64,000 nt of DNA, from assembly GCF_009708005.2 (NCBI RefSeq), contig NZ_CP052757.1:2046001-2110000 (forward strand). The letters run 5' to 3'. Below, piece after piece: positions 1 to 64,000 of the stretch (its first letter is position 1; the number at the start of each line of letters is the position of its first letter). This DNA comes from Cellulosimicrobium protaetiae (lineage in GTDB: Bacteria; Actinomycetota; Actinomycetes; Actinomycetales; Cellulomonadaceae). The position numbers and the translations under genes were made by a program. The notes under the pieces are model-generated. The model had not been told where the DNA came from, did not search any database, and worked only from the letters and a program-made list of their open reading frames with translations.

Positions 1-2
1 TC

Positions 3-740
3 GTGCCGTTCACCTACCGGTTCCACGCGATGGTGCGCGAGGCGCGCGAGCGCGTGCGCCGCGGAGAGGTGGGCACCGTCTCGCTCGTGCACGGCTCGTA
101 CCTCCAGGACTGGCTCCTGCGCGACTCCGACGACAACTGGCGCGTCGACCCGGCGCTCGGCGGCGCCAGCCGCGCGTTCGGCGACATCGGCTCCCACTTC
201 TGCGACCTGCTCGAGTTCACGACCGGCCACCGCATCGTGCGGCTCGTGGCCCAGTCGGCGACGGTCAACCCGCACCGCCGGGGCGCGGACGGCGTCGTGC
301 ACGAGGTCGCGACCGAGGACGCCGTGACGCTCCAGTACGCGACGGACGGCGGCGCGCTCGGCACGGCCGTCATCTCGCAGGTGTCGGCCGGGCGCAAGAA
401 CCGCCTGTACCTGGAGATCTCCGGCACGGAGTCGACGCTGTCGTTCGACCAGGAGCAGCCCGAGACGCTGTGGGAGGGGCGGCGCGACGCGTCGCGGCTC
501 CTCGTGCGCGACCCGGAGGCGCTCTCCGCCGCCGCCGCGCGCTACTCGCGCCTGCCCGCCGGGCACGCGCAGGGCTACCAGGACTGCTTCGACGCGCTCG
601 TCGCCGACACGGCCACGGCGATCCGCGGGAGCGTCCCGGACGGCCTGCCCACGTTCGAGGACGGCCTGCGCGCCGCCCGGCTCGCCGCGGCCGTCGGCGA
701 GTCGGTGCGTTCGGGCGTCTGGGTGGAGGTGACGGCATGA
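3..740 (+). CDS. Gfo/Idh/MocA-family oxidoreductase (5' end outside window)
   Basis: This is the C-terminal part of an NAD(P)-dependent sugar oxidoreductase of the Gfo/Idh/MocA family; the reading frame is open at the window edge, so the Rossmann nucleotide-binding half is missing from view. What is visible is the alpha/beta substrate-binding half: PFTYRFHAMVREARE, then GGASRAFGDIGSHFCDLLEF, where the Asp/His of GDIGSH matches the catalytic region of the family. The gene overlaps the following ABC ATPase by an ATGA, so it belongs to the sugar transport operon and probably oxidises the imported sugar or a derivative. The exact substrate cannot be read. The first in-window GTG at position 3 should not be taken as the real start. 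Confidence 0.85.
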   Translation: MPFTYRFHAMVREARERVRRGEVGTVSLVHGSYLQDWLLRDSDDNWRVDPALGGASRAFGDIGSHFCDLLEFTTGHRIVRLVAQSATVNPHRRGADGVVHEVATEDAVTLQYATDGGALGTAVISQVSAGRKNRLYLEISGTESTLSFDQEQPETLWEGRRDASRLLVRDPEALSAAAARYSRLPAGHAQGYQDCFDALVADTATAIRGSVPDGLPTFEDGLRAARLAAAVGESVRSGVWVEVTA

Positions 741-2392
741 CGGCGACGACGACGCGCGAGCCCCGACCGCCGGCCGCGGGCGAGGGCGGCGACGAGCCGA
801 TCCTGCGCCTGCGGGGCATCGGCAAGGAGTTCTTCGGCAACTCCGTGCTGCGCGACATCGACCTCGACGTGCGCCCCGGTGAGGTGCACGCGCTCGTCGG
901 CGAGAACGGCGCGGGCAAGTCGACGCTCATGAAGATCATCGCGGGCGTCCACCGGCCCGACGCCGGCACGCTCGAGCTCGACGGCGAGACGACGATGTTC
1001 GCGTCGCCGCTGGCCGCGCAGCACGCAGGCGTCTCGACGGTCTTCCAGGAGTTCAACCTCCTGCCCGAGCGGTCCGTCGCGGAGAACGTCTACCTCGGCC
1101 GCGAGCCGCGCCGCGCGGGTCTCGTCGACCGGCGGCGCATGCACGCGGACACGACGGCGCTCCTCGCCGACCTGGGCCTGACGGGCCTCACGTCCTGGAC
1201 GCGCGTCGGCTCGCTCTCCGTGGCGCAGCAGCAGATCGTCGAGATCGTCAAGGCGGTCTCCTACGACGCGCGCATCATCTCGATGGACGAGCCGACCGCG
1301 GCGCTCGCCGACCAGGAGGTCGAGCTCCTGTACGAGCTCGTGCACCGGCTCAAGGAGCGCGGCGTCGCGATCCTGTACGTGTCGCACCGGCTCAAGGAGA
1401 TCTTCGACCTCTGCGACACCATCACGGTGCTCAAGGACGGCAACCACGTCCTGACGACCCCGACCGCCGACATCGACCCCGACCGCCTCGTGCGGACGAT
1501 GGTGGGTCGCGACTTCGCCGGGTACTTCCCGGACAAGGACCCGGCGATCGTCCCCGGCGAGGTGCGGCTCGCTCTCGAGGGTGCGGGCAACACGCAGGTC
1601 GACGACGTCTCCTTCGAGGTGCGCGCGGGCGAGATCGTCGCGCTCGCCGGTCTCCAGGGCTCCGGCCGCACCGAGATCGCGCACGGCATCTTCGGCATCG
1701 CGGGCTTCACGCGCGGTCGCGTCCTCGTGGGCGGCAAGGAGGCCGACGTCCGCTCGCCGCGCCAGGCCGTGCGTGCCGGGCTCGCGCTCGTGACCGAGGA
1801 CCGCAAGGCCGAGGGCCTCGCGCTCGGGCAGTCGATCCTCGCGAACGCGCGGCTCGTCCTCGACGCCGTCGTGCCCGGCCAGGCGGACCGGCGCGCGAAG
1901 CGCATCCCCGGCATCCTCTCCTCGCTCGAGCTCGTCGCGAGCTCGCAGGAGGCGGAGGTCCAGTACCTGTCCGGCGGCAACCAGCAGAAGGTCGTCCTCG
2001 CGAAGTGGCTGGTCACCGACCCCCAGGTGATCGTGCTCGACGAGCCGACGCGCGGCATCGACGTGGGCGCCAAGCGCGCGGTCTACGACCTCATGCGCGA
2101 GCTCACGGCGAGCGGCGTCGCCGTCCTGTTCATCTCGTCCGAGCTGCCCGAGGTGGTCGCGATGGCCGACCGCGTGCTGGTCATGCGCGACGGGCGCCTC
2201 GCGGGCGAGCTGCCCGCCGGCAGCGACGAGGAGACCGTGATGGCGCTCGCGACCGGTGCCGGGGACGACACCTCCGGCGAGCACGTCCAGGTCGACCTCA
2301 CCGCGCTCGCCGAGACCGACGACCTTCCGGGGGCCGATCCGGGCTCTGCCGGCACCCCGCACGACCACGACGGCCCGAAGGAGGACCGATGA
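737..2392 (+). CDS. Sugar ABC transporter ATP-binding protein (RbsA-like, tandem ATPase)
   Basis: Cytoplasmic ATPase of a ribose/xylose-type sugar importer, 551 aa, the usual size for an RbsA/MglA protein with two fused nucleotide-binding domains. Domain 1 carries a full Walker A (GENGAGKS, residues 55-62) and ISMDEPTAAL Walker B. Domain 2 has a degenerate P-loop (GLQGSGRTE) but an intact LSGGNQQKV signature and VLDEPTRGID, the typical asymmetry of this family. I chose the ATG at 737 because it overlaps the upstream stop (ATGA) and the protein then begins just before the first ATPase domain. It is followed by two permease genes joined by the same ATGA overlaps, so the three products form one transporter. 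Substrate is not determined by sequence. Confidence 0.93.
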   Translation: MTATTTREPRPPAAGEGGDEPILRLRGIGKEFFGNSVLRDIDLDVRPGEVHALVGENGAGKSTLMKIIAGVHRPDAGTLELDGETTMFASPLAAQHAGVSTVFQEFNLLPERSVAENVYLGREPRRAGLVDRRRMHADTTALLADLGLTGLTSWTRVGSLSVAQQQIVEIVKAVSYDARIISMDEPTAALADQEVELLYELVHRLKERGVAILYVSHRLKEIFDLCDTITVLKDGNHVLTTPTADIDPDRLVRTMVGRDFAGYFPDKDPAIVPGEVRLALEGAGNTQVDDVSFEVRAGEIVALAGLQGSGRTEIAHGIFGIAGFTRGRVLVGGKEADVRSPRQAVRAGLALVTEDRKAEGLALGQSILANARLVLDAVVPGQADRRAKRIPGILSSLELVASSQEAEVQYLSGGNQQKVVLAKWLVTDPQVIVLDEPTRGIDVGAKRAVYDLMRELTASGVAVLFISSELPEVVAMADRVLVMRDGRLAGELPAGSDEETVMALATGAGDDTSGEHVQVDLTALAETDDLPGADPGSAGTPHDHDGPKEDR

Positions 2393-3435
2393 GCACCACG
2401 GTCGCGACCGCCGCCCCCACCGCGCGGCGCGCGCCCTCGCGCCACCGGCGCCTGGGGTCGACGGAGATCGTCTACCTGGCCCTCGTCGGGATCCTCGTGA
2501 TCGCCGGCGTCCTCGTCGCCGTCGGCGGCGGCAACCTGTTCAGCACCGCGAACACCGCGTACATGCTCACGCAGACGAGCCTCCTCGGCTTCGTCGCGAT
2601 CGGGCAGACCTTCGCGATCCTGTGCAAGTCGCTCGACCTGTCCGTCGGCTACGTCGTCGCGCTCAGCTCGATCGTCGGCGCGACGACCATGGCGGGAGAC
2701 CCGTCGCGCGTCTGGCTCGGCGTCCTCGCGGCGGTGGGCGTCGCGGCGGTCGTCGGCCTGGTGAACGGCCTCGTCATCGCGAAGCTGCGCGTCAACGCGT
2801 TCATCGCGACGCTCGGCGTCGGGCTCATCATCAAGGGCTACCTCGACACGCAGTTCAAGGGCCCGGCGGGGGAGGTGCCCGCCTCGTTCCAGATGTTCGG
2901 GTACACGCGCGTCGGCCCGGTGCCGGTCTCCACGATCGTCATGCTGCTCGTGGCCGCGGTCGGTGTCGTGCTCCTCACGCGCACCCGGCCCGGGTACCAC
3001 ATGTTCGCCGTCGGCGGGAACACCGACGTCGCCCGGCTCTCCGGGATCCGCACCGACCGGACGCTGATCCTCGCGCACGTGCTGTGCTCGGTCTGCGCGG
3101 GCGTGGCGGGGCTGCTCATCGCCGCGCGCTTCGGCACCGGCAACGCGCTCGTGTACTCCTACGGGCTCGACCTCGACTCGATCGCCGCCGTCGTGCTGGG
3201 CGGCACGCTCCTCATGGGCGGGCGCGGCTCGATCGTCGGGACCGTGGGCGGCGTCCTCATCCTCGCGGTGCTCGACACGGTGTTCAACGTCCTCGACGTC
3301 GACCCGTTCTTCAAGGACGTCCTGCGCGGCGTCATCATCATCGCCGCCGTCGCCCTGTACGCCCGGCGCCAGATCGACCCGGCGAGCAGCCGGGCCCGGT
3401 TCCGCCCGACCCGCACCGGAGGTGCGTCCGCATGA
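2389..3435 (+). CDS. Sugar ABC transporter permease 1 (RbsC-like)
   Basis: Integral membrane permease of the RbsC/XylH/AraH type, 348 aa, with a short cytoplasmic N-terminus rich in Arg/Ala followed by many hydrophobic segments beginning near EIVYLALVGILVIAGVLVAV. Family landmarks are GQTFAILCKSLDLSVGYVVALSS in the first half and AAVVLGGTLLMGGRGSIVGTVGGVLIL near the C-terminus, the conserved permease motif of this family. The start at 2389 overlaps the ATPase stop by ATGA. It pairs with the next gene as a heterodimeric membrane channel. Confidence 0.92.
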   Translation: MSTTVATAAPTARRAPSRHRRLGSTEIVYLALVGILVIAGVLVAVGGGNLFSTANTAYMLTQTSLLGFVAIGQTFAILCKSLDLSVGYVVALSSIVGATTMAGDPSRVWLGVLAAVGVAAVVGLVNGLVIAKLRVNAFIATLGVGLIIKGYLDTQFKGPAGEVPASFQMFGYTRVGPVPVSTIVMLLVAAVGVVLLTRTRPGYHMFAVGGNTDVARLSGIRTDRTLILAHVLCSVCAGVAGLLIAARFGTGNALVYSYGLDLDSIAAVVLGGTLLMGGRGSIVGTVGGVLILAVLDTVFNVLDVDPFFKDVLRGVIIIAAVALYARRQIDPASSRARFRPTRTGGASA

Positions 3436-4514
3436 CCACCGACACCACGCGCCGGACGATCCCGGCGCGCGCCCCGCGGGCCGGCTGGCTCGAGCGCCTC
3501 ACGGCGGGCGGCAGCTGGACCGTGTTCGCCCTCCTCGTGCTCGTCTTCGCCGTCATCCTCGTGATGAACCCGTCGTTCGGCGAGCCCATGTCGCTCATGG
3601 CCTTCGTCAAGAAGGCGGCGCCGCTCGTCATCCTCGCGATCGGCCAGTACTTCGTCATCGTCTCGGGCGAGTTCGACCTCTCGGTCGGCTCCCTGGTCGG
3701 CGCCCAGGTCGTCATCGCGGCGAAGCTCATGGACGGCGAGGACTCGATGACCTGGCCCGTCATGGCGCTCATGATCCTCTTCGGCCTCGCCGTCGGTCTC
3801 GTCAACGGCCTCGTCACGACCCTGCTCAAGGTGCCGTCGTTCATCACGACGCTCGGCATGATGCTCGTGCTCTACGGTGCGATCCGGCTCTGGACCGGCG
3901 GCGCCCCGACCGGAGCGCTCACGGACGGCTTCCGCCAGTGGGGGCGCGGGGGTATCCCCGACACGCCCGGCCAGTTCCAGGTGCCGTTCGCCCTCATGAT
4001 CGTGGTCGTGCTCGGCGTGCTCGCCGCGCTGCTCATGCGCCGCCCGTTCGGCCGCACCCTCGTCGCCACCGGTGACAACGACGTCGCGGCGGGCTACGCC
4101 GGCGGGTCCGTGTGGTGGGTGCGCACGCGTGCCTTCCTCCTCTCGGGCTTCATGGCGACCGTCGCCGCGATCCTCATCGGCGGGTACGCGGGCGTCACCG
4201 CCCAGGTGGGCCAGGGACTGGAGTTCATGGCGATCACCGCCGTCGTGCTCGGTGGCGTGGTGCTCGGCGGCGGCCGGGGGACCGTGATCGCCGCGATGGC
4301 CGGTGCGCTCACCCTCGAGGCGCTGTTCACGCTCTTCAACCAGCTCAGCCTCCCGTCGACCATCCGGCCGGCCGTGCAGGGTGTGATCATCATCGCGGCG
4401 GTCGCCTACGCAGCCCTGCCGCGACGGTCCCGCCGCCGCGCCGCGACCCCCGACGCCCCGCCTGCCGCGGGCCCGACCACCGCACCGAAGGAGCCCGCAC
4501 CCGCCAACGCCTGA
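3432..4514 (+). CDS. Sugar ABC transporter permease 2 (RbsC-like)
   Basis: Second membrane permease of the importer, 360 aa, paralogous to the preceding gene. It shows the same landmarks: GQYFVIVSGEFDLSVGSLVGAQVV, then AITAVVLGGVVLGGGRGTVIAAMAGALTL. The C-terminus is a Pro/Ala/Arg-rich tail that looks cytoplasmic. The start overlaps the previous stop (ATGA), so translation is probably coupled. Two different permease genes next to one RbsA-like ATPase implies a heterodimeric channel rather than the RbsC homodimer. Confidence 0.92.
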   Translation: MTTDTTRRTIPARAPRAGWLERLTAGGSWTVFALLVLVFAVILVMNPSFGEPMSLMAFVKKAAPLVILAIGQYFVIVSGEFDLSVGSLVGAQVVIAAKLMDGEDSMTWPVMALMILFGLAVGLVNGLVTTLLKVPSFITTLGMMLVLYGAIRLWTGGAPTGALTDGFRQWGRGGIPDTPGQFQVPFALMIVVVLGVLAALLMRRPFGRTLVATGDNDVAAGYAGGSVWWVRTRAFLLSGFMATVAAILIGGYAGVTAQVGQGLEFMAITAVVLGGVVLGGGRGTVIAAMAGALTLEALFTLFNQLSLPSTIRPAVQGVIIIAAVAYAALPRRSRRRAATPDAPPAAGPTTAPKEPAPANA

Positions 4515-4640
4515 GCACCGGCGCCCCGGCGGACCTCCGCCCGCGCGACCTCGACCACGCCCGAAAGACCCCTTCCGAGCTGTACCCCCTTCCCCCGCAC
4601 GCTGCGGGACGACGACGTCTCACCCCAAGGAGAGAAGGAC

Positions 4641-5870
4641 ATGCGACGTACACGAGCACTCCTGGCCGGCGCGGCGGTGGCCACGCTGTTCCTCACGGCC
4701 GCCTGCACGACCGACACCCCCACCGACTCCGGCGAGGGCGGCGAGACCTCGGCCGAGGAGAGCCCCGCGAGCGAGGAGTCCGGCGGTGCCGACTCCGAGT
4801 GGTTCGTGCAGGCGGACTACGACCGTCAGCTCGCCCAGCGCGAGATCGTGCCCGAGGGCCCGGCCGACCAGCCGTGGCTGCAGGCCATCGAGCCGGAGTA
4901 CGTGGACACGGCCGAGTTCGCGAGCGCGGAGGGTGGCAACACGCTGTGCTTCTCGAACGCGTCGGTGTCCAACCCGTGGCGCGTGACCGGCTGGATCACG
5001 ATGCAGCAGCAGGTCGACGTGCTCACGGCGGAGGGCGTGATCGGCGAGTTCCGTGTCTCGGACGCGGCGGACGACGACAACAAGCAGATCTCCGACATCC
5101 AGGCGTTCGTCGAGGCGGGCGACTGCGACGCGATCATCATCTCGCCGTCGACGACGGCGACCCTGACGCCGGCGGTCGAGGCCGCGTGCGAGTCGGGCAA
5201 GCCGGTCATCGTGTTCGACCGCGGCGTGAACACCGACTGCATGGTCACGTTCATCCACCCGATCGGCGGCTACGCCTACGGCGCCGACGGCGCCGAGTTC
5301 CTCGTCGAGAACCTCGACCCGGGCTCGAAGGTCCTCGCGCTGCGCATCCTGCCCGGCGTGGACGTGCTGGAGAACCGCTGGGCCGCGGCCGACAAGATCT
5401 TCTCGGAGTCCGAGCTCGAGGTCGTGGGCGCGGAGTTCACCGGTGGTGACGGCGCGAAGATCAAGGACATCGTCACGCAGTACCTGCAGCGCGGCGACGT
5501 GGACGGTATCTGGATGGACGCGGGCGACGGGGCCGTCGCGGCGGTCGAGGCGTTCGAGGACGCCGGCAAGCCCTACCCGGTCTTCATGGGTGAGGACGAG
5601 ATGAGCTTCCTGCGCAAGTGGCAGGACACGGACATGACCGCCATCGGCGCCGTGTACTCGAACTTCCAGTGGCGCACCCCGATCCTCGCGGCGCAGATGA
5701 TCTGGGCCGGCGAGCAGGTGCCGTCGGAGTGGGTCCTGCCGCAGGCGCCGATCGAGGCCGAGGAGCTGGACGCGTACCTCGAGGCGAACAAGGACATGCC
5801 GTCCCTGCACTACGCGAAGTTCGGCGGCGAGGACCTGCCCGGGTTCCCCGAGGCATGGACCGACCGCTGA
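4641..5870 (+). CDS. Sugar-binding lipoprotein of the ABC importer
   Basis: Extracellular solute-binding component, 409 aa. It has a lipoprotein signal: basic N-terminus MRRTRALLAG, hydrophobic core and a lipobox ending TAAC with the lipidated Cys at residue 22, followed by a Ser/Glu/Thr-rich tether. The body resembles the periplasmic-binding-protein type I fold (Peripl_BP_4): NASVSNPWRVTGWITMQQQ, SDIQAFVEAGDCDAIIISPS, GKPVIVFDRGVN, and GVDVLENRWAAADKIF. A strong AAGGAGAGAAGG ribosome site lies 8 bases before the ATG. The 126-base gap after the permease is larger than the overlaps before it, which often goes with higher expression of the binding protein. Sugar specificity is unknown. Confidence 0.92.
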   Translation: MRRTRALLAGAAVATLFLTAACTTDTPTDSGEGGETSAEESPASEESGGADSEWFVQADYDRQLAQREIVPEGPADQPWLQAIEPEYVDTAEFASAEGGNTLCFSNASVSNPWRVTGWITMQQQVDVLTAEGVIGEFRVSDAADDDNKQISDIQAFVEAGDCDAIIISPSTTATLTPAVEAACESGKPVIVFDRGVNTDCMVTFIHPIGGYAYGADGAEFLVENLDPGSKVLALRILPGVDVLENRWAAADKIFSESELEVVGAEFTGGDGAKIKDIVTQYLQRGDVDGIWMDAGDGAVAAVEAFEDAGKPYPVFMGEDEMSFLRKWQDTDMTAIGAVYSNFQWRTPILAAQMIWAGEQVPSEWVLPQAPIEAEELDAYLEANKDMPSLHYAKFGGEDLPGFPEAWTDR

Positions 5871-6007
5871 CCGACCGGTGACCGACCGGTGACGGCCGGC
5901 ACCACCCGGACCTGACGGTCCGACGAACCACCCGGACCGGCCCAGAGGCCGGACCACCCAGGGGCCGCCCGGTCGCCGTCCGACCGGCCGGGCGCCCCGC
6001 CCGCCCG

Positions 6008-6056
6008 CCCGACGACGCGGCGCACCTCCCGTGCGGAGGTGCCCCGCGGCGTCGGG
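6008..6056 (+). terminator. Hairpin after the sugar-binding protein gene
   Basis: A strong GC hairpin with inner arms CACCTCC/GGAGGTG (6023-6029 and 6035-6041) extended by imperfect outer pairing of CGACGCGG with CCGCGGCGTCG. It has no U tract. It lies between the binding-protein gene and the isomerase gene and may reduce, not abolish, readthrough. The 5871-5910 stretch just before it is a short degenerate tandem of GACCGACCG units. Confidence 0.5.
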
Positions 6057-6103
6057 CACGCGGGCGGGAGGCCAGGCGCTCGGACCTGACGAGAGAGAGC
6101 GAC

Positions 6104-7003
6104 GTGGCTCTTCCTTCCCCGACCCCGCCGCTGCGCCACCGCGCGCTCGGCGTCAACACCTGGGTCTGGACCTCCCCCCTCACCGACGACGCGCTGCGCG
6201 GCATCGCCCCGCGCGTCGCCGGGTGGGGGTTCGACGTGCTCGAGCTGCCCGTGGAGAACCCGGGCGACTGGGACCCCGCGACGGCCGCGACCGTCCTCGC
6301 CGACCACGGGCTCCGCGCGAGCGTGTCGCTCGTCATGGGGGAGGGCCGCGAGCTCGTCGCGACCGACACCGCGACGGTCCGCGCGACGCAGGACTACCTG
6401 CGGCACGTCGTCGACGTGGCCCGCACCGTGGGCGCGCCCGTCATCGGCGGCCCGGCGTACGCGTCGGTCGGGCGCACGTGGCGCCTCGCCCCGGCAGAGC
6501 GCGAGGCGGCGTACGCGGAGCTCGCCGAGAACCTCGCACCGGTCGTCGAGCACGCGATCGCCGCGGGCGTCGTCGTCGGGCTCGAGCCGCTGAACCGCTA
6601 CGAGACGAGCCTCGTCAACACGGTCGACCAGGGCCTGGAGGTCGTGCGGCGCCTGCCCGCGGCAGGCATCGGGCTCATGCTCGACGTCTACCACATGAAC
6701 ATCGAGGAGACGGACCTGCCCGCGGCGATCGCCCGGGCGGGCGAGCGCATCGCGCACGTCCAGGTGTGCGGCAACGACCGTGGCGCACCCGGCACGGACC
6801 ACCTCGACTGGCCCGCCCTCCTCGCGGCGCTCGACGCGACCGGCTACGACGGACCGCTCGTCATCGAGTCCTTCACGGCCGAGAACGCGACGATCGCCAC
6901 GGCGGCCTCGATCTGGCGGCCGCTGGCACCGACCCAGGACGCCATCGCCCTCGATGGCCTCGCCTACCTGAAGGGACTGATGCCCACGCCGGAGCACCCG
7001 TAG
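6104..7003 (+). CDS. Sugar isomerase/epimerase, tagatose/psicose 3-epimerase-like
   Basis: TIM-barrel sugar isomerase of the AP-endonuclease-2 superfamily, 299 aa. It begins with LGVNTWVWTSPLTDDALRGIAP and carries EPLNRYETSLVNTVDQ (the catalytic Glu and NRYE motif typical of D-tagatose/D-psicose 3-epimerases), LDVYHMNIEE (metal-binding Asp/His) and VIESFTAEN near the end (second catalytic Glu). The start is GTG at 6104, with a purine-rich GAGAGAGAG just upstream. It follows the sugar ABC genes and the oxidoreductase, so it probably epimerises or isomerises the keto-sugar they handle. Specific substrate not readable. Confidence 0.87.
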   Translation: MALPSPTPPLRHRALGVNTWVWTSPLTDDALRGIAPRVAGWGFDVLELPVENPGDWDPATAATVLADHGLRASVSLVMGEGRELVATDTATVRATQDYLRHVVDVARTVGAPVIGGPAYASVGRTWRLAPAEREAAYAELAENLAPVVEHAIAAGVVVGLEPLNRYETSLVNTVDQGLEVVRRLPAAGIGLMLDVYHMNIEETDLPAAIARAGERIAHVQVCGNDRGAPGTDHLDWPALLAALDATGYDGPLVIESFTAENATIATAASIWRPLAPTQDAIALDGLAYLKGLMPTPEHP

Positions 7004-7108
7004 CCGTAGTCGATCCACGACCGCAGCGCCGGCACGCCGCGGGATGACGATCATCCTTCCCGGACGAGGACGTCCGGGTCCGCACGTCATGCCCCTGGAG
7101 GCACCACG

Positions 7109-10100
7109 ATGACCGCACGACGCCCACGCAGGGCGAGGTCCGTCGCGGCTCTGACCATCGGAGCGCTCGCGTTCACGCTCGCGCCCGTCACGATGGCCAG
7201 CGCCGCCGACGATCCCGTCCCCGCGGACGAAGAGCACAAGGTGCTCATCTTCACCAAGACCACGCAGTTCCGGCACACCGAGGCGATCACGCAGGGCACC
7301 CCGGTGCTCGAGGCGGCGTTCGCCGAGGTCGGCATCGCGTCCGACCACACGGAGGACTCGACGGTCTTCACCGACGAGAACCTCGCCCAGTACGACGCCC
7401 TGGTCATGTTCCAGACCTCGGGCGACCCCTGGAACGCGGAGCAGAAGAGCGCGCTGGAGCGCTACCAGCAGGCGGGCGGCGGCATCGTCGCCATCCACAA
7501 CGCCACCGACATGCGCGGCAGCTACACGTGGTGGGACGACATGATCGGGGCGCTCATGCCCGGTCACGCCGCCACGGGCAACAGCCCCGGCCTGCCCGGC
7601 ACGGTCCGTGTGGAGGACCGCACGCACCCGTCGACCGAGCACCTGGACCAGCGCTGGACGCGCGCGGACGAGTGGTACAACTTCTCGGCCAACGTCCGCG
7701 GCAGCGCGCACGTGCTCGCGACGATGGACGAGTCCACGTACGACGCGGGCGGCAACAAGATGGGCTACGACCACCCGATCTCGTGGTGCAAGCCCTACGA
7801 CGGCGGACGCGCCTGGATGACGGGGATGGGCCACTTCGGGGCGCACTACACCCAGGAGCCCGACTTCGTGCAGCACATCGTGGGCGGTGTGCAGTGGGCC
7901 GCCGGCCTGGTCGAGGGCGACTGCGGCGGCACCGACTGGGGCTCGTTCGAGAAGATCGCGCTCGACTCCAACACGAGCGCTCCCTTCGGCATGGACGTCG
8001 CGCCCGACGGCCGCGTCTTCTACACCGAGCTCGTGCGCGGGCAGATCCGCGTGTACGACCCGCGGACCCAGAACACGACGACCGCCATCACCATCCCGGT
8101 GTACTCGGGCGGTGAGGACGGCCTCCTCGGCATCGCGCTCGACAAGGACTTCGCGACGAACGGGTACCTGTACCAGTACTACGCGCCCGCGAGCTCGAAC
8201 GACTCCGACCCGGCGAACTTCTTCAGCCGCGTCTCGCGCTTCACGGTCACCTCGGAGGGCCCGGGCGCGACGGTCATCGACCCCGCGTCGGAGAAGGTCC
8301 TCATCGAGATCCCCGCGCGCCGCCTGCCGGACGAGCCGGGGCACACGGGCGGCGGCCTCATCGTCGACCACACGACCGGTGACCTCTACATCGGTGTGGG
8401 CGACGACGTGAACCCGCACTCGGAGCCGTCGGGCGGCTACGCCCCGCTCTCCGAGCGGGACGGGACGTTCCACGACGCGCGCGAGACCTCGGCCAACACC
8501 AACGACCTGCGCGGGAAGGTGCTGCGCGTCCACCCCGAGGCGGACGGCACGTACTCGATCCCCGAGGGCAACCTCTTCGACGAGGCCGCGGACGCGGGCG
8601 ACAAGACGCTCCCCGAGATCTACGCGATGGGCTTCCGCAACCCGTTCCGGTTCACGATCGACCCGGCCACGGGCAACCTCGGCGTGGCCGACTACTCGCC
8701 GGACAACGGGTCGGACAACCCGAACAACCGCGGCCCCGCGGGCATCGCCGAGTGGAACCTCATCAAGGAGCCGGGCTTCTTCGGCTGGCCCCTGTGCATG
8801 GGGAACAACGAGCCGTTCCGCGACGTCGACTACCGCACGAACCCGGTGACGGTCGGAGACTTCTTCGACTGCGACGCACCGGTCAACGACTCCGTGCGCA
8901 ACACGGGCCTCACGGAGCTGCCGGCCGCCCAGCCGGCCGACCTCTGGTACGGCTACCAGCGCTCGTCCGTGCCCGGCGTCATCAACGCCGGCGGCGGTCT
9001 CGCGCCGATGGGCGGACCGTTCTACCAGTTCGACCCGGAGCTCGACTCCGACACGAAGTTCCCCGAGTACTACGACGGCAAGCCCTTCTTCTACGAGTGG
9101 GCGCGCAACAAGATGTACTCGATCGACCTCAAGGACCCGGGCGCCGCGGCCGGCGTGACGGACGTCGAGAAGGTCAACCCGTTCCTCCCGCAGGAGCAGT
9201 TCCTCGCGCCGATCGACTCCAAGTTCGGCCCCGACGGCTCGATGTACGTCCTCGACTGGGGCGGCGGCTTCGGCCGCGACAACCCGAACTCGGGCCTGCA
9301 CCGCATCGACTACCTGTCGGGCTCGCGCTCGCCGGTGTCGAAGCCGGTCGCGACGCCGGACTCCGGCATCGCGCCGCTCGAGGTGACGTTCGACGGGACC
9401 GCGAGCACCGACCCCGAGGGCGAGGAGCTCACGTACGCGTGGGACTTCGACGGTGACGGCACGACGGACTCGACGTCCGCCGCGCCCAGCCACACCTACA
9501 CCGAGAACGGCGTCTTCGACGCGCGCCTCACGGTGACCGACCCCGCCGGCAAGGTGGGGACGGCCACGGTCCCGATCACGGTGGGCAACACGCGGCCCGA
9601 GGTCGACTTCGGCCTGCCGCCCACCGGCTCGTTCTTCAACTTCGGTGACGACATCACGTGGGACGTGTCCGTGACGGACGCGGAGGACTCCCCGGACGGC
9701 GACACGATCGACGACGAGCAGGTCATCATCCAGCCGGCGCTGGGCCACGACGCGCACGCGCACCCGTCCGAGCCGCTGCACGGCCGCACGGGCACCGTCG
9801 CGACGAGCCTCGGCGGCGGCCACGGCGAGGACATGAACGTCTTCTACGTGATCGACGCGCGCTACACGGACCGCGGCGGCGAGGGCGACGTGCCCGCGCT
9901 GACCGGCTCGGACACCACGCTCATCTTCCCGAAGAAGCGCGAGGCCGAGTTCCACGCTGCGTCCGACGGCACCACGACGGTCCCCAGCCGGGACGTCGAG
10001 GGCGGCGGGTCCGTCATCACGGGGTCCAACGGGTCCTGGGCGTCCTACGACCCGGTGAGCCTCTACGGCGTCGACGCCCTGACCCTGCGGGTCGCGGCGG

Positions 10101-12700
10101 CGGCGGAGGGCACGATCGAGCTGCGTCGCGACGCCGCCGACGGCGAGCTCCTCGGGACCGCGGAGATCCCGCAGACCGGTCTCGGCACGTTCACGGACGT
10201 GACCCTCGACGTCACGGACCCCATGGAGCCGTTCACGCTCTACGTGGTCTTCCCCGGTGAGGGCGAGCGTCGCCTCAACTTCATCGAGGCCGACGGCAAG
10301 GGTGTCTCCGGCACGACCCGTCCGAAGGTGCGCGTCACGTCCCCGGAGGCGGGCGTCCGCCTCGAGCAGGGCGAGATGACGGTCACCGCGGAGGCGGACG
10401 ACACGGAGAACACCGTGACCCAGGTCGAGTTCTTCGTCGACGGCGAGTCGATCGGCGTCGACGAGTCGGCCCCGTACGAGGCCACGTGGAACCCGACGGC
10501 GGACAACTACTACGAGATCACCGCCGTAGCGACGAACGACAAGGGCCTGTACACGCGCTCGCGCGTCGTCCTGGCCCAGGTCGGTGACCTCTTCGCGGGG
10601 ATGAAGACCTTCACCAACGCGAACGGGACGTTCGAGCAGCTCGCCGAGGGCAAGTACCTCATCACGTCGGGCGGCGCGAACATGTGGCAGGGCACCAACG
10701 AGTACTCGACCATCTACCGCGAGCAGGGCGCCGACGAGAACTGGTCGGCGACCGTCAAGGTCAACAGCCAGGGCAACTCGAACGGGGGCGCCAAGGCGGG
10801 CATCTTCGTCCGCAACGACGTCACGCAGACGGCGAACTCCCAGGGCTACGCGGCCCTCGGCATCCGCCCGGCCAACGGGTTCGAGTGGCTCCGGGGCAAC
10901 GCGAGCGGCCAGCTCGCGACGTCGACGGCCGCCAGCTCGACGAGCTACCCCGCGTGGGTGCGTCTCGTCCGGGACGGCGACCTCTACACGGCGTACTGGA
11001 GCAAGGACGGCGAGAACTTCACGCAGATCGGGGAGCCGCAGGCCCTCCCGGGTGCGGCGTCCGTGCAGGACGTGGGCCTCTTCGTCACCGCGCACAGCTC
11101 CTCGGCCACGAGCGCCGTCGAGTTCCAGGACTTCGTCTTCGACGACGACCCCCAGACCGAGGAGCCCGGCGAGGAGACCCCGCCGCAGTGCCTCGCGAAG
11201 GCGTCGGACGAGTTCGACGGCGACGCGCTCGACCCGCGGTGGACGGTCGTCCGCCAGGCCGAGGGCCAGCCGATCACCGTCGCCGACGGCCACGCCGTCC
11301 TGCCGGTCGTGCAGGGCGACATCAACGAGGCCGTGACCGGGCCGATCAGCTACCTCGGTCAGCCCGCCCCCGCCGGGGCGTGGACGCTCGAGACCAAGCT
11401 CGACGTCCCGCTCGCCCGGCACTGGCAGCACGCCGGCCTCCTGGTCCACGTGAACGACGACGAGTACACCAAGCTCGCGTTCACCAAGAACCAGAGCGGC
11501 GCCCGCTTCCTCGAGTTCCAGACCGAGACCGCCGGGTCCCGGACGTGGCACGGCCAGACGGACGTCGCGGCGGACTTCCCGTCGACGATCCACCTGCGCC
11601 TCGTCTCGGACGGGTCCGCGATCACGGCGGCGTACTCGGCCGACGGCCAGGCGTGGACGGCGCTCGCCGGCTCCGCGCCCGTCAAGCCCGACGCGACGTT
11701 CGGCGTCATGGCGGGCGGCGACACGGCGACCGCGAACACGGTCGCGAAGGTCGACTACGTCCACGTCACGGGTGCCGAGCCCGACGACGGCGTGCGCGAG
11801 CCGAGCGACGAGTTCGAGGGCGACGCCCTCGACGGCTGCCGCTGGGACGCGGTCGTGCGCTACGACGGGTCGAAGGTCGCCGTCGCCGACGGCGAGCTGC
11901 GCATCACGACCCAGCCGGGCGACATCAACGCCGGCAACAACGGCGACCCGCGCAACTTCGTCCTCCAGAACGTCCCGGAGGGTGACTGGGTCGTCGAGAC
12001 GCGGTTCAAGGCGCCGCTCGTGCACCGGTGGCAGCTCGCGGGCCTCATCGCGTACGGCGACGACGACAACTACGTCAAGGCCGACGTGCTCGCGAAGAAC
12101 GCACCGGGCGCGGCGCTGAACCTCGGCGCCGAGCTCGTCTCGGAGAAGGGCGGCCAGTTCGGCAACGGCGGCAACCGCCAGCTCGAGCTCGCCGACTCGA
12201 CCGAGTCGGGCTACTGGTACGTGCGCCTCGAGAAGGTGGGGACCACGTACCAGGGCTGGGTCAGCGACGGCGGGGTGAACTGGACGCCGCTCGGCGCCCC
12301 GGTCACCAACGACGCAGCGCTGACCACGGTCGGCCTCATGGCCATCGGCCCGGAGCAGGAGACGCCGGTCACCGTGGCGTTCGACTGGTTCCGTCTCACG
12401 ACGGAGTCCGAGCCGGAGCCCACGGTCGACGTCGAGGCCACCGCCTCCGCCCGCTGCCTCGCGGGCAAGGCGTACCTCGCGGTGCGCGCGACGAACGCCG
12501 ACGAGGCGCCCGTCGCGATCACCCTGACCACGCCGTTCGGCGCCAAGGAGTTCGGCGCGGTCGAGGTGGGCGGCAACGCCTACCAGTCGTTCGCGTCGCG
12601 CGCGACGTCGTTCGACGCGGGAACGGCCACGGTCACGGCGACGCTCGGCGACGTCACGACCGAGATCGAGGTGCCGTACGACGCCCTGAGCTGCGGCTGA
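7109..12700 (+). CDS. Secreted multidomain ThuA / glucose-sorbosone dehydrogenase-like / PKD protein
   Basis: Very large exported protein, 1863 aa, with a signal peptide ending near MASAADDP (residues 1-33). Domains in order, by eye: ThuA-like class I amidotransferase fold (about 43-270, HKVLIFTKTTQFRH to GVQWAAGL); PQQ-type glucose/sorbosone dehydrogenase beta-propeller (about 280-740, with PFGMDVAPDGRVFYTE, TGGGLIVDHTTGDLYIGVGDD, GFRNPFRFTIDP, FGPDGSMYVLDWGGG); PKD domain (about 746-828, DPEGEELTYAWDFDGDG); a linker region; a CBM6-like beta-sandwich (about 944-1066); an Ig-like domain (about 1071-1155); then three concanavalin-like modules (about 1161-1347, 1360-1554, 1566-1766), the last two starting with the duplicated SDEFDGDAL/SDEFEGDAL. 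There is no cell-wall anchor. Context suggests extracellular oxidation or binding of a sugar later imported by the upstream transporter. Confidence 0.88.
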   Translation: MTARRPRRARSVAALTIGALAFTLAPVTMASAADDPVPADEEHKVLIFTKTTQFRHTEAITQGTPVLEAAFAEVGIASDHTEDSTVFTDENLAQYDALVMFQTSGDPWNAEQKSALERYQQAGGGIVAIHNATDMRGSYTWWDDMIGALMPGHAATGNSPGLPGTVRVEDRTHPSTEHLDQRWTRADEWYNFSANVRGSAHVLATMDESTYDAGGNKMGYDHPISWCKPYDGGRAWMTGMGHFGAHYTQEPDFVQHIVGGVQWAAGLVEGDCGGTDWGSFEKIALDSNTSAPFGMDVAPDGRVFYTELVRGQIRVYDPRTQNTTTAITIPVYSGGEDGLLGIALDKDFATNGYLYQYYAPASSNDSDPANFFSRVSRFTVTSEGPGATVIDPASEKVLIEIPARRLPDEPGHTGGGLIVDHTTGDLYIGVGDDVNPHSEPSGGYAPLSERDGTFHDARETSANTNDLRGKVLRVHPEADGTYSIPEGNLFDEAADAGDKTLPEIYAMGFRNPFRFTIDPATGNLGVADYSPDNGSDNPNNRGPAGIAEWNLIKEPGFFGWPLCMGNNEPFRDVDYRTNPVTVGDFFDCDAPVNDSVRNTGLTELPAAQPADLWYGYQRSSVPGVINAGGGLAPMGGPFYQFDPELDSDTKFPEYYDGKPFFYEWARNKMYSIDLKDPGAAAGVTDVEKVNPFLPQEQFLAPIDSKFGPDGSMYVLDWGGGFGRDNPNSGLHRIDYLSGSRSPVSKPVATPDSGIAPLEVTFDGTASTDPEGEELTYAWDFDGDGTTDSTSAAPSHTYTENGVFDARLTVTDPAGKVGTATVPITVGNTRPEVDFGLPPTGSFFNFGDDITWDVSVTDAEDSPDGDTIDDEQVIIQPALGHDAHAHPSEPLHGRTGTVATSLGGGHGEDMNVFYVIDARYTDRGGEGDVPALTGSDTTLIFPKKREAEFHAASDGTTTVPSRDVEGGGSVITGSNGSWASYDPVSLYGVDALTLRVAAAAEGTIELRRDAADGELLGTAEIPQTGLGTFTDVTLDVTDPMEPFTLYVVFPGEGERRLNFIEADGKGVSGTTRPKVRVTSPEAGVRLEQGEMTVTAEADDTENTVTQVEFFVDGESIGVDESAPYEATWNPTADNYYEITAVATNDKGLYTRSRVVLAQVGDLFAGMKTFTNANGTFEQLAEGKYLITSGGANMWQGTNEYSTIYREQGADENWSATVKVNSQGNSNGGAKAGIFVRNDVTQTANSQGYAALGIRPANGFEWLRGNASGQLATSTAASSTSYPAWVRLVRDGDLYTAYWSKDGENFTQIGEPQALPGAASVQDVGLFVTAHSSSATSAVEFQDFVFDDDPQTEEPGEETPPQCLAKASDEFDGDALDPRWTVVRQAEGQPITVADGHAVLPVVQGDINEAVTGPISYLGQPAPAGAWTLETKLDVPLARHWQHAGLLVHVNDDEYTKLAFTKNQSGARFLEFQTETAGSRTWHGQTDVAADFPSTIHLRLVSDGSAITAAYSADGQAWTALAGSAPVKPDATFGVMAGGDTATANTVAKVDYVHVTGAEPDDGVREPSDEFEGDALDGCRWDAVVRYDGSKVAVADGELRITTQPGDINAGNNGDPRNFVLQNVPEGDWVVETRFKAPLVHRWQLAGLIAYGDDDNYVKADVLAKNAPGAALNLGAELVSEKGGQFGNGGNRQLELADSTESGYWYVRLEKVGTTYQGWVSDGGVNWTPLGAPVTNDAALTTVGLMAIGPEQETPVTVAFDWFRLTTESEPEPTVDVEATASARCLAGKAYLAVRATNADEAPVAITLTTPFGAKEFGAVEVGGNAYQSFASRATSFDAGTATVTATLGDVTTEIEVPYDALSCG

Positions 12701-12746
12701 CGGCGGGCCGGTGACGGGCGACCCGCTCTCGTCACCGGCCACCCCC

Positions 12747-12774
12747 GCCGGCCCGGCCTCGCGGCCGGGCCGGC
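12747..12774 (+). terminator. Perfect 12-bp hairpin after the ThuA protein gene
   Basis: Arms GCCGGCCCGGCC and GGCCGGGCCGGC with a TCGC loop. It lies 46 bases after the stop of the large secreted protein; no U tract. Likely transcription end of the sugar operon. Confidence 0.6.
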
Positions 12775-12809
12775 ACACCGAGCGGGACGACCAGGGACAG
12801 GAGCGACAG

Positions 12810-13697
12810 GTGGCACAGCGCACCTCGGCAGGGACGCCGACGACACGGACACCGGCGGGAGGAGCCCGGAAGGGCTCGGGCCGTACGGGCGGTACGACGA
12901 CGTCCCCGCGCTCCGGTCCCGCAGACCGGGGCGGTGCCGGCCGTCCCGAACCCCGGCCACCGGCGCGCGTCCGCGCGCGCCGGTGGTTCGTGGGCCTCGA
13001 CCCCTGGCGCCGGGTGCTCCTGGTCCTCGCCGCGCTCGCCGTCGTGGCGGTGGTGGTCGCGCTCGTCGTGGTGCTGACCCGCGAGACGCCGGCCGCGACC
13101 GACGACGGGTTCGCCGTCGACCCCGCGCGCATCGCCGAGCTCGAGGCCGCGGAGGAGGCGCGCGACGCGGAGAACCTCGTCGCGTCGATCGATCACGCGC
13201 GGCACGTCCAGGCCGAGCTCGTCCCGGTCCTGCACGGACTCCACGCGGTGCTCCCCGTCGACGGGTCGAGCGCCGTCCCCGCCGACCCGGCGGACGTCGC
13301 GGAGTGGCGAGCGACGGTCGACGGCCTCGTCGCCGAGACGGAGGCGCTCCAGAGCGGCTCCTCCGAGCACAACATCGTCCGCAACGGGATGCTCACCTCG
13401 CTCCAGCTCGTCGGCGACACGCTCGACGCCGTCGACCTCGCGGCCGCCGCGGACACGAGCGACCCGACCGCCGCCCCCGACCTCTACGCCCTCGCCGGCG
13501 AGCTGCGCACCCGTGCCGTCGACACGTGGGGCCTCGCCGCGATCCAGCTCGACCTGCGGTCGACCACCGGGGGACAGGGGCACGTCCACGTCTTCCTGCC
13601 CGTGCACCCCGACGACTCGCTCGACGGCGGCATGGACCTCGGGCACGAAGGCGGTCCAGCGGACGACGAGGACGCGCACGCGGACCACGACCACTGA
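12810..13697 (+). CDS. Membrane-anchored protein with His/Asp-rich tail, function unknown
   Basis: I do not recognise this protein. From the GTG at 12810 it is 295 aa; that start follows a GGAGCGACAGG ribosome site, whereas the upstream extension in the same frame is Pro/Arg noise. A Thr/Gly/Arg-rich cytoplasmic N-terminus (1-65) precedes one clear membrane helix (VLLVLAALAVVAVVVALVVV, about 69-88). The rest would lie outside: a helical segment with repeated Ala/Glu (IAELEAAEEARDAENLVASI), a His-containing region (DHARHVQAEL) and a C-terminal tail rich in His and Asp (GHEGGPADDEDAHADHDH), which could bind metal. It is convergent with the GNAT gene. Confidence 0.7.
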   Translation: MAQRTSAGTPTTRTPAGGARKGSGRTGGTTTSPRSGPADRGGAGRPEPRPPARVRARRWFVGLDPWRRVLLVLAALAVVAVVVALVVVLTRETPAATDDGFAVDPARIAELEAAEEARDAENLVASIDHARHVQAELVPVLHGLHAVLPVDGSSAVPADPADVAEWRATVDGLVAETEALQSGSSEHNIVRNGMLTSLQLVGDTLDAVDLAAAADTSDPTAAPDLYALAGELRTRAVDTWGLAAIQLDLRSTTGGQGHVHVFLPVHPDDSLDGGMDLGHEGGPADDEDAHADHDH

Positions 13698-13735
13698 CCG
13701 AACGGCGGCTCCGTGCCGGGGCCGCCCCACCGACC

Positions 13736-13780
13736 TCCCGGTCGGGCGCCCTCCGGGGTGCAGGCCGAGCCCGACCGGGA
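13736..13780. terminator. Bidirectional hairpin between convergent genes
   Basis: Perfect 12-bp arms TCCCGGTCGGGC (13736-13747) and GCCCGACCGGGA (13769-13780) around a 21-base loop, placed between the ends of the membrane protein gene and the GNAT gene on the other strand. Confidence 0.6.
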
Positions 13781-13823
13781 CCTGACCGGAGCGCCCCGCG
13801 CGACGCCGCGCGGGCGCTTCGTG

Positions 13824-14453
13824 TCAGCTCCTCGCGAGCGCCATGACGACGTCGGAGTGCGTCTCGCCGCCGACCACGTACGTCCGCCCGCCGACGACGG
13901 CGAACCGGTGCTTGCGGTAGAACGCCTGCGCCCGCGCGTTGAGCCCGTTCGTGCCGAGCCACACGGGGAGGCCGGGCCCGAGCCGCGCCGCCGCCTCGGC
14001 CGCCGCCGTCATGAGCACGCCCGCCACGCCCGTGCCCTGGGCCGCGGGGTGCACGTAGATCTTCGAGAGCTCGACCGCCTCGCCCGGACCGACCGCTGCC
14101 GCGACGTCGGGGTCGTCCGGCTCGCCGCGGACGAGGAGCGCGTACCCGAGGGGTCCCGCGGCGCCGAGCGCCCCGCCGTCGCCGCTGCCGTCGACGTCGC
14201 CGACCGCGTCCGCGACGCCCTCCCGCACCGGCTCGACGAGCAGGAGCGCGTGCGCGGCGCTCGCGGCCCACGCCCGGAACCGCTCGGGCGAGAGCTGCGA
14301 CGCGACGTGCTCGGCGATCGCCTCGGGCGACGTGCCCGGCGGGCACGCGAGCGGGAACGTGAGGGCCGCCAGCCCGGCGAGGGCGGGGGCGTCGTCGGCC
14401 GTCGCGCTGCGCACGCGCACGGTCGCGGGGACGGGGGAGCGGTCGTCGGGCAT
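13824..14453 (-). CDS. GNAT-family N-acetyltransferase
   Basis: Putative acetyl-CoA-dependent acyltransferase, 209 aa. The N-terminus [21 protein letters not shown] is the beta1/alpha1 start of the GNAT fold; [21 protein letters not shown] carries the beta4 and the Q-G-x-G-x-A/G pyrophosphate-binding loop; [24 protein letters not shown] is the usual C-terminal beta6/alpha4 region (motif N...A..FY...GF). Substrate unknown. The start is supported by a -10-like TAGATT six bases upstream (leaderless arrangement). It is divergent from pxpA. Confidence 0.85.
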
Positions 14454-14459
14454 GCCGCG

Positions 14460-14465
14460 AATCTA
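14460..14465 (-). promoter_or_regulatory. -10 element of a leaderless GNAT transcript
   Basis: On the minus strand TAGATT lies six bases before the ATG at 14453. No Shine-Dalgarno sequence is visible, so the mRNA probably begins at the start codon. Confidence 0.55.
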
Positions 14466-14532
14466 CGCCCCGACACCGAGGGCACGGTCGGTCTCCGCCC
14501 GGGCGCCGACGTGTTCCGGGCATGATGGTCGG

Positions 14533-15333
14533 GTGACGCGCATCGACCTGAACGCCGACCTCGGCGAGGGCTTCGGCCGCTGGACCCTCGCCGACGACGA
14601 GGCGCTGCTCGGCCTCGTGACCAGCGCGAACGTCGCGTGCGGGTTCCACGCGGGCGACCCGACGACGATGCGGACCGTCACGCGGGACGCCGTCGCCCGG
14701 GGCGTGCGCGTCGGCGCGCACGTGAGCTACCGCGACCTCGCGGGCTTCGGGCGCCGGTTCATGGAGGTCGACCCCGTCGAGCTTGCCGACGACGTCCTCT
14801 ACCAGCTCGCCGCGCTCGACGGCCTCGCCCGGCTCGCGGGCGACCGGGTGCGCTACGTCAAGCCGCACGGGGCCCTCTACAACGCGATCGTCCACCACGA
14901 GACGCAGGCTCGCGCGGTCGTCGACGCGGTCCGCGCCTACGACCCCGCCCTCCCCGTCGTCGGCCTGCCGGGTTCCGCGGTCCTGCGCCTCGCCGAGGCC
15001 GTCGGGCTCCCGACGGTGCGCGAGGCGTTCGCCGACCGCGGCTACCTCCCGACGGGCGCGCTGGTCCCGCGCGGGCGACCGGGCGCCGTCGTCCACGACC
15101 GCGAGCAGGTCGCCCGGCGCGTCGTGGAGCTCGTCACCGTGGGCACGGTGGTGGCCGCGGACGGCTCGACGCTCCGCGTCGAGGCCGACTCGGTGTGCGT
15201 CCACTCCGACACTCCGGGCGCCGTCGAGCTCCTGGGTGCCGTGCGCGCCGCCCTCGAGGGCGCCGGGGTCGAGGTGCGTCCGTTCGTCGACGCCGGACCA
15301 GCCGGGCGCCCGCCCGAGGGCGCGGTGCCGTGA
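14533..15333 (+). CDS. pxpA: 5-oxoprolinase subunit PxpA (LamB/YcsF family)
   Basis: Subunit A of the ATP-dependent bacterial 5-oxoprolinase that opens pyroglutamate to glutamate, 266 aa. The N-terminus [15 protein letters not shown] and the following [16 protein letters not shown] are the conserved LamB/YcsF motifs, with [11 protein letters not shown] and the C-terminal [13 protein letters not shown] also present. The start is the GTG at 14533; a CATGAT -10-like hexamer lies six bases before it and there is no clear ribosome site, so it may be leaderless. It overlaps the next gene by GTGA, so PxpA and PxpBC are translationally coupled, as expected for one enzyme complex. Confidence 0.92.
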
Positions 15334-16961
15334 CGGGTCCGGCCGGCGCCGTGCACGGGTACGGCGGGACGGCGCTCCTCGTCGACCTGCCCGACCTGGC
15401 GGCCGTGCGTTCGCTGCACCGCGTGCTCGCGGCCGACGTCCCGACCGGGGTCGTGGACGTGGTCCCGGCCGCGCGCACCGTCCTGGTGCGGTGCGCGGCG
15501 CCGGGCGACGTCGCCGCAGCGCGGGCCTGGGTCCAGGAGGCCCTGCTGCGTTCGGCGTCCGACGTCGCGCCTCCGCCGGTCGGTGCCGTGGTCGAGATTC
15601 CCGTGCGCTACGACGGTCCCGACCTGGACGACGTCGCCCGCTGGGCGGGGGTGAGCACCGAGGACGTCGTCGCCCGGCACTCCGGGCGCGAGTACGAGGC
15701 CGCGTTCGGCGGCTTCGCGCCGGGCTTCACGTACCTCGCGGGCGTCGACCCCGTCATCGCGGCCCCACGCCTCGCGACGCCGCGCACGCGCGTCCCGGCG
15801 GGGTCCGTCGCCCTCGCCGGGGAGCTCACGGCCGTCTATCCCGGCGAGTCGCCAGGTGGGTGGCGCCTGCTCGGACGCACGGACGCGCGGATGTTCGACG
15901 TCGACCGCGACCCGCCCGCTCTCGTCGCGCCCGGGGCGCGCGTCCGGTTCGTGCCGGTGCGGGCAGGCGCCTCGGCGGGGCGTCCGACGCCGGGCGGCGA
16001 ACCGACGTCCGCGGTGTCGGACGCCATGCCGGGGGAGGGCCCCACGGTCCTGCGGCAGGGAGAGGCAACCGGGGCGAGGCCCGCGGTCGAGGTGCTCGCG
16101 ACGGGTCCCCTCGTCCTGGTCGAGGACGACGGCCGCCCCGGACTCGCAGCGATCGGCGTCGGGCCGTCAGGGGCGGCCGACCGCTCGTCCCACGCGCTCG
16201 CGAACCGTCTCGTCGGGAACCCGGAAGATGCCGCGACCCTCGAGGTCACCCTCGGCGGGCTCGCGCTCCGGTTCCGGGGGACCGCCGTCGTCGCGCTCGC
16301 CGGCGCGGCGGTCCCGGCGGCGGTCGACGGAGCTCCCGTGGGCATGAACGCACCCGTACGGGTGCCCGACGGGGCGGTGCTGCGGCTGGGCCAGGCGGTG
16401 CACGGGCTGCGAACCTACGTCGCGGTCCGCGGCGGGGTCGTCCCGGACGCGGTGGCCGGCTCGCGGTCCCGCGACGTCCTCGCCGGGCTCGGACCCGACC
16501 CGCTCGTCCCGGGGGTGGTGCTGCCGGTCGGTGCGCCACCCTCGGGCTCGTGGCCTCCCGTCGCCGTCGCGCCGGTGCGGCACGTCCCGGGAGTCCTGCG
16601 TCCCGGTGAACGGGCGGGCGCCGTGCTGGAGGTGATCCCGGGCCCCCGGGGCGACTGGTTCCTCCCGGGGGCGTGGCACGCGCTGCGGGCGTTGCGCACC
16701 GTGAGCGCGGACAGCGATCGCGTCGCGCTCCGGCTGGACGGGCAGGCGGTCCCGCGTCGCGCGGGCGAGCTCGCGTCCGAAGGGCTGGTCCGAGGGGCGG
16801 TGCAGATCCCGCCCGACGGCCGGCCGGTCGTGTTCCTGGCGGACCGACCCGTCACGGGCGGCTACCCCGTCATCGGGGTGCTGCGCGAGGACGACGTCGA
16901 TCGCGCGGCGCAGCTCCGACCGGGCGACCGGGTGGTGCTCCGGGCGGCGTGGTCGTCGTGA
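15330..16961 (+). CDS. 5-oxoprolinase subunits PxpB and PxpC fused in one chain
   Basis: This 543-aa protein joins what are two proteins in E. coli and Bacillus (PxpB/KipI and PxpC/KipA). Residues about 1-205 are the KipI-like domain ([71 protein letters not shown]). A linker of about 35 residues leads to the KipA-like domain, about 250-543 ([72 protein letters not shown]). With PxpA it would hydrolyse 5-oxoproline using ATP. The start GTG overlaps the pxpA stop. The related urea amidolyase (allophanate hydrolase) fusion is less likely because pxpA is adjacent. Confidence 0.88.
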
Positions 16962-17107
16962 CGCGGAGACGCCTCGCGGGGCGCTCCCCGGCCTCGACGG
17001 CCGAGCGTCGCGGCCCGGCACAGGACCGGCGACGGTGGACTGCTGACCTGGAGCGAGACCGGGACAGGGCCGGTCGCGGCGTGTGTGCCGGCTCACCCGG
17101 ACCCGGC

Positions 17108-17137
17108 TTGACCCTGGAGCAACGGGCCACGTAGTGT
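17108..17137 (+). promoter_or_regulatory. Candidate rrn promoter (upstream)
   Basis: TTGACC (17108-17113), 18-base spacer, TAGTGT (17132-17137): a good match to an actinobacterial housekeeping promoter, about 480 bases before the 16S gene. Confidence 0.55.
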
Positions 17138-17293
17138 TCTGGATGTCGGCCCGACAGGGAGGAACAGACACCGCCTCGAACGATCGAGGGTGGCTGGTCC
17201 CGGGGTCGAAACCCTTCCACTGCATGGAGTAGGATGCTCTCCTGCCCGCAACGAGGAAGACCACGGTGACAGGATCCCGGCGAACAGCCGGGG

Positions 17294-17322
17294 TTGAGTA
17301 GCCGAGGAAGACCTGGTAAGGT
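17294..17322 (+). promoter_or_regulatory. Candidate rrn promoter (downstream)
   Basis: TTGAGT (17294-17299), 17-base spacer, TAAGGT (17317-17322). A second promoter close to 16S would fit multi-promoter rrn operons. Confidence 0.45.
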
Positions 17323-17383
17323 TGAAGGGTTGCCCCAAGCGAGGTTCTGCCCGGTCGGGTGGTGCTGAGTTGGTGTGTGTCGG

Positions 17384-17406
17384 TTGTTTGAGAACTCAAC
17401 AGTGTG
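17384..17406 (+). promoter_or_regulatory. boxA-like antitermination/processing site before 16S
   Basis: TTGTTTGAGAACTCAACAG and following bases. The same TTGTTTGAGAACT occurs in the 16S-23S spacer, and this sequence is typical of actinobacterial rrn leaders, where it is thought to serve Nus-dependent antitermination. Confidence 0.65.
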
Positions 17407-17617
17407 CTTGTTAGTCAATGCCAATTTTTGTCCCTGTGGCATGTCTGGTCGTCTTGCCCGTCCGGGTGGGGTGGTTGGTCGTGTCTGGGATTCCTTTGGT
17501 TGATTTCGGAAGATGATGTCATCTTTCGTGTTGATGCCAGTTTTTGTGAACCCTGTTGGGGTTCGCTTCGTATGGATTGTTCATCATCGGGTTTGTCCTG
17601 GTGGTGGGCGTTGTTCA

Positions 17618-22705
<5,088 letters not shown>

Positions 22706-22798
22706 CAACACACTCTTGTGCTACGCGTCCACTGTGCGGTTCCCGAACCACCAACACCACACCCCCACGGGGTGCCCGAGTGTTGACAGGTTCACAGA

Positions 22799-22916
22799 GT
22801 TACGGCGGTCACAGCGAAGGGGAAACGCCCGGTCCCATACCGAACCCGGAAGCTAAGCCCTTCAGCGCCGATGGTACTGCCCTGGAGACGGGGTGGGAGA
22901 GTAGGACGCCGCCGGA
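22799..22916 (+). rRNA. rrf: 5S ribosomal RNA
   Basis: About 118 nt, starting GTTACGGCGGTCACAGCG and ending AGTAGGACGCCGCCGG so that the two ends pair. The internal CCCGGTCCCATACCGAACCC and GGGTGGGAGAGTAGG are standard actinobacterial 5S text. It closes the single 16S-23S-5S operon. Confidence 0.97.
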
Positions 22917-22926
22917 CAACCCTTCA

Positions 22927-22960
22927 CCGAAGGCCCACCCCACACGGGGTGGGCCTTCGG
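22927..22960 (+). terminator. rRNA operon terminator
   Basis: A perfect 15-bp stem, CCGAAGGCCCACCCC (22927-22941) with GGGGTGGGCCTTCGG (22946-22960), and an ACAC loop, 10 bases after 5S. There is no U run, but stem strength and position make it the operon terminator. Confidence 0.85.
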
Positions 22961-23014
22961 CATATCCAGACCCCTTTTCACAGCCCCCCGGCCGGCCGAG
23001 ACCGACCCGCAGTT

Positions 23015-23077
23015 CGCGAGACAGAACCGCGGCCACGCGAGACAGAACCGTGGTCGCGCGAGGTAGAACCGTGGTCG
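23015..23077 (+). repeat. 21-bp tandem repeat array, 3 units, forward
   Basis: Units start at 23015, 23036 and 23057. Each reads CGCGAG(AC/GT)AGAACCG and continues with a GGTCG-like end. The first unit diverges most. Confidence 0.85.
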
Positions 23078-23084
23078 CGTGGGT

Positions 23085-23184
23085 GGGCGGGGTAGGTGGT
23101 GGTGCCGCGTCTACCATCCGCCGCTCGTTCCTCGCGGCTCCCGCCAGACCCAACCACGACGCGGCACCGCCACCCACCCCGCCC
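23085..23184 (+). repeat. Palindromic intergenic element, copy A
   Basis: Inverted arms at 23085-23111 and 23158-23184, 27 bases each with two unmatched positions (one would be a G-U pair in RNA), around a 46-base centre. Arm ends include GGTGGTGGTGCCGCGTC. The second copy is inverted at 49543-49645 and its centre is recognisably the same sequence. Confidence 0.85.
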
Positions 23185-23590
23185 CACCTCGTCTCACCCT
23201 GGTCGCTGGTTGCCCGGGCGACTGCCCGCGGTGTCGGTCTCGCTGGTACATTTCCGCGGCCGTATCGCGCCGCTGCAGCTGGGGCGCGGGTCGCGTCACT
23301 GTCGCTCACCCCGGGTGTCCGCCCGCGTTGTCGGCTTCGCGAGCGGACCTCCCGCCGCTGCATCCGGTCGCCGTGAATCGGTGCCCACCGCCTTCCGCAC
23401 TGCTGCGCCGCGGTACGTGAGTCGCTGAGCGGGTCGCCGTCGCGACTCGCGCTCGTGGGGGCGGCATCGTGTCGACCAGGTGGTTTCGGCTGCTCTGGAT
23501 GCGTGCCGAGGCTTGTCGCCCGTTCGTCCTGCCAGGCCCGGCAGGTCGGCCCGTCCCCAGACCATGGTCGGCCGACGGCAGAGCGTCGCG

Positions 23591-23715
23591 GGTGGGCTCG
23601 GATGCGAAGGGGCGTCAGAGCGGCGCTCCAAGAACCCACGGCCGAAGAACCCGGGTGACGGCGCCGCAGCCCCGAGCACCGAGGCCACCCGCACCGCGGA
23701 CCCGACCCCGCGGGC
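23591..23715 (+). repeat. Segment shared with repeat island B, copy A
   Basis: About 125 bases (GGTGGGCTCGGATGCGAAGG to GACCCGACCCCGCGGGC) that match the reverse complement of 49017-49142 with only a handful of differences. Confidence 0.85.
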
Positions 23716-23742
23716 TTGAAGCCGGACCGCGCCCACCTTGCC

Positions 23743-23826
23743 GAACCACGGTTCTATCTCGTGCGACCACGGTTCTACCTCGTGCGACCACGGTTCCACC
23801 TCGCGTGACCGCGGTTCTACCGCGCG
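23743..23826 (-). repeat. 21-bp tandem repeat array, 4 units, inverted
   Basis: Units of exactly 21 bases starting at 23743, 23764, 23785 and 23806, with the core GGTTCTACCTCG (variants TATCTCG, CCACCTCG, TACCGCG). This is the opposite orientation to the array at 23015. Confidence 0.85.
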
Positions 23827-23915
23827 CGGCTGGGTTCACTCTTCGGCAGCACGGTCTCAGTCACATCCGCGTGCTCGGAGGTCGGCGCCGCGGTGGGTAC
23901 GGCGTCGGTCGCCAC

Positions 23916-23921
23916 TAGAAT
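23916..23921 (+). promoter_or_regulatory. -10 element of a leaderless gatC transcript
   Basis: TAGAAT followed by seven bases and the ATG at 23929. No Shine-Dalgarno sequence is visible, so the arrangement fits a leaderless mRNA and decides the gatC start. Confidence 0.65.
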
Positions 23922-23928
23922 GGCCAGC

Positions 23929-24225
23929 ATGTCCACCATCTCCCGTGACGAGGTCGCGCGCGTCGCCGCGCTGGCCCGCATCGATCTGCGACCTGAGGAG
24001 CTGGACCGGCTCTCCGGCGAGCTCGACGTGATCGTCGACGCCATCGCCAAGGTCAGCGAGGTCGCGACGCCCGACGTCCCTGCGACGAGCCACCCGCTCC
24101 CGATGACCAACGTCTTCCGGGACGACATCCCCGAGCCGCCGCTGCCGGTCGAGGACGTCCTCGCCGCGGCGCCGTCGGCCGAGGACGGGCGCTTCGCCGT
24201 CCCGCAGATCCTCGGGGAGGAGTGA
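23929..24225 (+). CDS. gatC: Asp/Glu-tRNA amidotransferase subunit C
   Basis: Small subunit of the GatCAB complex that converts Glu-tRNAGln (and Asp-tRNAAsn) to the amide form; it wraps GatA and GatB together. It is 98 aa, normal for GatC. Typical text: [22 protein letters not shown] at the N-terminus and a C-terminal [14 protein letters not shown] region. I chose the ATG at 23929 over the in-frame ATG at 23920 and further upstream codons because homologues begin with MS-x-I-S and because TAGAAT lies seven bases before it. It is first in a gatCAB operon, one base before the gatA start. Confidence 0.95.
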
Positions 24226-24226
24226 G

Positions 24227-25768
24227 ATGAGCGAGGACCTGACCCGACTGTCCGCCGCCGAGCTGGCGGAGGGGCTGACCGCACGCGACTTCTCGAGCGT
24301 CGACGCGACCCAGGCGCACCTGGACCGGATCGCCGCCGTCGACGGTGCCGTGAACGCGTTCCTGCACGTGAACGCCGAGGAGGCGCTCGCCACGGCGCGC
24401 GCGGTCGACGAGCGCCGCGTGGCCGGCGAGGAGCTGCACCCGCTGGCCGGCGTGCCGATCGCCGTCAAGGACGTCGTCGTGACCCAGGGCATGCCGACTA
24501 CTGCCGGTTCCAAGATCCTCGAGGGGTGGGTCCCGCCGTACGACGCGACCCTCGTCGAGAAGATCCGTGCCGCGGGGCTGCCGATCCTCGGCAAGACGAA
24601 CATGGACGAGTTCGCCATGGGGTCGTCGACCGAGCACTCGGCGTTCGGCAACACGCGCAACCCGTGGGACCTCGACCGGATCCCCGGCGGCTCTGGCGGC
24701 GGTTCCGCCGCGGCGGTGGCCGCGTTCGAGGCGCCGCTGGCGATCGGCACGGACACCGGCGGCTCGATCCGTCAGCCGGGTGCCGTGACGGGCACCGTCG
24801 GTGTGAAGCCGACGTACGGCGGAGTCTCGCGCTACGGCCTCATCGCCATGGCTTCGTCGCTCGACCAGGCGGGCCCCGTGACCCGTACGGTGCTCGACTC
24901 CGCGTTGCTGCACGAGCTGATCGGCGGCTACGACGCGCGCGACTCGACGTCGATCCCCGGCCGGGCGCCTGCGCTCGTCGACGCCGCCGTGCAGGGCGCC
25001 ACGGGCGACCTCACGGGCCTGCGCGTCGGCGTCGTCAAAGAGCTGAACGGCGAGGGCTACCAGGAGGGTGTCAGCGCGCGGTTCGCGCAGTCGCTCGACC
25101 TGCTGCGGGGGCTGGGCGCGGAGATCGTCGAGGTCTCGTGTCCGCACTTCGAGTACGCCCTCGGCGCGTACTACCTCATCATGCCGTCGGAGGCGTCGAG
25201 CAACCTCGCGAAGTTCGACGGCATGCGCTTCGGCCTGCGCGTGGAGCCCGAGGAGGGCCCCGTGACCGCGGAGCGCGTCATGGCCGCCACGCGCGGGGCG
25301 GGCTTCGGCGACGAGGTGAAGCGTCGCATCATCCTCGGCACGTACGCGCTGTCGGCGGGCTACTACGACGCCTACTACGGGAGCGCGCAGAAGGTCCGCA
25401 CGCTCATCCAGCGTGACTTCGCCGCTGCGTTCGAGCAGGCGGACGTGCTCGTCTCCCCGACGGCGCCGACCACGGCGTTCCGGTTCGGCGAGAAGCTCGA
25501 CGACCCGCTGGCGATGTATCTCAACGACGTCGCGACGATCCCCGCGAACCTCGCGGGCGTCCCGGGGATGTCGGTCCCGGCGGGGCTGTCGGACGACGGG
25601 CTGCCCGTCGGGTTCCAGATCCTCGCGCCGGCCAAGGCCGACGACCGCATGTACCGGGTGGGCGCCGCGCTCGAGTCCGCGCTCCTCAGTGCGTGGGGCG
25701 GGCCGCTGCTCGACCGCGCGCCGGCGCTGCCCACGGCCACCATCGAGAAGGAAGGCCAGGTCGGATGA
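24227..25768 (+). CDS. gatA: Asp/Glu-tRNA amidotransferase subunit A
   Basis: Amidase-signature glutaminase subunit of GatCAB, 513 aa; it releases ammonia from glutamine and passes it to GatB. The catalytic triad is visible with normal spacing: Lys81 (GVPIAVKD), the cis-Ser156 in GGSGGGS and nucleophile Ser180 in [13 protein letters not shown]. The C-terminal text [19 protein letters not shown] is typical. The start follows the gatC stop by one base with GAGGAG as ribosome site, and the stop overlaps gatB. In organisms without GlnRS, such as most actinobacteria, this pathway is essential. Confidence 0.97.
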
Positions 25769-27270
25769 CCGCCACGACCGTCGACCTCGTCGACTACGCC
25801 GACGCCACGCGCCGCTACGACCCCGTCATCGGGATCGAGGTGCACGTCGAGCTCGGCACGCTGACCAAGATGTTCTGCCCGGCGGAGGTGAGTTTCGGCG
25901 CCGAGCCGAACACCCAGGTCACCCCGGTCTCGCTCGGGCTGCCGGGGGCGCTGCCGGTCGTCAACGGCAAGGCCGTCGAGTACGCGATCCGCATCGGGCT
26001 CGCGCTCAACTGCCAGATCGCCGAGACCTGCCGGTTCGCGCGGAAGAACTACTTCTACCCGGACGTCCCGAAGAACTTCCAGACGTCGCAGTACGACGAG
26101 CCCATCGCGTACGACGGGTGGATCGACGTCGAGCTCGAGGACGGGACCGTGTTCCGTGTCGAGATCGAGCGCGCGCACATGGAGGAGGACGCCGGCAAGA
26201 ACACGCACGTCGGCGGTGCCACGGGCCGCATCCACGGTGCCGAGTACTCGCTCGTCGACTACAACCGTGCCGGCATCCCGCTCGTCGAGATCGTCACGCG
26301 TCCCATCACGGGCGCGGGCGACCGCGCTCCCGAGGTGGCGCGCGCCTACGTCCAGACGCTGCGCGACATCTTCCGGGCTCTCGACGTGTCGGAGGCACGC
26401 ATGGAGCGCGGCAACGTGCGCGCGGACGTGAACCTCTCGCTGCGCCCGACGCCCGAGTCGCCGCTGGGAACGCGGACGGAGACGAAGAACGTCAACTCCT
26501 TCCGTTCCGTGGAGCGGGCGGTCCGGTACGAGGTCTCGCGTCAGGCGGCCGTGCTCGACGCCGGTGGAACCGTGATCCAGGAGACGCGGCACTGGCACGA
26601 GGACACCGGCATCACGACGTCGGGGCGCGTGAAGTCCGACGCGGAGGACTACCGCTACTTCCCGGAGCCTGACCTGGTCCCGGTCGCGCCGCCGCGCGAG
26701 TGGGTCGAGGAGATCCGCGCCGGGCTGCCGGAGCTCCCGGTCGCGCGTCGTCGCCGTCTCCAGGGGGAGTGGGGCTACGCCGACGCGGAGATGCGCGACG
26801 TCGTCAACGCGGGGGCGATCGACCTCATCGAGGCGACCGTCGCTGCGGGGACCAGCGCCGCCGGGGCCCGCAAGTGGTGGATGGGCGAGCTCGCCCGGCG
26901 CGCCAAGCAGGACGAGGTCGCGCTCGAGGCGCTCCCTGTCACGCCGGCGCAGGTCGCCGCGCTCCAGGGGCTCGTCGACGCCGGTCGCATCAACGACAAG
27001 CTCGCCCGCCAGGTCCTCGACGGCGTCCTCGCCGGCGAGGGTGACCCGGAGGCGGTCGTCACGGCGCGCGGCCTCGAGGTCGTGTCCGACGACGGCGCGC
27101 TCGTCGCCGCGATCGACGAGGCGCTCGCCGCGCAGCCGGACGTCGTCGAGAAGGTCCGGGGTGGCAACCTCGGCCCGGTCGGTGCGATCATCGGCGCCGT
27201 CATGAAGGCGACGCGCGGTCAGGCGGACGCCGGCCGCGTGCGCGAGCTCATCCTCGAGCGGATCGGCTGA
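25765..27270 (+). CDS. gatB: Asp/Glu-tRNA amidotransferase subunit B
   Basis: The kinase/transamidase subunit of GatCAB, 501 aa; it phosphorylates the tRNA-bound Glu/Asp and amidates it. Markers: [16 protein letters not shown] at the N-terminus, [35 protein letters not shown] (ATP/Mg site), [29 protein letters not shown], and a C-terminal YqeY-like tail domain (about 350-501, [28 protein letters not shown]). The start ATG overlaps the gatA stop (ATGA). Confidence 0.97.
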
Positions 27271-27274
27271 CGGC

Positions 27275-27880
27275 GTGACGCGCGGACCGGTCCTGCTCGG
27301 GGAGATGGTGCGCCTGCGCCCGATCGAGGCGCGGGACGCCGACCGCATGTGGGAGTCGCTGCAGGACCCGGAGTCGAACAGGCTCACGGGGACGACGGCG
27401 GCCTTCACGCGCGACCAGATCGACGAGTGGTCGGCGACGATCAGCGACCGCGACGGCCGGTACGACTGGGCGATCACCGCGGGCGCGGTGCGTGACGGTC
27501 AGCTCGTGAGCGACGAGATGATCGGCGAGATCGTGCTGAACGACCTCGACGAGGACGCCCGCTCGGCGAACCTGCGCCTCGCGCTGCTCCCGAACTACCG
27601 GGGTCGCGGCTACGGCCGTGAGGCGATCTTCGAGGTGCTGCGGTTCGCGTTCGAGGGCGCGACCGACGTCGAGGGGGTCCGCCACGAGGGTCCGCGGCTG
27701 CACCGGGTGAGCCTCGACGTGCTGAGCATCAACCCGCGCGCCCGGATGCTCTACGAGTCGCTGGGCTTCCGCGAGGAGGGCCGGCTGCGCGACGTGTACC
27801 GCGACGGTGACGGCTGGGCGGACGCGACGGTCATGAGCATCCTCGAGGACGAGTTCCGGGCGGGACTGGGCGCGTCCTGA
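27275..27880 (+). CDS. GNAT-family N-acetyltransferase (RimJ/RimL type)
   Basis: Acetyltransferase of 201 aa. The start LLGEMVRLRPIEARDADRMWESLQDPESNRLTG is typical of the RimJ/RimL subfamily; LRLALLPNYRGRGYGREAIFEVLRFAF holds the acetyl-CoA loop (RGRGYG), and LDVLSINPRARMLYESLGFREEGRLRDVYRDG the C-terminal NxRA...YE..GF motif. It starts at a GTG four bases after gatB and may be co-transcribed with it. The RimJ-type families acetylate protein N-termini or small amines; the substrate here is unknown. Confidence 0.87.
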   Translation: MTRGPVLLGEMVRLRPIEARDADRMWESLQDPESNRLTGTTAAFTRDQIDEWSATISDRDGRYDWAITAGAVRDGQLVSDEMIGEIVLNDLDEDARSANLRLALLPNYRGRGYGREAIFEVLRFAFEGATDVEGVRHEGPRLHRVSLDVLSINPRARMLYESLGFREEGRLRDVYRDGDGWADATVMSILEDEFRAGLGAS

Positions 27881-27912
27881 GCGCGGGAGGTCTCGCGTCG
27901 ACCGACACGGGA

Positions 27913-27940
27913 GGGCCCGGCAGCTGCTGCTGCCGGGCCC
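27913..27940 (+). terminator. Terminator after gatCAB-GNAT
   Basis: A perfect 12-bp stem, GGGCCCGGCAGC/GCTGCCGGGCCC, with a TGCT loop and followed by TTCGTCGTT. Confidence 0.8.
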
Positions 27941-28089
27941 TTCGTCGTTCCCGCAGCCCGAGGGGACGCTCGACGTCGGACCGCACGCTCCGCCGGGCGC
28001 GGCCCCAGGCGTCGGCGCGGCGCGGGGCCCGCGTCGCCGTCCTGGCGGTCGGCGCGACGTGCGGTGATGTCGTCGACGCGGGACCGTGG

Positions 28090-28119
28090 TTGACATCACC
28101 GCGGGGCACGACGTACATT
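28090..28119 (+). promoter_or_regulatory. Promoter of the urate-degradation operon
   Basis: Consensus -35 TTGACA (28090-28095), 18-base spacer, -10 TACATT (28114-28119). The hyi operon promoter at 36657 has the same architecture. Confidence 0.75.
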
Positions 28120-28137
28120 CATAAGACGGAAACAAAC

Positions 28138-28152
28138 TTCCGAGATGTGGAA
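28138..28152. promoter_or_regulatory. Putative IclR-family operator, site 1
   Basis: TTCCGAGATGTGGAA, a TTCC-N7-GGAA dyad about 12-19 bases after the -10 box, where a bound repressor would block elongation or initiation. It matches the dyads at 31040 and 36707 in spacing and much of the sequence. Confidence 0.65.
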
Positions 28153-28219
28153 TCACAACGTAGGCCAGGTCGCGTCGGACACGTGCCGACCGGCCGGACG
28201 TCGAGAGGGACACGCAGCG

Positions 28220-28717
28220 ATGACGCTGGACGAGTTCAACCGGTTGTCGCCGTCGGAGGCGCGCGACGCGCTCCTCGCGTGCGCGCACGTGACGCGCTGG
28301 GCCGACGCGGTCGCTGCCGGGCGCCCGTACGCGAGCGTCGACGCGGCTGCCGACGCCGCCCTCGCCGCGGCCGACCCCTGGACGGACGAGGAGGTCGACT
28401 CGGCGCTGTCCCGCCACCCCCGGATCGGCGAGCGCGCGCAGGGGGACGCGGCGGACGCGAGCATGTCGCGGTCCGAGCAGTCCGGCGTCGTCACCTCCGA
28501 CGACGACGTCCAGCGCCGGCTCGCCGCGGGCAACCGGGCGTATGAGGAGCGGTTCGGGCACGTGTTCCTCATCCGGGCCGCCGGGCGCAGCGCCGAGGAG
28601 ATCCTCGAGCAGCTCACCGAGCGTCTCGGCAACGACGCCGGCACCGAGCGGGCGAACGCCGCCCGCAACCTGCGCGAGATCGCCGCGCTGCGACTGAAGG
28701 GAATGCTGGTCGCATGA
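28220..28717 (+). CDS. uraD: 2-oxo-4-hydroxy-4-carboxy-5-ureidoimidazoline decarboxylase
   Basis: OHCU decarboxylase, 165 aa, the third enzyme of the urate to (S)-allantoin route. It shows the family text LDEFNRLSPSEARDALLACAHVTRWADAV, the catalytic-His segment LSRHPRIGERAQG, SEQSGV, and NRAYEERFGHVFLIRAAGRSAEEIL...LTERLGNDAGTE. I chose the ATG at 28220, with a GAGAGGGA ribosome site, over longer in-frame starts because homologues begin at this point and the extension runs through the operator. The gene ends in an ATGA overlap with uraH. Confidence 0.93.
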   Translation: MTLDEFNRLSPSEARDALLACAHVTRWADAVAAGRPYASVDAAADAALAAADPWTDEEVDSALSRHPRIGERAQGDAADASMSRSEQSGVVTSDDDVQRRLAAGNRAYEERFGHVFLIRAAGRSAEEILEQLTERLGNDAGTERANAARNLREIAALRLKGMLVA

Positions 28718-29082
28718 GCACCCACGCCAGCCACATCACCACGCACGTACTCGACGCGGCCAGCGGTAGGCCCGCCGAGGGGATCACCGTCCGCCTGGAG
28801 GCGGCTCCGGAGATCGCGGACAGGACGACGGGGCAGGGCTGGTCCCTGGTGGCGTCCTCCCGCACGAACGACGACGGTCGCGTGCCCGAGCTCGGGCCCG
28901 AGACCCTCGTCCCCGGTACGTACCGGCTCGTGTTCGACACGGCCGAGTACTTCGACCGGCGAGACACCGTGTCCTTCTACCCGGAGGTCGTCATCGTCTT
29001 CCGGGTGGCGAGCGCTGAGCAGCACTACCACGTCCCCGTCCTACTCAGCCCGTTCGCCTACTCGACCTATCGAGGGAGCTGA
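28714..29082 (+). CDS. uraH: 5-hydroxyisourate hydrolase
   Basis: Transthyretin-like hydrolase of 122 aa that opens 5-hydroxyisourate, the uricase product. It has the N-terminal signature HITTHVLDAASGRPAEGITVRLE, a conserved Arg (RTNDDGR), and the diagnostic C-terminal YRGS that separates the enzyme from vertebrate transthyretin. There is no signal peptide. It is translationally coupled to uraD and lies one base before the uricase start. Confidence 0.95.
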   Translation: MSTHASHITTHVLDAASGRPAEGITVRLEAAPEIADRTTGQGWSLVASSRTNDDGRVPELGPETLVPGTYRLVFDTAEYFDRRDTVSFYPEVVIVFRVASAEQHYHVPVLLSPFAYSTYRGS

Positions 29083-29083
29083 C

Positions 29084-30025
29084 ATGAGCACCACCACCAC
29101 GAGCGCCGAGCAGACGGCGGCCACGCGGAGCAGCGGGGCCATCGTCCTGGGTGACAACCAGTGGGGCAAGGCGGAGGTGCGCCTCGTGCGCGTCGACCGC
29201 GCCGCGCCTCGCCACGAGATCACCGACGTGAACGTCTCCTCGCAGCTGCGGGGCGGGCAGGAGGCCACGCACCTGGAGGGCGACAACTCCAGGTGCGTCG
29301 CCACCGACACCCAGAAGAACACGATCTACGCGTTCGCCCGCGACGGCGTCGGCGCGATCGAGGACTTCGCGATCCGCCTCGGCCGGCACTTCGTCGAGGA
29401 CTTCGAGTGGATCGAGGGCGGGCGCTGGGAGATCGAGCAGTACTCCTGGAACCGCATCGCGACCGCGGACGGCGAGCACGACCACGCGTTCGTGCGGAAC
29501 AACCAGGAGACGCGCACGACGGTCGTCCAGCGCGACGGCGACGAGGTCTTCGTGGTCTCGGGCCTCACGGACCTCGTCGTGCTCAAGTCGACGGGCTCGG
29601 AGTTCCACGGGTTCCCGCGCGACCGGTACACGACGCTCGTCGAGACGAACGACCGCATCCTCGCGACGTCGGTCACCTCGCGCTGGCGCTACACGACGAC
29701 GGACGTCGACTTCGACGCCGTCTACGCGAAGGTCCGCGCGATCCAGCTCGAGGCGTTCGCGACGACGCACTCGCTCGCGCTGCAGCAGACGCTGTTCGCG
29801 ATGGGCAAGGCCGTCCTCGAGGCCGTCCCGGAGATCGCCGAGATCAAGTTCTCGATGCCGAACAAGCACCACTTCCTCGTGGACCTCGCGCCGTTCGGCC
29901 TCGACAACCCGAACGAGGTCTTCTACGCGGCCGACCGCCCGTACGGGCTCATCGAGGCGACGGTCCAGCGCGAGGGCGCCCCGGCCGAGCCGCGCGCCTG
30001 GGCGACCGTCACCGGGTTCTGCTGA
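29084..30025 (+). CDS. Uricase (urate oxidase, cofactor-free)
   Basis: Oxidises urate to 5-hydroxyisourate with O2, 313 aa, normal for the tandem T-fold uricase. Landmarks: GDNQWGKAEVRLVRV (catalytic Lys), SRCVATDTQKNTIYAFAR (catalytic Thr and substrate-binding Asp), FVRNNQETRTTVV, LTDLVVLKSTGSEFHGF, SLALQQTLFAMG and SMPNKHHFLVDL (Asn/His). With uraD and uraH it completes urate to (S)-allantoin. The ATG follows GAGGGAGCTGAC and the uraH stop. It is convergent with the IclR gene. Confidence 0.95.
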   Translation: MSTTTTSAEQTAATRSSGAIVLGDNQWGKAEVRLVRVDRAAPRHEITDVNVSSQLRGGQEATHLEGDNSRCVATDTQKNTIYAFARDGVGAIEDFAIRLGRHFVEDFEWIEGGRWEIEQYSWNRIATADGEHDHAFVRNNQETRTTVVQRDGDEVFVVSGLTDLVVLKSTGSEFHGFPRDRYTTLVETNDRILATSVTSRWRYTTTDVDFDAVYAKVRAIQLEAFATTHSLALQQTLFAMGKAVLEAVPEIAEIKFSMPNKHHFLVDLAPFGLDNPNEVFYAADRPYGLIEATVQREGAPAEPRAWATVTGFC

Positions 30026-30045
30026 GCCGACCGTGACGGACGGAC

Positions 30046-30088
30046 GCGCCCTGCCCGACCGCGGAGGCTCCGCGGTCCGGCAGGGCGC
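30046..30088. terminator. Hairpin between convergent uricase and IclR genes
   Basis: A 19-bp stem with one mismatch, GCGCCCTGCCCGACCGCGG and CCGCGGTCCGGCAGGGCGC, around AGGCT. Its position suits termination in both directions. Confidence 0.7.
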
Positions 30089-30137
30089 GCCCGCCCTCGC
30101 GACGTCGGCGCCGGTCCGGCCGGCCCCCGGCGGGACG

Positions 30138-30959
30138 TCAGGGCGCCGCGGTGATGAGCTCGCGCGTGAGCTCGCTCGCGACGCGGTGGAGCACCGGCAC
30201 GGCCCGGTCCCCGAACTCGTACGTCACACGGGCCGCGGGGCCCGAGACGGACAGGGCGGTGGGGGTCGGGGCGTCGGGTACCGCGACCGCGAAGCACCGG
30301 ACGCCGAGCTCCTGCTCGCCGTCGTCGATCGCGTACCCGCGCTCACGCGTCGCGGCGAGCTCCGTGAGGAGCGCGTCGACGTCGGTGATCGACTGGTCGG
30401 TCGCGGGCGGCATGCCGACGCGTCCCATGATCTCGCGCACCGTCTGGTCGGGGAGCTGGGCGAGCACCGCCTTGCCGACGCCCGTGCAGTGCGTGTAGAC
30501 GCGCCGGCCGACCTCGGTGAACATCCGCATCGAGTGGCTCGACGACGCCTGGGCGACGTAGACGGCCATGTCGCGGTCGATCATCGCGAGGTTCGCCGAC
30601 TCGCCGAGGTCGTGCGCGAGCCGCTCGAGGTAGGGGCGGGCGCCGGCGCCGAGCTGACGCCCGGCGGACTCGCCGAGGCGGATGAGCCGGGGGCCGAGGG
30701 TGTACCGGCGCGACGGCGTCTGACGCACGTAGCCCTGCGCGAGCAGCGTGCGCAGCAGGCGGTGGATCGTCGGCAGGGGGAGCCCGGCGTGCTGCGCGAG
30801 CTCGCTGAGGCCCGACTCTCCGCCGAAGTCAGCGAGCAGCTCGAGCAGCTCGATCGCCCGGTCCACCGACTGCACACCCCCGGCGGGCTTCGCCGGCCGC
30901 GTGCCCGGCTGGGTCTCGGTCGGCTCCGCCGGCTCCGTCGCCGTCGAGATCTCGGCCAT
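30138..30959 (-). CDS. IclR-family transcriptional regulator (AllR-like)
   Basis: DNA-binding repressor of 273 aa. The winged helix-turn-helix lies at about residues 30-80 (SVDRAIELLELLADFGG...GLSELAQHAGLPLPTIHRLLRTL) and the ligand-binding IclR domain follows (LGPRLIRLGESAGRQL, YVAQASSSHSMRMFTEVGRRVYTHCTGVGKAVLAQLP, GYAIDDGEQELGVRCFAVAVPD). E. coli AllR of this family binds glyoxylate/allantoin and controls the same pathway, so control of the surrounding allantoin and glyoxylate genes is a reasonable inference. I chose the ATG at 30959, preceded by AGGAG, over an in-frame ATG at 31004. Its promoter region is shared with the malic enzyme gene and contains a TTCC-N7-GGAA dyad, suggesting autoregulation. 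Confidence 0.9.
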   Translation of the reverse strand: MAEISTATEPAEPTETQPGTRPAKPAGGVQSVDRAIELLELLADFGGESGLSELAQHAGLPLPTIHRLLRTLLAQGYVRQTPSRRYTLGPRLIRLGESAGRQLGAGARPYLERLAHDLGESANLAMIDRDMAVYVAQASSSHSMRMFTEVGRRVYTHCTGVGKAVLAQLPDQTVREIMGRVGMPPATDQSITDVDALLTELAATRERGYAIDDGEQELGVRCFAVAVPDAPTPTALSVSGPAARVTYEFGDRAVPVLHRVASELTRELITAAP

Positions 30960-31039
30960 CTCACGATCTCCTGTCCACCTGGTGCCGCCCGACGACGGGT
31001 GCACCTCGCCTGAGCAGCGCGGGACCGTCCCGCACTCCC

Positions 31040-31054
31040 TTCCGCATCACGGAA
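31040..31054. promoter_or_regulatory. Putative IclR-family operator, site 2
   Basis: TTCCGCATCACGGAA, the most symmetric of the three dyads (TTCCG-N5-CGGAA). It lies in the divergent space between the IclR gene and the malic enzyme gene, so it could control both. Confidence 0.65.
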
Positions 31055-31088
31055 GATACGCATCAGCATACGAGAAGAAGGAACGAAC

Positions 31089-32585
31089 ATGACGTCCGAG
31101 ACGAAGGCTCCGGAGATGCAGGCCCCGACGGCGAAGGCCACCGCGACCAGCCCGAGCTACTCCATCACGCTGCGCGTCGAGGCCCCGAGCGGGCACCGCA
31201 CCGCGAGCGACCTCGTCGCCGCGGTGAGCGCGACGGGCGCCGCGATCACGGGCGTCGACGTCTCGGAGTCGGGCGCGGACCGCCTGGTCGTGGACGTCAC
31301 GGCGGACACCGTCGACGCCGCGCACGTGGAGCAGATCCGCGACGCGCTGAGCGCGCTCGACGGCATCACCGTGCGCCACGTGAGCGACGCGACGTTCCTC
31401 ATGCACCTCGGCGGCAAGCTCGAGGTCAACCCGAAGGTGCCGCTGCGCCACCGCGCCGACCTCGCCCGCGCCTACACGCCCGGCGTCGCGCGCGTGTGCC
31501 TCGCCATCGCCGAGCGGCCCGAGGACGCGCGCCGCCTGACGGTCAAGCGCAACACCGTCGCGGTCGTGACGGACGGCACCGCCGTCCTCGGCCTCGGAGA
31601 CATCGGCCCGGCCGCCGCGCTGCCGGTGATGGAGGGCAAGGCCGCGCTGTTCAAGCAGTTCGCGGGCGTCGACGCCTGGCCGGTGTGCCTCGACACGACC
31701 GACACCGAGGAGATCATCCGTACGGTCAAGGCGATCGCCCCCGTGTACGGCGGCATCAACCTCGAAGACATCTCGGCGCCGCGCTGCTTCGAGATCGAGC
31801 GTCGGCTGCGCGAGGAGCTCGACATCCCCGTGTTCCACGACGACCAGCACGGCACGGCGATCGTCGTCCTCGCCGCACTGACGAACGCGCTGCGCGTCGT
31901 CGGCAAGACGATCGAGGACGTGCGCATCGTCGTCTCCGGCGTCGGAGCCGCGGGCAACGCGATCATCTCCCTGCTCCAGGGCCAGGGCGCGCGACGCATC
32001 GTCGCGTTCGACCGCCACGGCGCGATCCACGCGGGGGCCAACCTCACCGACGACCACCGCCGTCGCCTCGCCGAGACGACCAACGCCGAGGGCTTCACCG
32101 GCACGCTGCGCGAGGGCCTCGCGGGAGCGGACGTGTTCATCGGCGTCTCCGGCCCGAACATCCTCACGGGCGACGACATCGCGACGATGGCCGACGACGC
32201 GATCGTCTTCGCGCTCGCGAACCCGACGCCCGAGGTCGACCCCATCGCCGCGGCGCAGCACGCGACCGTCGTCGCGACGGGGCGCAGCGACTACCCGAAC
32301 CAGATCAACAACGTGCTCGCGTTCCCCGGTCTCTTCCGCGGCCTGCTCGACGTCGGCGCGAGCGAGATCTCGGACGAGATGCTGCGCGCCGCGGCCGTCG
32401 CGATCGCGGACGCCGTCGCGCCCGAGGAGCTCTCCGCGAGCTACATCGTGCCGAGCGTCTTCGAGCCCGCGGTCTCCAAGGCCGTCGCGCGCGCCGTCGC
32501 CGAGGTCGCGGAGCGCGCCCGTGCGGAGCAGGCTCAGGAGAGCACCACGTCGGGTCACCACGCCGGGTCGGCGCCCCGGGCCTGA
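31089..32585 (+). CDS. NAD(P)-dependent malic enzyme with N-terminal ACT domain
   Basis: Decarboxylates malate to pyruvate, 498 aa. The first 100 residues look like an ACT regulatory domain (SYSITLRVEAPSGHRTASDLVAAVSATGAAITGVDV). The catalytic part carries AYTPGVARVCLAIAE, GLGDIGPAAALPVMEGKAALFKQFAGVDAWPVCLDT, the metal-binding VFHDDQHGTA, and a Rossmann loop GVGAAGNAII. The ATG follows AAGAAGGAACGAAC. Together with malate synthase just downstream it would take glyoxylate plus acetyl-CoA to pyruvate. It is divergent from the IclR gene. Confidence 0.93.
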   Translation: MTSETKAPEMQAPTAKATATSPSYSITLRVEAPSGHRTASDLVAAVSATGAAITGVDVSESGADRLVVDVTADTVDAAHVEQIRDALSALDGITVRHVSDATFLMHLGGKLEVNPKVPLRHRADLARAYTPGVARVCLAIAERPEDARRLTVKRNTVAVVTDGTAVLGLGDIGPAAALPVMEGKAALFKQFAGVDAWPVCLDTTDTEEIIRTVKAIAPVYGGINLEDISAPRCFEIERRLREELDIPVFHDDQHGTAIVVLAALTNALRVVGKTIEDVRIVVSGVGAAGNAIISLLQGQGARRIVAFDRHGAIHAGANLTDDHRRRLAETTNAEGFTGTLREGLAGADVFIGVSGPNILTGDDIATMADDAIVFALANPTPEVDPIAAAQHATVVATGRSDYPNQINNVLAFPGLFRGLLDVGASEISDEMLRAAAVAIADAVAPEELSASYIVPSVFEPAVSKAVARAVAEVAERARAEQAQESTTSGHHAGSAPRA

Positions 32586-32628
32586 CGCACCGTCGTCAGC
32601 CCTGCCCGCCCGCAGAAAGGACACCACC

Positions 32629-34274
<1,646 letters not shown>

Positions 34275-34275
<1 letters not shown>

Positions 34276-35633
34276 TGCCGGCGGGGTTCCCGGAGGGATC
34301 GGGCTCGGCGTCGGGGACGGGCTTCAGCGAGCAGGGTGTCGCCGCGATGCACGCGACGCTCGACGGCCTGCTCGCGCCGTGGGACGCCGAGCTCGAGGCG
34401 CGCTACCCGGGCGACGACGGCTCGCGCCAGCCTGTGCACACCGTCTACGTGCCGGGTGACCGGTACACCGCGGGCCTCGTGCCCGAGTGGGCGGCGCGGG
34501 CACGCGAGGCCGTCGACGCGTCGGGAGGCGTGGGCCGGCTCGTCGACCTGCTCGGGATCGGCGCGGGTTCCGGGGACGGCCTCGCCGACGCCGTCGCCGA
34601 GCGCGTGCGCGCCAAGCTCGCGGTCGAGGCGATCGAGGACCTGCGCATCGACTTCGAGGACGGGTTCGGCGACCGCGGCGACGCGGCCGAGGACGCCGCG
34701 GTCGCGGCGGCCGCGCGCGAGCTCGCCCGGGCCGAGGCGCAGGGCACCGCGACGCCGTTCAGCGGGATCCGCATCAAGTGCCTCGAGGCCGCGACGCGGC
34801 GGCGGGGCGTGCGCACGCTCGCGCTGTTCGTCGCGGAGCTCGTCGCCGCGCGCGCCGCCCGGGGGCACCCGGGGCTGCCCGACGGCTTCGTCGTCACGCT
34901 CGCCAAGGTCACCGCGCCGGAGCAGGTCGAGGCGATGGCGCTCGCGTGCGAGCGCGTCGAGGAGGCGAACGGTCTCGAGCCGGGCAACCTGCGGTTCGAG
35001 GTGCAGGTCGAGACGCCGCAGGCGCTGCTCGCAGCCGACGGCACGGCGACCGTCGCGCGGCTCGTCCACGCGGCGCCCGGCCGCGTCACCGCGCTGCACT
35101 ACGGCACGTACGACTACTCGGCGTCGCTCGGCATCGCCGCGGCGTACCAGTCGATGGAGCACCCCGCGGCGGACCACGCGAAGTCGGTCATGCAGCTCGC
35201 GGTCGCGGGCACGGGCGTGCGCCTCTCGGACGGGTCGACCAACGTGCTCCCCGTCGGCGACCGGCAGGCCGTCGACGCGGCCTGGCGCCTGCACGGGCGG
35301 CTCGTGCGCCGATCGCTCGAGCGCGGCTACTACCAGGGCTGGGACCTGCACCCCGCGCAGCTCCCGAGCCGGTTCGCGGCGACGTACGCGTTCTACCGCG
35401 AGGACGCGGTCTCGGCGCTCGCGCGCCTCGCGGCGTACGTCGGTTTCGTGCCCGACGCCGGCGGCGTGCTCGACGAGCCCGCCACGGCCAAGGCGATGGC
35501 CTGGTTCCTCGGGCGCGGCGTCGACTGCGGCGCGCTCACCGAGGCCGAGGTCCGCGCCGCGACCGGCCTCGACCGCGCCGGGCTCGACGCCGTCCGCGTC
35601 TCGGGGCACGCCCCCCAGCCCGTCGCGGGCTGA
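34275..35633 (+). CDS. DUF6986-type aldolase/citrate-lyase-like protein
   Basis: A 452-aa protein with features of the HpcH/HpaI aldolase and pyruvate/PEP-binding barrel superfamily: DLRIDFEDGFGDRGD, IRIKCLEAATRRRGVRTLALFV, FVVTLAKVTAPEQVEAMALACE, LRFEVQVETPQALLAADG and RVTALHYGTYDYSASLGIAAAYQ. I assign it to the DUF6986 family from memory. The reaction is not known to me; carbon-carbon bond cleavage or formation involving a 2-oxo acid is plausible. It starts in the last base of the aceB stop (TGATG) and so is tightly coupled to malate synthase, which suggests a role in handling glyoxylate or malate. Confidence 0.75.
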
Positions 35634-35730
35634 CCCCCGCCCGCGCACCCTCCCGTCCACCCGCCACCCCCGTCCAGCCCGCCGCGACCGACCGCCGTCG
35701 GCCCGGGCGATCATCCCGAGGAGTGAACCC

Positions 35731-36561
35731 ATGACCCAGACCACCCCCTACTACACCCCGCAGGGTGGCCTGCCCGGCCAGACCGAGCTGCTCACCGACC
35801 GCGCGATCGTCACCGAGGCGTACACGGTGATCCCGCGCGGCGTGCTGCGCGACATCGTCACGAGCAACCTGCCCGGCTGGGACAAGACCCGGCTGTGGGT
35901 GCTCGCCCGGCCGATCGAGGGGTTCGCGACGACGTTCGCGCAGTACGTCATGGAGGTCTCGCCCGGCGGCGGGTCCGACCAGGGCGAGGACGAGGAGACG
36001 GTGCAGTCCGTCGTCTTCGTCACCGAGGGGACGCTCGTGCTGACCCTCGCGGGGGTCGAGCACGTGCTGGAGCCCGGCGGGTACGCGTACCTGGCGGCGG
36101 GGGAGCGGTGGGCGCTGCACAACCGGTCGGACGCCAAGGCCGCGTTCCAGTGGATCCGCAAGGTGTACGAGCCGATCCCGGGACACACCGCGACGTCGTT
36201 CGTCACGCGGGAGCAGGACGTCGAGCCGCGCGCGATGCCGGACACCGACGGCGTCTGGGTGACCACGCGGTTCGTCGACCCCGACGACCTCGCGCACGAC
36301 ATGCACGTCAACATCGTGACGTTCCAGCCCGGCGGGTCCATCCCGTTCGCGGAGACGCACATCATGGAGCACGGCCTCTACGTGCTCGAGGGCAAGGCGG
36401 TCTACCGCCTCAACGGCGACTGGGTCGAGGTCCAGGAGGGCGACTTCATGTGGCTCCGGGCGTTCTGCCCGCAGGCCTGCTACGCGGGTGGACCCAAGCC
36501 GTTCCGCTACCTGCTCTACAAGGACGTGAACCGGCAGGTCAAGCTCGACCGCCGCCGCTGA
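35731..36561 (+). CDS. allE: (S)-ureidoglycine aminohydrolase
   Basis: Bicupin, 276 aa, that releases ammonia from (S)-ureidoglycine to give ureidoglycolate in allantoin breakdown. The N-terminal cupin (about 60-135) includes VVFVTEGTLVLTLAGVEHVLEPGGYAYLAAGERWALHN; the C-terminal cupin (about 185-265) carries the metal-binding pattern in ETHIMEHGLYVLEGKAVYRL and ends FRYLLYKDVNRQ, typical for AllE/UGHY. I chose the ATG at 35731 (preceded by CGAGGAG); much longer in-frame extension overlaps the DUF6986 gene and is not real. Transcription probably ends at the long hairpin just downstream. Confidence 0.93.
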   Translation: MTQTTPYYTPQGGLPGQTELLTDRAIVTEAYTVIPRGVLRDIVTSNLPGWDKTRLWVLARPIEGFATTFAQYVMEVSPGGGSDQGEDEETVQSVVFVTEGTLVLTLAGVEHVLEPGGYAYLAAGERWALHNRSDAKAAFQWIRKVYEPIPGHTATSFVTREQDVEPRAMPDTDGVWVTTRFVDPDDLAHDMHVNIVTFQPGGSIPFAETHIMEHGLYVLEGKAVYRLNGDWVEVQEGDFMWLRAFCPQACYAGGPKPFRYLLYKDVNRQVKLDRRR

Positions 36562-36569
36562 CGCAGCAC

Positions 36570-36636
36570 CCGGTTGTGGGCAGGAAAGGGCCCGGTTCCG
36601 CACGCGGAACCGGGCCCTTTCCCTGCCCACAACCGG
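36570..36636 (+). terminator. Very long hairpin after allE
   Basis: A stem of about 32 bp with a single one-base bulge: left arm 36570-36601 (CCGGTTGTGGGCAGG...CGGTTCCGC) and right arm 36604-36636, with only CA in the loop. There is no U run. It separates allE from the hyi promoter. Confidence 0.75.
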
Positions 36637-36656
36637 ACGGAGTGCCGCGCCGGCTG

Positions 36657-36686
36657 TTGACGCTCCGCCGTGGGCGTGCCTACACT
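36657..36686 (+). promoter_or_regulatory. Promoter of the hyi-glxR-gcl operon
   Basis: TTGACG (36657-36662), 18-base spacer, TACACT (36681-36686), almost the same as the urate operon promoter at 28090. Confidence 0.7.
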
Positions 36687-36706
36687 TCCATACAGCAGAA
36701 GAAAAG

Positions 36707-36721
36707 TTCCGCAGCATGGAA
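36707..36721. promoter_or_regulatory. Putative IclR-family operator, site 3
   Basis: TTCCGCAGCATGGAA, 20 bases after the -10 box. Flanking bases also match site 1 (GGAATC-CAA-GTAG pattern), which strengthens the case for a shared regulator. Confidence 0.65.
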
Positions 36722-36762
36722 TCGCAAGGTAGCGAGACGCGGACGGACCCAGGGAGACGACG

Positions 36763-37569
36763 ATGAGCCCCGCACCGACGTACACCGTCAACTGCTCGAT
36801 CCTGCTCACGGACCTGCCGCTGCTCGAGCGGCCGGCCGCCGCGGCTGCCGCGGGCTTCCGCGGTGTCGAGTTCTGGTGGCCGTTCGCGTCGCCCATGCCG
36901 GCGCAGGACGAGGTCGACGCGTTCGTCGGCGCGATCGAGGCGGCGGGCGTCCAGCTCACGGGCCTCAACTTCGACGCCGGCAACATGCCCGGCGGCGACC
37001 GCGGCCTCGTGTCGTGGCCCGCGCGCTCGGCCGACCTGCGCGCGAACCTGGACGTCGTCACCACGATCGGCGAGCGCACCGGCTGCCGCGCGTTCAACGC
37101 CCTCTACGGCAACCGCCAGGAGGGCGAGACGCCCGAGGCGCAGGACGCGCTGGGGGCCGAGAACCTCGCGCTCGCCGCCCGGGCCGTCGGGCGCATCGGG
37201 GGCACGGTGCTCGTCGAGCCCGTGAGCGGCGCCCCGGCCTACCCGCTCAAGACCGCCGCCGACGCCGTGCGCGTCATCGACCGCGTCGCGACCGACCACG
37301 GCGAGACGAACCTGGGTCTCCTGTTCGACGTCTACCACCTGTCCGTCAACGGCGACGACGTCGACGCGGCGCTCTCGACCTACCGCGGGCGCATCGCCCA
37401 CGTGCAGGTCGCCGACGCCCCCGGCCGCGGCGAGCCCGGCACGGGCGACCTGCCGATCGACCGCTGGACCAAGGACCTGCGCGCGGGCGGCTTCGACGGC
37501 TGGATCGGCCTCGAGTACAAGACGGACGCCGCCGACCCGTTCGCGTGGCTCCCGGCCACCGAGCGCTGA
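36763..37569 (+). CDS. hyi: Hydroxypyruvate isomerase
   Basis: Interconverts hydroxypyruvate and tartronate semialdehyde, 268 aa. It is a TIM barrel of the AP-endonuclease-2 superfamily with YTVNCSILLTDLPLLERPAAAAAAGFRGVEFWWPF at the N-terminus, VLVEPVSGAPAYPLKTAADAV (catalytic Glu), LLFDVYHLSVNGDDV and GWIGLEYKT (second Glu). The start is preceded by AGGGAGACGACG. It heads an operon with glxR and gcl, the usual glycerate-pathway arrangement in allantoin/glyoxylate loci. Confidence 0.93.
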   Translation: MSPAPTYTVNCSILLTDLPLLERPAAAAAAGFRGVEFWWPFASPMPAQDEVDAFVGAIEAAGVQLTGLNFDAGNMPGGDRGLVSWPARSADLRANLDVVTTIGERTGCRAFNALYGNRQEGETPEAQDALGAENLALAARAVGRIGGTVLVEPVSGAPAYPLKTAADAVRVIDRVATDHGETNLGLLFDVYHLSVNGDDVDAALSTYRGRIAHVQVADAPGRGEPGTGDLPIDRWTKDLRAGGFDGWIGLEYKTDAADPFAWLPATER

Positions 37570-37634
37570 CCCCCCGCGGCCGCGCGCCGGTCGCCACCCG
37601 GACCACACGACCTGACTCACCAGAGGAGCACACC

Positions 37635-38519
37635 ATGGCCTCCATCGCCTTCATCGGACTCGGCATCATGGGCAGCCCCATGGCCGTCCACCTGCAGAAC
37701 GCCGGCCACGACGTCGCGGGCTACAACCGCAGCCCCGAGAAGACCGCGCCGCTCGTCGAGGCGGGCGGGCGCGCGGCGTCCTCGGTCGCGGACGCGGTCT
37801 CGGGCGCCGACGTCGTCGCGATCATGGTCCCCGACTCGCCCGACGTCGAGGCCGTCCTCACCGGCGACGACGGCGTCCTCGCGAACGCGAAGCCCGGCGC
37901 GCTCGTCGTCGACTTCTCCTCGATCCGCCCTGACGTCTCCGTCGCCCTCGCGCAGCAGGCCAAGGACGCCGGGCTGCGCATCGTCGACGCCCCCGTCTCG
38001 GGCGGCGAGCCGGGCGCGATCAACGCCGCGCTGTCGATCATGGTCGGCGGGACACCCGAGGACTTCGAGGCGGCCAAGCCGTTCCTCGACGTCGTCGGCA
38101 AGACGGTCGTGCACGTGGGCCCGAACGGCTCCGGCCAGACCGTCAAGGCAGCCAACCAGCTGATCGTCGCCGCGAACATCCAGGCGCTCGCCGAGGCGGT
38201 CGTGTTCCTCGAGGCGTACGGCGTCGACACCGACGCCGCGATCGAGGTGCTCGGCGGCGGGCTCGCGGGCTCGGCCGTGCTGAACCAGAAGGCGCGCAAG
38301 ATGCTCGACCGCGACTTCGGCCCCGGCTTCCGCATCGAGCTGCACCACAAGGACCTCGGCATCGTCACCGCCGCGGCCCGCGAGGCGGGCGTCGTCGCGC
38401 CGCTCGGCGGCCTCGTCGCCCAGCTCATGGCCTCCGCCCGCGCCAACGGCGACGGCGGCCTCGACCACTCCGGCCTCTTCCGCGGCGTCGAGCGCCTGTC
38501 CGGCCGCGACGGCTCCTGA
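37635..38519 (+). CDS. glxR: 2-hydroxy-3-oxopropionate (tartronate semialdehyde) reductase
   Basis: NAD(P)H-dependent reductase of the beta-hydroxyacid dehydrogenase family, 294 aa, making glycerate from tartronate semialdehyde. It begins [29 protein letters not shown] (Rossmann GxGxMG), carries the substrate motif [22 protein letters not shown] and the catalytic-Lys segment [15 protein letters not shown]. The start at 37635 follows AGAGGAGCACACC. A long in-frame extension through hyi is an artefact of GC-rich sequence. Confidence 0.94.
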
Positions 38520-38562
38520 CCTTCCCCTGACGACGACGTCACCTCCAGCAAGGAGAGAAACC

Positions 38563-40338
<1,776 letters not shown>

Positions 40339-40353
40339 AGCGTCCCCCTGGTA

Positions 40354-40395
40354 CCGCGAGGTAGAACCCTGGTACCGCGAAGTAGAACCCTGGTC
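40354..40395 (+). repeat. 21-bp tandem repeat array, 2 units, forward
   Basis: Two 21-base units (40354-40374, 40375-40395) with core GAGGTAGAACCCTGGT and GAAGTAGAACCCTGGT, between gcl and allB and just before the allB ribosome site. Confidence 0.8.
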
Positions 40396-40420
40396 ACGAC
40401 CCGGAGCGAAGGAGGGTGGG

Positions 40421-41779
40421 ATGAGCACGACGGTCCCGCAGGAGCACGAGTACGACCTCGTCGTGCGCGGCGAGCGCGTGCTCGTCGCGTCCGGCGAGCA
40501 GCCCCGCGAGGTGGGGGTCAGCGGGGGAGTGGTCCGCGCGATCGAGCCCCTGGGCGCGGGGCTCGACGGCGCACGCGTCGTCGAGCTCGCGCCGCACCAG
40601 GTGCTGATCCCGGGTCTGGTCGACACGCACGTGCACGTCAACGAGCCGGGCCGCACCGAGTGGGAGGGGTTCGCGTCCGCGACACGGGCCGCGGCTGCGG
40701 GGGGTGTGACGACGATCGTCGACATGCCGCTCAACTCGATCCCGCCGACGGTCGACGTCGAGGCGCTCGAGACCAAGCAGAAGGTCGCCCGCGACCAGGC
40801 GTTCGTCGACGTCGGGTTCTGGGGCGGCGCCGTGCCCGGCAACGGCGACGAGCTGCGGCCCCTGTGGGACGCGGGCGTGTTCGGGTTCAAGTGCTTCCTG
40901 CTGCACTCGGGCGTCGAGGAGTTCGGGTACCTCGAGCCCGACGAGCTCGAGGCCGACCTGCGCGTCCTCGCCGACTTCGACGGGCTCATGCTCGTGCACG
41001 CGGAGGACTCGCGCGCCATCGAGCACGCGCCCACGCCGCACGGCGACCACTACGACACCTTCCTCGCGTCACGTCCGCGCGGCGCGGAGAACGTCGCGAT
41101 CGCCGCGGTGATCGAGGCGGCCCGCTGGACGGGCGCGCGTGCCCACGTGCTGCACCTGTCGAGCTCCGACGCGCTGGCCATGATCCGCAGCGCGAAGCGC
41201 GAGGGCGTGCGCCTCACGGTCGAGACCTGCCCGCACTACCTGGCGCTCGCGGCCGAGGAGATCCCCGACGGCGCGACGCAGTTCAAGTGCTGCCCGCCCA
41301 TCCGGGAGATCGACAACCGCGAGCTGCTCTGGGAGGGGCTCCTCGACGGGACGATCGACTGCATCGTCTCCGACCACTCGCCGAGCACGCCCGACCTCAA
41401 GGACCTCGACACGGGCGACTTCGGGACGGCGTGGGGCGGCGTCTCCTCGCTCCAGCTCGGGCTCGCGATCGTGTGGACCGAGGCCCGGACGCGGGGCGTG
41501 CCGTTCGCGCGCGTCGTCGAGTGGATGTCGGCACGGCCCGCGGCGATCGCGGGCCTGGAGCGCAAGGGATCCATCGCGCTCGGCCACGACGCGGACCTCG
41601 CGGTCGTCGAGCCGGACACGGCGTTCGTCGTCGACCCGAAGGCCCTGCACCACAAGAACCCCATCACTCCCTACGCCGACCGTGCCCTCTCTGGCGCCGT
41701 CGTCGCGACGTACCTGCGGGGCGAGGAGATCACGTACGACCGCCCGACGGGTCGCCTCCTCTCCCGAGGCGAGGCGTGA
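40421..41779 (+). CDS. allB: Allantoinase
   Basis: Zinc amidohydrolase of 452 aa that opens allantoin to allantoate. It has the metal-binding VDTHVHVNEPGRTEWEG (HxH), the carboxylated-Lys segment GVFGFKCFLLHSGVEEFG, further His ligands in LVHAEDSRAIEH and ARAHVLHLSSSDAL, and the Asp in CIVSDHSPSTPDLK. FGTAWGGVSSLQLGL is typical for allantoinase rather than hydantoinase/dihydropyrimidinase. A strong AAGGAGGGTGGG site precedes the ATG. Its product allantoate needs AllC or an allantoicase, which I do not find in the window. Confidence 0.93.
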   Translation: MSTTVPQEHEYDLVVRGERVLVASGEQPREVGVSGGVVRAIEPLGAGLDGARVVELAPHQVLIPGLVDTHVHVNEPGRTEWEGFASATRAAAAGGVTTIVDMPLNSIPPTVDVEALETKQKVARDQAFVDVGFWGGAVPGNGDELRPLWDAGVFGFKCFLLHSGVEEFGYLEPDELEADLRVLADFDGLMLVHAEDSRAIEHAPTPHGDHYDTFLASRPRGAENVAIAAVIEAARWTGARAHVLHLSSSDALAMIRSAKREGVRLTVETCPHYLALAAEEIPDGATQFKCCPPIREIDNRELLWEGLLDGTIDCIVSDHSPSTPDLKDLDTGDFGTAWGGVSSLQLGLAIVWTEARTRGVPFARVVEWMSARPAAIAGLERKGSIALGHDADLAVVEPDTAFVVDPKALHHKNPITPYADRALSGAVVATYLRGEEITYDRPTGRLLSRGEA

Positions 41780-41794
41780 GGAGGCTGAAGACTC

Positions 41795-41823
41795 CCGTGC
41801 CCGGCCGCGGGGGCCGGGCACGG
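41795..41823 (+). terminator. Hairpin after allB
   Basis: A perfect 12-bp stem CCGTGCCCGGCC/GGCCGGGCACGG around a GCGGG loop. A second GC palindrome (GGCGGCGCC...GGCGCCGCC) follows near 41856-41882. Confidence 0.65.
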
Positions 41824-41888
41824 GGAACCACGGGACCCGGCTCACAGGGACCCGGGGCGGCGCCGCTGGTGGGCGCCGCCCCCGATCT

Positions 41889-42016
41889 CGCGAGGTAGAA
41901 CCCTGGTCCCGCGAGATAGAACCCTGGTCCCGCGAGGTAGAACCCTGGTCGTGACCACGGTTCTACCTCGGCGTACCAGGGTTCTACCTCGACCCACCAG
42001 GGTTCTACCTCGGCGG
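41889..42016. repeat. Head-to-head 21-bp repeats, 3 forward + 3 inverted
   Basis: Forward units at 41889, 41910 and 41931 (core GAGGTAGAACCCTGGTC), a 2-base centre, then inverted units at 41954, 41975 and 41996 (core GGTTCTACCTCG). The 128-base block is close to a perfect palindrome and lies between the convergent allB and SRPBCC genes. Confidence 0.9.
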
Positions 42017-42024
42017 CGTGCGGG

Positions 42025-42513
42025 TCAGGACTCCGCGAGGAGCTCGTCGAGCTGCTCGTAGCCCTCGCGGACGCCGACCTCCATGCCGCTCGCGACGAAG
42101 CCGTCGCGACCCTCGAACGAGTCGACGAGCGACGTCGCGGTGAGCCGGCTGCGGCCGTCGGGCAGGTCCTCGAACACGAGGCGGTCCAGCGAGACGCCGT
42201 CGGGGAAGCCCTCGTAGGTGAACGTCTGGACGATGAGCTCGTCCGGACGCACCTCGTGCACGCTGCCGAAGAACGCGTACTCGTTGCCGTCGGGGTCGAC
42301 CTGGACGTAGCGGTACGCGCCGCCCGTGCGCACGTCCCAGTGCTCGTTGCGCTGGGTGAGGTAGCGCGGGCCGTTCCAGCGCGCGAACAGCTCCGGGTCG
42401 AGGTGGGCGCGGAAGACCTTCGCCGCGGGCGCGTCGAACTCGCGCACGATGCGGACGATCGGGAGGTCCTTCGGGACGGCGATCTCGGTCTCGTGGGTGC
42501 CGGTGGTGGTCAT
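42025..42513 (-). CDS. SRPBCC-domain protein (AHSA1/activator of Hsp90 ATPase-like)
   Basis: A 162-aa START/Bet v1-like small-molecule-binding protein. It shows the family pattern IVREFDAPAAKVFRAHLDPELFARWNGP, DVRTGGAYRYVQVDPDGNEYAFFGSVHEVRPDELIVQTFTYEG and the C-terminal amphipathic helix GMEVGVREGYEQLDELLAE. The ligand is unknown. Its start overlaps the stop of the upstream ArsR-type regulator (ATGA); pairs of an ArsR-type regulator and an AHSA1 protein are common in actinobacteria and are usually co-regulated. Confidence 0.9.
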   Translation of the reverse strand: MTTTGTHETEIAVPKDLPIVRIVREFDAPAAKVFRAHLDPELFARWNGPRYLTQRNEHWDVRTGGAYRYVQVDPDGNEYAFFGSVHEVRPDELIVQTFTYEGFPDGVSLDRLVFEDLPDGRSRLTATSLVDSFEGRDGFVASGMEVGVREGYEQLDELLAES

Positions 42514-42878
42514 GATCGTGCTCCTGTCGTCGGGTCGTTCGGGGGCGCGGCCTCCGGGTCGGGCAGGTCGCGCAGGACGTCGTCGAGGCGGCGGTAGCGG
42601 TCCTCCGCCTCGCGCCGGTAGCGCTCGATCCACTTCGTCATGAGGTCGAAGACCTCCGCCTCGAGGTGCACGGGGGCGCGTCGGGCGTCCGTCGTGCGGG
42701 TCACCAGGCCGGAGTCCTCCAGCACGCGCAGGTGCTTGGACACCGCCTGGACGGACATGTCGTACGGCCGGGCGAGCTCGCCCACGCTGGCGTCGCCCGA
42801 CGCGAGCCGGGCCACCATGTCGCGACGCGTGGGGTCGGCGAGCGCCGAGAACACGCGCGAGAGCGGGTCGGCCGTCAC
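42510..42878 (-). CDS. ArsR-family winged-helix transcriptional regulator
   Basis: Small DNA-binding repressor, 122 aa. The winged helix-turn-helix spans most of the protein: DPLSRVFSALADPTRRDMVARLASGDASVGELARPYDMSVQAVSKHLRVLEDSGLVTRTTDARRAPVHL. There are no CxC metal-binding cysteines, so it belongs to the non-metal subgroup that partners AHSA1 proteins. I chose the GTG at 42878 because GAGGAGG lies just upstream; the longer in-frame ATG at 42920 would overlap an operator. Two 16-bp dyads around its promoter suggest autoregulation. Confidence 0.9.
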   Translation of the reverse strand: MTADPLSRVFSALADPTRRDMVARLASGDASVGELARPYDMSVQAVSKHLRVLEDSGLVTRTTDARRAPVHLEAEVFDLMTKWIERYRREAEDRYRRLDDVLRDLPDPEAAPPNDPTTGARS

Positions 42879-42916
42879 GGAACCTCCTCGTCGGGCACCG
42901 CGAGCGGCGCCTGTCG

Positions 42917-42932
42917 TCAACTGTTCGGTTGA
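42917..42932. promoter_or_regulatory. Putative ArsR-type operator 1
   Basis: TCAACTGTTCGGTTGA: TCAAC(C/T)-N4-GGTTGA dyad between the promoter and the start of the ArsR gene. Confidence 0.6.
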
Positions 42933-42962
42933 TAATGACGCTACGCCGCGTCGCGAGGATCG

Positions 42963-42978
42963 TCAACCCTCTGGTTGA
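42963..42978. promoter_or_regulatory. Putative ArsR-type operator 2, overlapping the -35 box
   Basis: TCAACCCTCTGGTTGA, a perfect dyad with the same spacing, centred 46 bases from operator 1. On the minus strand a TTGACG -35 (42966-42961) and TAGCGT -10 (42943-42938), spacer 17, place this site over the -35. Confidence 0.65.
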
Positions 42979-42986
42979 AAAACGCG

Positions 42987-44363
42987 TCAGGCGCGTCGCG
43001 CCCGCTCGAAGTCGTCGAGCGCGACCTTCCGCTCGACGGCGTGGTCGACGATCCGCTCGGGGTACCCGGCGGGCTGCTCGTGCAGCCTCCACGGCTCGTG
43101 GACCGCCCGGCCCTCGACGCCCCGCAGCTCCGGCACCCAGCGGCGCACGTAGGTCCCGTCGGGGTCGAACTTCTTGCCCTGCGTGACGGGGTTGAAGATG
43201 CGGAAGTACGGCGCGGCGTCGCGCCCCGTCCCGGCGACCCACTGCCAGTTGAGCTGGTTCTGCGACACGTCGCCGTCCGCGAGGTGCGCCAGGAAGTGTG
43301 CCGCGCCGCGCTGCCAGCGCACGTGCAGGTCCTTGACGAGGAACGACGCGACGACCATCCGCACGCGGTTGTGCATCCACCCCTCGCCGAGGAGCTGGCG
43401 CATGCCGGCGTCGACGAGGGGGTACCCGGTGCGCCCGGCCACCCAGGCCGCGAGGTACCGGTCCTCGTCCGCGCCGGTCGCCCACGCGTCGTCGGGCACG
43501 ACAGCCCGGAGGGACCGCCGCGCCGCGCCCGGGTGGTGGAACAGGACGTCCGCGTGGAACTCGCGCCACGCGAGCTCGGACCGGTAGGCGAGCGCGTCGT
43601 CGGAGGGCGCGCCGTCCTGAAGGGCTGCGCGCACGTCCGCGAGCAGCGTGCGGGGGTGCAGCTCGCCCCACTTGAGCGGGATCGACATGCCCGACGTCGC
43701 GGCCCGGTCCGGACGGTCGCGCTCGGTCGCGTAGCCCGCGAGGTGGTCGGTGAGGAACGTGCGCCACCGGCGTCGCGCGGCCGCCTCGCCCGCGGCGGGG
43801 AGACGGGCGTCCGTCCCCGGGTCGTCCGGGACGCCGTCCGATCGCACGGCCGCCCACGGCACGTCACGCGGCCGGGGTGCCGGGTCGCGCCACCCGTGCG
43901 CGACCCACGCCTCACGGAACGGCGTGAAGACCTGGAAGGGGGTCCCGGTGCGCGTGAGCACGCGCCCGGGCGCGACGGCGTAGGGCGAGCCGGTCCGCAC
44001 GAGGCGCGCCCCGCCGTCGGGCAGCGACCGTTCCACCGCCTCGTCCCGCGCGACGCCGTACGGCTCGGACGACGCCGCGACGTGCACCTCCTCGGCGCCC
44101 ACCTCGCGCACGAGCGTGGGCACGACGTCGCGCGGGTCGCCGTGCCGCACGACGAGCCGCCCGCCCGTCGCCTCGTCGAGCGCGGCGAGGCTCCGGGCGA
44201 GGTAGGACCGGCGGGGATCTCCGGCGGCGCCCCAGAGGCGCGGGTCGAGCACGTAGAGCGCGACGACGTCGTCGCCGGCCTCCCGGGCCGCCTCCACGGC
44301 CGCCACGAGGGCCGGGTTGTCGGCGAGGCGCAGGTCGCGGCGGCACCACCAGAGCGTCGGCAT
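42987..44363 (-). CDS. phrB: Deoxyribodipyrimidine photolyase
   Basis: Light-dependent DNA repair enzyme, 458 aa, splitting cyclobutane pyrimidine dimers. The N-terminal antenna domain begins MPTLWWCRRDLRLADNPALVAAVEAA; the C-terminal FAD domain includes SELAWREFHADVLFHHP, GRTGYPLVDAGMRQLLGEGWMHNRVRMVVASFLVKDLHVRWQ, NQLNWQWVAGTGRDAAPYFRIFNPVTQGKKFDPDGTYVRRWVPEL, the strongly conserved photolyase core. The ATG is six bases downstream of TAGCGT with no ribosome site, so it is probably leaderless. It is divergent from the POT transporter gene. Confidence 0.96.
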   Translation of the reverse strand: MPTLWWCRRDLRLADNPALVAAVEAAREAGDDVVALYVLDPRLWGAAGDPRRSYLARSLAALDEATGGRLVVRHGDPRDVVPTLVREVGAEEVHVAASSEPYGVARDEAVERSLPDGGARLVRTGSPYAVAPGRVLTRTGTPFQVFTPFREAWVAHGWRDPAPRPRDVPWAAVRSDGVPDDPGTDARLPAAGEAAARRRWRTFLTDHLAGYATERDRPDRAATSGMSIPLKWGELHPRTLLADVRAALQDGAPSDDALAYRSELAWREFHADVLFHHPGAARRSLRAVVPDDAWATGADEDRYLAAWVAGRTGYPLVDAGMRQLLGEGWMHNRVRMVVASFLVKDLHVRWQRGAAHFLAHLADGDVSQNQLNWQWVAGTGRDAAPYFRIFNPVTQGKKFDPDGTYVRRWVPELRGVEGRAVHEPWRLHEQPAGYPERIVDHAVERKVALDDFERARRA

Positions 44364-44369
44364 CCGGCC

Positions 44370-44375
44370 ACGCTA
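44370..44375 (-). promoter_or_regulatory. -10 element of leaderless phrB
   Basis: TAGCGT on the minus strand, six bases before the phrB ATG at 44363. Confidence 0.5.
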
Positions 44376-44415
44376 ACGGTCGCCCGTCGCGCACGCCGGT
44401 GGGAGCATCGAACGC

Positions 44416-46059
44416 ATGACGACGCAGGGTGGCGGCGGCGAACGCGAGTTCGAGGTCGAGCCGGACCCGGGCGCACCGCCCGGCCCGGGCGCCGTGGCGC
44501 GCCCGGCAGGCTCGGCGGGCTCGGCGACCGGTCCTGCGCCTGACTCCGTGCCTGCCTCCGTGCCCGCCGCAGGCGCGATCGAGGGGGACCACGCGTTCTT
44601 CGGCCACCCGCGCGGGCTGCTGACGCTCTTCACCACGGAGCTGTGGGAGCGGTTCAGCTACTACGGGATGCGCGCGATCCTGCTGTTCTACCTCACGGAC
44701 TCCGTGGCGAACGGCGGGCTGGGCATCGGCGAGACGACCGGGCTCGCGCTCGTCTCGATCTACGGCACGAGCGTCTACCTGCTCTCGGTCGTGGGCGGGT
44801 GGCTCGCGGACCGGGTGATCGGCTCGCGGCGCTCCGTCCTGTACGGCGGGATCATCATCGCGGCCGGGCACGTCAGCCTGACGATCCCCGGCACGGGCTT
44901 CTCGATGGCGGGCATCGCGATGGTCGCGCTCGGGACCGGCCTGCTCAAGCCCAACGTGTCCTCGATGGTCGGCGAGCTCTACGCGCGCGACGACCCGCGG
45001 CGTGACTCGGGGTTCTCGATCTTCTACATGGGCATCAACCTCGGCTCGTTCGTCGCGCCGTTCCTCGTCGGGGCGGCGCGTGCCTGGGGCGGGTACCACG
45101 CGGGGTTCGCGGTGGCGGCGGTCGGCATGGCCGTCGCGCTCGTGTTCTTCGTCGCGGGAAGGCGCTACCTCGGCGAGGCGGGTGCGCACGTGCCGAACCC
45201 CGTCCGCCCGGAGGAGCGGGGCAAGATCGTCCGCATCTTCCTGCTCATCGCGGCGGGAGTCGTGGTGGTCGGGCTGGTCGCCGTGCTCGTCGCGGGCGGG
45301 TTCGGCATCTCGACGTTCATCGACACGATGTCCTACCTGGCGTTCCTCGCGCCGATCGCGTACTTCGTCGTCATGTACCGCTCGCCGCGCGTGACCGACG
45401 CCGAGCGACCGCGCGTCATCGCGTACATCCCGCTGTTCGTCGCCGCGATGCTCTTCTGGATGATCTTCGAGCAGGCGGCCACGACGCTCTCCGCGTTCGC
45501 GAAGGACCGGACCGAGCTCTCGTTCTTCGGCGTGAGCATCAGCCCCGAGTTCTTCCAGTCGGTCAACCCGCTGTCGATCATCCTCCTGGCGCCGGTGTTC
45601 GCGTGGATCTGGCTGAAGACCGGCGACAGGCCGACGACGGCCAACAAGTTCGCGATCGGTCTCGCGCTCGCGTCGGTGTCGTTCCTCTTCCTCGCCGTCG
45701 CCTCGGCCGTCGTCGGTGACGGCAAGGCCCCGTCGTGGGTGCTCGTGCTCGTGTACGTCATCCAGACGCTCGGTGAGCTGTGCCTGTCGCCCGTCGGCCT
45801 CGCCGCGACGACGCTGCTCGCGCCGAAGGCGTTCCGTTCCCAGGCCATGGCGCTCTGGTTCCTCGCGCCCGCGGCGGGCCAGGCGATCACGGCGCAGGTC
45901 GTCCAGGTGACCGAGGGCGCGTCGGACACCGCGTACTTCGGCGGGATCGGCGCCGTGACCCTCGTGTTCGCGCTCGCGCTGTTCGCGCTCGCGCCGTGGG
46001 TCACGCGGCACATCCGCCACGCCGACGAGCTCGAGGGTGCGCACACGGCAGGGGCCTGA
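44416..46059 (+). CDS. POT-family proton-coupled oligopeptide transporter
   Basis: Membrane di/tripeptide:H+ symporter, 547 aa. After a Pro/Ala/Gly-rich cytoplasmic N-terminus (1-55), longer than usual, comes the diagnostic TELWERFSYYGMRAILLFYL (ExxERFxYYG motif for proton coupling), then LVSIYGTSVYLLSVVGGWLADRVIGSRR, GTGLLKPNVSSMVGELY and SGFSIFYMGINLGSFVAPFLVG. About 14 hydrophobic segments are visible. The C-terminal half has FWMIFEQAATTLSAFA and YVIQTLGELCLSPVGLAATTLLAP, both conserved in POT proteins. Its end is convergent with the DoxX gene and separated by a strong hairpin. Confidence 0.93.
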   Translation: MTTQGGGGEREFEVEPDPGAPPGPGAVARPAGSAGSATGPAPDSVPASVPAAGAIEGDHAFFGHPRGLLTLFTTELWERFSYYGMRAILLFYLTDSVANGGLGIGETTGLALVSIYGTSVYLLSVVGGWLADRVIGSRRSVLYGGIIIAAGHVSLTIPGTGFSMAGIAMVALGTGLLKPNVSSMVGELYARDDPRRDSGFSIFYMGINLGSFVAPFLVGAARAWGGYHAGFAVAAVGMAVALVFFVAGRRYLGEAGAHVPNPVRPEERGKIVRIFLLIAAGVVVVGLVAVLVAGGFGISTFIDTMSYLAFLAPIAYFVVMYRSPRVTDAERPRVIAYIPLFVAAMLFWMIFEQAATTLSAFAKDRTELSFFGVSISPEFFQSVNPLSIILLAPVFAWIWLKTGDRPTTANKFAIGLALASVSFLFLAVASAVVGDGKAPSWVLVLVYVIQTLGELCLSPVGLAATTLLAPKAFRSQAMALWFLAPAAGQAITAQVVQVTEGASDTAYFGGIGAVTLVFALALFALAPWVTRHIRHADELEGAHTAGA

Positions 46060-46073
46060 CCGCGTCCCGACGG

Positions 46074-46114
46074 ACCGGACCGCGCGGGAAGAACGCATGC
46101 CCGCGCGGTCCGGT
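46074..46114. terminator. Bidirectional terminator between POT and DoxX genes
   Basis: Perfect 15-bp arms ACCGGACCGCGCGGG (46074-46088) and CCCGCGCGGTCCGGT (46100-46114) with an 11-base loop between convergent genes. Confidence 0.8.
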
Positions 46115-46127
46115 GGTTCGAACGGCG

Positions 46128-46730
46128 TCAGCGCAGCCAGGCGGCCCGACGGACGAAGGGGAGCGCCGCCCAGCGCCGGCCGAGGCCCCACGTGTCGCCC
46201 GCGAGCGTCGTCGCGAGGACGGCGAGCAGCAGGATGACGACAAGGTGCGAGTCCACCACCGGGTTGGTCGACCCGGCCGCAAGAGGCCACTGCGACAGCC
46301 ACAGGAGCGCGAAGAGCACGCCTCCGCTCACGGCCGCGACGCGCAGCCCGATCCCGAGCAGCAGCGCGAGCCCGACGCCGAGCAGTCCCAGCATGAAGAG
46401 CCAGTCCGTGACCGGGCCGGCGATCGAGGTGAACGTGCTCGCGAGCGGTCCCTGGACACCGTTCTGCAGGTAGCCCTGGGTCGGGGCGCCACCCGCGAGC
46501 CACGCGCGCTCGGCGGGCGTCGCGTACCCGAGGCCGAGGAGCTTGTCGGTGAACGGCCACAGGAAGACGACGGCCCCACCGAGGCGTGCGAGCGCCAGCG
46601 CCCGCCGTGCGGACGCACGGGTGACGACGGTCTCCTGGGTGACGGGCGCGGCGACGGCCGTGGTCGGCGCCGGCGTGGTCGGCTGCGCCGGGCTGTCGGG
46701 CGGTGAGGACGTGCTGGTGGACGCGGACAT
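46128..46730 (-). CDS. DoxX-family membrane protein
   Basis: Four-helix integral membrane protein of the DoxX/TQO-small-subunit superfamily, 200 aa. After a Ser/Thr/Pro-rich N-terminus (1-40) come ALARLGGAVVFLWPFTDKLLGLGYAT, VTDWLFMLGLLGVGLALLLGIGLRVAAVSGGVLFALLWLSQWP and VVDSHLVVILLLAVLATTLAG. Some relatives act in thiosulfate oxidation or membrane redox; the role here is not known. The start has GAGGGGG upstream. An iron-box-like sequence lies about 55 bases before the start codon. Confidence 0.85.
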   Translation of the reverse strand: MSASTSTSSPPDSPAQPTTPAPTTAVAAPVTQETVVTRASARRALALARLGGAVVFLWPFTDKLLGLGYATPAERAWLAGGAPTQGYLQNGVQGPLASTFTSIAGPVTDWLFMLGLLGVGLALLLGIGLRVAAVSGGVLFALLWLSQWPLAAGSTNPVVDSHLVVILLLAVLATTLAGDTWGLGRRWAALPFVRRAAWLR

Positions 46731-47060
46731 GGGTGAGCCCCCTCGGGAGGTGAATGTCGGAGAGATGACAGATGTCGCTATGGTGAGGCTTGCCTAACCT
46801 ACGGCGCGGTCGGCGGGCCCTGTCAAGGCGCCGAGCGGTGCGCGTCCGGCATGGAGCGCTCCGCCACCGTGGCAGGACGGGTCGGGGCGGTTCAACCCTT
46901 ACGCCCGGATCGCGTGGACATCACGTAGGCGTGCGGGAGCTACGTAGGTAGCGCGCGGACCACGCTGCGGACGCCGCCGCGGCAGCACGCCGGAGAGGCG
47001 TAATGTGACCCGGCGGCCGGAGGATCGGTCGCAGCCCCCCGTCGAAGGAGCTGACCCGGA
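46731..47060. other. Intergenic region upstream of ilvD
   Basis: 330 bases between divergent DoxX and ilvD. It holds the iron-box-like site, a CTACGTAG octamer at 46940 and a TAATGT -10-like hexamer at 47001-47006 (no good -35) that could serve ilvD. No leader peptide rich in branched-chain residues was found here. Confidence 0.6.
46784..46802 (-). promoter_or_regulatory. DtxR/IdeR-like iron box upstream of DoxX
   Basis: The plus-strand 19-mer TGAGGCTTGCCTAACCTAC matches the DtxR consensus TTAGGTTAGCCTAACCTAA at 15 of 19 positions, with the right half nearly perfect. It lies where the DoxX promoter should be. Confidence 0.55.
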
Positions 47061-48926
47061 ATGAGCCGCCCCCTGCGCTCTCGGACTTCCACCCACGGCC
47101 GCAACATGGCCGGCGCCCGCGCCCTCTGGCGCGCGACCGGCATGGGTGCGGAGGACTTCGGCAAGCCGATCATCGCGATCGCCAACTCGTACACGCAGTT
47201 CGTACCCGGCCACGTCCACCTCAAGGACATGGGCGACCTCGTCGCGTCCGCGATCCGCGAGGCCGGTGGCGTCTCCAAGGAGTTCAACACGATCGCCGTC
47301 GACGACGGCATCGCGATGGGCCACGGTGGCATGCTCTACTCGCTGCCGAGCCGCGACCTCATCGCCGACTCGGTCGAGTACATGGTCAACGCGCACTGCG
47401 CCGACGCGCTCGTGTGCATCTCGAACTGCGACAAGATCACGCCCGGCATGCTCAACGCGGCGCTGCGGCTCGACATCCCGGTGATCTTCGTGTCCGGTGG
47501 TCCCATGGAGGCCGGCAAGGCGGTGATCGCCGACGGCGTCGCGAAGACCCCGCTCAACCTCGTCAACGCGATCAACTACTCGGCGGACGACGACGTGTCG
47601 GACGCCGCGCTCGCGCAGGTCGAGGAGAACGCGTGCCCCACGTGCGGCTCGTGCTCCGGCATGTTCACGGCGAACTCGATGAACTGCCTCACCGAGGCGC
47701 TCGGCCTGTCGCTCCCGGGCAACGGCTCGACGCTCGCGACGCACGCCGCGCGCAAGGAGCTGTTCCTCGAGGCCGGCCGCACGATCGTCGACCTCGCCAA
47801 GCGCTACTACGAGGACGAGGACGACTCCGTCGCGCCGCGCTCGATCGCGACCAAGGCCGCGTTCTCCAACGCCATGGCGCTCGACGTCGCGATGGGCGGC
47901 TCGACCAACACCGTGCTGCACATCCTCGCCGCCGCGCAGGAGGGTGAGGTCGACTTCGACCTCACCGACATCGAGCGCATCAGCCGCCAGGTGCCGTGCC
48001 TGTCCAAGGTCGCGCCGAACCACCCGAACTTCCACATGGAGGACGTGCACCGCGCCGGCGGCATCCCCGCCCTGCTGGGCGAGCTCGACCGTGCGGGCCT
48101 GCTCGACCACGACGTGACCAGCGTCCACACGCCGACTCTGCGCGCGTGGCTCGACGACTGGGACGTCCGCGGCGGCAAGGCGACCGACCGCGCGGTCGAG
48201 CTGTTCCACGCGGCGCCCGGGGGAGTGCGCACCACGCAGGCGTTCTCCACGTCCAACCGCTGGGAGTCGCTCGACACCGACGCCGCGGACGGCTGCATCC
48301 GCGACCTCGAGCACGCCTACACCGTCGAGGGCGGCCTCGCCGTGCTCCGCGGCAACCTCGCCGAGGACGGCGCGGTCTTCAAGACCGCCGGCGTCGACCC
48401 CGACGTCTTCCACTTCGTCGGCAAGGCCCTCGTCTGCGAGTCGCAGGACGAGGCGGTCGAGAAGATCCTCACCAAGCAGGTCGAGCCGGGGCACGTCGTC
48501 GTCGTGCGCTACGAGGGCCCCGCGGGCGGGCCGGGCATGCAGGAGATGCTGTACCCGACGTCGTTCATCAAGGGCCGCGGCCTCGGCAAGGTGACCGCGC
48601 TCATCACCGACGGGCGCTTCTCCGGCGGGTCGTCGGGCATCTCCGTCGGGCACGTGTCGCCCGAGGCCGCGGCGGGCGGCGTCATCGGCCTCGTCGAGGA
48701 CGGCGACGAGATCGAGATCGACGTCGACACGCGCCTCATCCGCCTCAACGTGCCCGATGAGGTGATCGCGGAGCGTCGCGCCAAGATGGAGGCGCGCGAG
48801 GACCCGTGGCAGCCGGTCGACCGCGACCGCTACGTCTCGCCCGCGCTCCAGGCCTACGCCGCGATGGCAACGTCCGCCGACCGCGGCGCCGTCCGCGACG
48901 TGTCGCTCATCAAGCGCAGCCGCTGA
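47061..48926 (+). CDS. ilvD: Dihydroxy-acid dehydratase, long E. coli-type
   Basis: Fe-S dehydratase of branched-chain amino acid synthesis, 621 aa (E. coli IlvD is about 616). It begins [23 protein letters not shown] and carries [17 protein letters not shown] (no Cys in this loop, as in the 4Fe-4S type), [10 protein letters not shown] (Cys123), [32 protein letters not shown] (Cys192-Cys198), [24 protein letters not shown]. The cluster type is inferred from the cysteine pattern. The ATG has a good AAGGAG site. It ends in a strong terminator. A second, shorter dihydroxy-acid dehydratase gene follows 890 bases downstream. Confidence 0.95.
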
Positions 48927-48978
48927 CCCGACGACGACGGGCCCGCACCTCGCGAGGTGCGGGCCCGTCGTCGTCGGG
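48927..48978 (+). terminator. Terminator after ilvD
   Basis: A 52-base perfect palindrome (26-bp arms) centred on CTCG|CGAG at 48952/48953, immediately after the stop codon. No U tract. Confidence 0.85.
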
Positions 48979-49016
48979 GTCAGCGGGCGGCTCGGCGGCA
49001 CAGGCTCGGGTTTTGT

Positions 49017-49142
49017 GCCCGCGTGGTCGGGTCCGCGGCGGGGGTGGCCTCGGTGCTCGGGGCTGCGGCGCCGTCACCTCGGGTCCTTCGGCCGTGGGTT
49101 CTAGGAGCGCCGCTCTGACGCCCCTTCGCATCCGAGCCCACC
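49017..49142 (-). repeat. Segment shared with repeat island A, copy B
   Basis: The reverse complement of this 126-base stretch matches 23591-23715 with a few substitutions and one-base indels. Confidence 0.85.
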
Positions 49143-49259
49143 CCCACCGCTCGGCCGTCGTCACACCTGGGTCCTGGGCGGTCGTCGTACCTGATCGGTC
49201 GTCCCGCCGTGCGGGGCGGCTGCCCCGGGTCTCCGGCCTCGCCGGGGTGGGCCCGGCAG

Positions 49260-49344
49260 CCCGAGGTAGAACTCTGGTCCCGCGAGGTAGAACCGTGCCT
49301 GGCCGAAGTAGAACCCTGGTCCGCCGAGGTAGAACCGTGGTCGT
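49260..49344 (+). repeat. 21-bp tandem repeat array, 4 units, forward
   Basis: Four units with cores GAGGTAGAACTCTGGTC, GAGGTAGAACCGTGCC, GAAGTAGAACCCTGGTC and GAGGTAGAACCGTGGTC; one unit is a base longer than 21. Confidence 0.85.
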
Positions 49345-49542
49345 GCGCGACGGCGTCCGCTCACCTGTCGTGGTCGGGTCGTCAGGGGCGGTCGGGTCAC
49401 CCAGGAGGCACGACGCCCAGCCCCGCGACAGCGACGCGCGACGGTGCGGAACACCAGGGTCCGCAAAGGGTGGGCCGCGAGACCAACCCAGCCCCGCGGG
49501 CTCGTATGCCGAGGCGAGCACAGACCAGGGTGAGACGACGCC

Positions 49543-49645
49543 GGGCGGGGTGGGTGGTGGTGCCGCGTCGTGGCGGGCCTGGCGGGAGCGACGCGAGGAA
49601 CGAGCGGCGCGGATGGTAGACGCGGCACCACCACCCACCCCGCCC
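49543..49645 (-). repeat. Palindromic intergenic element, copy B
   Basis: Perfect 27-base inverted arms (49543-49569 and 49619-49645) around a 49-base centre. The centre, read on the minus strand, aligns with the centre of copy A (TACCATCCGC, GCTCGTTCCTCGCG, CTCCCGCCAG). The bases outside the arm, TCGTCTCACCCTGGTC on the minus strand, are also shared with copy A. Confidence 0.9.
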
Positions 49646-49680
49646 ACCCAACGCAACCACACGCCGTCGGGCAGGAAGCA

Positions 49681-49785
49681 ACCACGGTTCTACCTCGACC
49701 GACCAGAGTTCTACCTCGGCGGACCAGCGTTCTACCTCGGGTGACCAGGGTTCTACTTCGGCGGACTGCGGTTCTACCTCGCCGG
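49681..49785 (-). repeat. 21-bp tandem repeat array, 5 units, inverted
   Basis: Five exact 21-base units starting at 49681, 49702, 49723, 49744 and 49765 with core TTCTACCTCG (one TTCTACTTCG). Confidence 0.9.
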
Positions 49786-49801
49786 GGCGCGGGTGGGTTC
49801 C

Positions 49802-49807
49802 TAGAGT
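49802..49807 (+). promoter_or_regulatory. -10 element of the leaderless second ilvD
   Basis: TAGAGT followed by six bases and the ATG at 49814; no typical ribosome site position. Confidence 0.55.
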
Positions 49808-49813
49808 GGGGGC

Positions 49814-51532
49814 ATGACTGGGCAGACCTCGCGCACGGACCCCGGACCCGACCTCAAGCCTCGTTCCCGCCAGGTCACGGACGGTCTGGAGGCGACGGCG
49901 TCGCGCGGGATGCTGCGCGCCGTCGGCATGGGCGACGAGGACTTCGCCAAGCCGCAGATCGGCATCGCGAGCTCGTGGAACGAGATCACGCCGTGCAACC
50001 TGTCGCTCGACCGGCTCGCGCAGGGCGCCAAGGAGGGCGTGCACGCGGGCGGCGGGTACCCGCTGCAGTTCGGGACGATCTCCGTCTCCGACGGCATCTC
50101 GATGGGCCACGAGGGGATGCACTTCTCGCTCGTGAGCCGCGACATCATCGCGGACTCGGTCGAGACGGTCGTCCAGGCGGAGCGCCTCGACGGGACCGTG
50201 CTGCTCGCCGGGTGCGACAAGTCCCTCCCCGGGATGCTCATGGCGGCCGCGCGGCTGGACCTGGCGAGCGTGTTCCTCTACGCGGGCTCGATCATGCCGG
50301 GCTGGGTCAAGCTCTCCGACGGCACGGAGAAGGACGTCACGCTCATCGACGCGTTCGAGGCGGTCGGCGCGTGCGCGCGCGGGCTCATGAGCCGCGAGGA
50401 CGTGGACCGCATCGAGCGCGCCATCTGCCCCGGCGAGGGCGCGTGCGGCGGCATGTACACGGCGAACACGATGGCGTCGGTCGCGGAGGCGATGGGCATG
50501 TCGCTGCCGGGGTCGGCGGCGCCGCCGTCGGCGGACCGGCGTCGGGACGCGTTCGCGCACCGCTCGGGCGAGGCGGTGGTCAACCTGTTGCGGCTCGGGA
50601 TCACCGCGCGCGACATCATGACCAAGGAGGCGTTCGAGAACGCTATCGCCGTCGTCATGGCGTTCGGCGGGTCGACCAACGCGGTGCTGCACCTGCTGGC
50701 CATCGCGCACGAGGCCGAGGTCGACCTCACGCTCGCCGACTTCGACCGCGTCGCGAGCCGCGTGCCGCACCTCGGCGACCTCAAGCCGTTCGGCCGCTAC
50801 GTGATGAACGACGTGGACCGCATCGGCGGCGTGCCCGTCGTCATGAAGGCCCTGCTCGACGCCGGGCTGCTGCACGGCGACGCGCTCACCGTCACGGGCC
50901 GCACGGTCGCGGAGAACCTCGCCGACATCGACCCGCCCGACCCGGACGGCAAGATCCTGCGCGCGCTGGACAACCCCATCCACCACACGGGCGGCATCAC
51001 GATCCTGCACGGGTCGCTCGCGCCCGAGGGTGCCGTCGTGAAGTCCGCCGGGTTCGACGAGGACGTGTTCGAGGGGACGGCCCGGGTCTTCGAGCGCGAG
51101 CGCGCGGCGCTCGACGCCCTGGAGGACGGGACGATCACGGACGGCGACGTCGTCGTCATCCGGTACGAGGGGCCCAAGGGCGGGCCCGGCATGCGCGAGA
51201 TGCTCGCCATCACCGGTGCGATCAAGGGCGCGGGCCTCGGCAAGACCGTCCTGCTGCTCACCGACGGGCGCTTCTCGGGTGGGACGACCGGGCTGTGCGT
51301 GGGTCACGTCGCGCCCGAGGCGGTCGACGGCGGCCCCATCGCGTTCGTGCGCGACGGCGACCCGATCCGGCTCGACGTCGCGAACAAGACCCTCGACCTC
51401 CTCGTCGACGCCGACACGCTCGAGGCACGGCGTGACGGGTGGGCTCCGCTGCCCCCGACGTTCACGCGCGGCGTGCTCGCGAAGTACGCGAAGCTCGTCC
51501 AGTCCGCGTCGCGCGGCGCGATCCTCGAGTGA
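49814..51532 (+). CDS. ilvD: Dihydroxy-acid dehydratase, short 2Fe-2S-type
   Basis: IlvD/Edd-family dehydratase of 572 aa, the length of the mycobacterial/plant 2Fe-2S enzymes. It has the extra cysteine loop [17 protein letters not shown] (Cys61), [11 protein letters not shown] (Cys134) and [31 protein letters not shown] (Cys205/Cys211), plus [23 protein letters not shown] and [23 protein letters not shown]. It probably makes 2-oxo acids for Ile/Leu/Val, though sugar-acid dehydratases share this fold. It would back up the 621-aa enzyme upstream. Start chosen by homology and by the leaderless -10. Confidence 0.92.
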
Positions 51533-51613
51533 CCCCGGGGCGCGCGGGCGGGGGAGGCGCGCACTAGCGTGGTGTCACACCTCGCCGCAGCGACGCCGAC
51601 CCGGAGGACCGCC

Positions 51614-52288
51614 ATGACCGAGACCGCCGACGACCGCATCACCGCTCGGCAGTTCCACGACAGCGACGGCGTCGAGGACTGGCGGGTCATCCTCGGCACG
51701 GTGCAGACGCTGTTCCGCACGGGGTCGTTCACCGCCGGGGTGGAGCTGGTCGACGCGATCGGCGAGCTCGCCGAGGCCGCGAACCACCACCCGGACGTGG
51801 ACCTGCGCTACGCCACCGTGACGGTGCGGCTGTCGTCGCACGACGTCGGTGGCGTGAGCGCGCGCGACGTCGCGCTCGCGCGGCAGATCTCCGCCGCGGC
51901 GCGCGAGCTCGACCTCGTCGCGGACCCGACGGCGGTGCAGGACCTTGAGATCGCGATCGACACGCTCGTCGGCTCGGCGGTCCAGCCGTTCTGGCGCGCC
52001 GTCCTCGGGTTCGACGAGGGCTCCCCGGAGGTGCCCGCGCCCGATCTCCACGACCCGACGACCCACGCCCCGGCGTTCTGGTTCCAGCAGATGGACGCGC
52101 CGCGGGAGCAGCGCAACCGCATCCACGTGGACGTGACGGTCCCGCACGACGTCGCCGAGGCGCGCGTCACCGCGGCCATCGCCGCGGGCGGGCACCTCGT
52201 CTCCGACCGTCGCGCGCCGGCCTTCTGGGTCCTGGCCGACGCCGAGGGCAACGAGGCGTGCGTGTGCACCTGGCAGTCGCGCGACTGA
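51614..52288 (+). CDS. Pterin-4a-carbinolamine dehydratase fused to a VOC/glyoxalase-like domain
   Basis: A 224-aa two-domain protein. Residues about 10-105 are a 4a-hydroxytetrahydrobiopterin dehydratase domain with the pattern NHHPDVDLRYATVTVRLSSHDVGGVSARD (H-H-P...Y...H...D). Residues about 120-224 look like a glyoxalase/bleomycin-resistance (VOC) domain: AVQPFWRAVLGFDEGS, PAFWFQQMDAPREQRNRIHVDVTVPHDVAEARVTAAIAAGGHLVSD, FWVLADAEGNEACVC. The fusion partner is not a known partner of the enzyme, and the substrate is unclear. The ATG at 51614 follows GGAGGACC. It is downstream of ilvD but separately spaced. Confidence 0.8.
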   Translation: MTETADDRITARQFHDSDGVEDWRVILGTVQTLFRTGSFTAGVELVDAIGELAEAANHHPDVDLRYATVTVRLSSHDVGGVSARDVALARQISAAARELDLVADPTAVQDLEIAIDTLVGSAVQPFWRAVLGFDEGSPEVPAPDLHDPTTHAPAFWFQQMDAPREQRNRIHVDVTVPHDVAEARVTAAIAAGGHLVSDRRAPAFWVLADAEGNEACVCTWQSRD

Positions 52289-52343
52289 CGCGCGCGCGAG
52301 GAGGCTCCCGCTCGGACGGTGGTGACCTCCTCGGGCGGCCCGC

Positions 52344-53663
52344 TCAGGCCCGAGCGACGACGAGCTCGTCGTAGCCAGGCACCAGCACGCGGCGCTTCGC
52401 TCGGCGCGACACGACACGCAGGGGCGCGCCGTCGTCGAACAGGGTGTGCAGCAGCGCGGCGATCTCGGCGCGTGCGAGAGCCGCCCCGAGGCACAGGTGG
52501 CGGCCGGCGCCGAACCAGAGCTGGCGGGTCTCGCGCACGTAGGGGCGGTCGGCCCGGAACGGCCCCGCAGCGACGTTCGCGGCCCACGTGAGGATCATGA
52601 CCCGCTCGCCGGCGCGCAGCATGCGGCCCGCGACCTCGACGTCCGCGGAGACCCCGCGCCCGATGACCGACGCCGGGCTGGTCACGCGCAGGCCCTCGCG
52701 CACGGCGTTCTCCACGGCGTCGGGCTCGCCCGCGGCTCGCTCGACGGGGTGCGCGCGCTCGTCGGCCATGAGCCGCAGCAGGCGGTGCTGCTCACCCGTG
52801 TCGACGAGGAGCGCGGTCGTGCGGGCCATCGCGGACGCCGACGTCTCCGTGCCCGCGACCATGAGCAGGCTCGCGAGCCCCGTGGTCTCCTCCAGCCCCA
52901 GGCCGAGCTCGCGGCACCGGCCGAGCAGGCGGTCGGCGGGGGCGTGGCGCCACCCGTCGGGTACACCCCGGGTCAGCTCGGCGACGATCGCCTGCGCCGC
53001 GCTGACCTGCTCCGCCGACAGGTACGTCGAGCCCGCGCTGCCGAGCGCGATCGACGCGAGGCGCTCGCCGGTCGCGAACGCCGCGAGCGCGTCGTCGTCG
53101 CCGGGGACGACGGCGGACCCGCCGTCGGGGGCGGCCGCGCCGCCGAGCGTCGGGATGCCGAGCAGGGAGATCATCATCCGCCCCACGAGCACGCGCGCGA
53201 GCCGGCCGACGTCGACCGTGCCGCCCGCCGCGAGGGTCCGCCTCGCGTCGTCGAGCGCCACGGACCATGCGCCGTCGACGAGCGCCGCGGCGCTCGCCTC
53301 CGTGAAGAGCTCGCGCGAGCGCGTGCGCAGGTCGTGGTGGCCCGGTCCGTCGAACAGGTCGAGGACCCAGTCGCCGAGGATCTGCGCCCACAGGTGCCCG
53401 ACCCCGCCCTCGCCGACGATCGTGAAGTGCCGGTGGTCGGTGAGGACGCGGCGCCCGACCGTCGGGTCGGCGGTGACCCAGCCGAGCCCAGGCACCTTGC
53501 GCAGTCCGCCGCCCTCGCGCGGTCCGGCGAGCACCCCGCCCGCGAGCAGGACGCCGGCCATCGCGGGCCTTGCGGCGGCGAGCACCTGCAGCTCGCGCCC
53601 GGTCGTGGGCAGGGCGCGGCGCCGGCGCGCGGTCTCCGGCGGCGAGGTCGTGGTGGCGGTCAC
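52344..53663 (-). CDS. Cytochrome P450
   Basis: Heme monooxygenase of about 439 aa. Visible motifs: I-helix oxygen-binding VAGTETSASAMARTTALLVDTG, K-helix ExxR within VREGLRVTSPAS, and the heme loop LWFGAGRHLCLGAALARAEIAAL with the axial Cys. It is a soluble bacterial-type (class I) P450 needing ferredoxin partners encoded elsewhere. The GTG at 53663 is preferred because CACACT lies six bases upstream (leaderless style); an alternative GTG at 53726 would add 21 residues. It is divergent from the KAS III gene with which it probably shares a cluster role. Substrate unknown. Confidence 0.92.
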   Translation of the reverse strand: MTATTTSPPETARRRRALPTTGRELQVLAAARPAMAGVLLAGGVLAGPREGGGLRKVPGLGWVTADPTVGRRVLTDHRHFTIVGEGGVGHLWAQILGDWVLDLFDGPGHHDLRTRSRELFTEASAAALVDGAWSVALDDARRTLAAGGTVDVGRLARVLVGRMMISLLGIPTLGGAAAPDGGSAVVPGDDDALAAFATGERLASIALGSAGSTYLSAEQVSAAQAIVAELTRGVPDGWRHAPADRLLGRCRELGLGLEETTGLASLLMVAGTETSASAMARTTALLVDTGEQHRLLRLMADERAHPVERAAGEPDAVENAVREGLRVTSPASVIGRGVSADVEVAGRMLRAGERVMILTWAANVAAGPFRADRPYVRETRQLWFGAGRHLCLGAALARAEIAALLHTLFDDGAPLRVVSRRAKRRVLVPGYDELVVARA

Positions 53664-53778
53664 CGGGTCAGTGTGGCGCACGCCGAGCCTGCCCGGGGCC
53701 GCGCGCCGCGATCTGGGGATGGGCACTTCGCCCCATCGGATCCTGTGGACGACCGCCGTCGGAGCGGGTCTGCTTGGC

Positions 53779-53784
53779 TACTGT
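53779..53784 (+). promoter_or_regulatory. -10 element of a leaderless KAS III operon
   Basis: TACTGT, then seven bases and the GTG at 53792. Confidence 0.5.
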
Positions 53785-53791
53785 GTCGCGC

Positions 53792-54883
53792 GTGCCAGAG
53801 AACCCCGCCGGGACGGCGTCCCGTCCGCCCCTCGCGCCCCCGACCGCGGTGCTCGCCGCGGTCGGGGTGCACCTGCCCGAGCGCACGGTCGACGTCCGCG
53901 AGGCGGAGCGTGCCCTCGCGGCGCGCAACCCGGGCGCGGCGCCGCGCGTGCCGATGGTCTCGCGCCTCACGGGCGTGCGGCAGGTCCACGTGCTCCCGGA
54001 CGACTGGGACGCGTCCGACCTCGCCGTCGCGGCCGCCGAGAAGCTGCTCGCGGCCGAGGGGCTGGCGACCGACGACGTCGACCTGCTGCTCTTCGCCTCG
54101 GCGAGCCAGGACATGGTCGAGCCCGCGACGTGCCACATCGTCGCCGCCAAGCTCGGTGTCCGGGCGCCGGTGATGGACGTGAAGAACGCGTGCAACTCGG
54201 TGCTCAACGCGATCGAGGTCGCGGAGGCGCTCATCGGCACCGGACGCTACGCGACCGTCCTGATCGCGTCGGGCGAGGCGCCGTCGCGCGCGGTGCGCTG
54301 GGACGTGCCGGACCGCGCGACCTACCTGCTCTCCGCGCCCGGCTACACGATGTCCGACGCCGGAGCGGCCGTCCTCGTGCGTCGCGCCACCGCCGTGGAG
54401 GCCGAGGCGCGCGACGCGGACGGCGCGCCGGCTCCGCGCGGCATCCTGGCCAGCGCGTTCGGCGCCGAGTCGACGCACTGGGACGTCGGCATGCTCCCGG
54501 GCGGCGGCACCGCGCACCCGCGCGACCTCGAGCGCACCTACTTCGAGATCGACGGGTCGCGGCTGCGCGACGCGTTCCTCGCGCTCGGGCCGGGCGTCGT
54601 CCTCGACGCGCTGGACCGTGCCGCGCTCACGTGGGACGACGTCGCGCTCGTCGCGGTCCACCAGGTCGCCGTCGCGTACCTGGACGACGTGCACGCGGCG
54701 CTCGGCCTGCCGACCGGCCGCACGCTCGTGACCGTCGCCGACCACGGCAACGTCGCGTCCGCGACGCTCCCGTTGCAGCTCGCCACCGCGCTCGAGACGG
54801 GACGCGTCGGGCCGGGGGACGTCGTCGTGCTCGTGGGGCTCGCGGGCGGCATCAGCATCGGCGCGACGGTGGTGCGACTGTGA
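53792..54883 (+). CDS. 3-oxoacyl-ACP synthase III / OleA-like condensing enzyme
   Basis: Thiolase-fold enzyme of 363 aa with the full catalytic triad of FabH/OleA: Cys134 (DVKNACNSVLNAIE), His290 (VAVHQVAV) and Asn320 (ADHGNVASATLPLQL). It lacks anything beyond the single KAS III domain. FabH starts fatty acids; OleA condenses two acyl-CoAs head to head to a beta-keto acid. The downstream ligase and reductase resemble OleC and OleD, which favours an OleA-like role, but the sequence alone does not separate the two. First gene of a five-gene chain joined by four-base overlaps; probably leaderless. Confidence 0.85.
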   Translation: MPENPAGTASRPPLAPPTAVLAAVGVHLPERTVDVREAERALAARNPGAAPRVPMVSRLTGVRQVHVLPDDWDASDLAVAAAEKLLAAEGLATDDVDLLLFASASQDMVEPATCHIVAAKLGVRAPVMDVKNACNSVLNAIEVAEALIGTGRYATVLIASGEAPSRAVRWDVPDRATYLLSAPGYTMSDAGAAVLVRRATAVEAEARDADGAPAPRGILASAFGAESTHWDVGMLPGGGTAHPRDLERTYFEIDGSRLRDAFLALGPGVVLDALDRAALTWDDVALVAVHQVAVAYLDDVHAALGLPTGRTLVTVADHGNVASATLPLQLATALETGRVGPGDVVVLVGLAGGISIGATVVRL

Positions 54884-55671
54884 CGGCACGCCGGTTCACG
54901 AGGCACGTCGCGAGCCCGCAGCGGCTCGCGGTCGTCGTGCCCGCCCGCGACGAGGCGCACGGGATCGTCACGACCCTGGAGGCGCTGCGCGACCAGCACG
55001 ACACGGACTTCGACCTCGTCGTCGTCGACAACGGGTCGTCGGACGGCACGGGCGACCTCGTCCGCGCGACCGCGGCCGCGTGGGGCATGGCGCGGTGGCG
55101 CGTGGTCGACGAGCCGCAGAAGGGCACGGGCGCGGCGGCCGACACGGGGATGCGGGCGGCGATCGAGCAGGGGGCGACGCACCTCGCCCGCACGGACGCA
55201 GACTGCGTGCCGCTGCATGACTGGACCCGGCGCGTGCGCGCGGCGTTCGCGAGCGGGCACGACCTCGTCGCGGGCAGGCTCGTGGCACGCACCGACGACC
55301 GACCGGTCTCGCGCGTCCAGCAGGGCGTGCTGTCCGCGGCGGTGAGCGTGGCGAGCACGTTCGGGCGCTTCCGGCCCGGCAACCAGGACCCGTCCTACCT
55401 CGGCCCCTACGTCATGGCGCCGGGCTGCAACATGGCGATCACGGCCGAGCTCTACGAGGCTGCGGGCGGGTTCCCGCGCACGGCGATCGAGGACGTCCAC
55501 GAGGACCGGGCGCTCGTCAACGCGGTGCGCCGCCTCACGCGCCGCTACGGCGCGCACCGTGAGGTCGTCGTGCTCGCGTCGGCGCGCCGCGCGCACGCGT
55601 GGGGACTGGTGCGCACGCTCGGCTGGTACGCGGACCACCGCTACCGGCCCGAGGTCGTGGACATCCGATGA
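54880..55671 (+). CDS. Family 2 glycosyltransferase
   Basis: GT-A-fold glycosyltransferase of 263 aa: LAVVVPARDEAHGIVTTLEALRDQHDTDFDLVVVDNGSSDGTGDLV at the N-terminus, ARTDADCVPLHDWTRRV (metal-binding Asp region) and GCNMAITAELYEAAGGFPRTAIEDVHEDRALV in the acceptor half. There are no clear membrane helices beyond one weak hydrophobic stretch. It begins with a GTG overlapping the KAS III stop, so it belongs to the same cluster and could glycosylate the cluster product. Donor and acceptor unknown. Confidence 0.85.
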   Translation: MTARRFTRHVASPQRLAVVVPARDEAHGIVTTLEALRDQHDTDFDLVVVDNGSSDGTGDLVRATAAAWGMARWRVVDEPQKGTGAAADTGMRAAIEQGATHLARTDADCVPLHDWTRRVRAAFASGHDLVAGRLVARTDDRPVSRVQQGVLSAAVSVASTFGRFRPGNQDPSYLGPYVMAPGCNMAITAELYEAAGGFPRTAIEDVHEDRALVNAVRRLTRRYGAHREVVVLASARRAHAWGLVRTLGWYADHRYRPEVVDIR

Positions 55672-56969
55672 GCCAGACGACGGCGGTCCGCGCCCCGGCC
55701 GCGGCGCTCGCGGCGGCGATGCGCTGGGAGGATCGGGTCCAGCGCGGCGCGCACCCGCTCGTCTACCCGGCGATCCGGGCGCTGCGCCACCGCGGCCCGG
55801 TCGTGCGCGTCCCCGGCATCGGGGTGGTCGTGTCCGACGCCGCGACCGCGCGGGCCGTGCTGCTCGACACCGAGCGTTTCACCAAGGTGGGCCCGGGGTC
55901 GCCGTCGGACCTGTGGACGCCCGTGCTCGGCCCGTCCGTGCTGCTCAACATGGAGGGCGCCGACCACGCGCGCCTGCGCCGGGCGCTGTCCGGGCTGTTC
56001 ACGCCGCGCGCGGTGCGCGAGCTCGTCGCGGTGAGCGTCCCCGACGTCCTCGCGGGCCTCGCCCCGCGCCTGCTCGCGGGCGAGCGCGTCGACCTCGTCG
56101 CGGAGACGGCCACGATGGCGGGCACCGTCATCTGTGCCATGACCGGGCTGCCGCCCACCGACGCGGCCGTCCGCGAGGCCATGACGGCCGCGCAGTCGGT
56201 GGTCGGGCTCGTGCGGCTGCACCGGCGCAGCCTCACGCCCGCCCAGGTGCGGCACGCGCGCGCCGTCCTCGCCCGGCTCTCGGCCCCGGCCCGCGACGCC
56301 TACCGCGCAGGCGACCCCGCGACCGTGCCCGGTCGCATGCGCGAGCTCGGGCTCTCGGAGGACGAGGCGATGGGTGCGGTCGGCGCGTTCGTCCTCACCG
56401 GGACCGAGACCATCCAGTCCTTCGTGCCACGCCTCGTCGCGCTCACGGCGGACACGGGCTGGCTCGGCCGGCTCCTCGTGGCCGACCCCGCTGCCGGACC
56501 GGAGGTCGCCGCGCTGCGCGGCCGCGTCGTCGAGGAGGCGCTGCGGGTCACGGCGCCCACCCCCGCGATGCTGCGCTCGGTGCGCACCGACGCGACCGTG
56601 GGCGACGTCCGCGTCGGCGCGGGGGACCGGGTCGTGATCGCGACGATCTCCTGCTGCAAGGACGCGGGCCCCTTCGACCCGGACGCCCCCGTCGACCCGG
56701 CCGTGCGGCACCTGTGGTTCGGTGCCGGCCCGCACTTCTGCCTCGGCATGCCGCTCGCCATGGCCCAGGTCGACGCGGTGCTGGACGCCCTGCGCCCCGT
56801 CGCCGCCGCGGGGCGGAACGTCGAGGTCGTCGACCGCGCCGTCGCGCGCGGGGTGCTCATCCCCGCCTACCGCTCGCTCGTCGTGCGGGCGGCCGCCGGC
56901 GGGATGCGAGCGTCGGGCACGCGTCCGGTCGCGGGATCAGCCGCGTCGTCGGCAGGGGAGGCGGCGTGA
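55668..56969 (+). CDS. Cytochrome P450
   Basis: Second P450 of the cluster, 433 aa, paralogous to but clearly different from the one on the minus strand. Motifs: AFVLTGTETIQSFVPRL (I helix), VVEEALRVTAPTPAML (ExxR) and HLWFGAGPHFCLGMPLAMAQV (heme loop with Cys). The start ATG at 55668 overlaps the glycosyltransferase stop (ATGA), so it is translationally coupled. It probably oxidises the product made by the condensing enzyme and reductase. Confidence 0.92.
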   Translation: MSQTTAVRAPAAALAAAMRWEDRVQRGAHPLVYPAIRALRHRGPVVRVPGIGVVVSDAATARAVLLDTERFTKVGPGSPSDLWTPVLGPSVLLNMEGADHARLRRALSGLFTPRAVRELVAVSVPDVLAGLAPRLLAGERVDLVAETATMAGTVICAMTGLPPTDAAVREAMTAAQSVVGLVRLHRRSLTPAQVRHARAVLARLSAPARDAYRAGDPATVPGRMRELGLSEDEAMGAVGAFVLTGTETIQSFVPRLVALTADTGWLGRLLVADPAAGPEVAALRGRVVEEALRVTAPTPAMLRSVRTDATVGDVRVGAGDRVVIATISCCKDAGPFDPDAPVDPAVRHLWFGAGPHFCLGMPLAMAQVDAVLDALRPVAAAGRNVEVVDRAVARGVLIPAYRSLVVRAAAGGMRASGTRPVAGSAASSAGEAA

Positions 56970-58819
56970 CCGCGCCCGACGACGCGGCTCGCCACCTGCT
57001 GGGCCCGATCCTCGAGCGGGGCGCCCCCGGGCACGCGTCCGCAGACGCCGTCGCGCTCCGGCGCTGGACGCGCCCCGGTCGTCGGGGTGCGCGCGTGCGC
57101 GAGGAGGTCACGTACGCCGACCTCGCGCGCCGCGTCGAGGCGACCGCGACGGCGCTCGCGGCCGACGGGCTCGCGCCCGGGGACCGGGCGCTGTTCTCGG
57201 TGCGTCCTCGGCCGGAGGGCGTCGTGCTCGCGTTCGGGGTCGTCCGCGCGGGCGGCACGATCGTGTTCGTCGACCCGGGCTCGACCCCCGAGCTGTTCAC
57301 GGCGCGCGTGGGCGCGGCCGGGCCGTCGCTCGCGACCACCGAGTCGCTGCTGTACGCGGTGTCGCGCGGGCCGCTGCGTCGTCTGGCCCGCTCGCGCGGG
57401 CTGCTCCTGCCGGACTACGCGAGCCTGCCGCTGCGGCACGTGCACGCGGGGCCGTGGCTCCCCGGGGTGCCGCGCGGCTCGCGCGCCGCGCGCCGTCTCG
57501 CCGCGCGCCCGGTCGACCGCGCGGCGCTGCCGCCGCTCGACCCGGACCGTGAAGCGCTGACCGTCTTCACGTCGGGCACGACGGCGCAGCCGAAGGCCGT
57601 CGTGCACACGGCGGGGTCGTTGCTCGCCGGGTGCGACCTGCTGCGCGACGTGTTCGCGCTCGCGCCGGGCGACGTCGTGCACACCGACCAGATGCTGCTC
57701 GGCGTCCCCGCGCTGCTCGCGGGCGCCACGTGGTCCGTGCCCGCCGACCCGCCGGGCCGCGACATCGCGACGTTCGCGCGCCAGCTCGACGGCGCGGCGG
57801 GCACCTACCTCGTGCCGGCCGACGTCACCGCGCTGCTCGACGCGGTCGAGGCCGGGACGGTGCCCGCGCGCGGGCCGCGCGTCGCGCTCGTGGGCGGGGC
57901 TCCCGTGACCCGCGCGTTGCTGGAGCGCGCGACGCGCGCGCTGCCCGGCACACGCTGGGTCGCGGTGTACGGGACGACGGAGATCCTGCCCGTCGCGGTG
58001 GTCGAGGCGCACGAGAAGCTCGCGTACGTGGGCGACGGCGACCTCGTGGGCGTGCCGCTGCCCGGCACGGTCGCGCGGCTCGACCCGGTCGAGGGCGAGG
58101 AGCCCCAGGACGGTCGGGACGCCGTCGGCGAACCAGGGAGCGACGACGTCGTCGGAGAGCTCGTGCTGTCCGGGCCGTCGCTCATGGCGGGCTACCTGCA
58201 CGACCTCGACGCCCCCGCGCGCGGCGCGGGCGCACGGGCCGCGGAGCACCGCACCGGCGACCTCGCACGTCTCGACGGCGCGGGCCGGCTCCTGCTCGTC
58301 GGTCGCACGCGGGACATGATCATCCGCGGCACGACGAACATCTACCCGGGCCTGTTCGAGCCGCGCGTCGCCGCGCTCGACGGCGTCGGCGAGGCGCTGC
58401 TCGTCGGCGTGCCCCAGGTGGACGGCGACGAGCGGGTCGCGCTGGTCGTCACCTCGGCGACGGGCGATCCGGCGACGGGCCACCAGCGGCTGGAAGGGTC
58501 CGCAGGGCGCGGTCCACGGTCCGACGGCGGGTCGGCGGGCCGTCTCGACCCGCTCCACCCGCTCGTCGACCGGGTGCGTGCCGCGCTGCCGGGCGTGCTC
58601 GACCACGACGCGCTGCCCGACGTCGTGCTGCACGCCGACTGCGTCCCGCTCGCCGGTCGCTCGCGCAAGCCCGACCGCGCGGCGCTCTCCCGCGCCGCCG
58701 CCCCGTTCGTGCCCGCCGAGCCGCGCGCGACGGTGGAGCCGGCCGTGCCCGCCGAGCCGCTCGAGACCGAGACGACCGGGCCCGCCGCGGCGACCGCCGT
58801 CCACGGCGCCCGCACGTGA
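56966..58819 (+). CDS. AMP-binding acyl ligase, OleC (beta-lactone synthetase)-like
   Basis: ANL-superfamily adenylating enzyme, 617 aa. Core motifs in order: LTVFTSGTTAQPKAVVHTAGS (P-loop A3), VAVYGTTEILPVAVVEAHEK (A5), EHRTGDLARLDGAGRLLLVGRTRDMIIRGTTNIYPG (A7/A8) and a C-terminal Lys in SRKPDRAALSR. The GTTEILPV segment resembles OleC, which closes a beta-hydroxy acid to a beta-lactone, more than ordinary acyl-CoA ligases, but I cannot run the comparison. There is no fused OleB alpha/beta hydrolase, unlike the OleBC of Micrococcus. The start GTG overlaps the P450 stop, and the C-terminal 40 residues are a Pro/Ala/Glu-rich tail. Confidence 0.8.
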   Translation: MTAPDDAARHLLGPILERGAPGHASADAVALRRWTRPGRRGARVREEVTYADLARRVEATATALAADGLAPGDRALFSVRPRPEGVVLAFGVVRAGGTIVFVDPGSTPELFTARVGAAGPSLATTESLLYAVSRGPLRRLARSRGLLLPDYASLPLRHVHAGPWLPGVPRGSRAARRLAARPVDRAALPPLDPDREALTVFTSGTTAQPKAVVHTAGSLLAGCDLLRDVFALAPGDVVHTDQMLLGVPALLAGATWSVPADPPGRDIATFARQLDGAAGTYLVPADVTALLDAVEAGTVPARGPRVALVGGAPVTRALLERATRALPGTRWVAVYGTTEILPVAVVEAHEKLAYVGDGDLVGVPLPGTVARLDPVEGEEPQDGRDAVGEPGSDDVVGELVLSGPSLMAGYLHDLDAPARGAGARAAEHRTGDLARLDGAGRLLLVGRTRDMIIRGTTNIYPGLFEPRVAALDGVGEALLVGVPQVDGDERVALVVTSATGDPATGHQRLEGSAGRGPRSDGGSAGRLDPLHPLVDRVRAALPGVLDHDALPDVVLHADCVPLAGRSRKPDRAALSRAAAPFVPAEPRATVEPAVPAEPLETETTGPAAATAVHGART

Positions 58820-59796
58820 GGGTCGTCGTCACCGGGGCGTCGGGGTTCGTCGGAGGAGCGGTCGCGCGCGGCCTGGTCGCCGACGGGCACGAGGTCTGGA
58901 CGTCCTCCCGGCGCGACCCGGCGGTCGACGGCGCCCGGCACCTCGCGTGGGACCTCACCGCCGGTCCGCTCGCCGACCCGCCCGCGGTGGATGCCGTCGT
59001 GCACGCGGGTGCCGCCGTCTCCGACTGGTGCGCGCTCGACGTCGCGCGCGCGACCAACGTCGGCGGGACGCTCGCGGTCCGCGAGACGTTCCCCGGTGCG
59101 CGGTTCGTGCACGTCTCGTCCGGCAGCGTGTACGACCCGTTCCGCCCGAGCGTGCGTGCCCGCGAGCACGAGGCTCCTGTCGACCGGTACCTCGACGCCT
59201 ACGGGACGACCAAGGCGGAGGCCGAGCGCGCGCTCGCGCGCGACGTCGCGCGCTACCCAGACCGAGGCGCCGTCGTGGTGCTGCGCCCGCACGCCGTCTA
59301 CGGCCCGGGGGACACGACGCTGCTCCCGCGCGTCGAGGCCGCCGTGCGGCACAGACGCCTCGTGCTGCCCGGAGGGGGCCGGGCGCTCCAGTCGCTGACG
59401 CACGTCGACACGCTGCTCGCCGCGGTGCGTGCTGCCGTCGCGCTGCCCGACGAGACGGTCCGGGCGCCCGGCGGCGGGGAAGGACCGACCCCCGGGCTCC
59501 TCGTCGCGAACGTCACAGACGCCGAGCCGCTTGTCCTGCGCGACGCGCTCACCGACGCGCTCCGCCGACGCGGCACCGACGTCCGGGTCGTCGCCGTCCC
59601 GGTCCGCCCCGCGTGGGCGCTCGCGGGCGCGGTCGAGACGGTCGCGCGGCGGCTGCGACGCCCTGAGCCGCCGCGCCTCACGCGGTATGCGCTGAGCCAC
59701 CTCGCGATGGAGCGCACCTACGACCTCACGGTCCTGCGCGACGTGCTCGGGGTCGAGCCCGCTCCCACGAGCTTCGTCGGGGCCGAGCGGTGGTAG
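58816..59796 (+). CDS. NAD(P)-dependent epimerase/dehydratase, OleD-like reductase
   Basis: Extended short-chain dehydrogenase, 326 aa. N-terminal RVVVTGASGFVGGAVARGLVADGHEV (GxxGxxG), VDAVVHAGAAVSDW, the active-site Ser region VHVSSGSVYDPF and YGTTKAEAERALA (YxxxK). In ole pathways OleD reduces the 2-alkyl-3-oxo acid to the hydroxy acid used by OleC, matching its position right after the OleC-like gene. A role as sugar epimerase is the alternative. Start GTG overlaps the ligase stop. Last gene of the coupled chain. Confidence 0.83.
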   Translation: MRVVVTGASGFVGGAVARGLVADGHEVWTSSRRDPAVDGARHLAWDLTAGPLADPPAVDAVVHAGAAVSDWCALDVARATNVGGTLAVRETFPGARFVHVSSGSVYDPFRPSVRAREHEAPVDRYLDAYGTTKAEAERALARDVARYPDRGAVVVLRPHAVYGPGDTTLLPRVEAAVRHRRLVLPGGGRALQSLTHVDTLLAAVRAAVALPDETVRAPGGGEGPTPGLLVANVTDAEPLVLRDALTDALRRRGTDVRVVAVPVRPAWALAGAVETVARRLRRPEPPRLTRYALSHLAMERTYDLTVLRDVLGVEPAPTSFVGAERW

Positions 59797-59831
59797 CGGC
59801 GAAAGCCCTGGGTGTGGTGACGACGACCGGC

Positions 59832-59837
59832 TAGGTT
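59832..59837 (+). promoter_or_regulatory. -10 element of the leaderless DUF4037 gene
   Basis: TAGGTT with six bases before the GTG at 59844. Confidence 0.5.
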
Positions 59838-59843
59838 GCCCGG

Positions 59844-60890
59844 GTGGAGACCGGGACCGACCTCGCGCGGCGCTACTACGACGAGGTCGTGGGGCCGATC
59901 GTGCTCCGCCGCTGGCCCGGGCTGCCGCACGCGGCGGGACGTCTCGGGAGCGGGTCCGACGTCCTCGGGCTCGACGACGCGACGTCGCGCGACCACGACT
60001 GGGGCCTGCGTCTGACGTTGCTGGTCGACGACCCGATGGTCGACCAGGTCGACGCGCTGCTCGACGCCGAGCTGCCGGACATGTTCCGCGGGCACCCGAC
60101 CCGCTTCCCGACCACGTGGAACCCGCACGGTCCGCACCAGGTCGAGGTCGCGTCGCCGTCGGGCTTCGTCAGATCCCGCCTCGGCGTCGACGCGACGCGC
60201 CCGCTCGCCGTGGACGACTGGCTCGCGCTCACCGGTCAGGCGGTGCTCGAGGTCACCGCAGGTCCCGTCTTCGTGGACACCGAGGGGACGCTGACCGCGG
60301 CGCGCGACCGCCTCGCCTGGTACCCGGACGACCTGTGGCGCTACGCGGTCGCCGTCGACTGGGCGCGGATCGGCCAGGAGCTGCCGTTCGTCGGCCGGAC
60401 GGCGGACCGCGGCGACGACCTCGGGTCACGCGTCGTCGCTGCCCGGCTCGTGCGCGTCGCGATGCACCTCGGGTTCCTGCTCGAGCGGCGCTGGCCTCCG
60501 TACGCGAAGTGGTTCGGGACGGCGTTCGCCGCGCTCCCGCGCGCCGCCGTCGCCGGGCCCGACCTCGCGGCGGCGCTCGCCGCCGCCGACGGGCGGGCGC
60601 GCGAGGAAGCGCTCTGCCGGGCGCTGGAGACCCTGCACGACCTCCAGGGCGAGGTGCGGCTCCCGACCGTGGCCGACGTCGTCGTCCCGTTCTTCGACCG
60701 GCCGTACCGGGGGCTCGGGCCGGTGGCCGACGCGGTGACGGCCGCGATCCAGGACCCGGTGGTGCAGGCGCTGCCACCGGGCGTCGGGACGGTCGAGCAG
60801 TGGGTCGACGACGTCGACGTCCTCACCGACCCCGGCCGTCGCGTCGCCGCGGCGCGCGGCGTCGGGCAGGCTGGGACGACGACCCCGTGA
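59844..60890 (+). CDS. DUF4037-type nucleotidyltransferase-like protein
   Basis: A 348-aa protein I place with DUF4037 domain proteins. The segment GRLGSGSDVLGLDDATSRDHDWGLRLTLLVDD has the GSGSD...D shape of a minimal nucleotidyltransferase active site, and RVAMHLGFLLERRWPPYAKWFGTAFAALP plus LHDLQGEVRLPTVADVVVPFFDRPYRG are conserved in such proteins as I recall them. The biochemical role is unknown (possibly nucleotidyl transfer to a small molecule). It follows the ole-like chain with its own promoter, and precedes the glucosidase gene by 19 bases. Confidence 0.75.
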   Translation: METGTDLARRYYDEVVGPIVLRRWPGLPHAAGRLGSGSDVLGLDDATSRDHDWGLRLTLLVDDPMVDQVDALLDAELPDMFRGHPTRFPTTWNPHGPHQVEVASPSGFVRSRLGVDATRPLAVDDWLALTGQAVLEVTAGPVFVDTEGTLTAARDRLAWYPDDLWRYAVAVDWARIGQELPFVGRTADRGDDLGSRVVAARLVRVAMHLGFLLERRWPPYAKWFGTAFAALPRAAVAGPDLAAALAAADGRAREEALCRALETLHDLQGEVRLPTVADVVVPFFDRPYRGLGPVADAVTAAIQDPVVQALPPGVGTVEQWVDDVDVLTDPGRRVAAARGVGQAGTTTP

Positions 60891-60909
60891 CCCGAGAGGA
60901 AGCCGTGCG

Positions 60910-62778
60910 ATGACCTCGTCCGCCCCTACCCCGGACGCCCTGCCCCGCGGCGGGTGGCCCGGCGCCGAGACGCCCGGTGACGCGCCCTGGTGGACGCGCT
61001 CGGTCGTGTACCAGGTGTACCCGCGTTCCTTCCAGGACACCGACGGCGACGGCGTCGGCGACCTCCCCGGGGTCACCCGGCGCCTCGACCACCTGGAGCG
61101 GCTGGGGGTGGACGTCGTGTGGCTGTCCCCGGTGTACCGCTCGCCGCAGGCGGACAACGGGTACGACATCAGCGACTACGAGGACGTCGACCCGCTGTTC
61201 GGGTCGCTCGCGGACCTCGACGCGCTGATCGAGGGTCTGCACGCGCGGGGGATGAAGCTCGTCATGGACCTCGTTGTCAACCACACGAGCGACGAGCACC
61301 CGTGGTTCGTCCAGTCGCGGTCGTCCGCCGAGAGCCCGCGACGCGACTGGTACTGGTGGCGCCCCGCGCGCGCCGGCATGGAGCCCGGGGCGCCGGGCGC
61401 CGAGCCGACCAACTGGCGGTCCTTCTTCGGTGGGAGCGCGTGGCGGTTCGACGAGGCGTCGGGGGAGTACTACCTGCACCTGTTCGACACCAAGCAGCCG
61501 GACCTCAACTGGGAGAACCCGGAGGTCCGCCAGGCGGTCTACGCCATGATGCGGCGGTGGCTGGACCGTGGTGTCGACGGGTTCCGCATGGACGTCATCA
61601 ACCTGATCTCCAAGGACGTCGGCCCCGACGGCTCGCTGCCCGACGGCGAGGTGCACTGGGGGACGTACGGCGACGGGAGCCCGCACTACACGGACGGGCC
61701 GCGCGTCCACGAGTTCCTCGCCGAGATGCACCGCGAGGTGTTCGCGCCCTTCCTCGCGCAGGGCCGCGAGATCCTCACGGTGGGGGAGACGCCGGGCGTG
61801 ACCGTCGAGCACGGCGTCCGGTACACCGACCCCGACCGCCGCGAGGTCGACATGGTGTTCCAGTTCGAGCACATGGGCATCGACCACGGGGCGACGCGCT
61901 ACGACCCGGTCCGGTGGGACCTCGCCGACCTCAAGGCGACCCTCGGCCGGTGGCAGGCGGGCCTCGCCGACCGCGGCTGGAACGCCCTGTACTGGGACAA
62001 CCACGACCAGCCGCGCGTCGTCTCGCGCTTCGGCGACGACTCCCCCGCGCACCGCGTGGCCTCGGCCAAGGCGCTCGCGCTCCTGCTGCACCTGCACCGC
62101 GGCACGCCGTACGTCTACCAGGGCGAGGAGCTCGGCATGACGAACGCGCCGTTCACCCGCGTCGAGCAGTACCAGGACGTCGAGTCGCTCGGGTACTTCC
62201 GCGAGCTCACCGGCCGCACGGGTGGCCCGCGACTGCGCACCGACGGCGAGATGCTCGCCGTGCTCGCGCACGCGAGCCGTGACCACGCCCGCACGCCCGT
62301 GCAGTGGGACGCGACCGTGAACGCCGGGTTCACGGCCGGGACGCCGTGGCTCGAGGTCAACCCCAACCACACCACGATCAACGCGGAGGCCGCGTGGGCC
62401 GACGAGGACTCGGTGCTGCACTTCTACCGCCGGCTCGTCTCCCTGCGCCGCGACGAGCCGGTCGTCGCGCTCGGCGACTTCCGCATGCTCCTCCCCGACC
62501 ACGAGGCTCTCTACGCGTTCACGCGCGGTCTCGACACGACGGGCTCCGGCGGTGGGTCCGTCCACGACGAGCTGCTCGTCGTGGTCAACGTGAGCGGCAC
62601 CCCGCAGGAGGTCCCCGCCGGGGTGATCGCGGGGTGGGAGGAGGCCGTGGTGCTCGTCTCCACGCACCCGTCAAGGGACGACGACGAGGGCCGACCGGGC
62701 GCCGTCGGGCACCTCCTGCCTTGGGAGGGGTGGGTGCTCCGCCGCGCGCGTGAGCACGCCCCGCGTCCCAGTGCGTGA
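60910..62778 (+). CDS. GH13 alpha-glucosidase / oligo-1,6-glucosidase
   Basis: Cytoplasmic alpha-glucosidase, 622 aa, no signal peptide. Clan GH-H motifs: WWTRSVVYQVYPRSFQDTDGDGVGDLPGVTRRLDHL at the N-terminus, LVMDLVVNHTSDEHPWF (region I), GFRMDVINLISK (region II, nucleophile Asp), REILTVGETPGV (region III, acid/base Glu), YWDNHDQPRVVSRFGDD (region IV). The QPDLNWENPEVR text fits the GH13 subfamily of alpha-glucosidases and oligo-1,6-glucosidases. It probably degrades maltose-type or isomaltose-type oligosaccharides. Ribosome site AGAGGAAG before the ATG. Confidence 0.93.
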   Translation: MTSSAPTPDALPRGGWPGAETPGDAPWWTRSVVYQVYPRSFQDTDGDGVGDLPGVTRRLDHLERLGVDVVWLSPVYRSPQADNGYDISDYEDVDPLFGSLADLDALIEGLHARGMKLVMDLVVNHTSDEHPWFVQSRSSAESPRRDWYWWRPARAGMEPGAPGAEPTNWRSFFGGSAWRFDEASGEYYLHLFDTKQPDLNWENPEVRQAVYAMMRRWLDRGVDGFRMDVINLISKDVGPDGSLPDGEVHWGTYGDGSPHYTDGPRVHEFLAEMHREVFAPFLAQGREILTVGETPGVTVEHGVRYTDPDRREVDMVFQFEHMGIDHGATRYDPVRWDLADLKATLGRWQAGLADRGWNALYWDNHDQPRVVSRFGDDSPAHRVASAKALALLLHLHRGTPYVYQGEELGMTNAPFTRVEQYQDVESLGYFRELTGRTGGPRLRTDGEMLAVLAHASRDHARTPVQWDATVNAGFTAGTPWLEVNPNHTTINAEAAWADEDSVLHFYRRLVSLRRDEPVVALGDFRMLLPDHEALYAFTRGLDTTGSGGGSVHDELLVVVNVSGTPQEVPAGVIAGWEEAVVLVSTHPSRDDDEGRPGAVGHLLPWEGWVLRRAREHAPRPSA

Positions 62779-62795
62779 GACGGGCGCCTCGACAC

Positions 62796-62824
62796 GTGAC
62801 ATCCCCGAAACATGGGCGTACAGT
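62796..62824 (+). promoter_or_regulatory. Promoter of the ilvB attenuation leader
   Basis: GTGACA (62796-62801), 17-base spacer, TACAGT (62819-62824). Predicted start at about 62831-62833, at or just before the GTG of the leader peptide. Confidence 0.65.
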
Positions 62825-62832
62825 CCCATGCC

Positions 62833-62877
62833 GTGCAGACGATTCTCCTTGTAGTACTTCCTGAGCGCGCCGGCTGA
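62833..62877 (+). CDS. ilvB leader peptide (branched-chain-amino-acid rich)
   Basis: A 14-codon frame, [14 protein letters not shown] (GTG start), containing Ile-Leu-Leu-Val-Val-Leu in a row. It is followed 31 bases later by an intrinsic terminator and then by the acetolactate synthase gene, the classical arrangement for attenuation of ilvB by charged Ile/Leu/Val tRNA. No ribosome site; the -10 box lies eight bases upstream, so the peptide is likely translated from a leaderless mRNA. This gene is too short for routine ORF calling. Confidence 0.8.
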
Positions 62878-62908
62878 GGCCACGCCACCAGGCTTCGTCA
62901 GCGCGCTC

Positions 62909-62950
62909 ACCCCTCGTTCAGCCCGGCATCCCGGGTTCGAGGGGTTTTTT
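62909..62950 (+). terminator. Attenuator terminator of ilvB
   Basis: Outer stem ACCCCTCG/CGAGGGGT (62909-62916 with 62938-62945) and inner CCCGG/CCGGG, followed by six T residues (62945-62950): the only clear U-tract terminator in the window. Anti-terminator pairing partners upstream (for example GAGCGCG 62862 with CGCGCTC 62902) could compete with it. Confidence 0.82.
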
Positions 62951-63145
62951 GTTGCCACCACAACGCCAGACAGAAGCGCGGACGGCCCCACCACGGCCCC
63001 GCGAGCGCCGCACCCGCGAGACCCGCGACGACCGGCCCCGCACACCGCGACCAGCACGACCGCACCACCACGGTCGGCTCCGGCACCCGGCGGAGCGCCC
63101 CCAGGGGCGCCCGCCGGGCCGAGGCCACGACACGCAGGAGACACC

Positions 63146-64000
63146 ATGGCCCAGGGTCCCACCCCGGCACCTCCGCGACCGGGGGCCCCGACGCCCGCGG
63201 CGCCGGCGCCGAAGCCCGCCCCGACACCCGCGTCGGTCGCCCCGCGCGGCGACGTCCGGCGCGCAGCCACGGCCCGCCCGGCCGGCGCAGGCGCCTCGCC
63301 CGGCGAGGAGATGACCGGCGCGCAGTCGATCGTCCGCTCGCTCGAGGAGGCCGGCGCCGAGGTCGTCTTCGGCATCCCGGGCGGCGCGATCCTCCCGACG
63401 TACGACCCGCTCATGGACTCCCAGCGGCTGCGGCACATCCTCGTGCGGCACGAGCAGGGCGGCGGCCACGCGGCGCAGGGCTACGCCCACGCGACCGGCC
63501 GGGTCGGCGTCACGATGGCCACCTCGGGCCCGGGCGCGACGAACCTCGTCACCCCCATCGCCGACGCGAACATGGACTCGATCCCGCTCGTCGCGATCAC
63601 GGGCCAGGTCGGTGCGGCGTCGATCGGCACGGACGCCTTCCAGGAGGCGGACATCGTCGGCATCACGCTGCCGATCACCAAGCACAACTTCCTCGTCACC
63701 GACCCCGACGACATCCCGCGCACCATCGCGGAGGCGTTCCACATCGCGTCGACAGGGCGCCCCGGTCCCGTGCTCGTGGACATCGCGAAGTCGGCGATGC
63801 AGTCCCGCACGACGTTCTCTTGGCCGCAGGACGTGCAGCTCCCGGGCTACCACCCGGTGACGAAGCCGCACAGCAAGCAGATCAAGGAGGCCGCGCGCCT
63901 GCTCGCGTCGGCCCGCCGGCCCGTGCTGTACGTGGGCGGCGGCGTGGTCCGCGCGAACGCGTCGGCCGAGCTGCGCCGCCTCGTCGACCTGTCCGGCGCA
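63146..64000 (+). CDS. ilvB: Acetolactate synthase large subunit (3' end outside window)
   Basis: First 285 codons of the thiamine-diphosphate enzyme that starts branched-chain amino acid synthesis (two pyruvates, or pyruvate plus 2-oxobutyrate). A Pro/Ala-rich N-terminal extension (1-55) is followed by [93 protein letters not shown]; here the Glu of RHEQ is the cofactor-activating residue, which separates it from Gcl. [24 protein letters not shown] and [14 protein letters not shown] are also standard. The start ATG follows CAGGAGACACC. Expression is probably attenuated by branched-chain amino acids. Confidence 0.94.

Follow-up and report, generated by a model that had tools for sequence, protein, structure and literature searches.

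RESULTS

Gene content and layout of the locus

The window, by which we mean the whole 64,000-nucleotide stretch of Cellulosimicrobium protaetiae DNA that was analyzed, carries an ole-like chain of five genes and, divergently upstream of it, a second cytochrome P450 gene (Table 1). None of the six reading frames is interrupted at the coordinates given in the initial annotation, and the frames and junction sequences confirmed its description of five genes linked by four-base overlaps (GTGA at 54880, ATGA at 55668, GTGA at 56966, and GTGA at 58816) with a divergent P450 upstream. Pfam assigned the six proteins to the KAS III, GT2, P450, AMP-binding, NAD-epimerase, and, for the upstream gene, again P450 families. 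The hexamer TACTGT close upstream of the GTG start of the KAS III gene is kept in 11 of 11 aligned Cellulosimicrobium-type sequences and is a possible −10 box that would give a leaderless transcript.

Table 1. Features of the ole-like locus (positions in the window)
Feature	Position	Strand	Details
P450b, 439 aa	52344..53663	-	Divergent; motifs FGAGRHLCLG (heme) and AGTET (I-helix); counted as the sixth gene of the set
Intergenic region, P450b/KAS III	53664..53791		TACTGT at 53779-53784
OleA-like KAS III/thiolase, 363 aa	53792..54883	+	E110-P111, C134, H290, N320
GT2 glycosyltransferase, 263 aa	54880..55671	+	TDADC (DxD) and HEDRAL motifs
P450a, 433 aa	55668..56969	+	Heme motif FGAGPHFCLG
OleC-like adenylate-forming ligase, 617 aa	56966..58819	+	FTSGTT, YGTTE, and GRSRKPDR motifs
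OleD-like extended SDR, 326 aa	58816..59796	+	Catalytic motif YGTTK

Conservation of the gene set

A single scan returned 340 places encoding a relative of the KAS III, the best 80 of which were examined. In 70 of these 80 named actinobacterial loci the five genes lie in one order on the same strand, and the order KAS III-GT2-P450-ligase recurs in all 13 relatives within the bacterial order examined; this gene order is conserved far beyond chance, and the six-gene set is widespread in actinobacteria. At least 50 of the 80 loci have a P450b homologue close to the core: in 36 it lies upstream in divergent orientation, in 6 (Streptomyces) it is upstream but shares the strand of the core, and in 8 it is downstream. 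The GT2 motifs are likewise retained (TDADC in 78 and HEDRAL in 79 of 79 matches), and in one relative, locus L059, GT2 and P450a are fused. The family of genome G532 gave 1 match in 149 genomes. In one variant (L206, genome G238), the KAS III and a P450 are accompanied by a ligase resembling F390 synthetase and by two other glycosyltransferases, one of them of GT21 type, and its gene content implies that an OleC-type ligase is not obligatory.

Around the core of these loci, crude gene calls, which missed several core genes and leave the flank annotation partial, revealed no flanking gene common to all families and, next to the core, no exporter, regulator, or resistance gene that they all share. 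Upstream of the core, 14 loci from Promicromonospora, Myceligenerans, and Antribacter have an ABC-transporter ATPase (at least 67% identity). The remaining ABC matches are at most ∼34% identical to it, and the rest of the flanking genes reflect genus synteny.

The KAS III carries the catalytic glutamate of OleA

In NCBIfam, the KAS III scored 159 and 129 bits against FabH models and 129 bits against the OleA-like model NF006720. The latter score is below the curated cut-off of 285 bits, and we therefore call the protein OleA-like, not canonical OleA; since the FabH and NF006720 scores are nearly equal, the OleA label is insecure from score alone. Sequence identity is 20% to Xanthomonas campestris OleA, 24% to the genome's own OleA, and 28% to the FabH 4DFE. 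The AF2 model (mean pLDDT, 87) matches OleA and FabH almost equally: VIA-align gave OleA chains the first 11 places (Z, 38.7 to 39.7), nearly tied with the best FabH (38.4), with one further OleA entry at rank 50, whereas Foldseek placed FabH first and the best OleA at rank 31. With results this mixed, plain score or identity was rejected as proof of either assignment.

E110-P111, C134, H290, and N320 are present in 82 of 82 window-type KAS III sequences. In X. campestris OleA the corresponding glutamate, Glu117, is essential; among the OleAs aligned in PMC7064751, only two lack it. We found this glutamate in all 82 window-type sequences, in 32 of 32 canonical OleAs, in 6 of 6 KAS III proteins from clusters ordered GT2-ligase-P450, and in 4 of 4 from non-fused Actinomycetes clusters with an OleB-like hydrolase, compared with none of four FabH proteins. 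The last-named clusters (L192, L201, L203, and L204) set the hydrolase beside an SDR and a ligase of the OleC clade and, unlike the window, gave no GT2 or P450a match in the stretch examined; their KAS III sequences nest among the window-type ones (clade support, 96/97; inner fork, 87/94). Grouping of the KAS III with FabH, raised at the outset as a check, was not seen, either in the glutamate (82/82 versus 0/4) or in a tree with long branches.

Window-type ligases form a distinct clade

The best NCBIfam model for the ligase is PRK09274 (162 bits), followed by a long-chain acyl-CoA ligase model (144 bits) and, third, the OleC model NF045786 (119 bits against a cut-off of 900, which the genome's own fused OleBC also misses at 274 bits). 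PRK09274 is also the best model for the ligase half of that OleBC. Against the OleC model, the cluster ligase reached 146 bits and the best ordinary ligase of the genome 129, a modest margin. The adenylation motifs FTSGTT and GRSRKPDR are present, and K568, the catalytic lysine, is invariant in 14 sequences; among the best tblastn pieces, some of which may be truncated, FTSGTT-type and GRSRKPDR-type motifs occur in 67 and 56 of 74, respectively. In the tree, the window-type ligases and the ligases of OleB-containing clusters form separate clades (support, 100/99 each), and AU tests of all Ole-type ligases as one clade gave p values of 0.27 and 0.48, so that such a clade is neither shown nor rejected. 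In the phylogenetic check proposed for the ligase, the protein does not fall among ordinary ligases, but neither does it have a supported grouping with OleC. Given this separate clade, beta-lactone closure is unproven. A phmmer search of the PDB with the genome's own OleC half as the query (E ≤ 1e-10) found no OleC structure.

The SDR is possibly replaceable where an olefin operon is present

The two best NCBIfam models for the SDR are both OleD models, with NF042422 first at 110 bits and the next non-OleD model at 56. Since 110 bits is below the NF042422 cut-off (580 bits), we label the protein OleD-like, not OleD; with the same "-like" qualification, the OleA, OleC, and OleD identities proposed in the initial annotation are supported. 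The YxxxK motif is kept in 70 of 71 SDR matches. The SDR is absent from 5 of 37 tabulated genomes, all five of which have a canonical OleA/olefin operon, and it is kept in 24 of 24 genomes without a canonical OleA (Fisher p = 0.003, with kinship ignored; three genera). Among the 80 named genomes, canonical OleA was looked for in 25, hand-picked so as to include all three SDR-less ones. Loss of the SDR solely where an olefin operon is present suggests that OleD can stand in for it and that the keto-acid intermediate is common to both pathways.

OleB is absent from the cluster and present in the genome

The lack of OleB reported initially holds for the cluster, where Pfam found no alpha/beta hydrolase among the nine proteins scanned (51614-62778). 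It does not hold for the genome: 0.4 Mb away lies an oleA-fused oleBC-oleD operon (C1:2502834-2507520), whose OleBC (L017:5854-8520) accounts for the genome's single OleB match (E ≤ 1e-8). The 80 loci contain no OleB, three matches appearing at E ≤ 1 (E, 0.29 to 0.96). An OleB elsewhere with the same phylogenetic pattern had also been raised as a concern; the gene is present, but its pattern is another one. In 14 sampled genomes of the bacterial order with a window-type ligase, OleB was matched in 7 and not in the other 7 (E ≤ 1e-8), and canonical OleA occurs in exactly the 7 positive genomes. Canonical OleA occurs in 152 of 382 other genomes (Fisher p = 0.58), by which co-occurrence was rejected, and it is absent from 24 of the 37 tabulated genomes that keep the set. 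The distribution of the olefin operon is independent of that of the OleB-less set.

DISCUSSION

What resembles the first part of the bacterial alkene pathway is here combined with oxidizing and sugar-adding enzymes, so that the product is probably a sugar-bearing lipid or beta-lactone and not an alkene. Our main reading, to which we give a probability of about 50%, is an OleB-less, Ole-derived lipid pathway leading to a hydroxylated, glycosylated product that is most likely closed to a beta-lactone. The KAS III would condense two fatty acyl thioesters head to head, in a nondecarboxylative reaction, to a 2-alkyl-3-keto acid, with Glu110 of the partner subunit as the predicted base and Cys134 as the acyl carrier, and the SDR would reduce this product to the 3-hydroxy acid. 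P450a, joined in many species by P450b, may hydroxylate an acyl chain, and GT2, presumably working closely with P450a, may attach a sugar to the hydroxyl so made; the GT2 model (pLDDT, 86) resembles many GT2 sugar transferases and does not indicate donor or acceptor. The ligase would adenylate the carboxylate and then most likely close the beta-lactone, which would be retained because the cluster is without OleB. The substrates, the sugar, the lactone closure, and the sequence in which oxidation and glycosylation occur are what we infer in this scheme. The most likely product is accordingly a chain-hydroxylated, glycosylated alpha-alkyl-beta-hydroxy acid, probably as a beta-lactone, and the oxidized, glycosylated product proposed in the initial annotation survives as the most economical reading.

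The main rival is a glycolipid without a four-membered lactone. In this reading, OleA- and OleD-type steps would yield a corynomycolate-like 2-alkyl-3-hydroxy acid that one or both P450s and GT2 turn into a glycoside, and the acid would be activated by the ligase for an ester, an amide, or, as in lactonic sophorolipids, a macrolactone. The ligase clade is associated with GT2 and P450 rather than with OleB clusters, the L206 variant has its KAS III and P450 beside a different ligase and other glycosyltransferases, and the lack, in our crude gene calls, of an exporter, regulator, or resistance gene common to all families is as for a membrane lipid. Against this stand the best model of the ligase, which it shares with the OleBC ligase half, and the nine neighboring proteins scanned, none of which is an acyltransferase or carrier protein; we consider this rival unlikely but worth keeping in view. 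We regard it as improbable that the FabH-level scores of the KAS III and the weak link between ligase and OleC betray an unrelated pathway, in which a FabH-like KAS III and an acyl-CoA ligase of the ordinary kind resemble Ole proteins and nothing more, given that all window-type KAS III proteins examined have the OleA glutamate, that OleD is the best model for the SDR, and that KAS III relatives sit in clusters with an OleB-like hydrolase.

Just as improbable is a cluster that feeds the olefin operon, handing a beta-lactone or hydroxy acid to OleBC in trans for hydroxylated or glycosylated alkenes: OleBC and OleD do lie in the same genome and OleD can seemingly replace the SDR, but the set is kept in the 7 of 14 genomes without an OleB match and in the 24 of 37 without canonical OleA. 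Least probable of all is that one P450 is a noncatalytic glycosyltransferase partner, as EryCII is for EryCIII. The GT2-P450a fusion in L059 is in line with such a role, as is the top NCBIfam model of P450b, the P450-derived glycosyltransferase activator TIGR04515, though far under its cut-off (54 versus 343 bits). EryCII-type activators have lost the heme cysteine, however, and both cluster P450s keep its motif, as do 78 of 78 P450a matches and 78 of 79 matches to the P450b query, some of which are P450a hits.

The initial annotation knew of no description of this exact gene set, but one exists: for Actinoplanes atraurantiacus, Smith et al. (2020, mBio, PMC7064751) describe OleA, a glycosyltransferase, OleC, a P450, and OleD without OleB and propose a hydroxylated, glycosylated beta-lactone, the same product idea. 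It is the sole description of such a set found in our literature search, which covered few subscription journals. By this published description, the Actinoplanes cluster resembles the window in its five functions and in having no OleB in the cluster; it differs in that the paper names OleC ahead of P450, the order of a second type of cluster (L194 to L198 and L202). In the window the P450 precedes the ligase, another P450 is present, and OleB is encoded elsewhere in the genome. The one OleA from such an OleB-less set that has been assayed, from Actinoplanes, was active on p-nitrophenyl hexanoate and gave no condensation product with any acyl-CoA tried, a point against our main reading, although little protein was available. 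The canonical Micrococcales oleA-oleBC-oleD operon, as in this genome (L017), shares with the window a glutamate-bearing KAS III, a reductase, and an adenylating ligase, whereas the window lacks OleB, has GT2 and P450s, and places its KAS III and ligase in separate clades. Smith et al. also name the oleACD sets of Streptomyces toxytricini (lipstatin) and Nocardia brasiliensis (nocardiolactone) (PMC7064751). These clusters are like the window in having oleACD without oleB, and their products are beta-lactones. They have two OleA paralogues, and the lipstatin cluster also NRPS tailoring, whereas the window has one KAS III, GT2, and P450s.

Beta-lactones are reactive enzyme inhibitors, and to our knowledge few pathways to them are known. 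They include antibiotic, antitumor, and antiobesity drugs, according to Smith et al. (PMC7064751). If the set makes a glycosylated beta-lactone, it represents an untapped lipid class in many actinobacteria, given the 340 places with a KAS III relative in one scan. At somewhat less than even odds, the set defines a widespread class of actinobacterial lipids that chemistry has yet to record, namely glycosylated, hydroxylated alpha-alkyl lipids that are either beta-lactones or glycolipids. The six genes would then form a cassette that has a ligase subfamily of its own, operates in one cell together with the olefin pathway, and can borrow OleD from it. Genomes that hold an olefin operon but no SDR are a natural setting in which to learn whether the two pathways have an intermediate in common.

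A conserved gene set without OleB

The window carries a real, conserved set of six genes, a variant of a kind that has been described but is chemically uncharacterized, in which a KAS III enzyme, a GT2 glycosyltransferase, a P450 (P450a), an AMP-binding ligase, and an extended SDR are accompanied by a divergent P450 (P450b). The whole set spans window positions 52344-59796, its four gene joints are overlaps (in order, GTGA, ATGA, GTGA, and GTGA), and the coordinates of the initial annotation proved correct, with reading frames and junction sequences in agreement.

Features of the window set and of the olefin operon in the same genome
Feature	Location	Strand	Remarks
P450b (divergent P450)	window 52344-53663	minus	439 aa; open frame, Pfam
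KAS III	window 53792-54883	plus	363 aa; first of five plus-strand genes
GT2	window 54880-55671	plus	263 aa; second gene
P450a	window 55668-56969	plus	433 aa; third gene
AMP-binding ligase	window 56966-58819	plus	617 aa; fourth gene
Extended SDR	window 58816-59796	plus	326 aa; fifth gene
oleA-oleBC-oleD olefin operon	L017:4835-9521 = G000:C1:2502834-2507520		extracted stretch L017 = C1:2498000-2513000

The KAS III shares 98% identity with its counterpart in C. funkei U11 (Promicromonosporaceae, Micrococcales), which makes a Cellulosimicrobium host most likely. In all 13 relatives from the order, KAS III, GT2, P450a, and ligase lie on one strand in the same order; the SDR comes next after the ligase in 10, and a P450b homologue is nearby in 7. 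Scanning named genomes with the KAS III gave 340 confirmed places, and among the best 80 of these, kept for analysis, 70 have the five genes in the same order and on the same strand. The exceptions lack the SDR (L069, L070, and L074), run into a contig end (L072, L073, L081, L102, and L114), have a disturbed gene order (L091), or show no other core gene downstream within the extracted stretch (L111). P450b lies near the core in at least 50 of the 80 loci—upstream and divergent in 36, upstream on the same strand in 6 (Streptomyces), and downstream in 8—a lower bound because our rule overlooked L073, L091, and L111, each with a P450b match; P450b therefore belongs to the system. Motifs are nearly invariant in the GT2 (DxD in 78 of 79 matches, HED in 79 of 79) and invariant in the P450a heme site (78/78). 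Hosts include Streptomyces, Actinomadura, Lentzea, Saccharopolyspora, Pseudonocardia, Catellatospora, Arthrobacter, Salinibacterium, and Leifsonia, and a wider group of KAS IIIs (E ≤ 1e-60) reaches 33 of 394 sampled genomes of the class (13 of 138 genera). OleB was not detected in any of the 80 loci, and crude gene calls showed no flanking transporter, regulator, or resistance gene common to all families.

Identity of the KAS III

Score alone does not decide between OleA and FabH: the KAS III reaches 159 and 129 bits with FabH models and 129 bits with an OleA-like model, FabHs rank first among its PDB matches, and a canonical-OleA HMM gives it 86 bits and four FabHs 55 to 100 bits. With its AF2 model, the top Z alignments are OleA chains, but FabH follows within about 1 unit, nearly tied, and Foldseek ranks FabH first. 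Three observations favor OleA. A catalytic Glu diagnostic of OleA (Glu117-Pro in X. campestris), shared by all but two of the OleAs aligned in PMC7064751, occurs in 82/82 window-type proteins, 32/32 canonical OleAs, and 0/4 FabHs. The KAS IIIs of four clusters with nonfused genes for an OleB-like hydrolase, a ligase, and an SDR (L192, L201, L203, and L204) nest among the rows of the window type (support of 96/97 for the clade and 87/94 for the inner fork); the best curated model of their hydrolases is haloalkane dehalogenase, under cut-off, as it is for the hydrolase of the genome's own OleBC. Finally, a tree separates 40 rows of canonical OleA and window type from six rows of FabH and other KAS IIIs (94/96), though long branches weaken this split.

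An independent olefin operon in the same genome

Searching the genome with the OleC-family model PRK09274 turned up, 0.4 Mb away from the window set, a hit that scores better than the window ligase. Here, a KAS III (439 bits against a curated OleA-like cut-off of 285) accompanies an alpha/beta hydrolase fused to an AMP-binding ligase (888 aa) and a reductase; this is the oleA-oleBC-oleD olefin operon usual in Micrococcales, an order on which a mapping of olefin clusters across bacteria focused (Surger et al. 2020; PMC7158056). Fused OleBC is described in PMC7064751. The reported absence of OleB thus holds for the window set, not for the genome.

The two systems are nevertheless distributed independently. 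Window-type ligases (E ≤ 1e-40) occur in 14 of 396 sampled genomes of the order (9 of 110 genera) and canonical OleA (over the 285-bit cut-off) in 159 of 396. Canonical OleA shows no significant enrichment in cluster genomes over the rest (7/14 versus 152/382; Fisher p 0.58), and exactly the same 7 have an OleB-domain match (E ≤ 1e-8); the OleB-less set therefore also occurs in genomes without detected OleB. Elsewhere in the genome (L146/L164, G000:C1:365276-368294), a further KAS III of a distant type lies beside an AMP-binding ligase.

The two best models of the SDR are both OleD (110 and 80 bits, the next 56, against an OleD cut-off of 580). We tabulated it in 37 distinct genomes (14 from the order and 25 from the 80 named ones, minus two duplicates), entering G365 as positive although its SDR matches in two frames. 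The five lacking it (G008, Isoptericola halotolerans; G249; G336; C. arenosum; and C. terreum) all have canonical OleA, all 24 without canonical OleA keep it, and 8 hold both (Fisher p 0.003, uncorrected for kinship and with losses in three genera). Four of these five have a single SDR match in the genome (E ≤ 1e-10), namely the OleD next to canonical oleA; in G008, no match passed this threshold. The simplest reading of these few events is that the olefin-operon OleD replaces the lost SDR, and both pathways would therefore share the keto-acid intermediate. In I. halotolerans, where the SDR is missing (L074) and the matches to GT2 fall in two different frames (L051:6563-7295), the cluster may be decaying.

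Ligase and product

PRK09274 is the best model of both the window ligase and the own OleBC, and in this genome the window ligase ranks second to OleBC only. In the ligase tree, ligases from clusters with OleB, fused or not, form one clade (100/99), and those from clusters with GT2 and P450 form another (100/99), including the window type and a second cluster type ordered KAS III-GT2-ligase-P450-SDR; the ligase therefore tracks GT2 and P450, not OleB. A single clade uniting both groups is neither supported nor rejected (AU p 0.48), and lactone closure by the window ligase is no more than plausible. In L192, L201, L203, and L204, the KAS III nests in the window-type rows and the ligase groups with canonical OleC, giving discordant histories inside one cluster.

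The product suggested in the initial annotation, a beta-lactone that may be oxidized and perhaps glycosylated, repeats a published proposal: for Actinoplanes atraurantiacus, with OleA, glycosyltransferase, OleC, P450, and OleD but no OleB, Smith et al. (2020; PMC7064751) proposed condensation, reduction, hydroxylation, glycosylation, and beta-lactone closure. Their OleA from that strain acted on p-nitrophenyl hexanoate but, with little protein available, yielded no condensation product from the acyl-CoAs tested (C8-C16). The two-P450 set and its spread, the separate ligase clade, the coexistence with an olefin operon, and the SDR pattern did not appear in the papers found, in a library with few subscription journals. 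Our best reading of the product, at a probability of about one-half, is an alpha-alkyl-beta-hydroxy acid lipid that is glycosylated and hydroxylated and probably closed into a beta-lactone. In L059:6631-8589 (G153), GT2 and P450a are fused in a 652-aa open frame without a stop, an arrangement that suggests coupling between hydroxylation and glycosylation. The main rival, a less likely one, is a non-lactone glycolipid.

Variants and neighboring genes

In a variant operon, L206:3043-11010 (G238), a window-like KAS III and P450a occur with an OleD-like SDR, an F390-synthetase-like ligase, a GT21/HpnI-like glycosyltransferase, and a second glycosyltransferase whose sequence reads as GT1-like; functions of the window set are here filled by other families. 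L193:8747-17278, from an actinomycete, has a wider-group KAS III adjoining a 2471-aa polyketide synthase. L068 (QAPD01000007.1), labeled Sphaerisporangium cinnabarinum ATCC 31213, has a 91% identical KAS III and a full Cellulosimicrobium-like set, and its genome is probably misnamed. The window also holds complete 16S-23S-5S rRNA genes (17618-22917), and ARAGORN found no tRNA genes in its 64 kb. Upstream of the set, one gene (window 51614-52288) fuses pterin-4a-carbinolamine dehydratase and glyoxalase-like domains; four of the 13 relatives (L050-L053) have a homologue of it beside their set, likely synteny only. In 14 loci (L087:7480-8544 and 13 others), limited to Promicromonospora, Myceligenerans, and Antribacter, an ABC-transporter ATPase (at least 67% identity) lies upstream, either a linked exporter or mere synteny.
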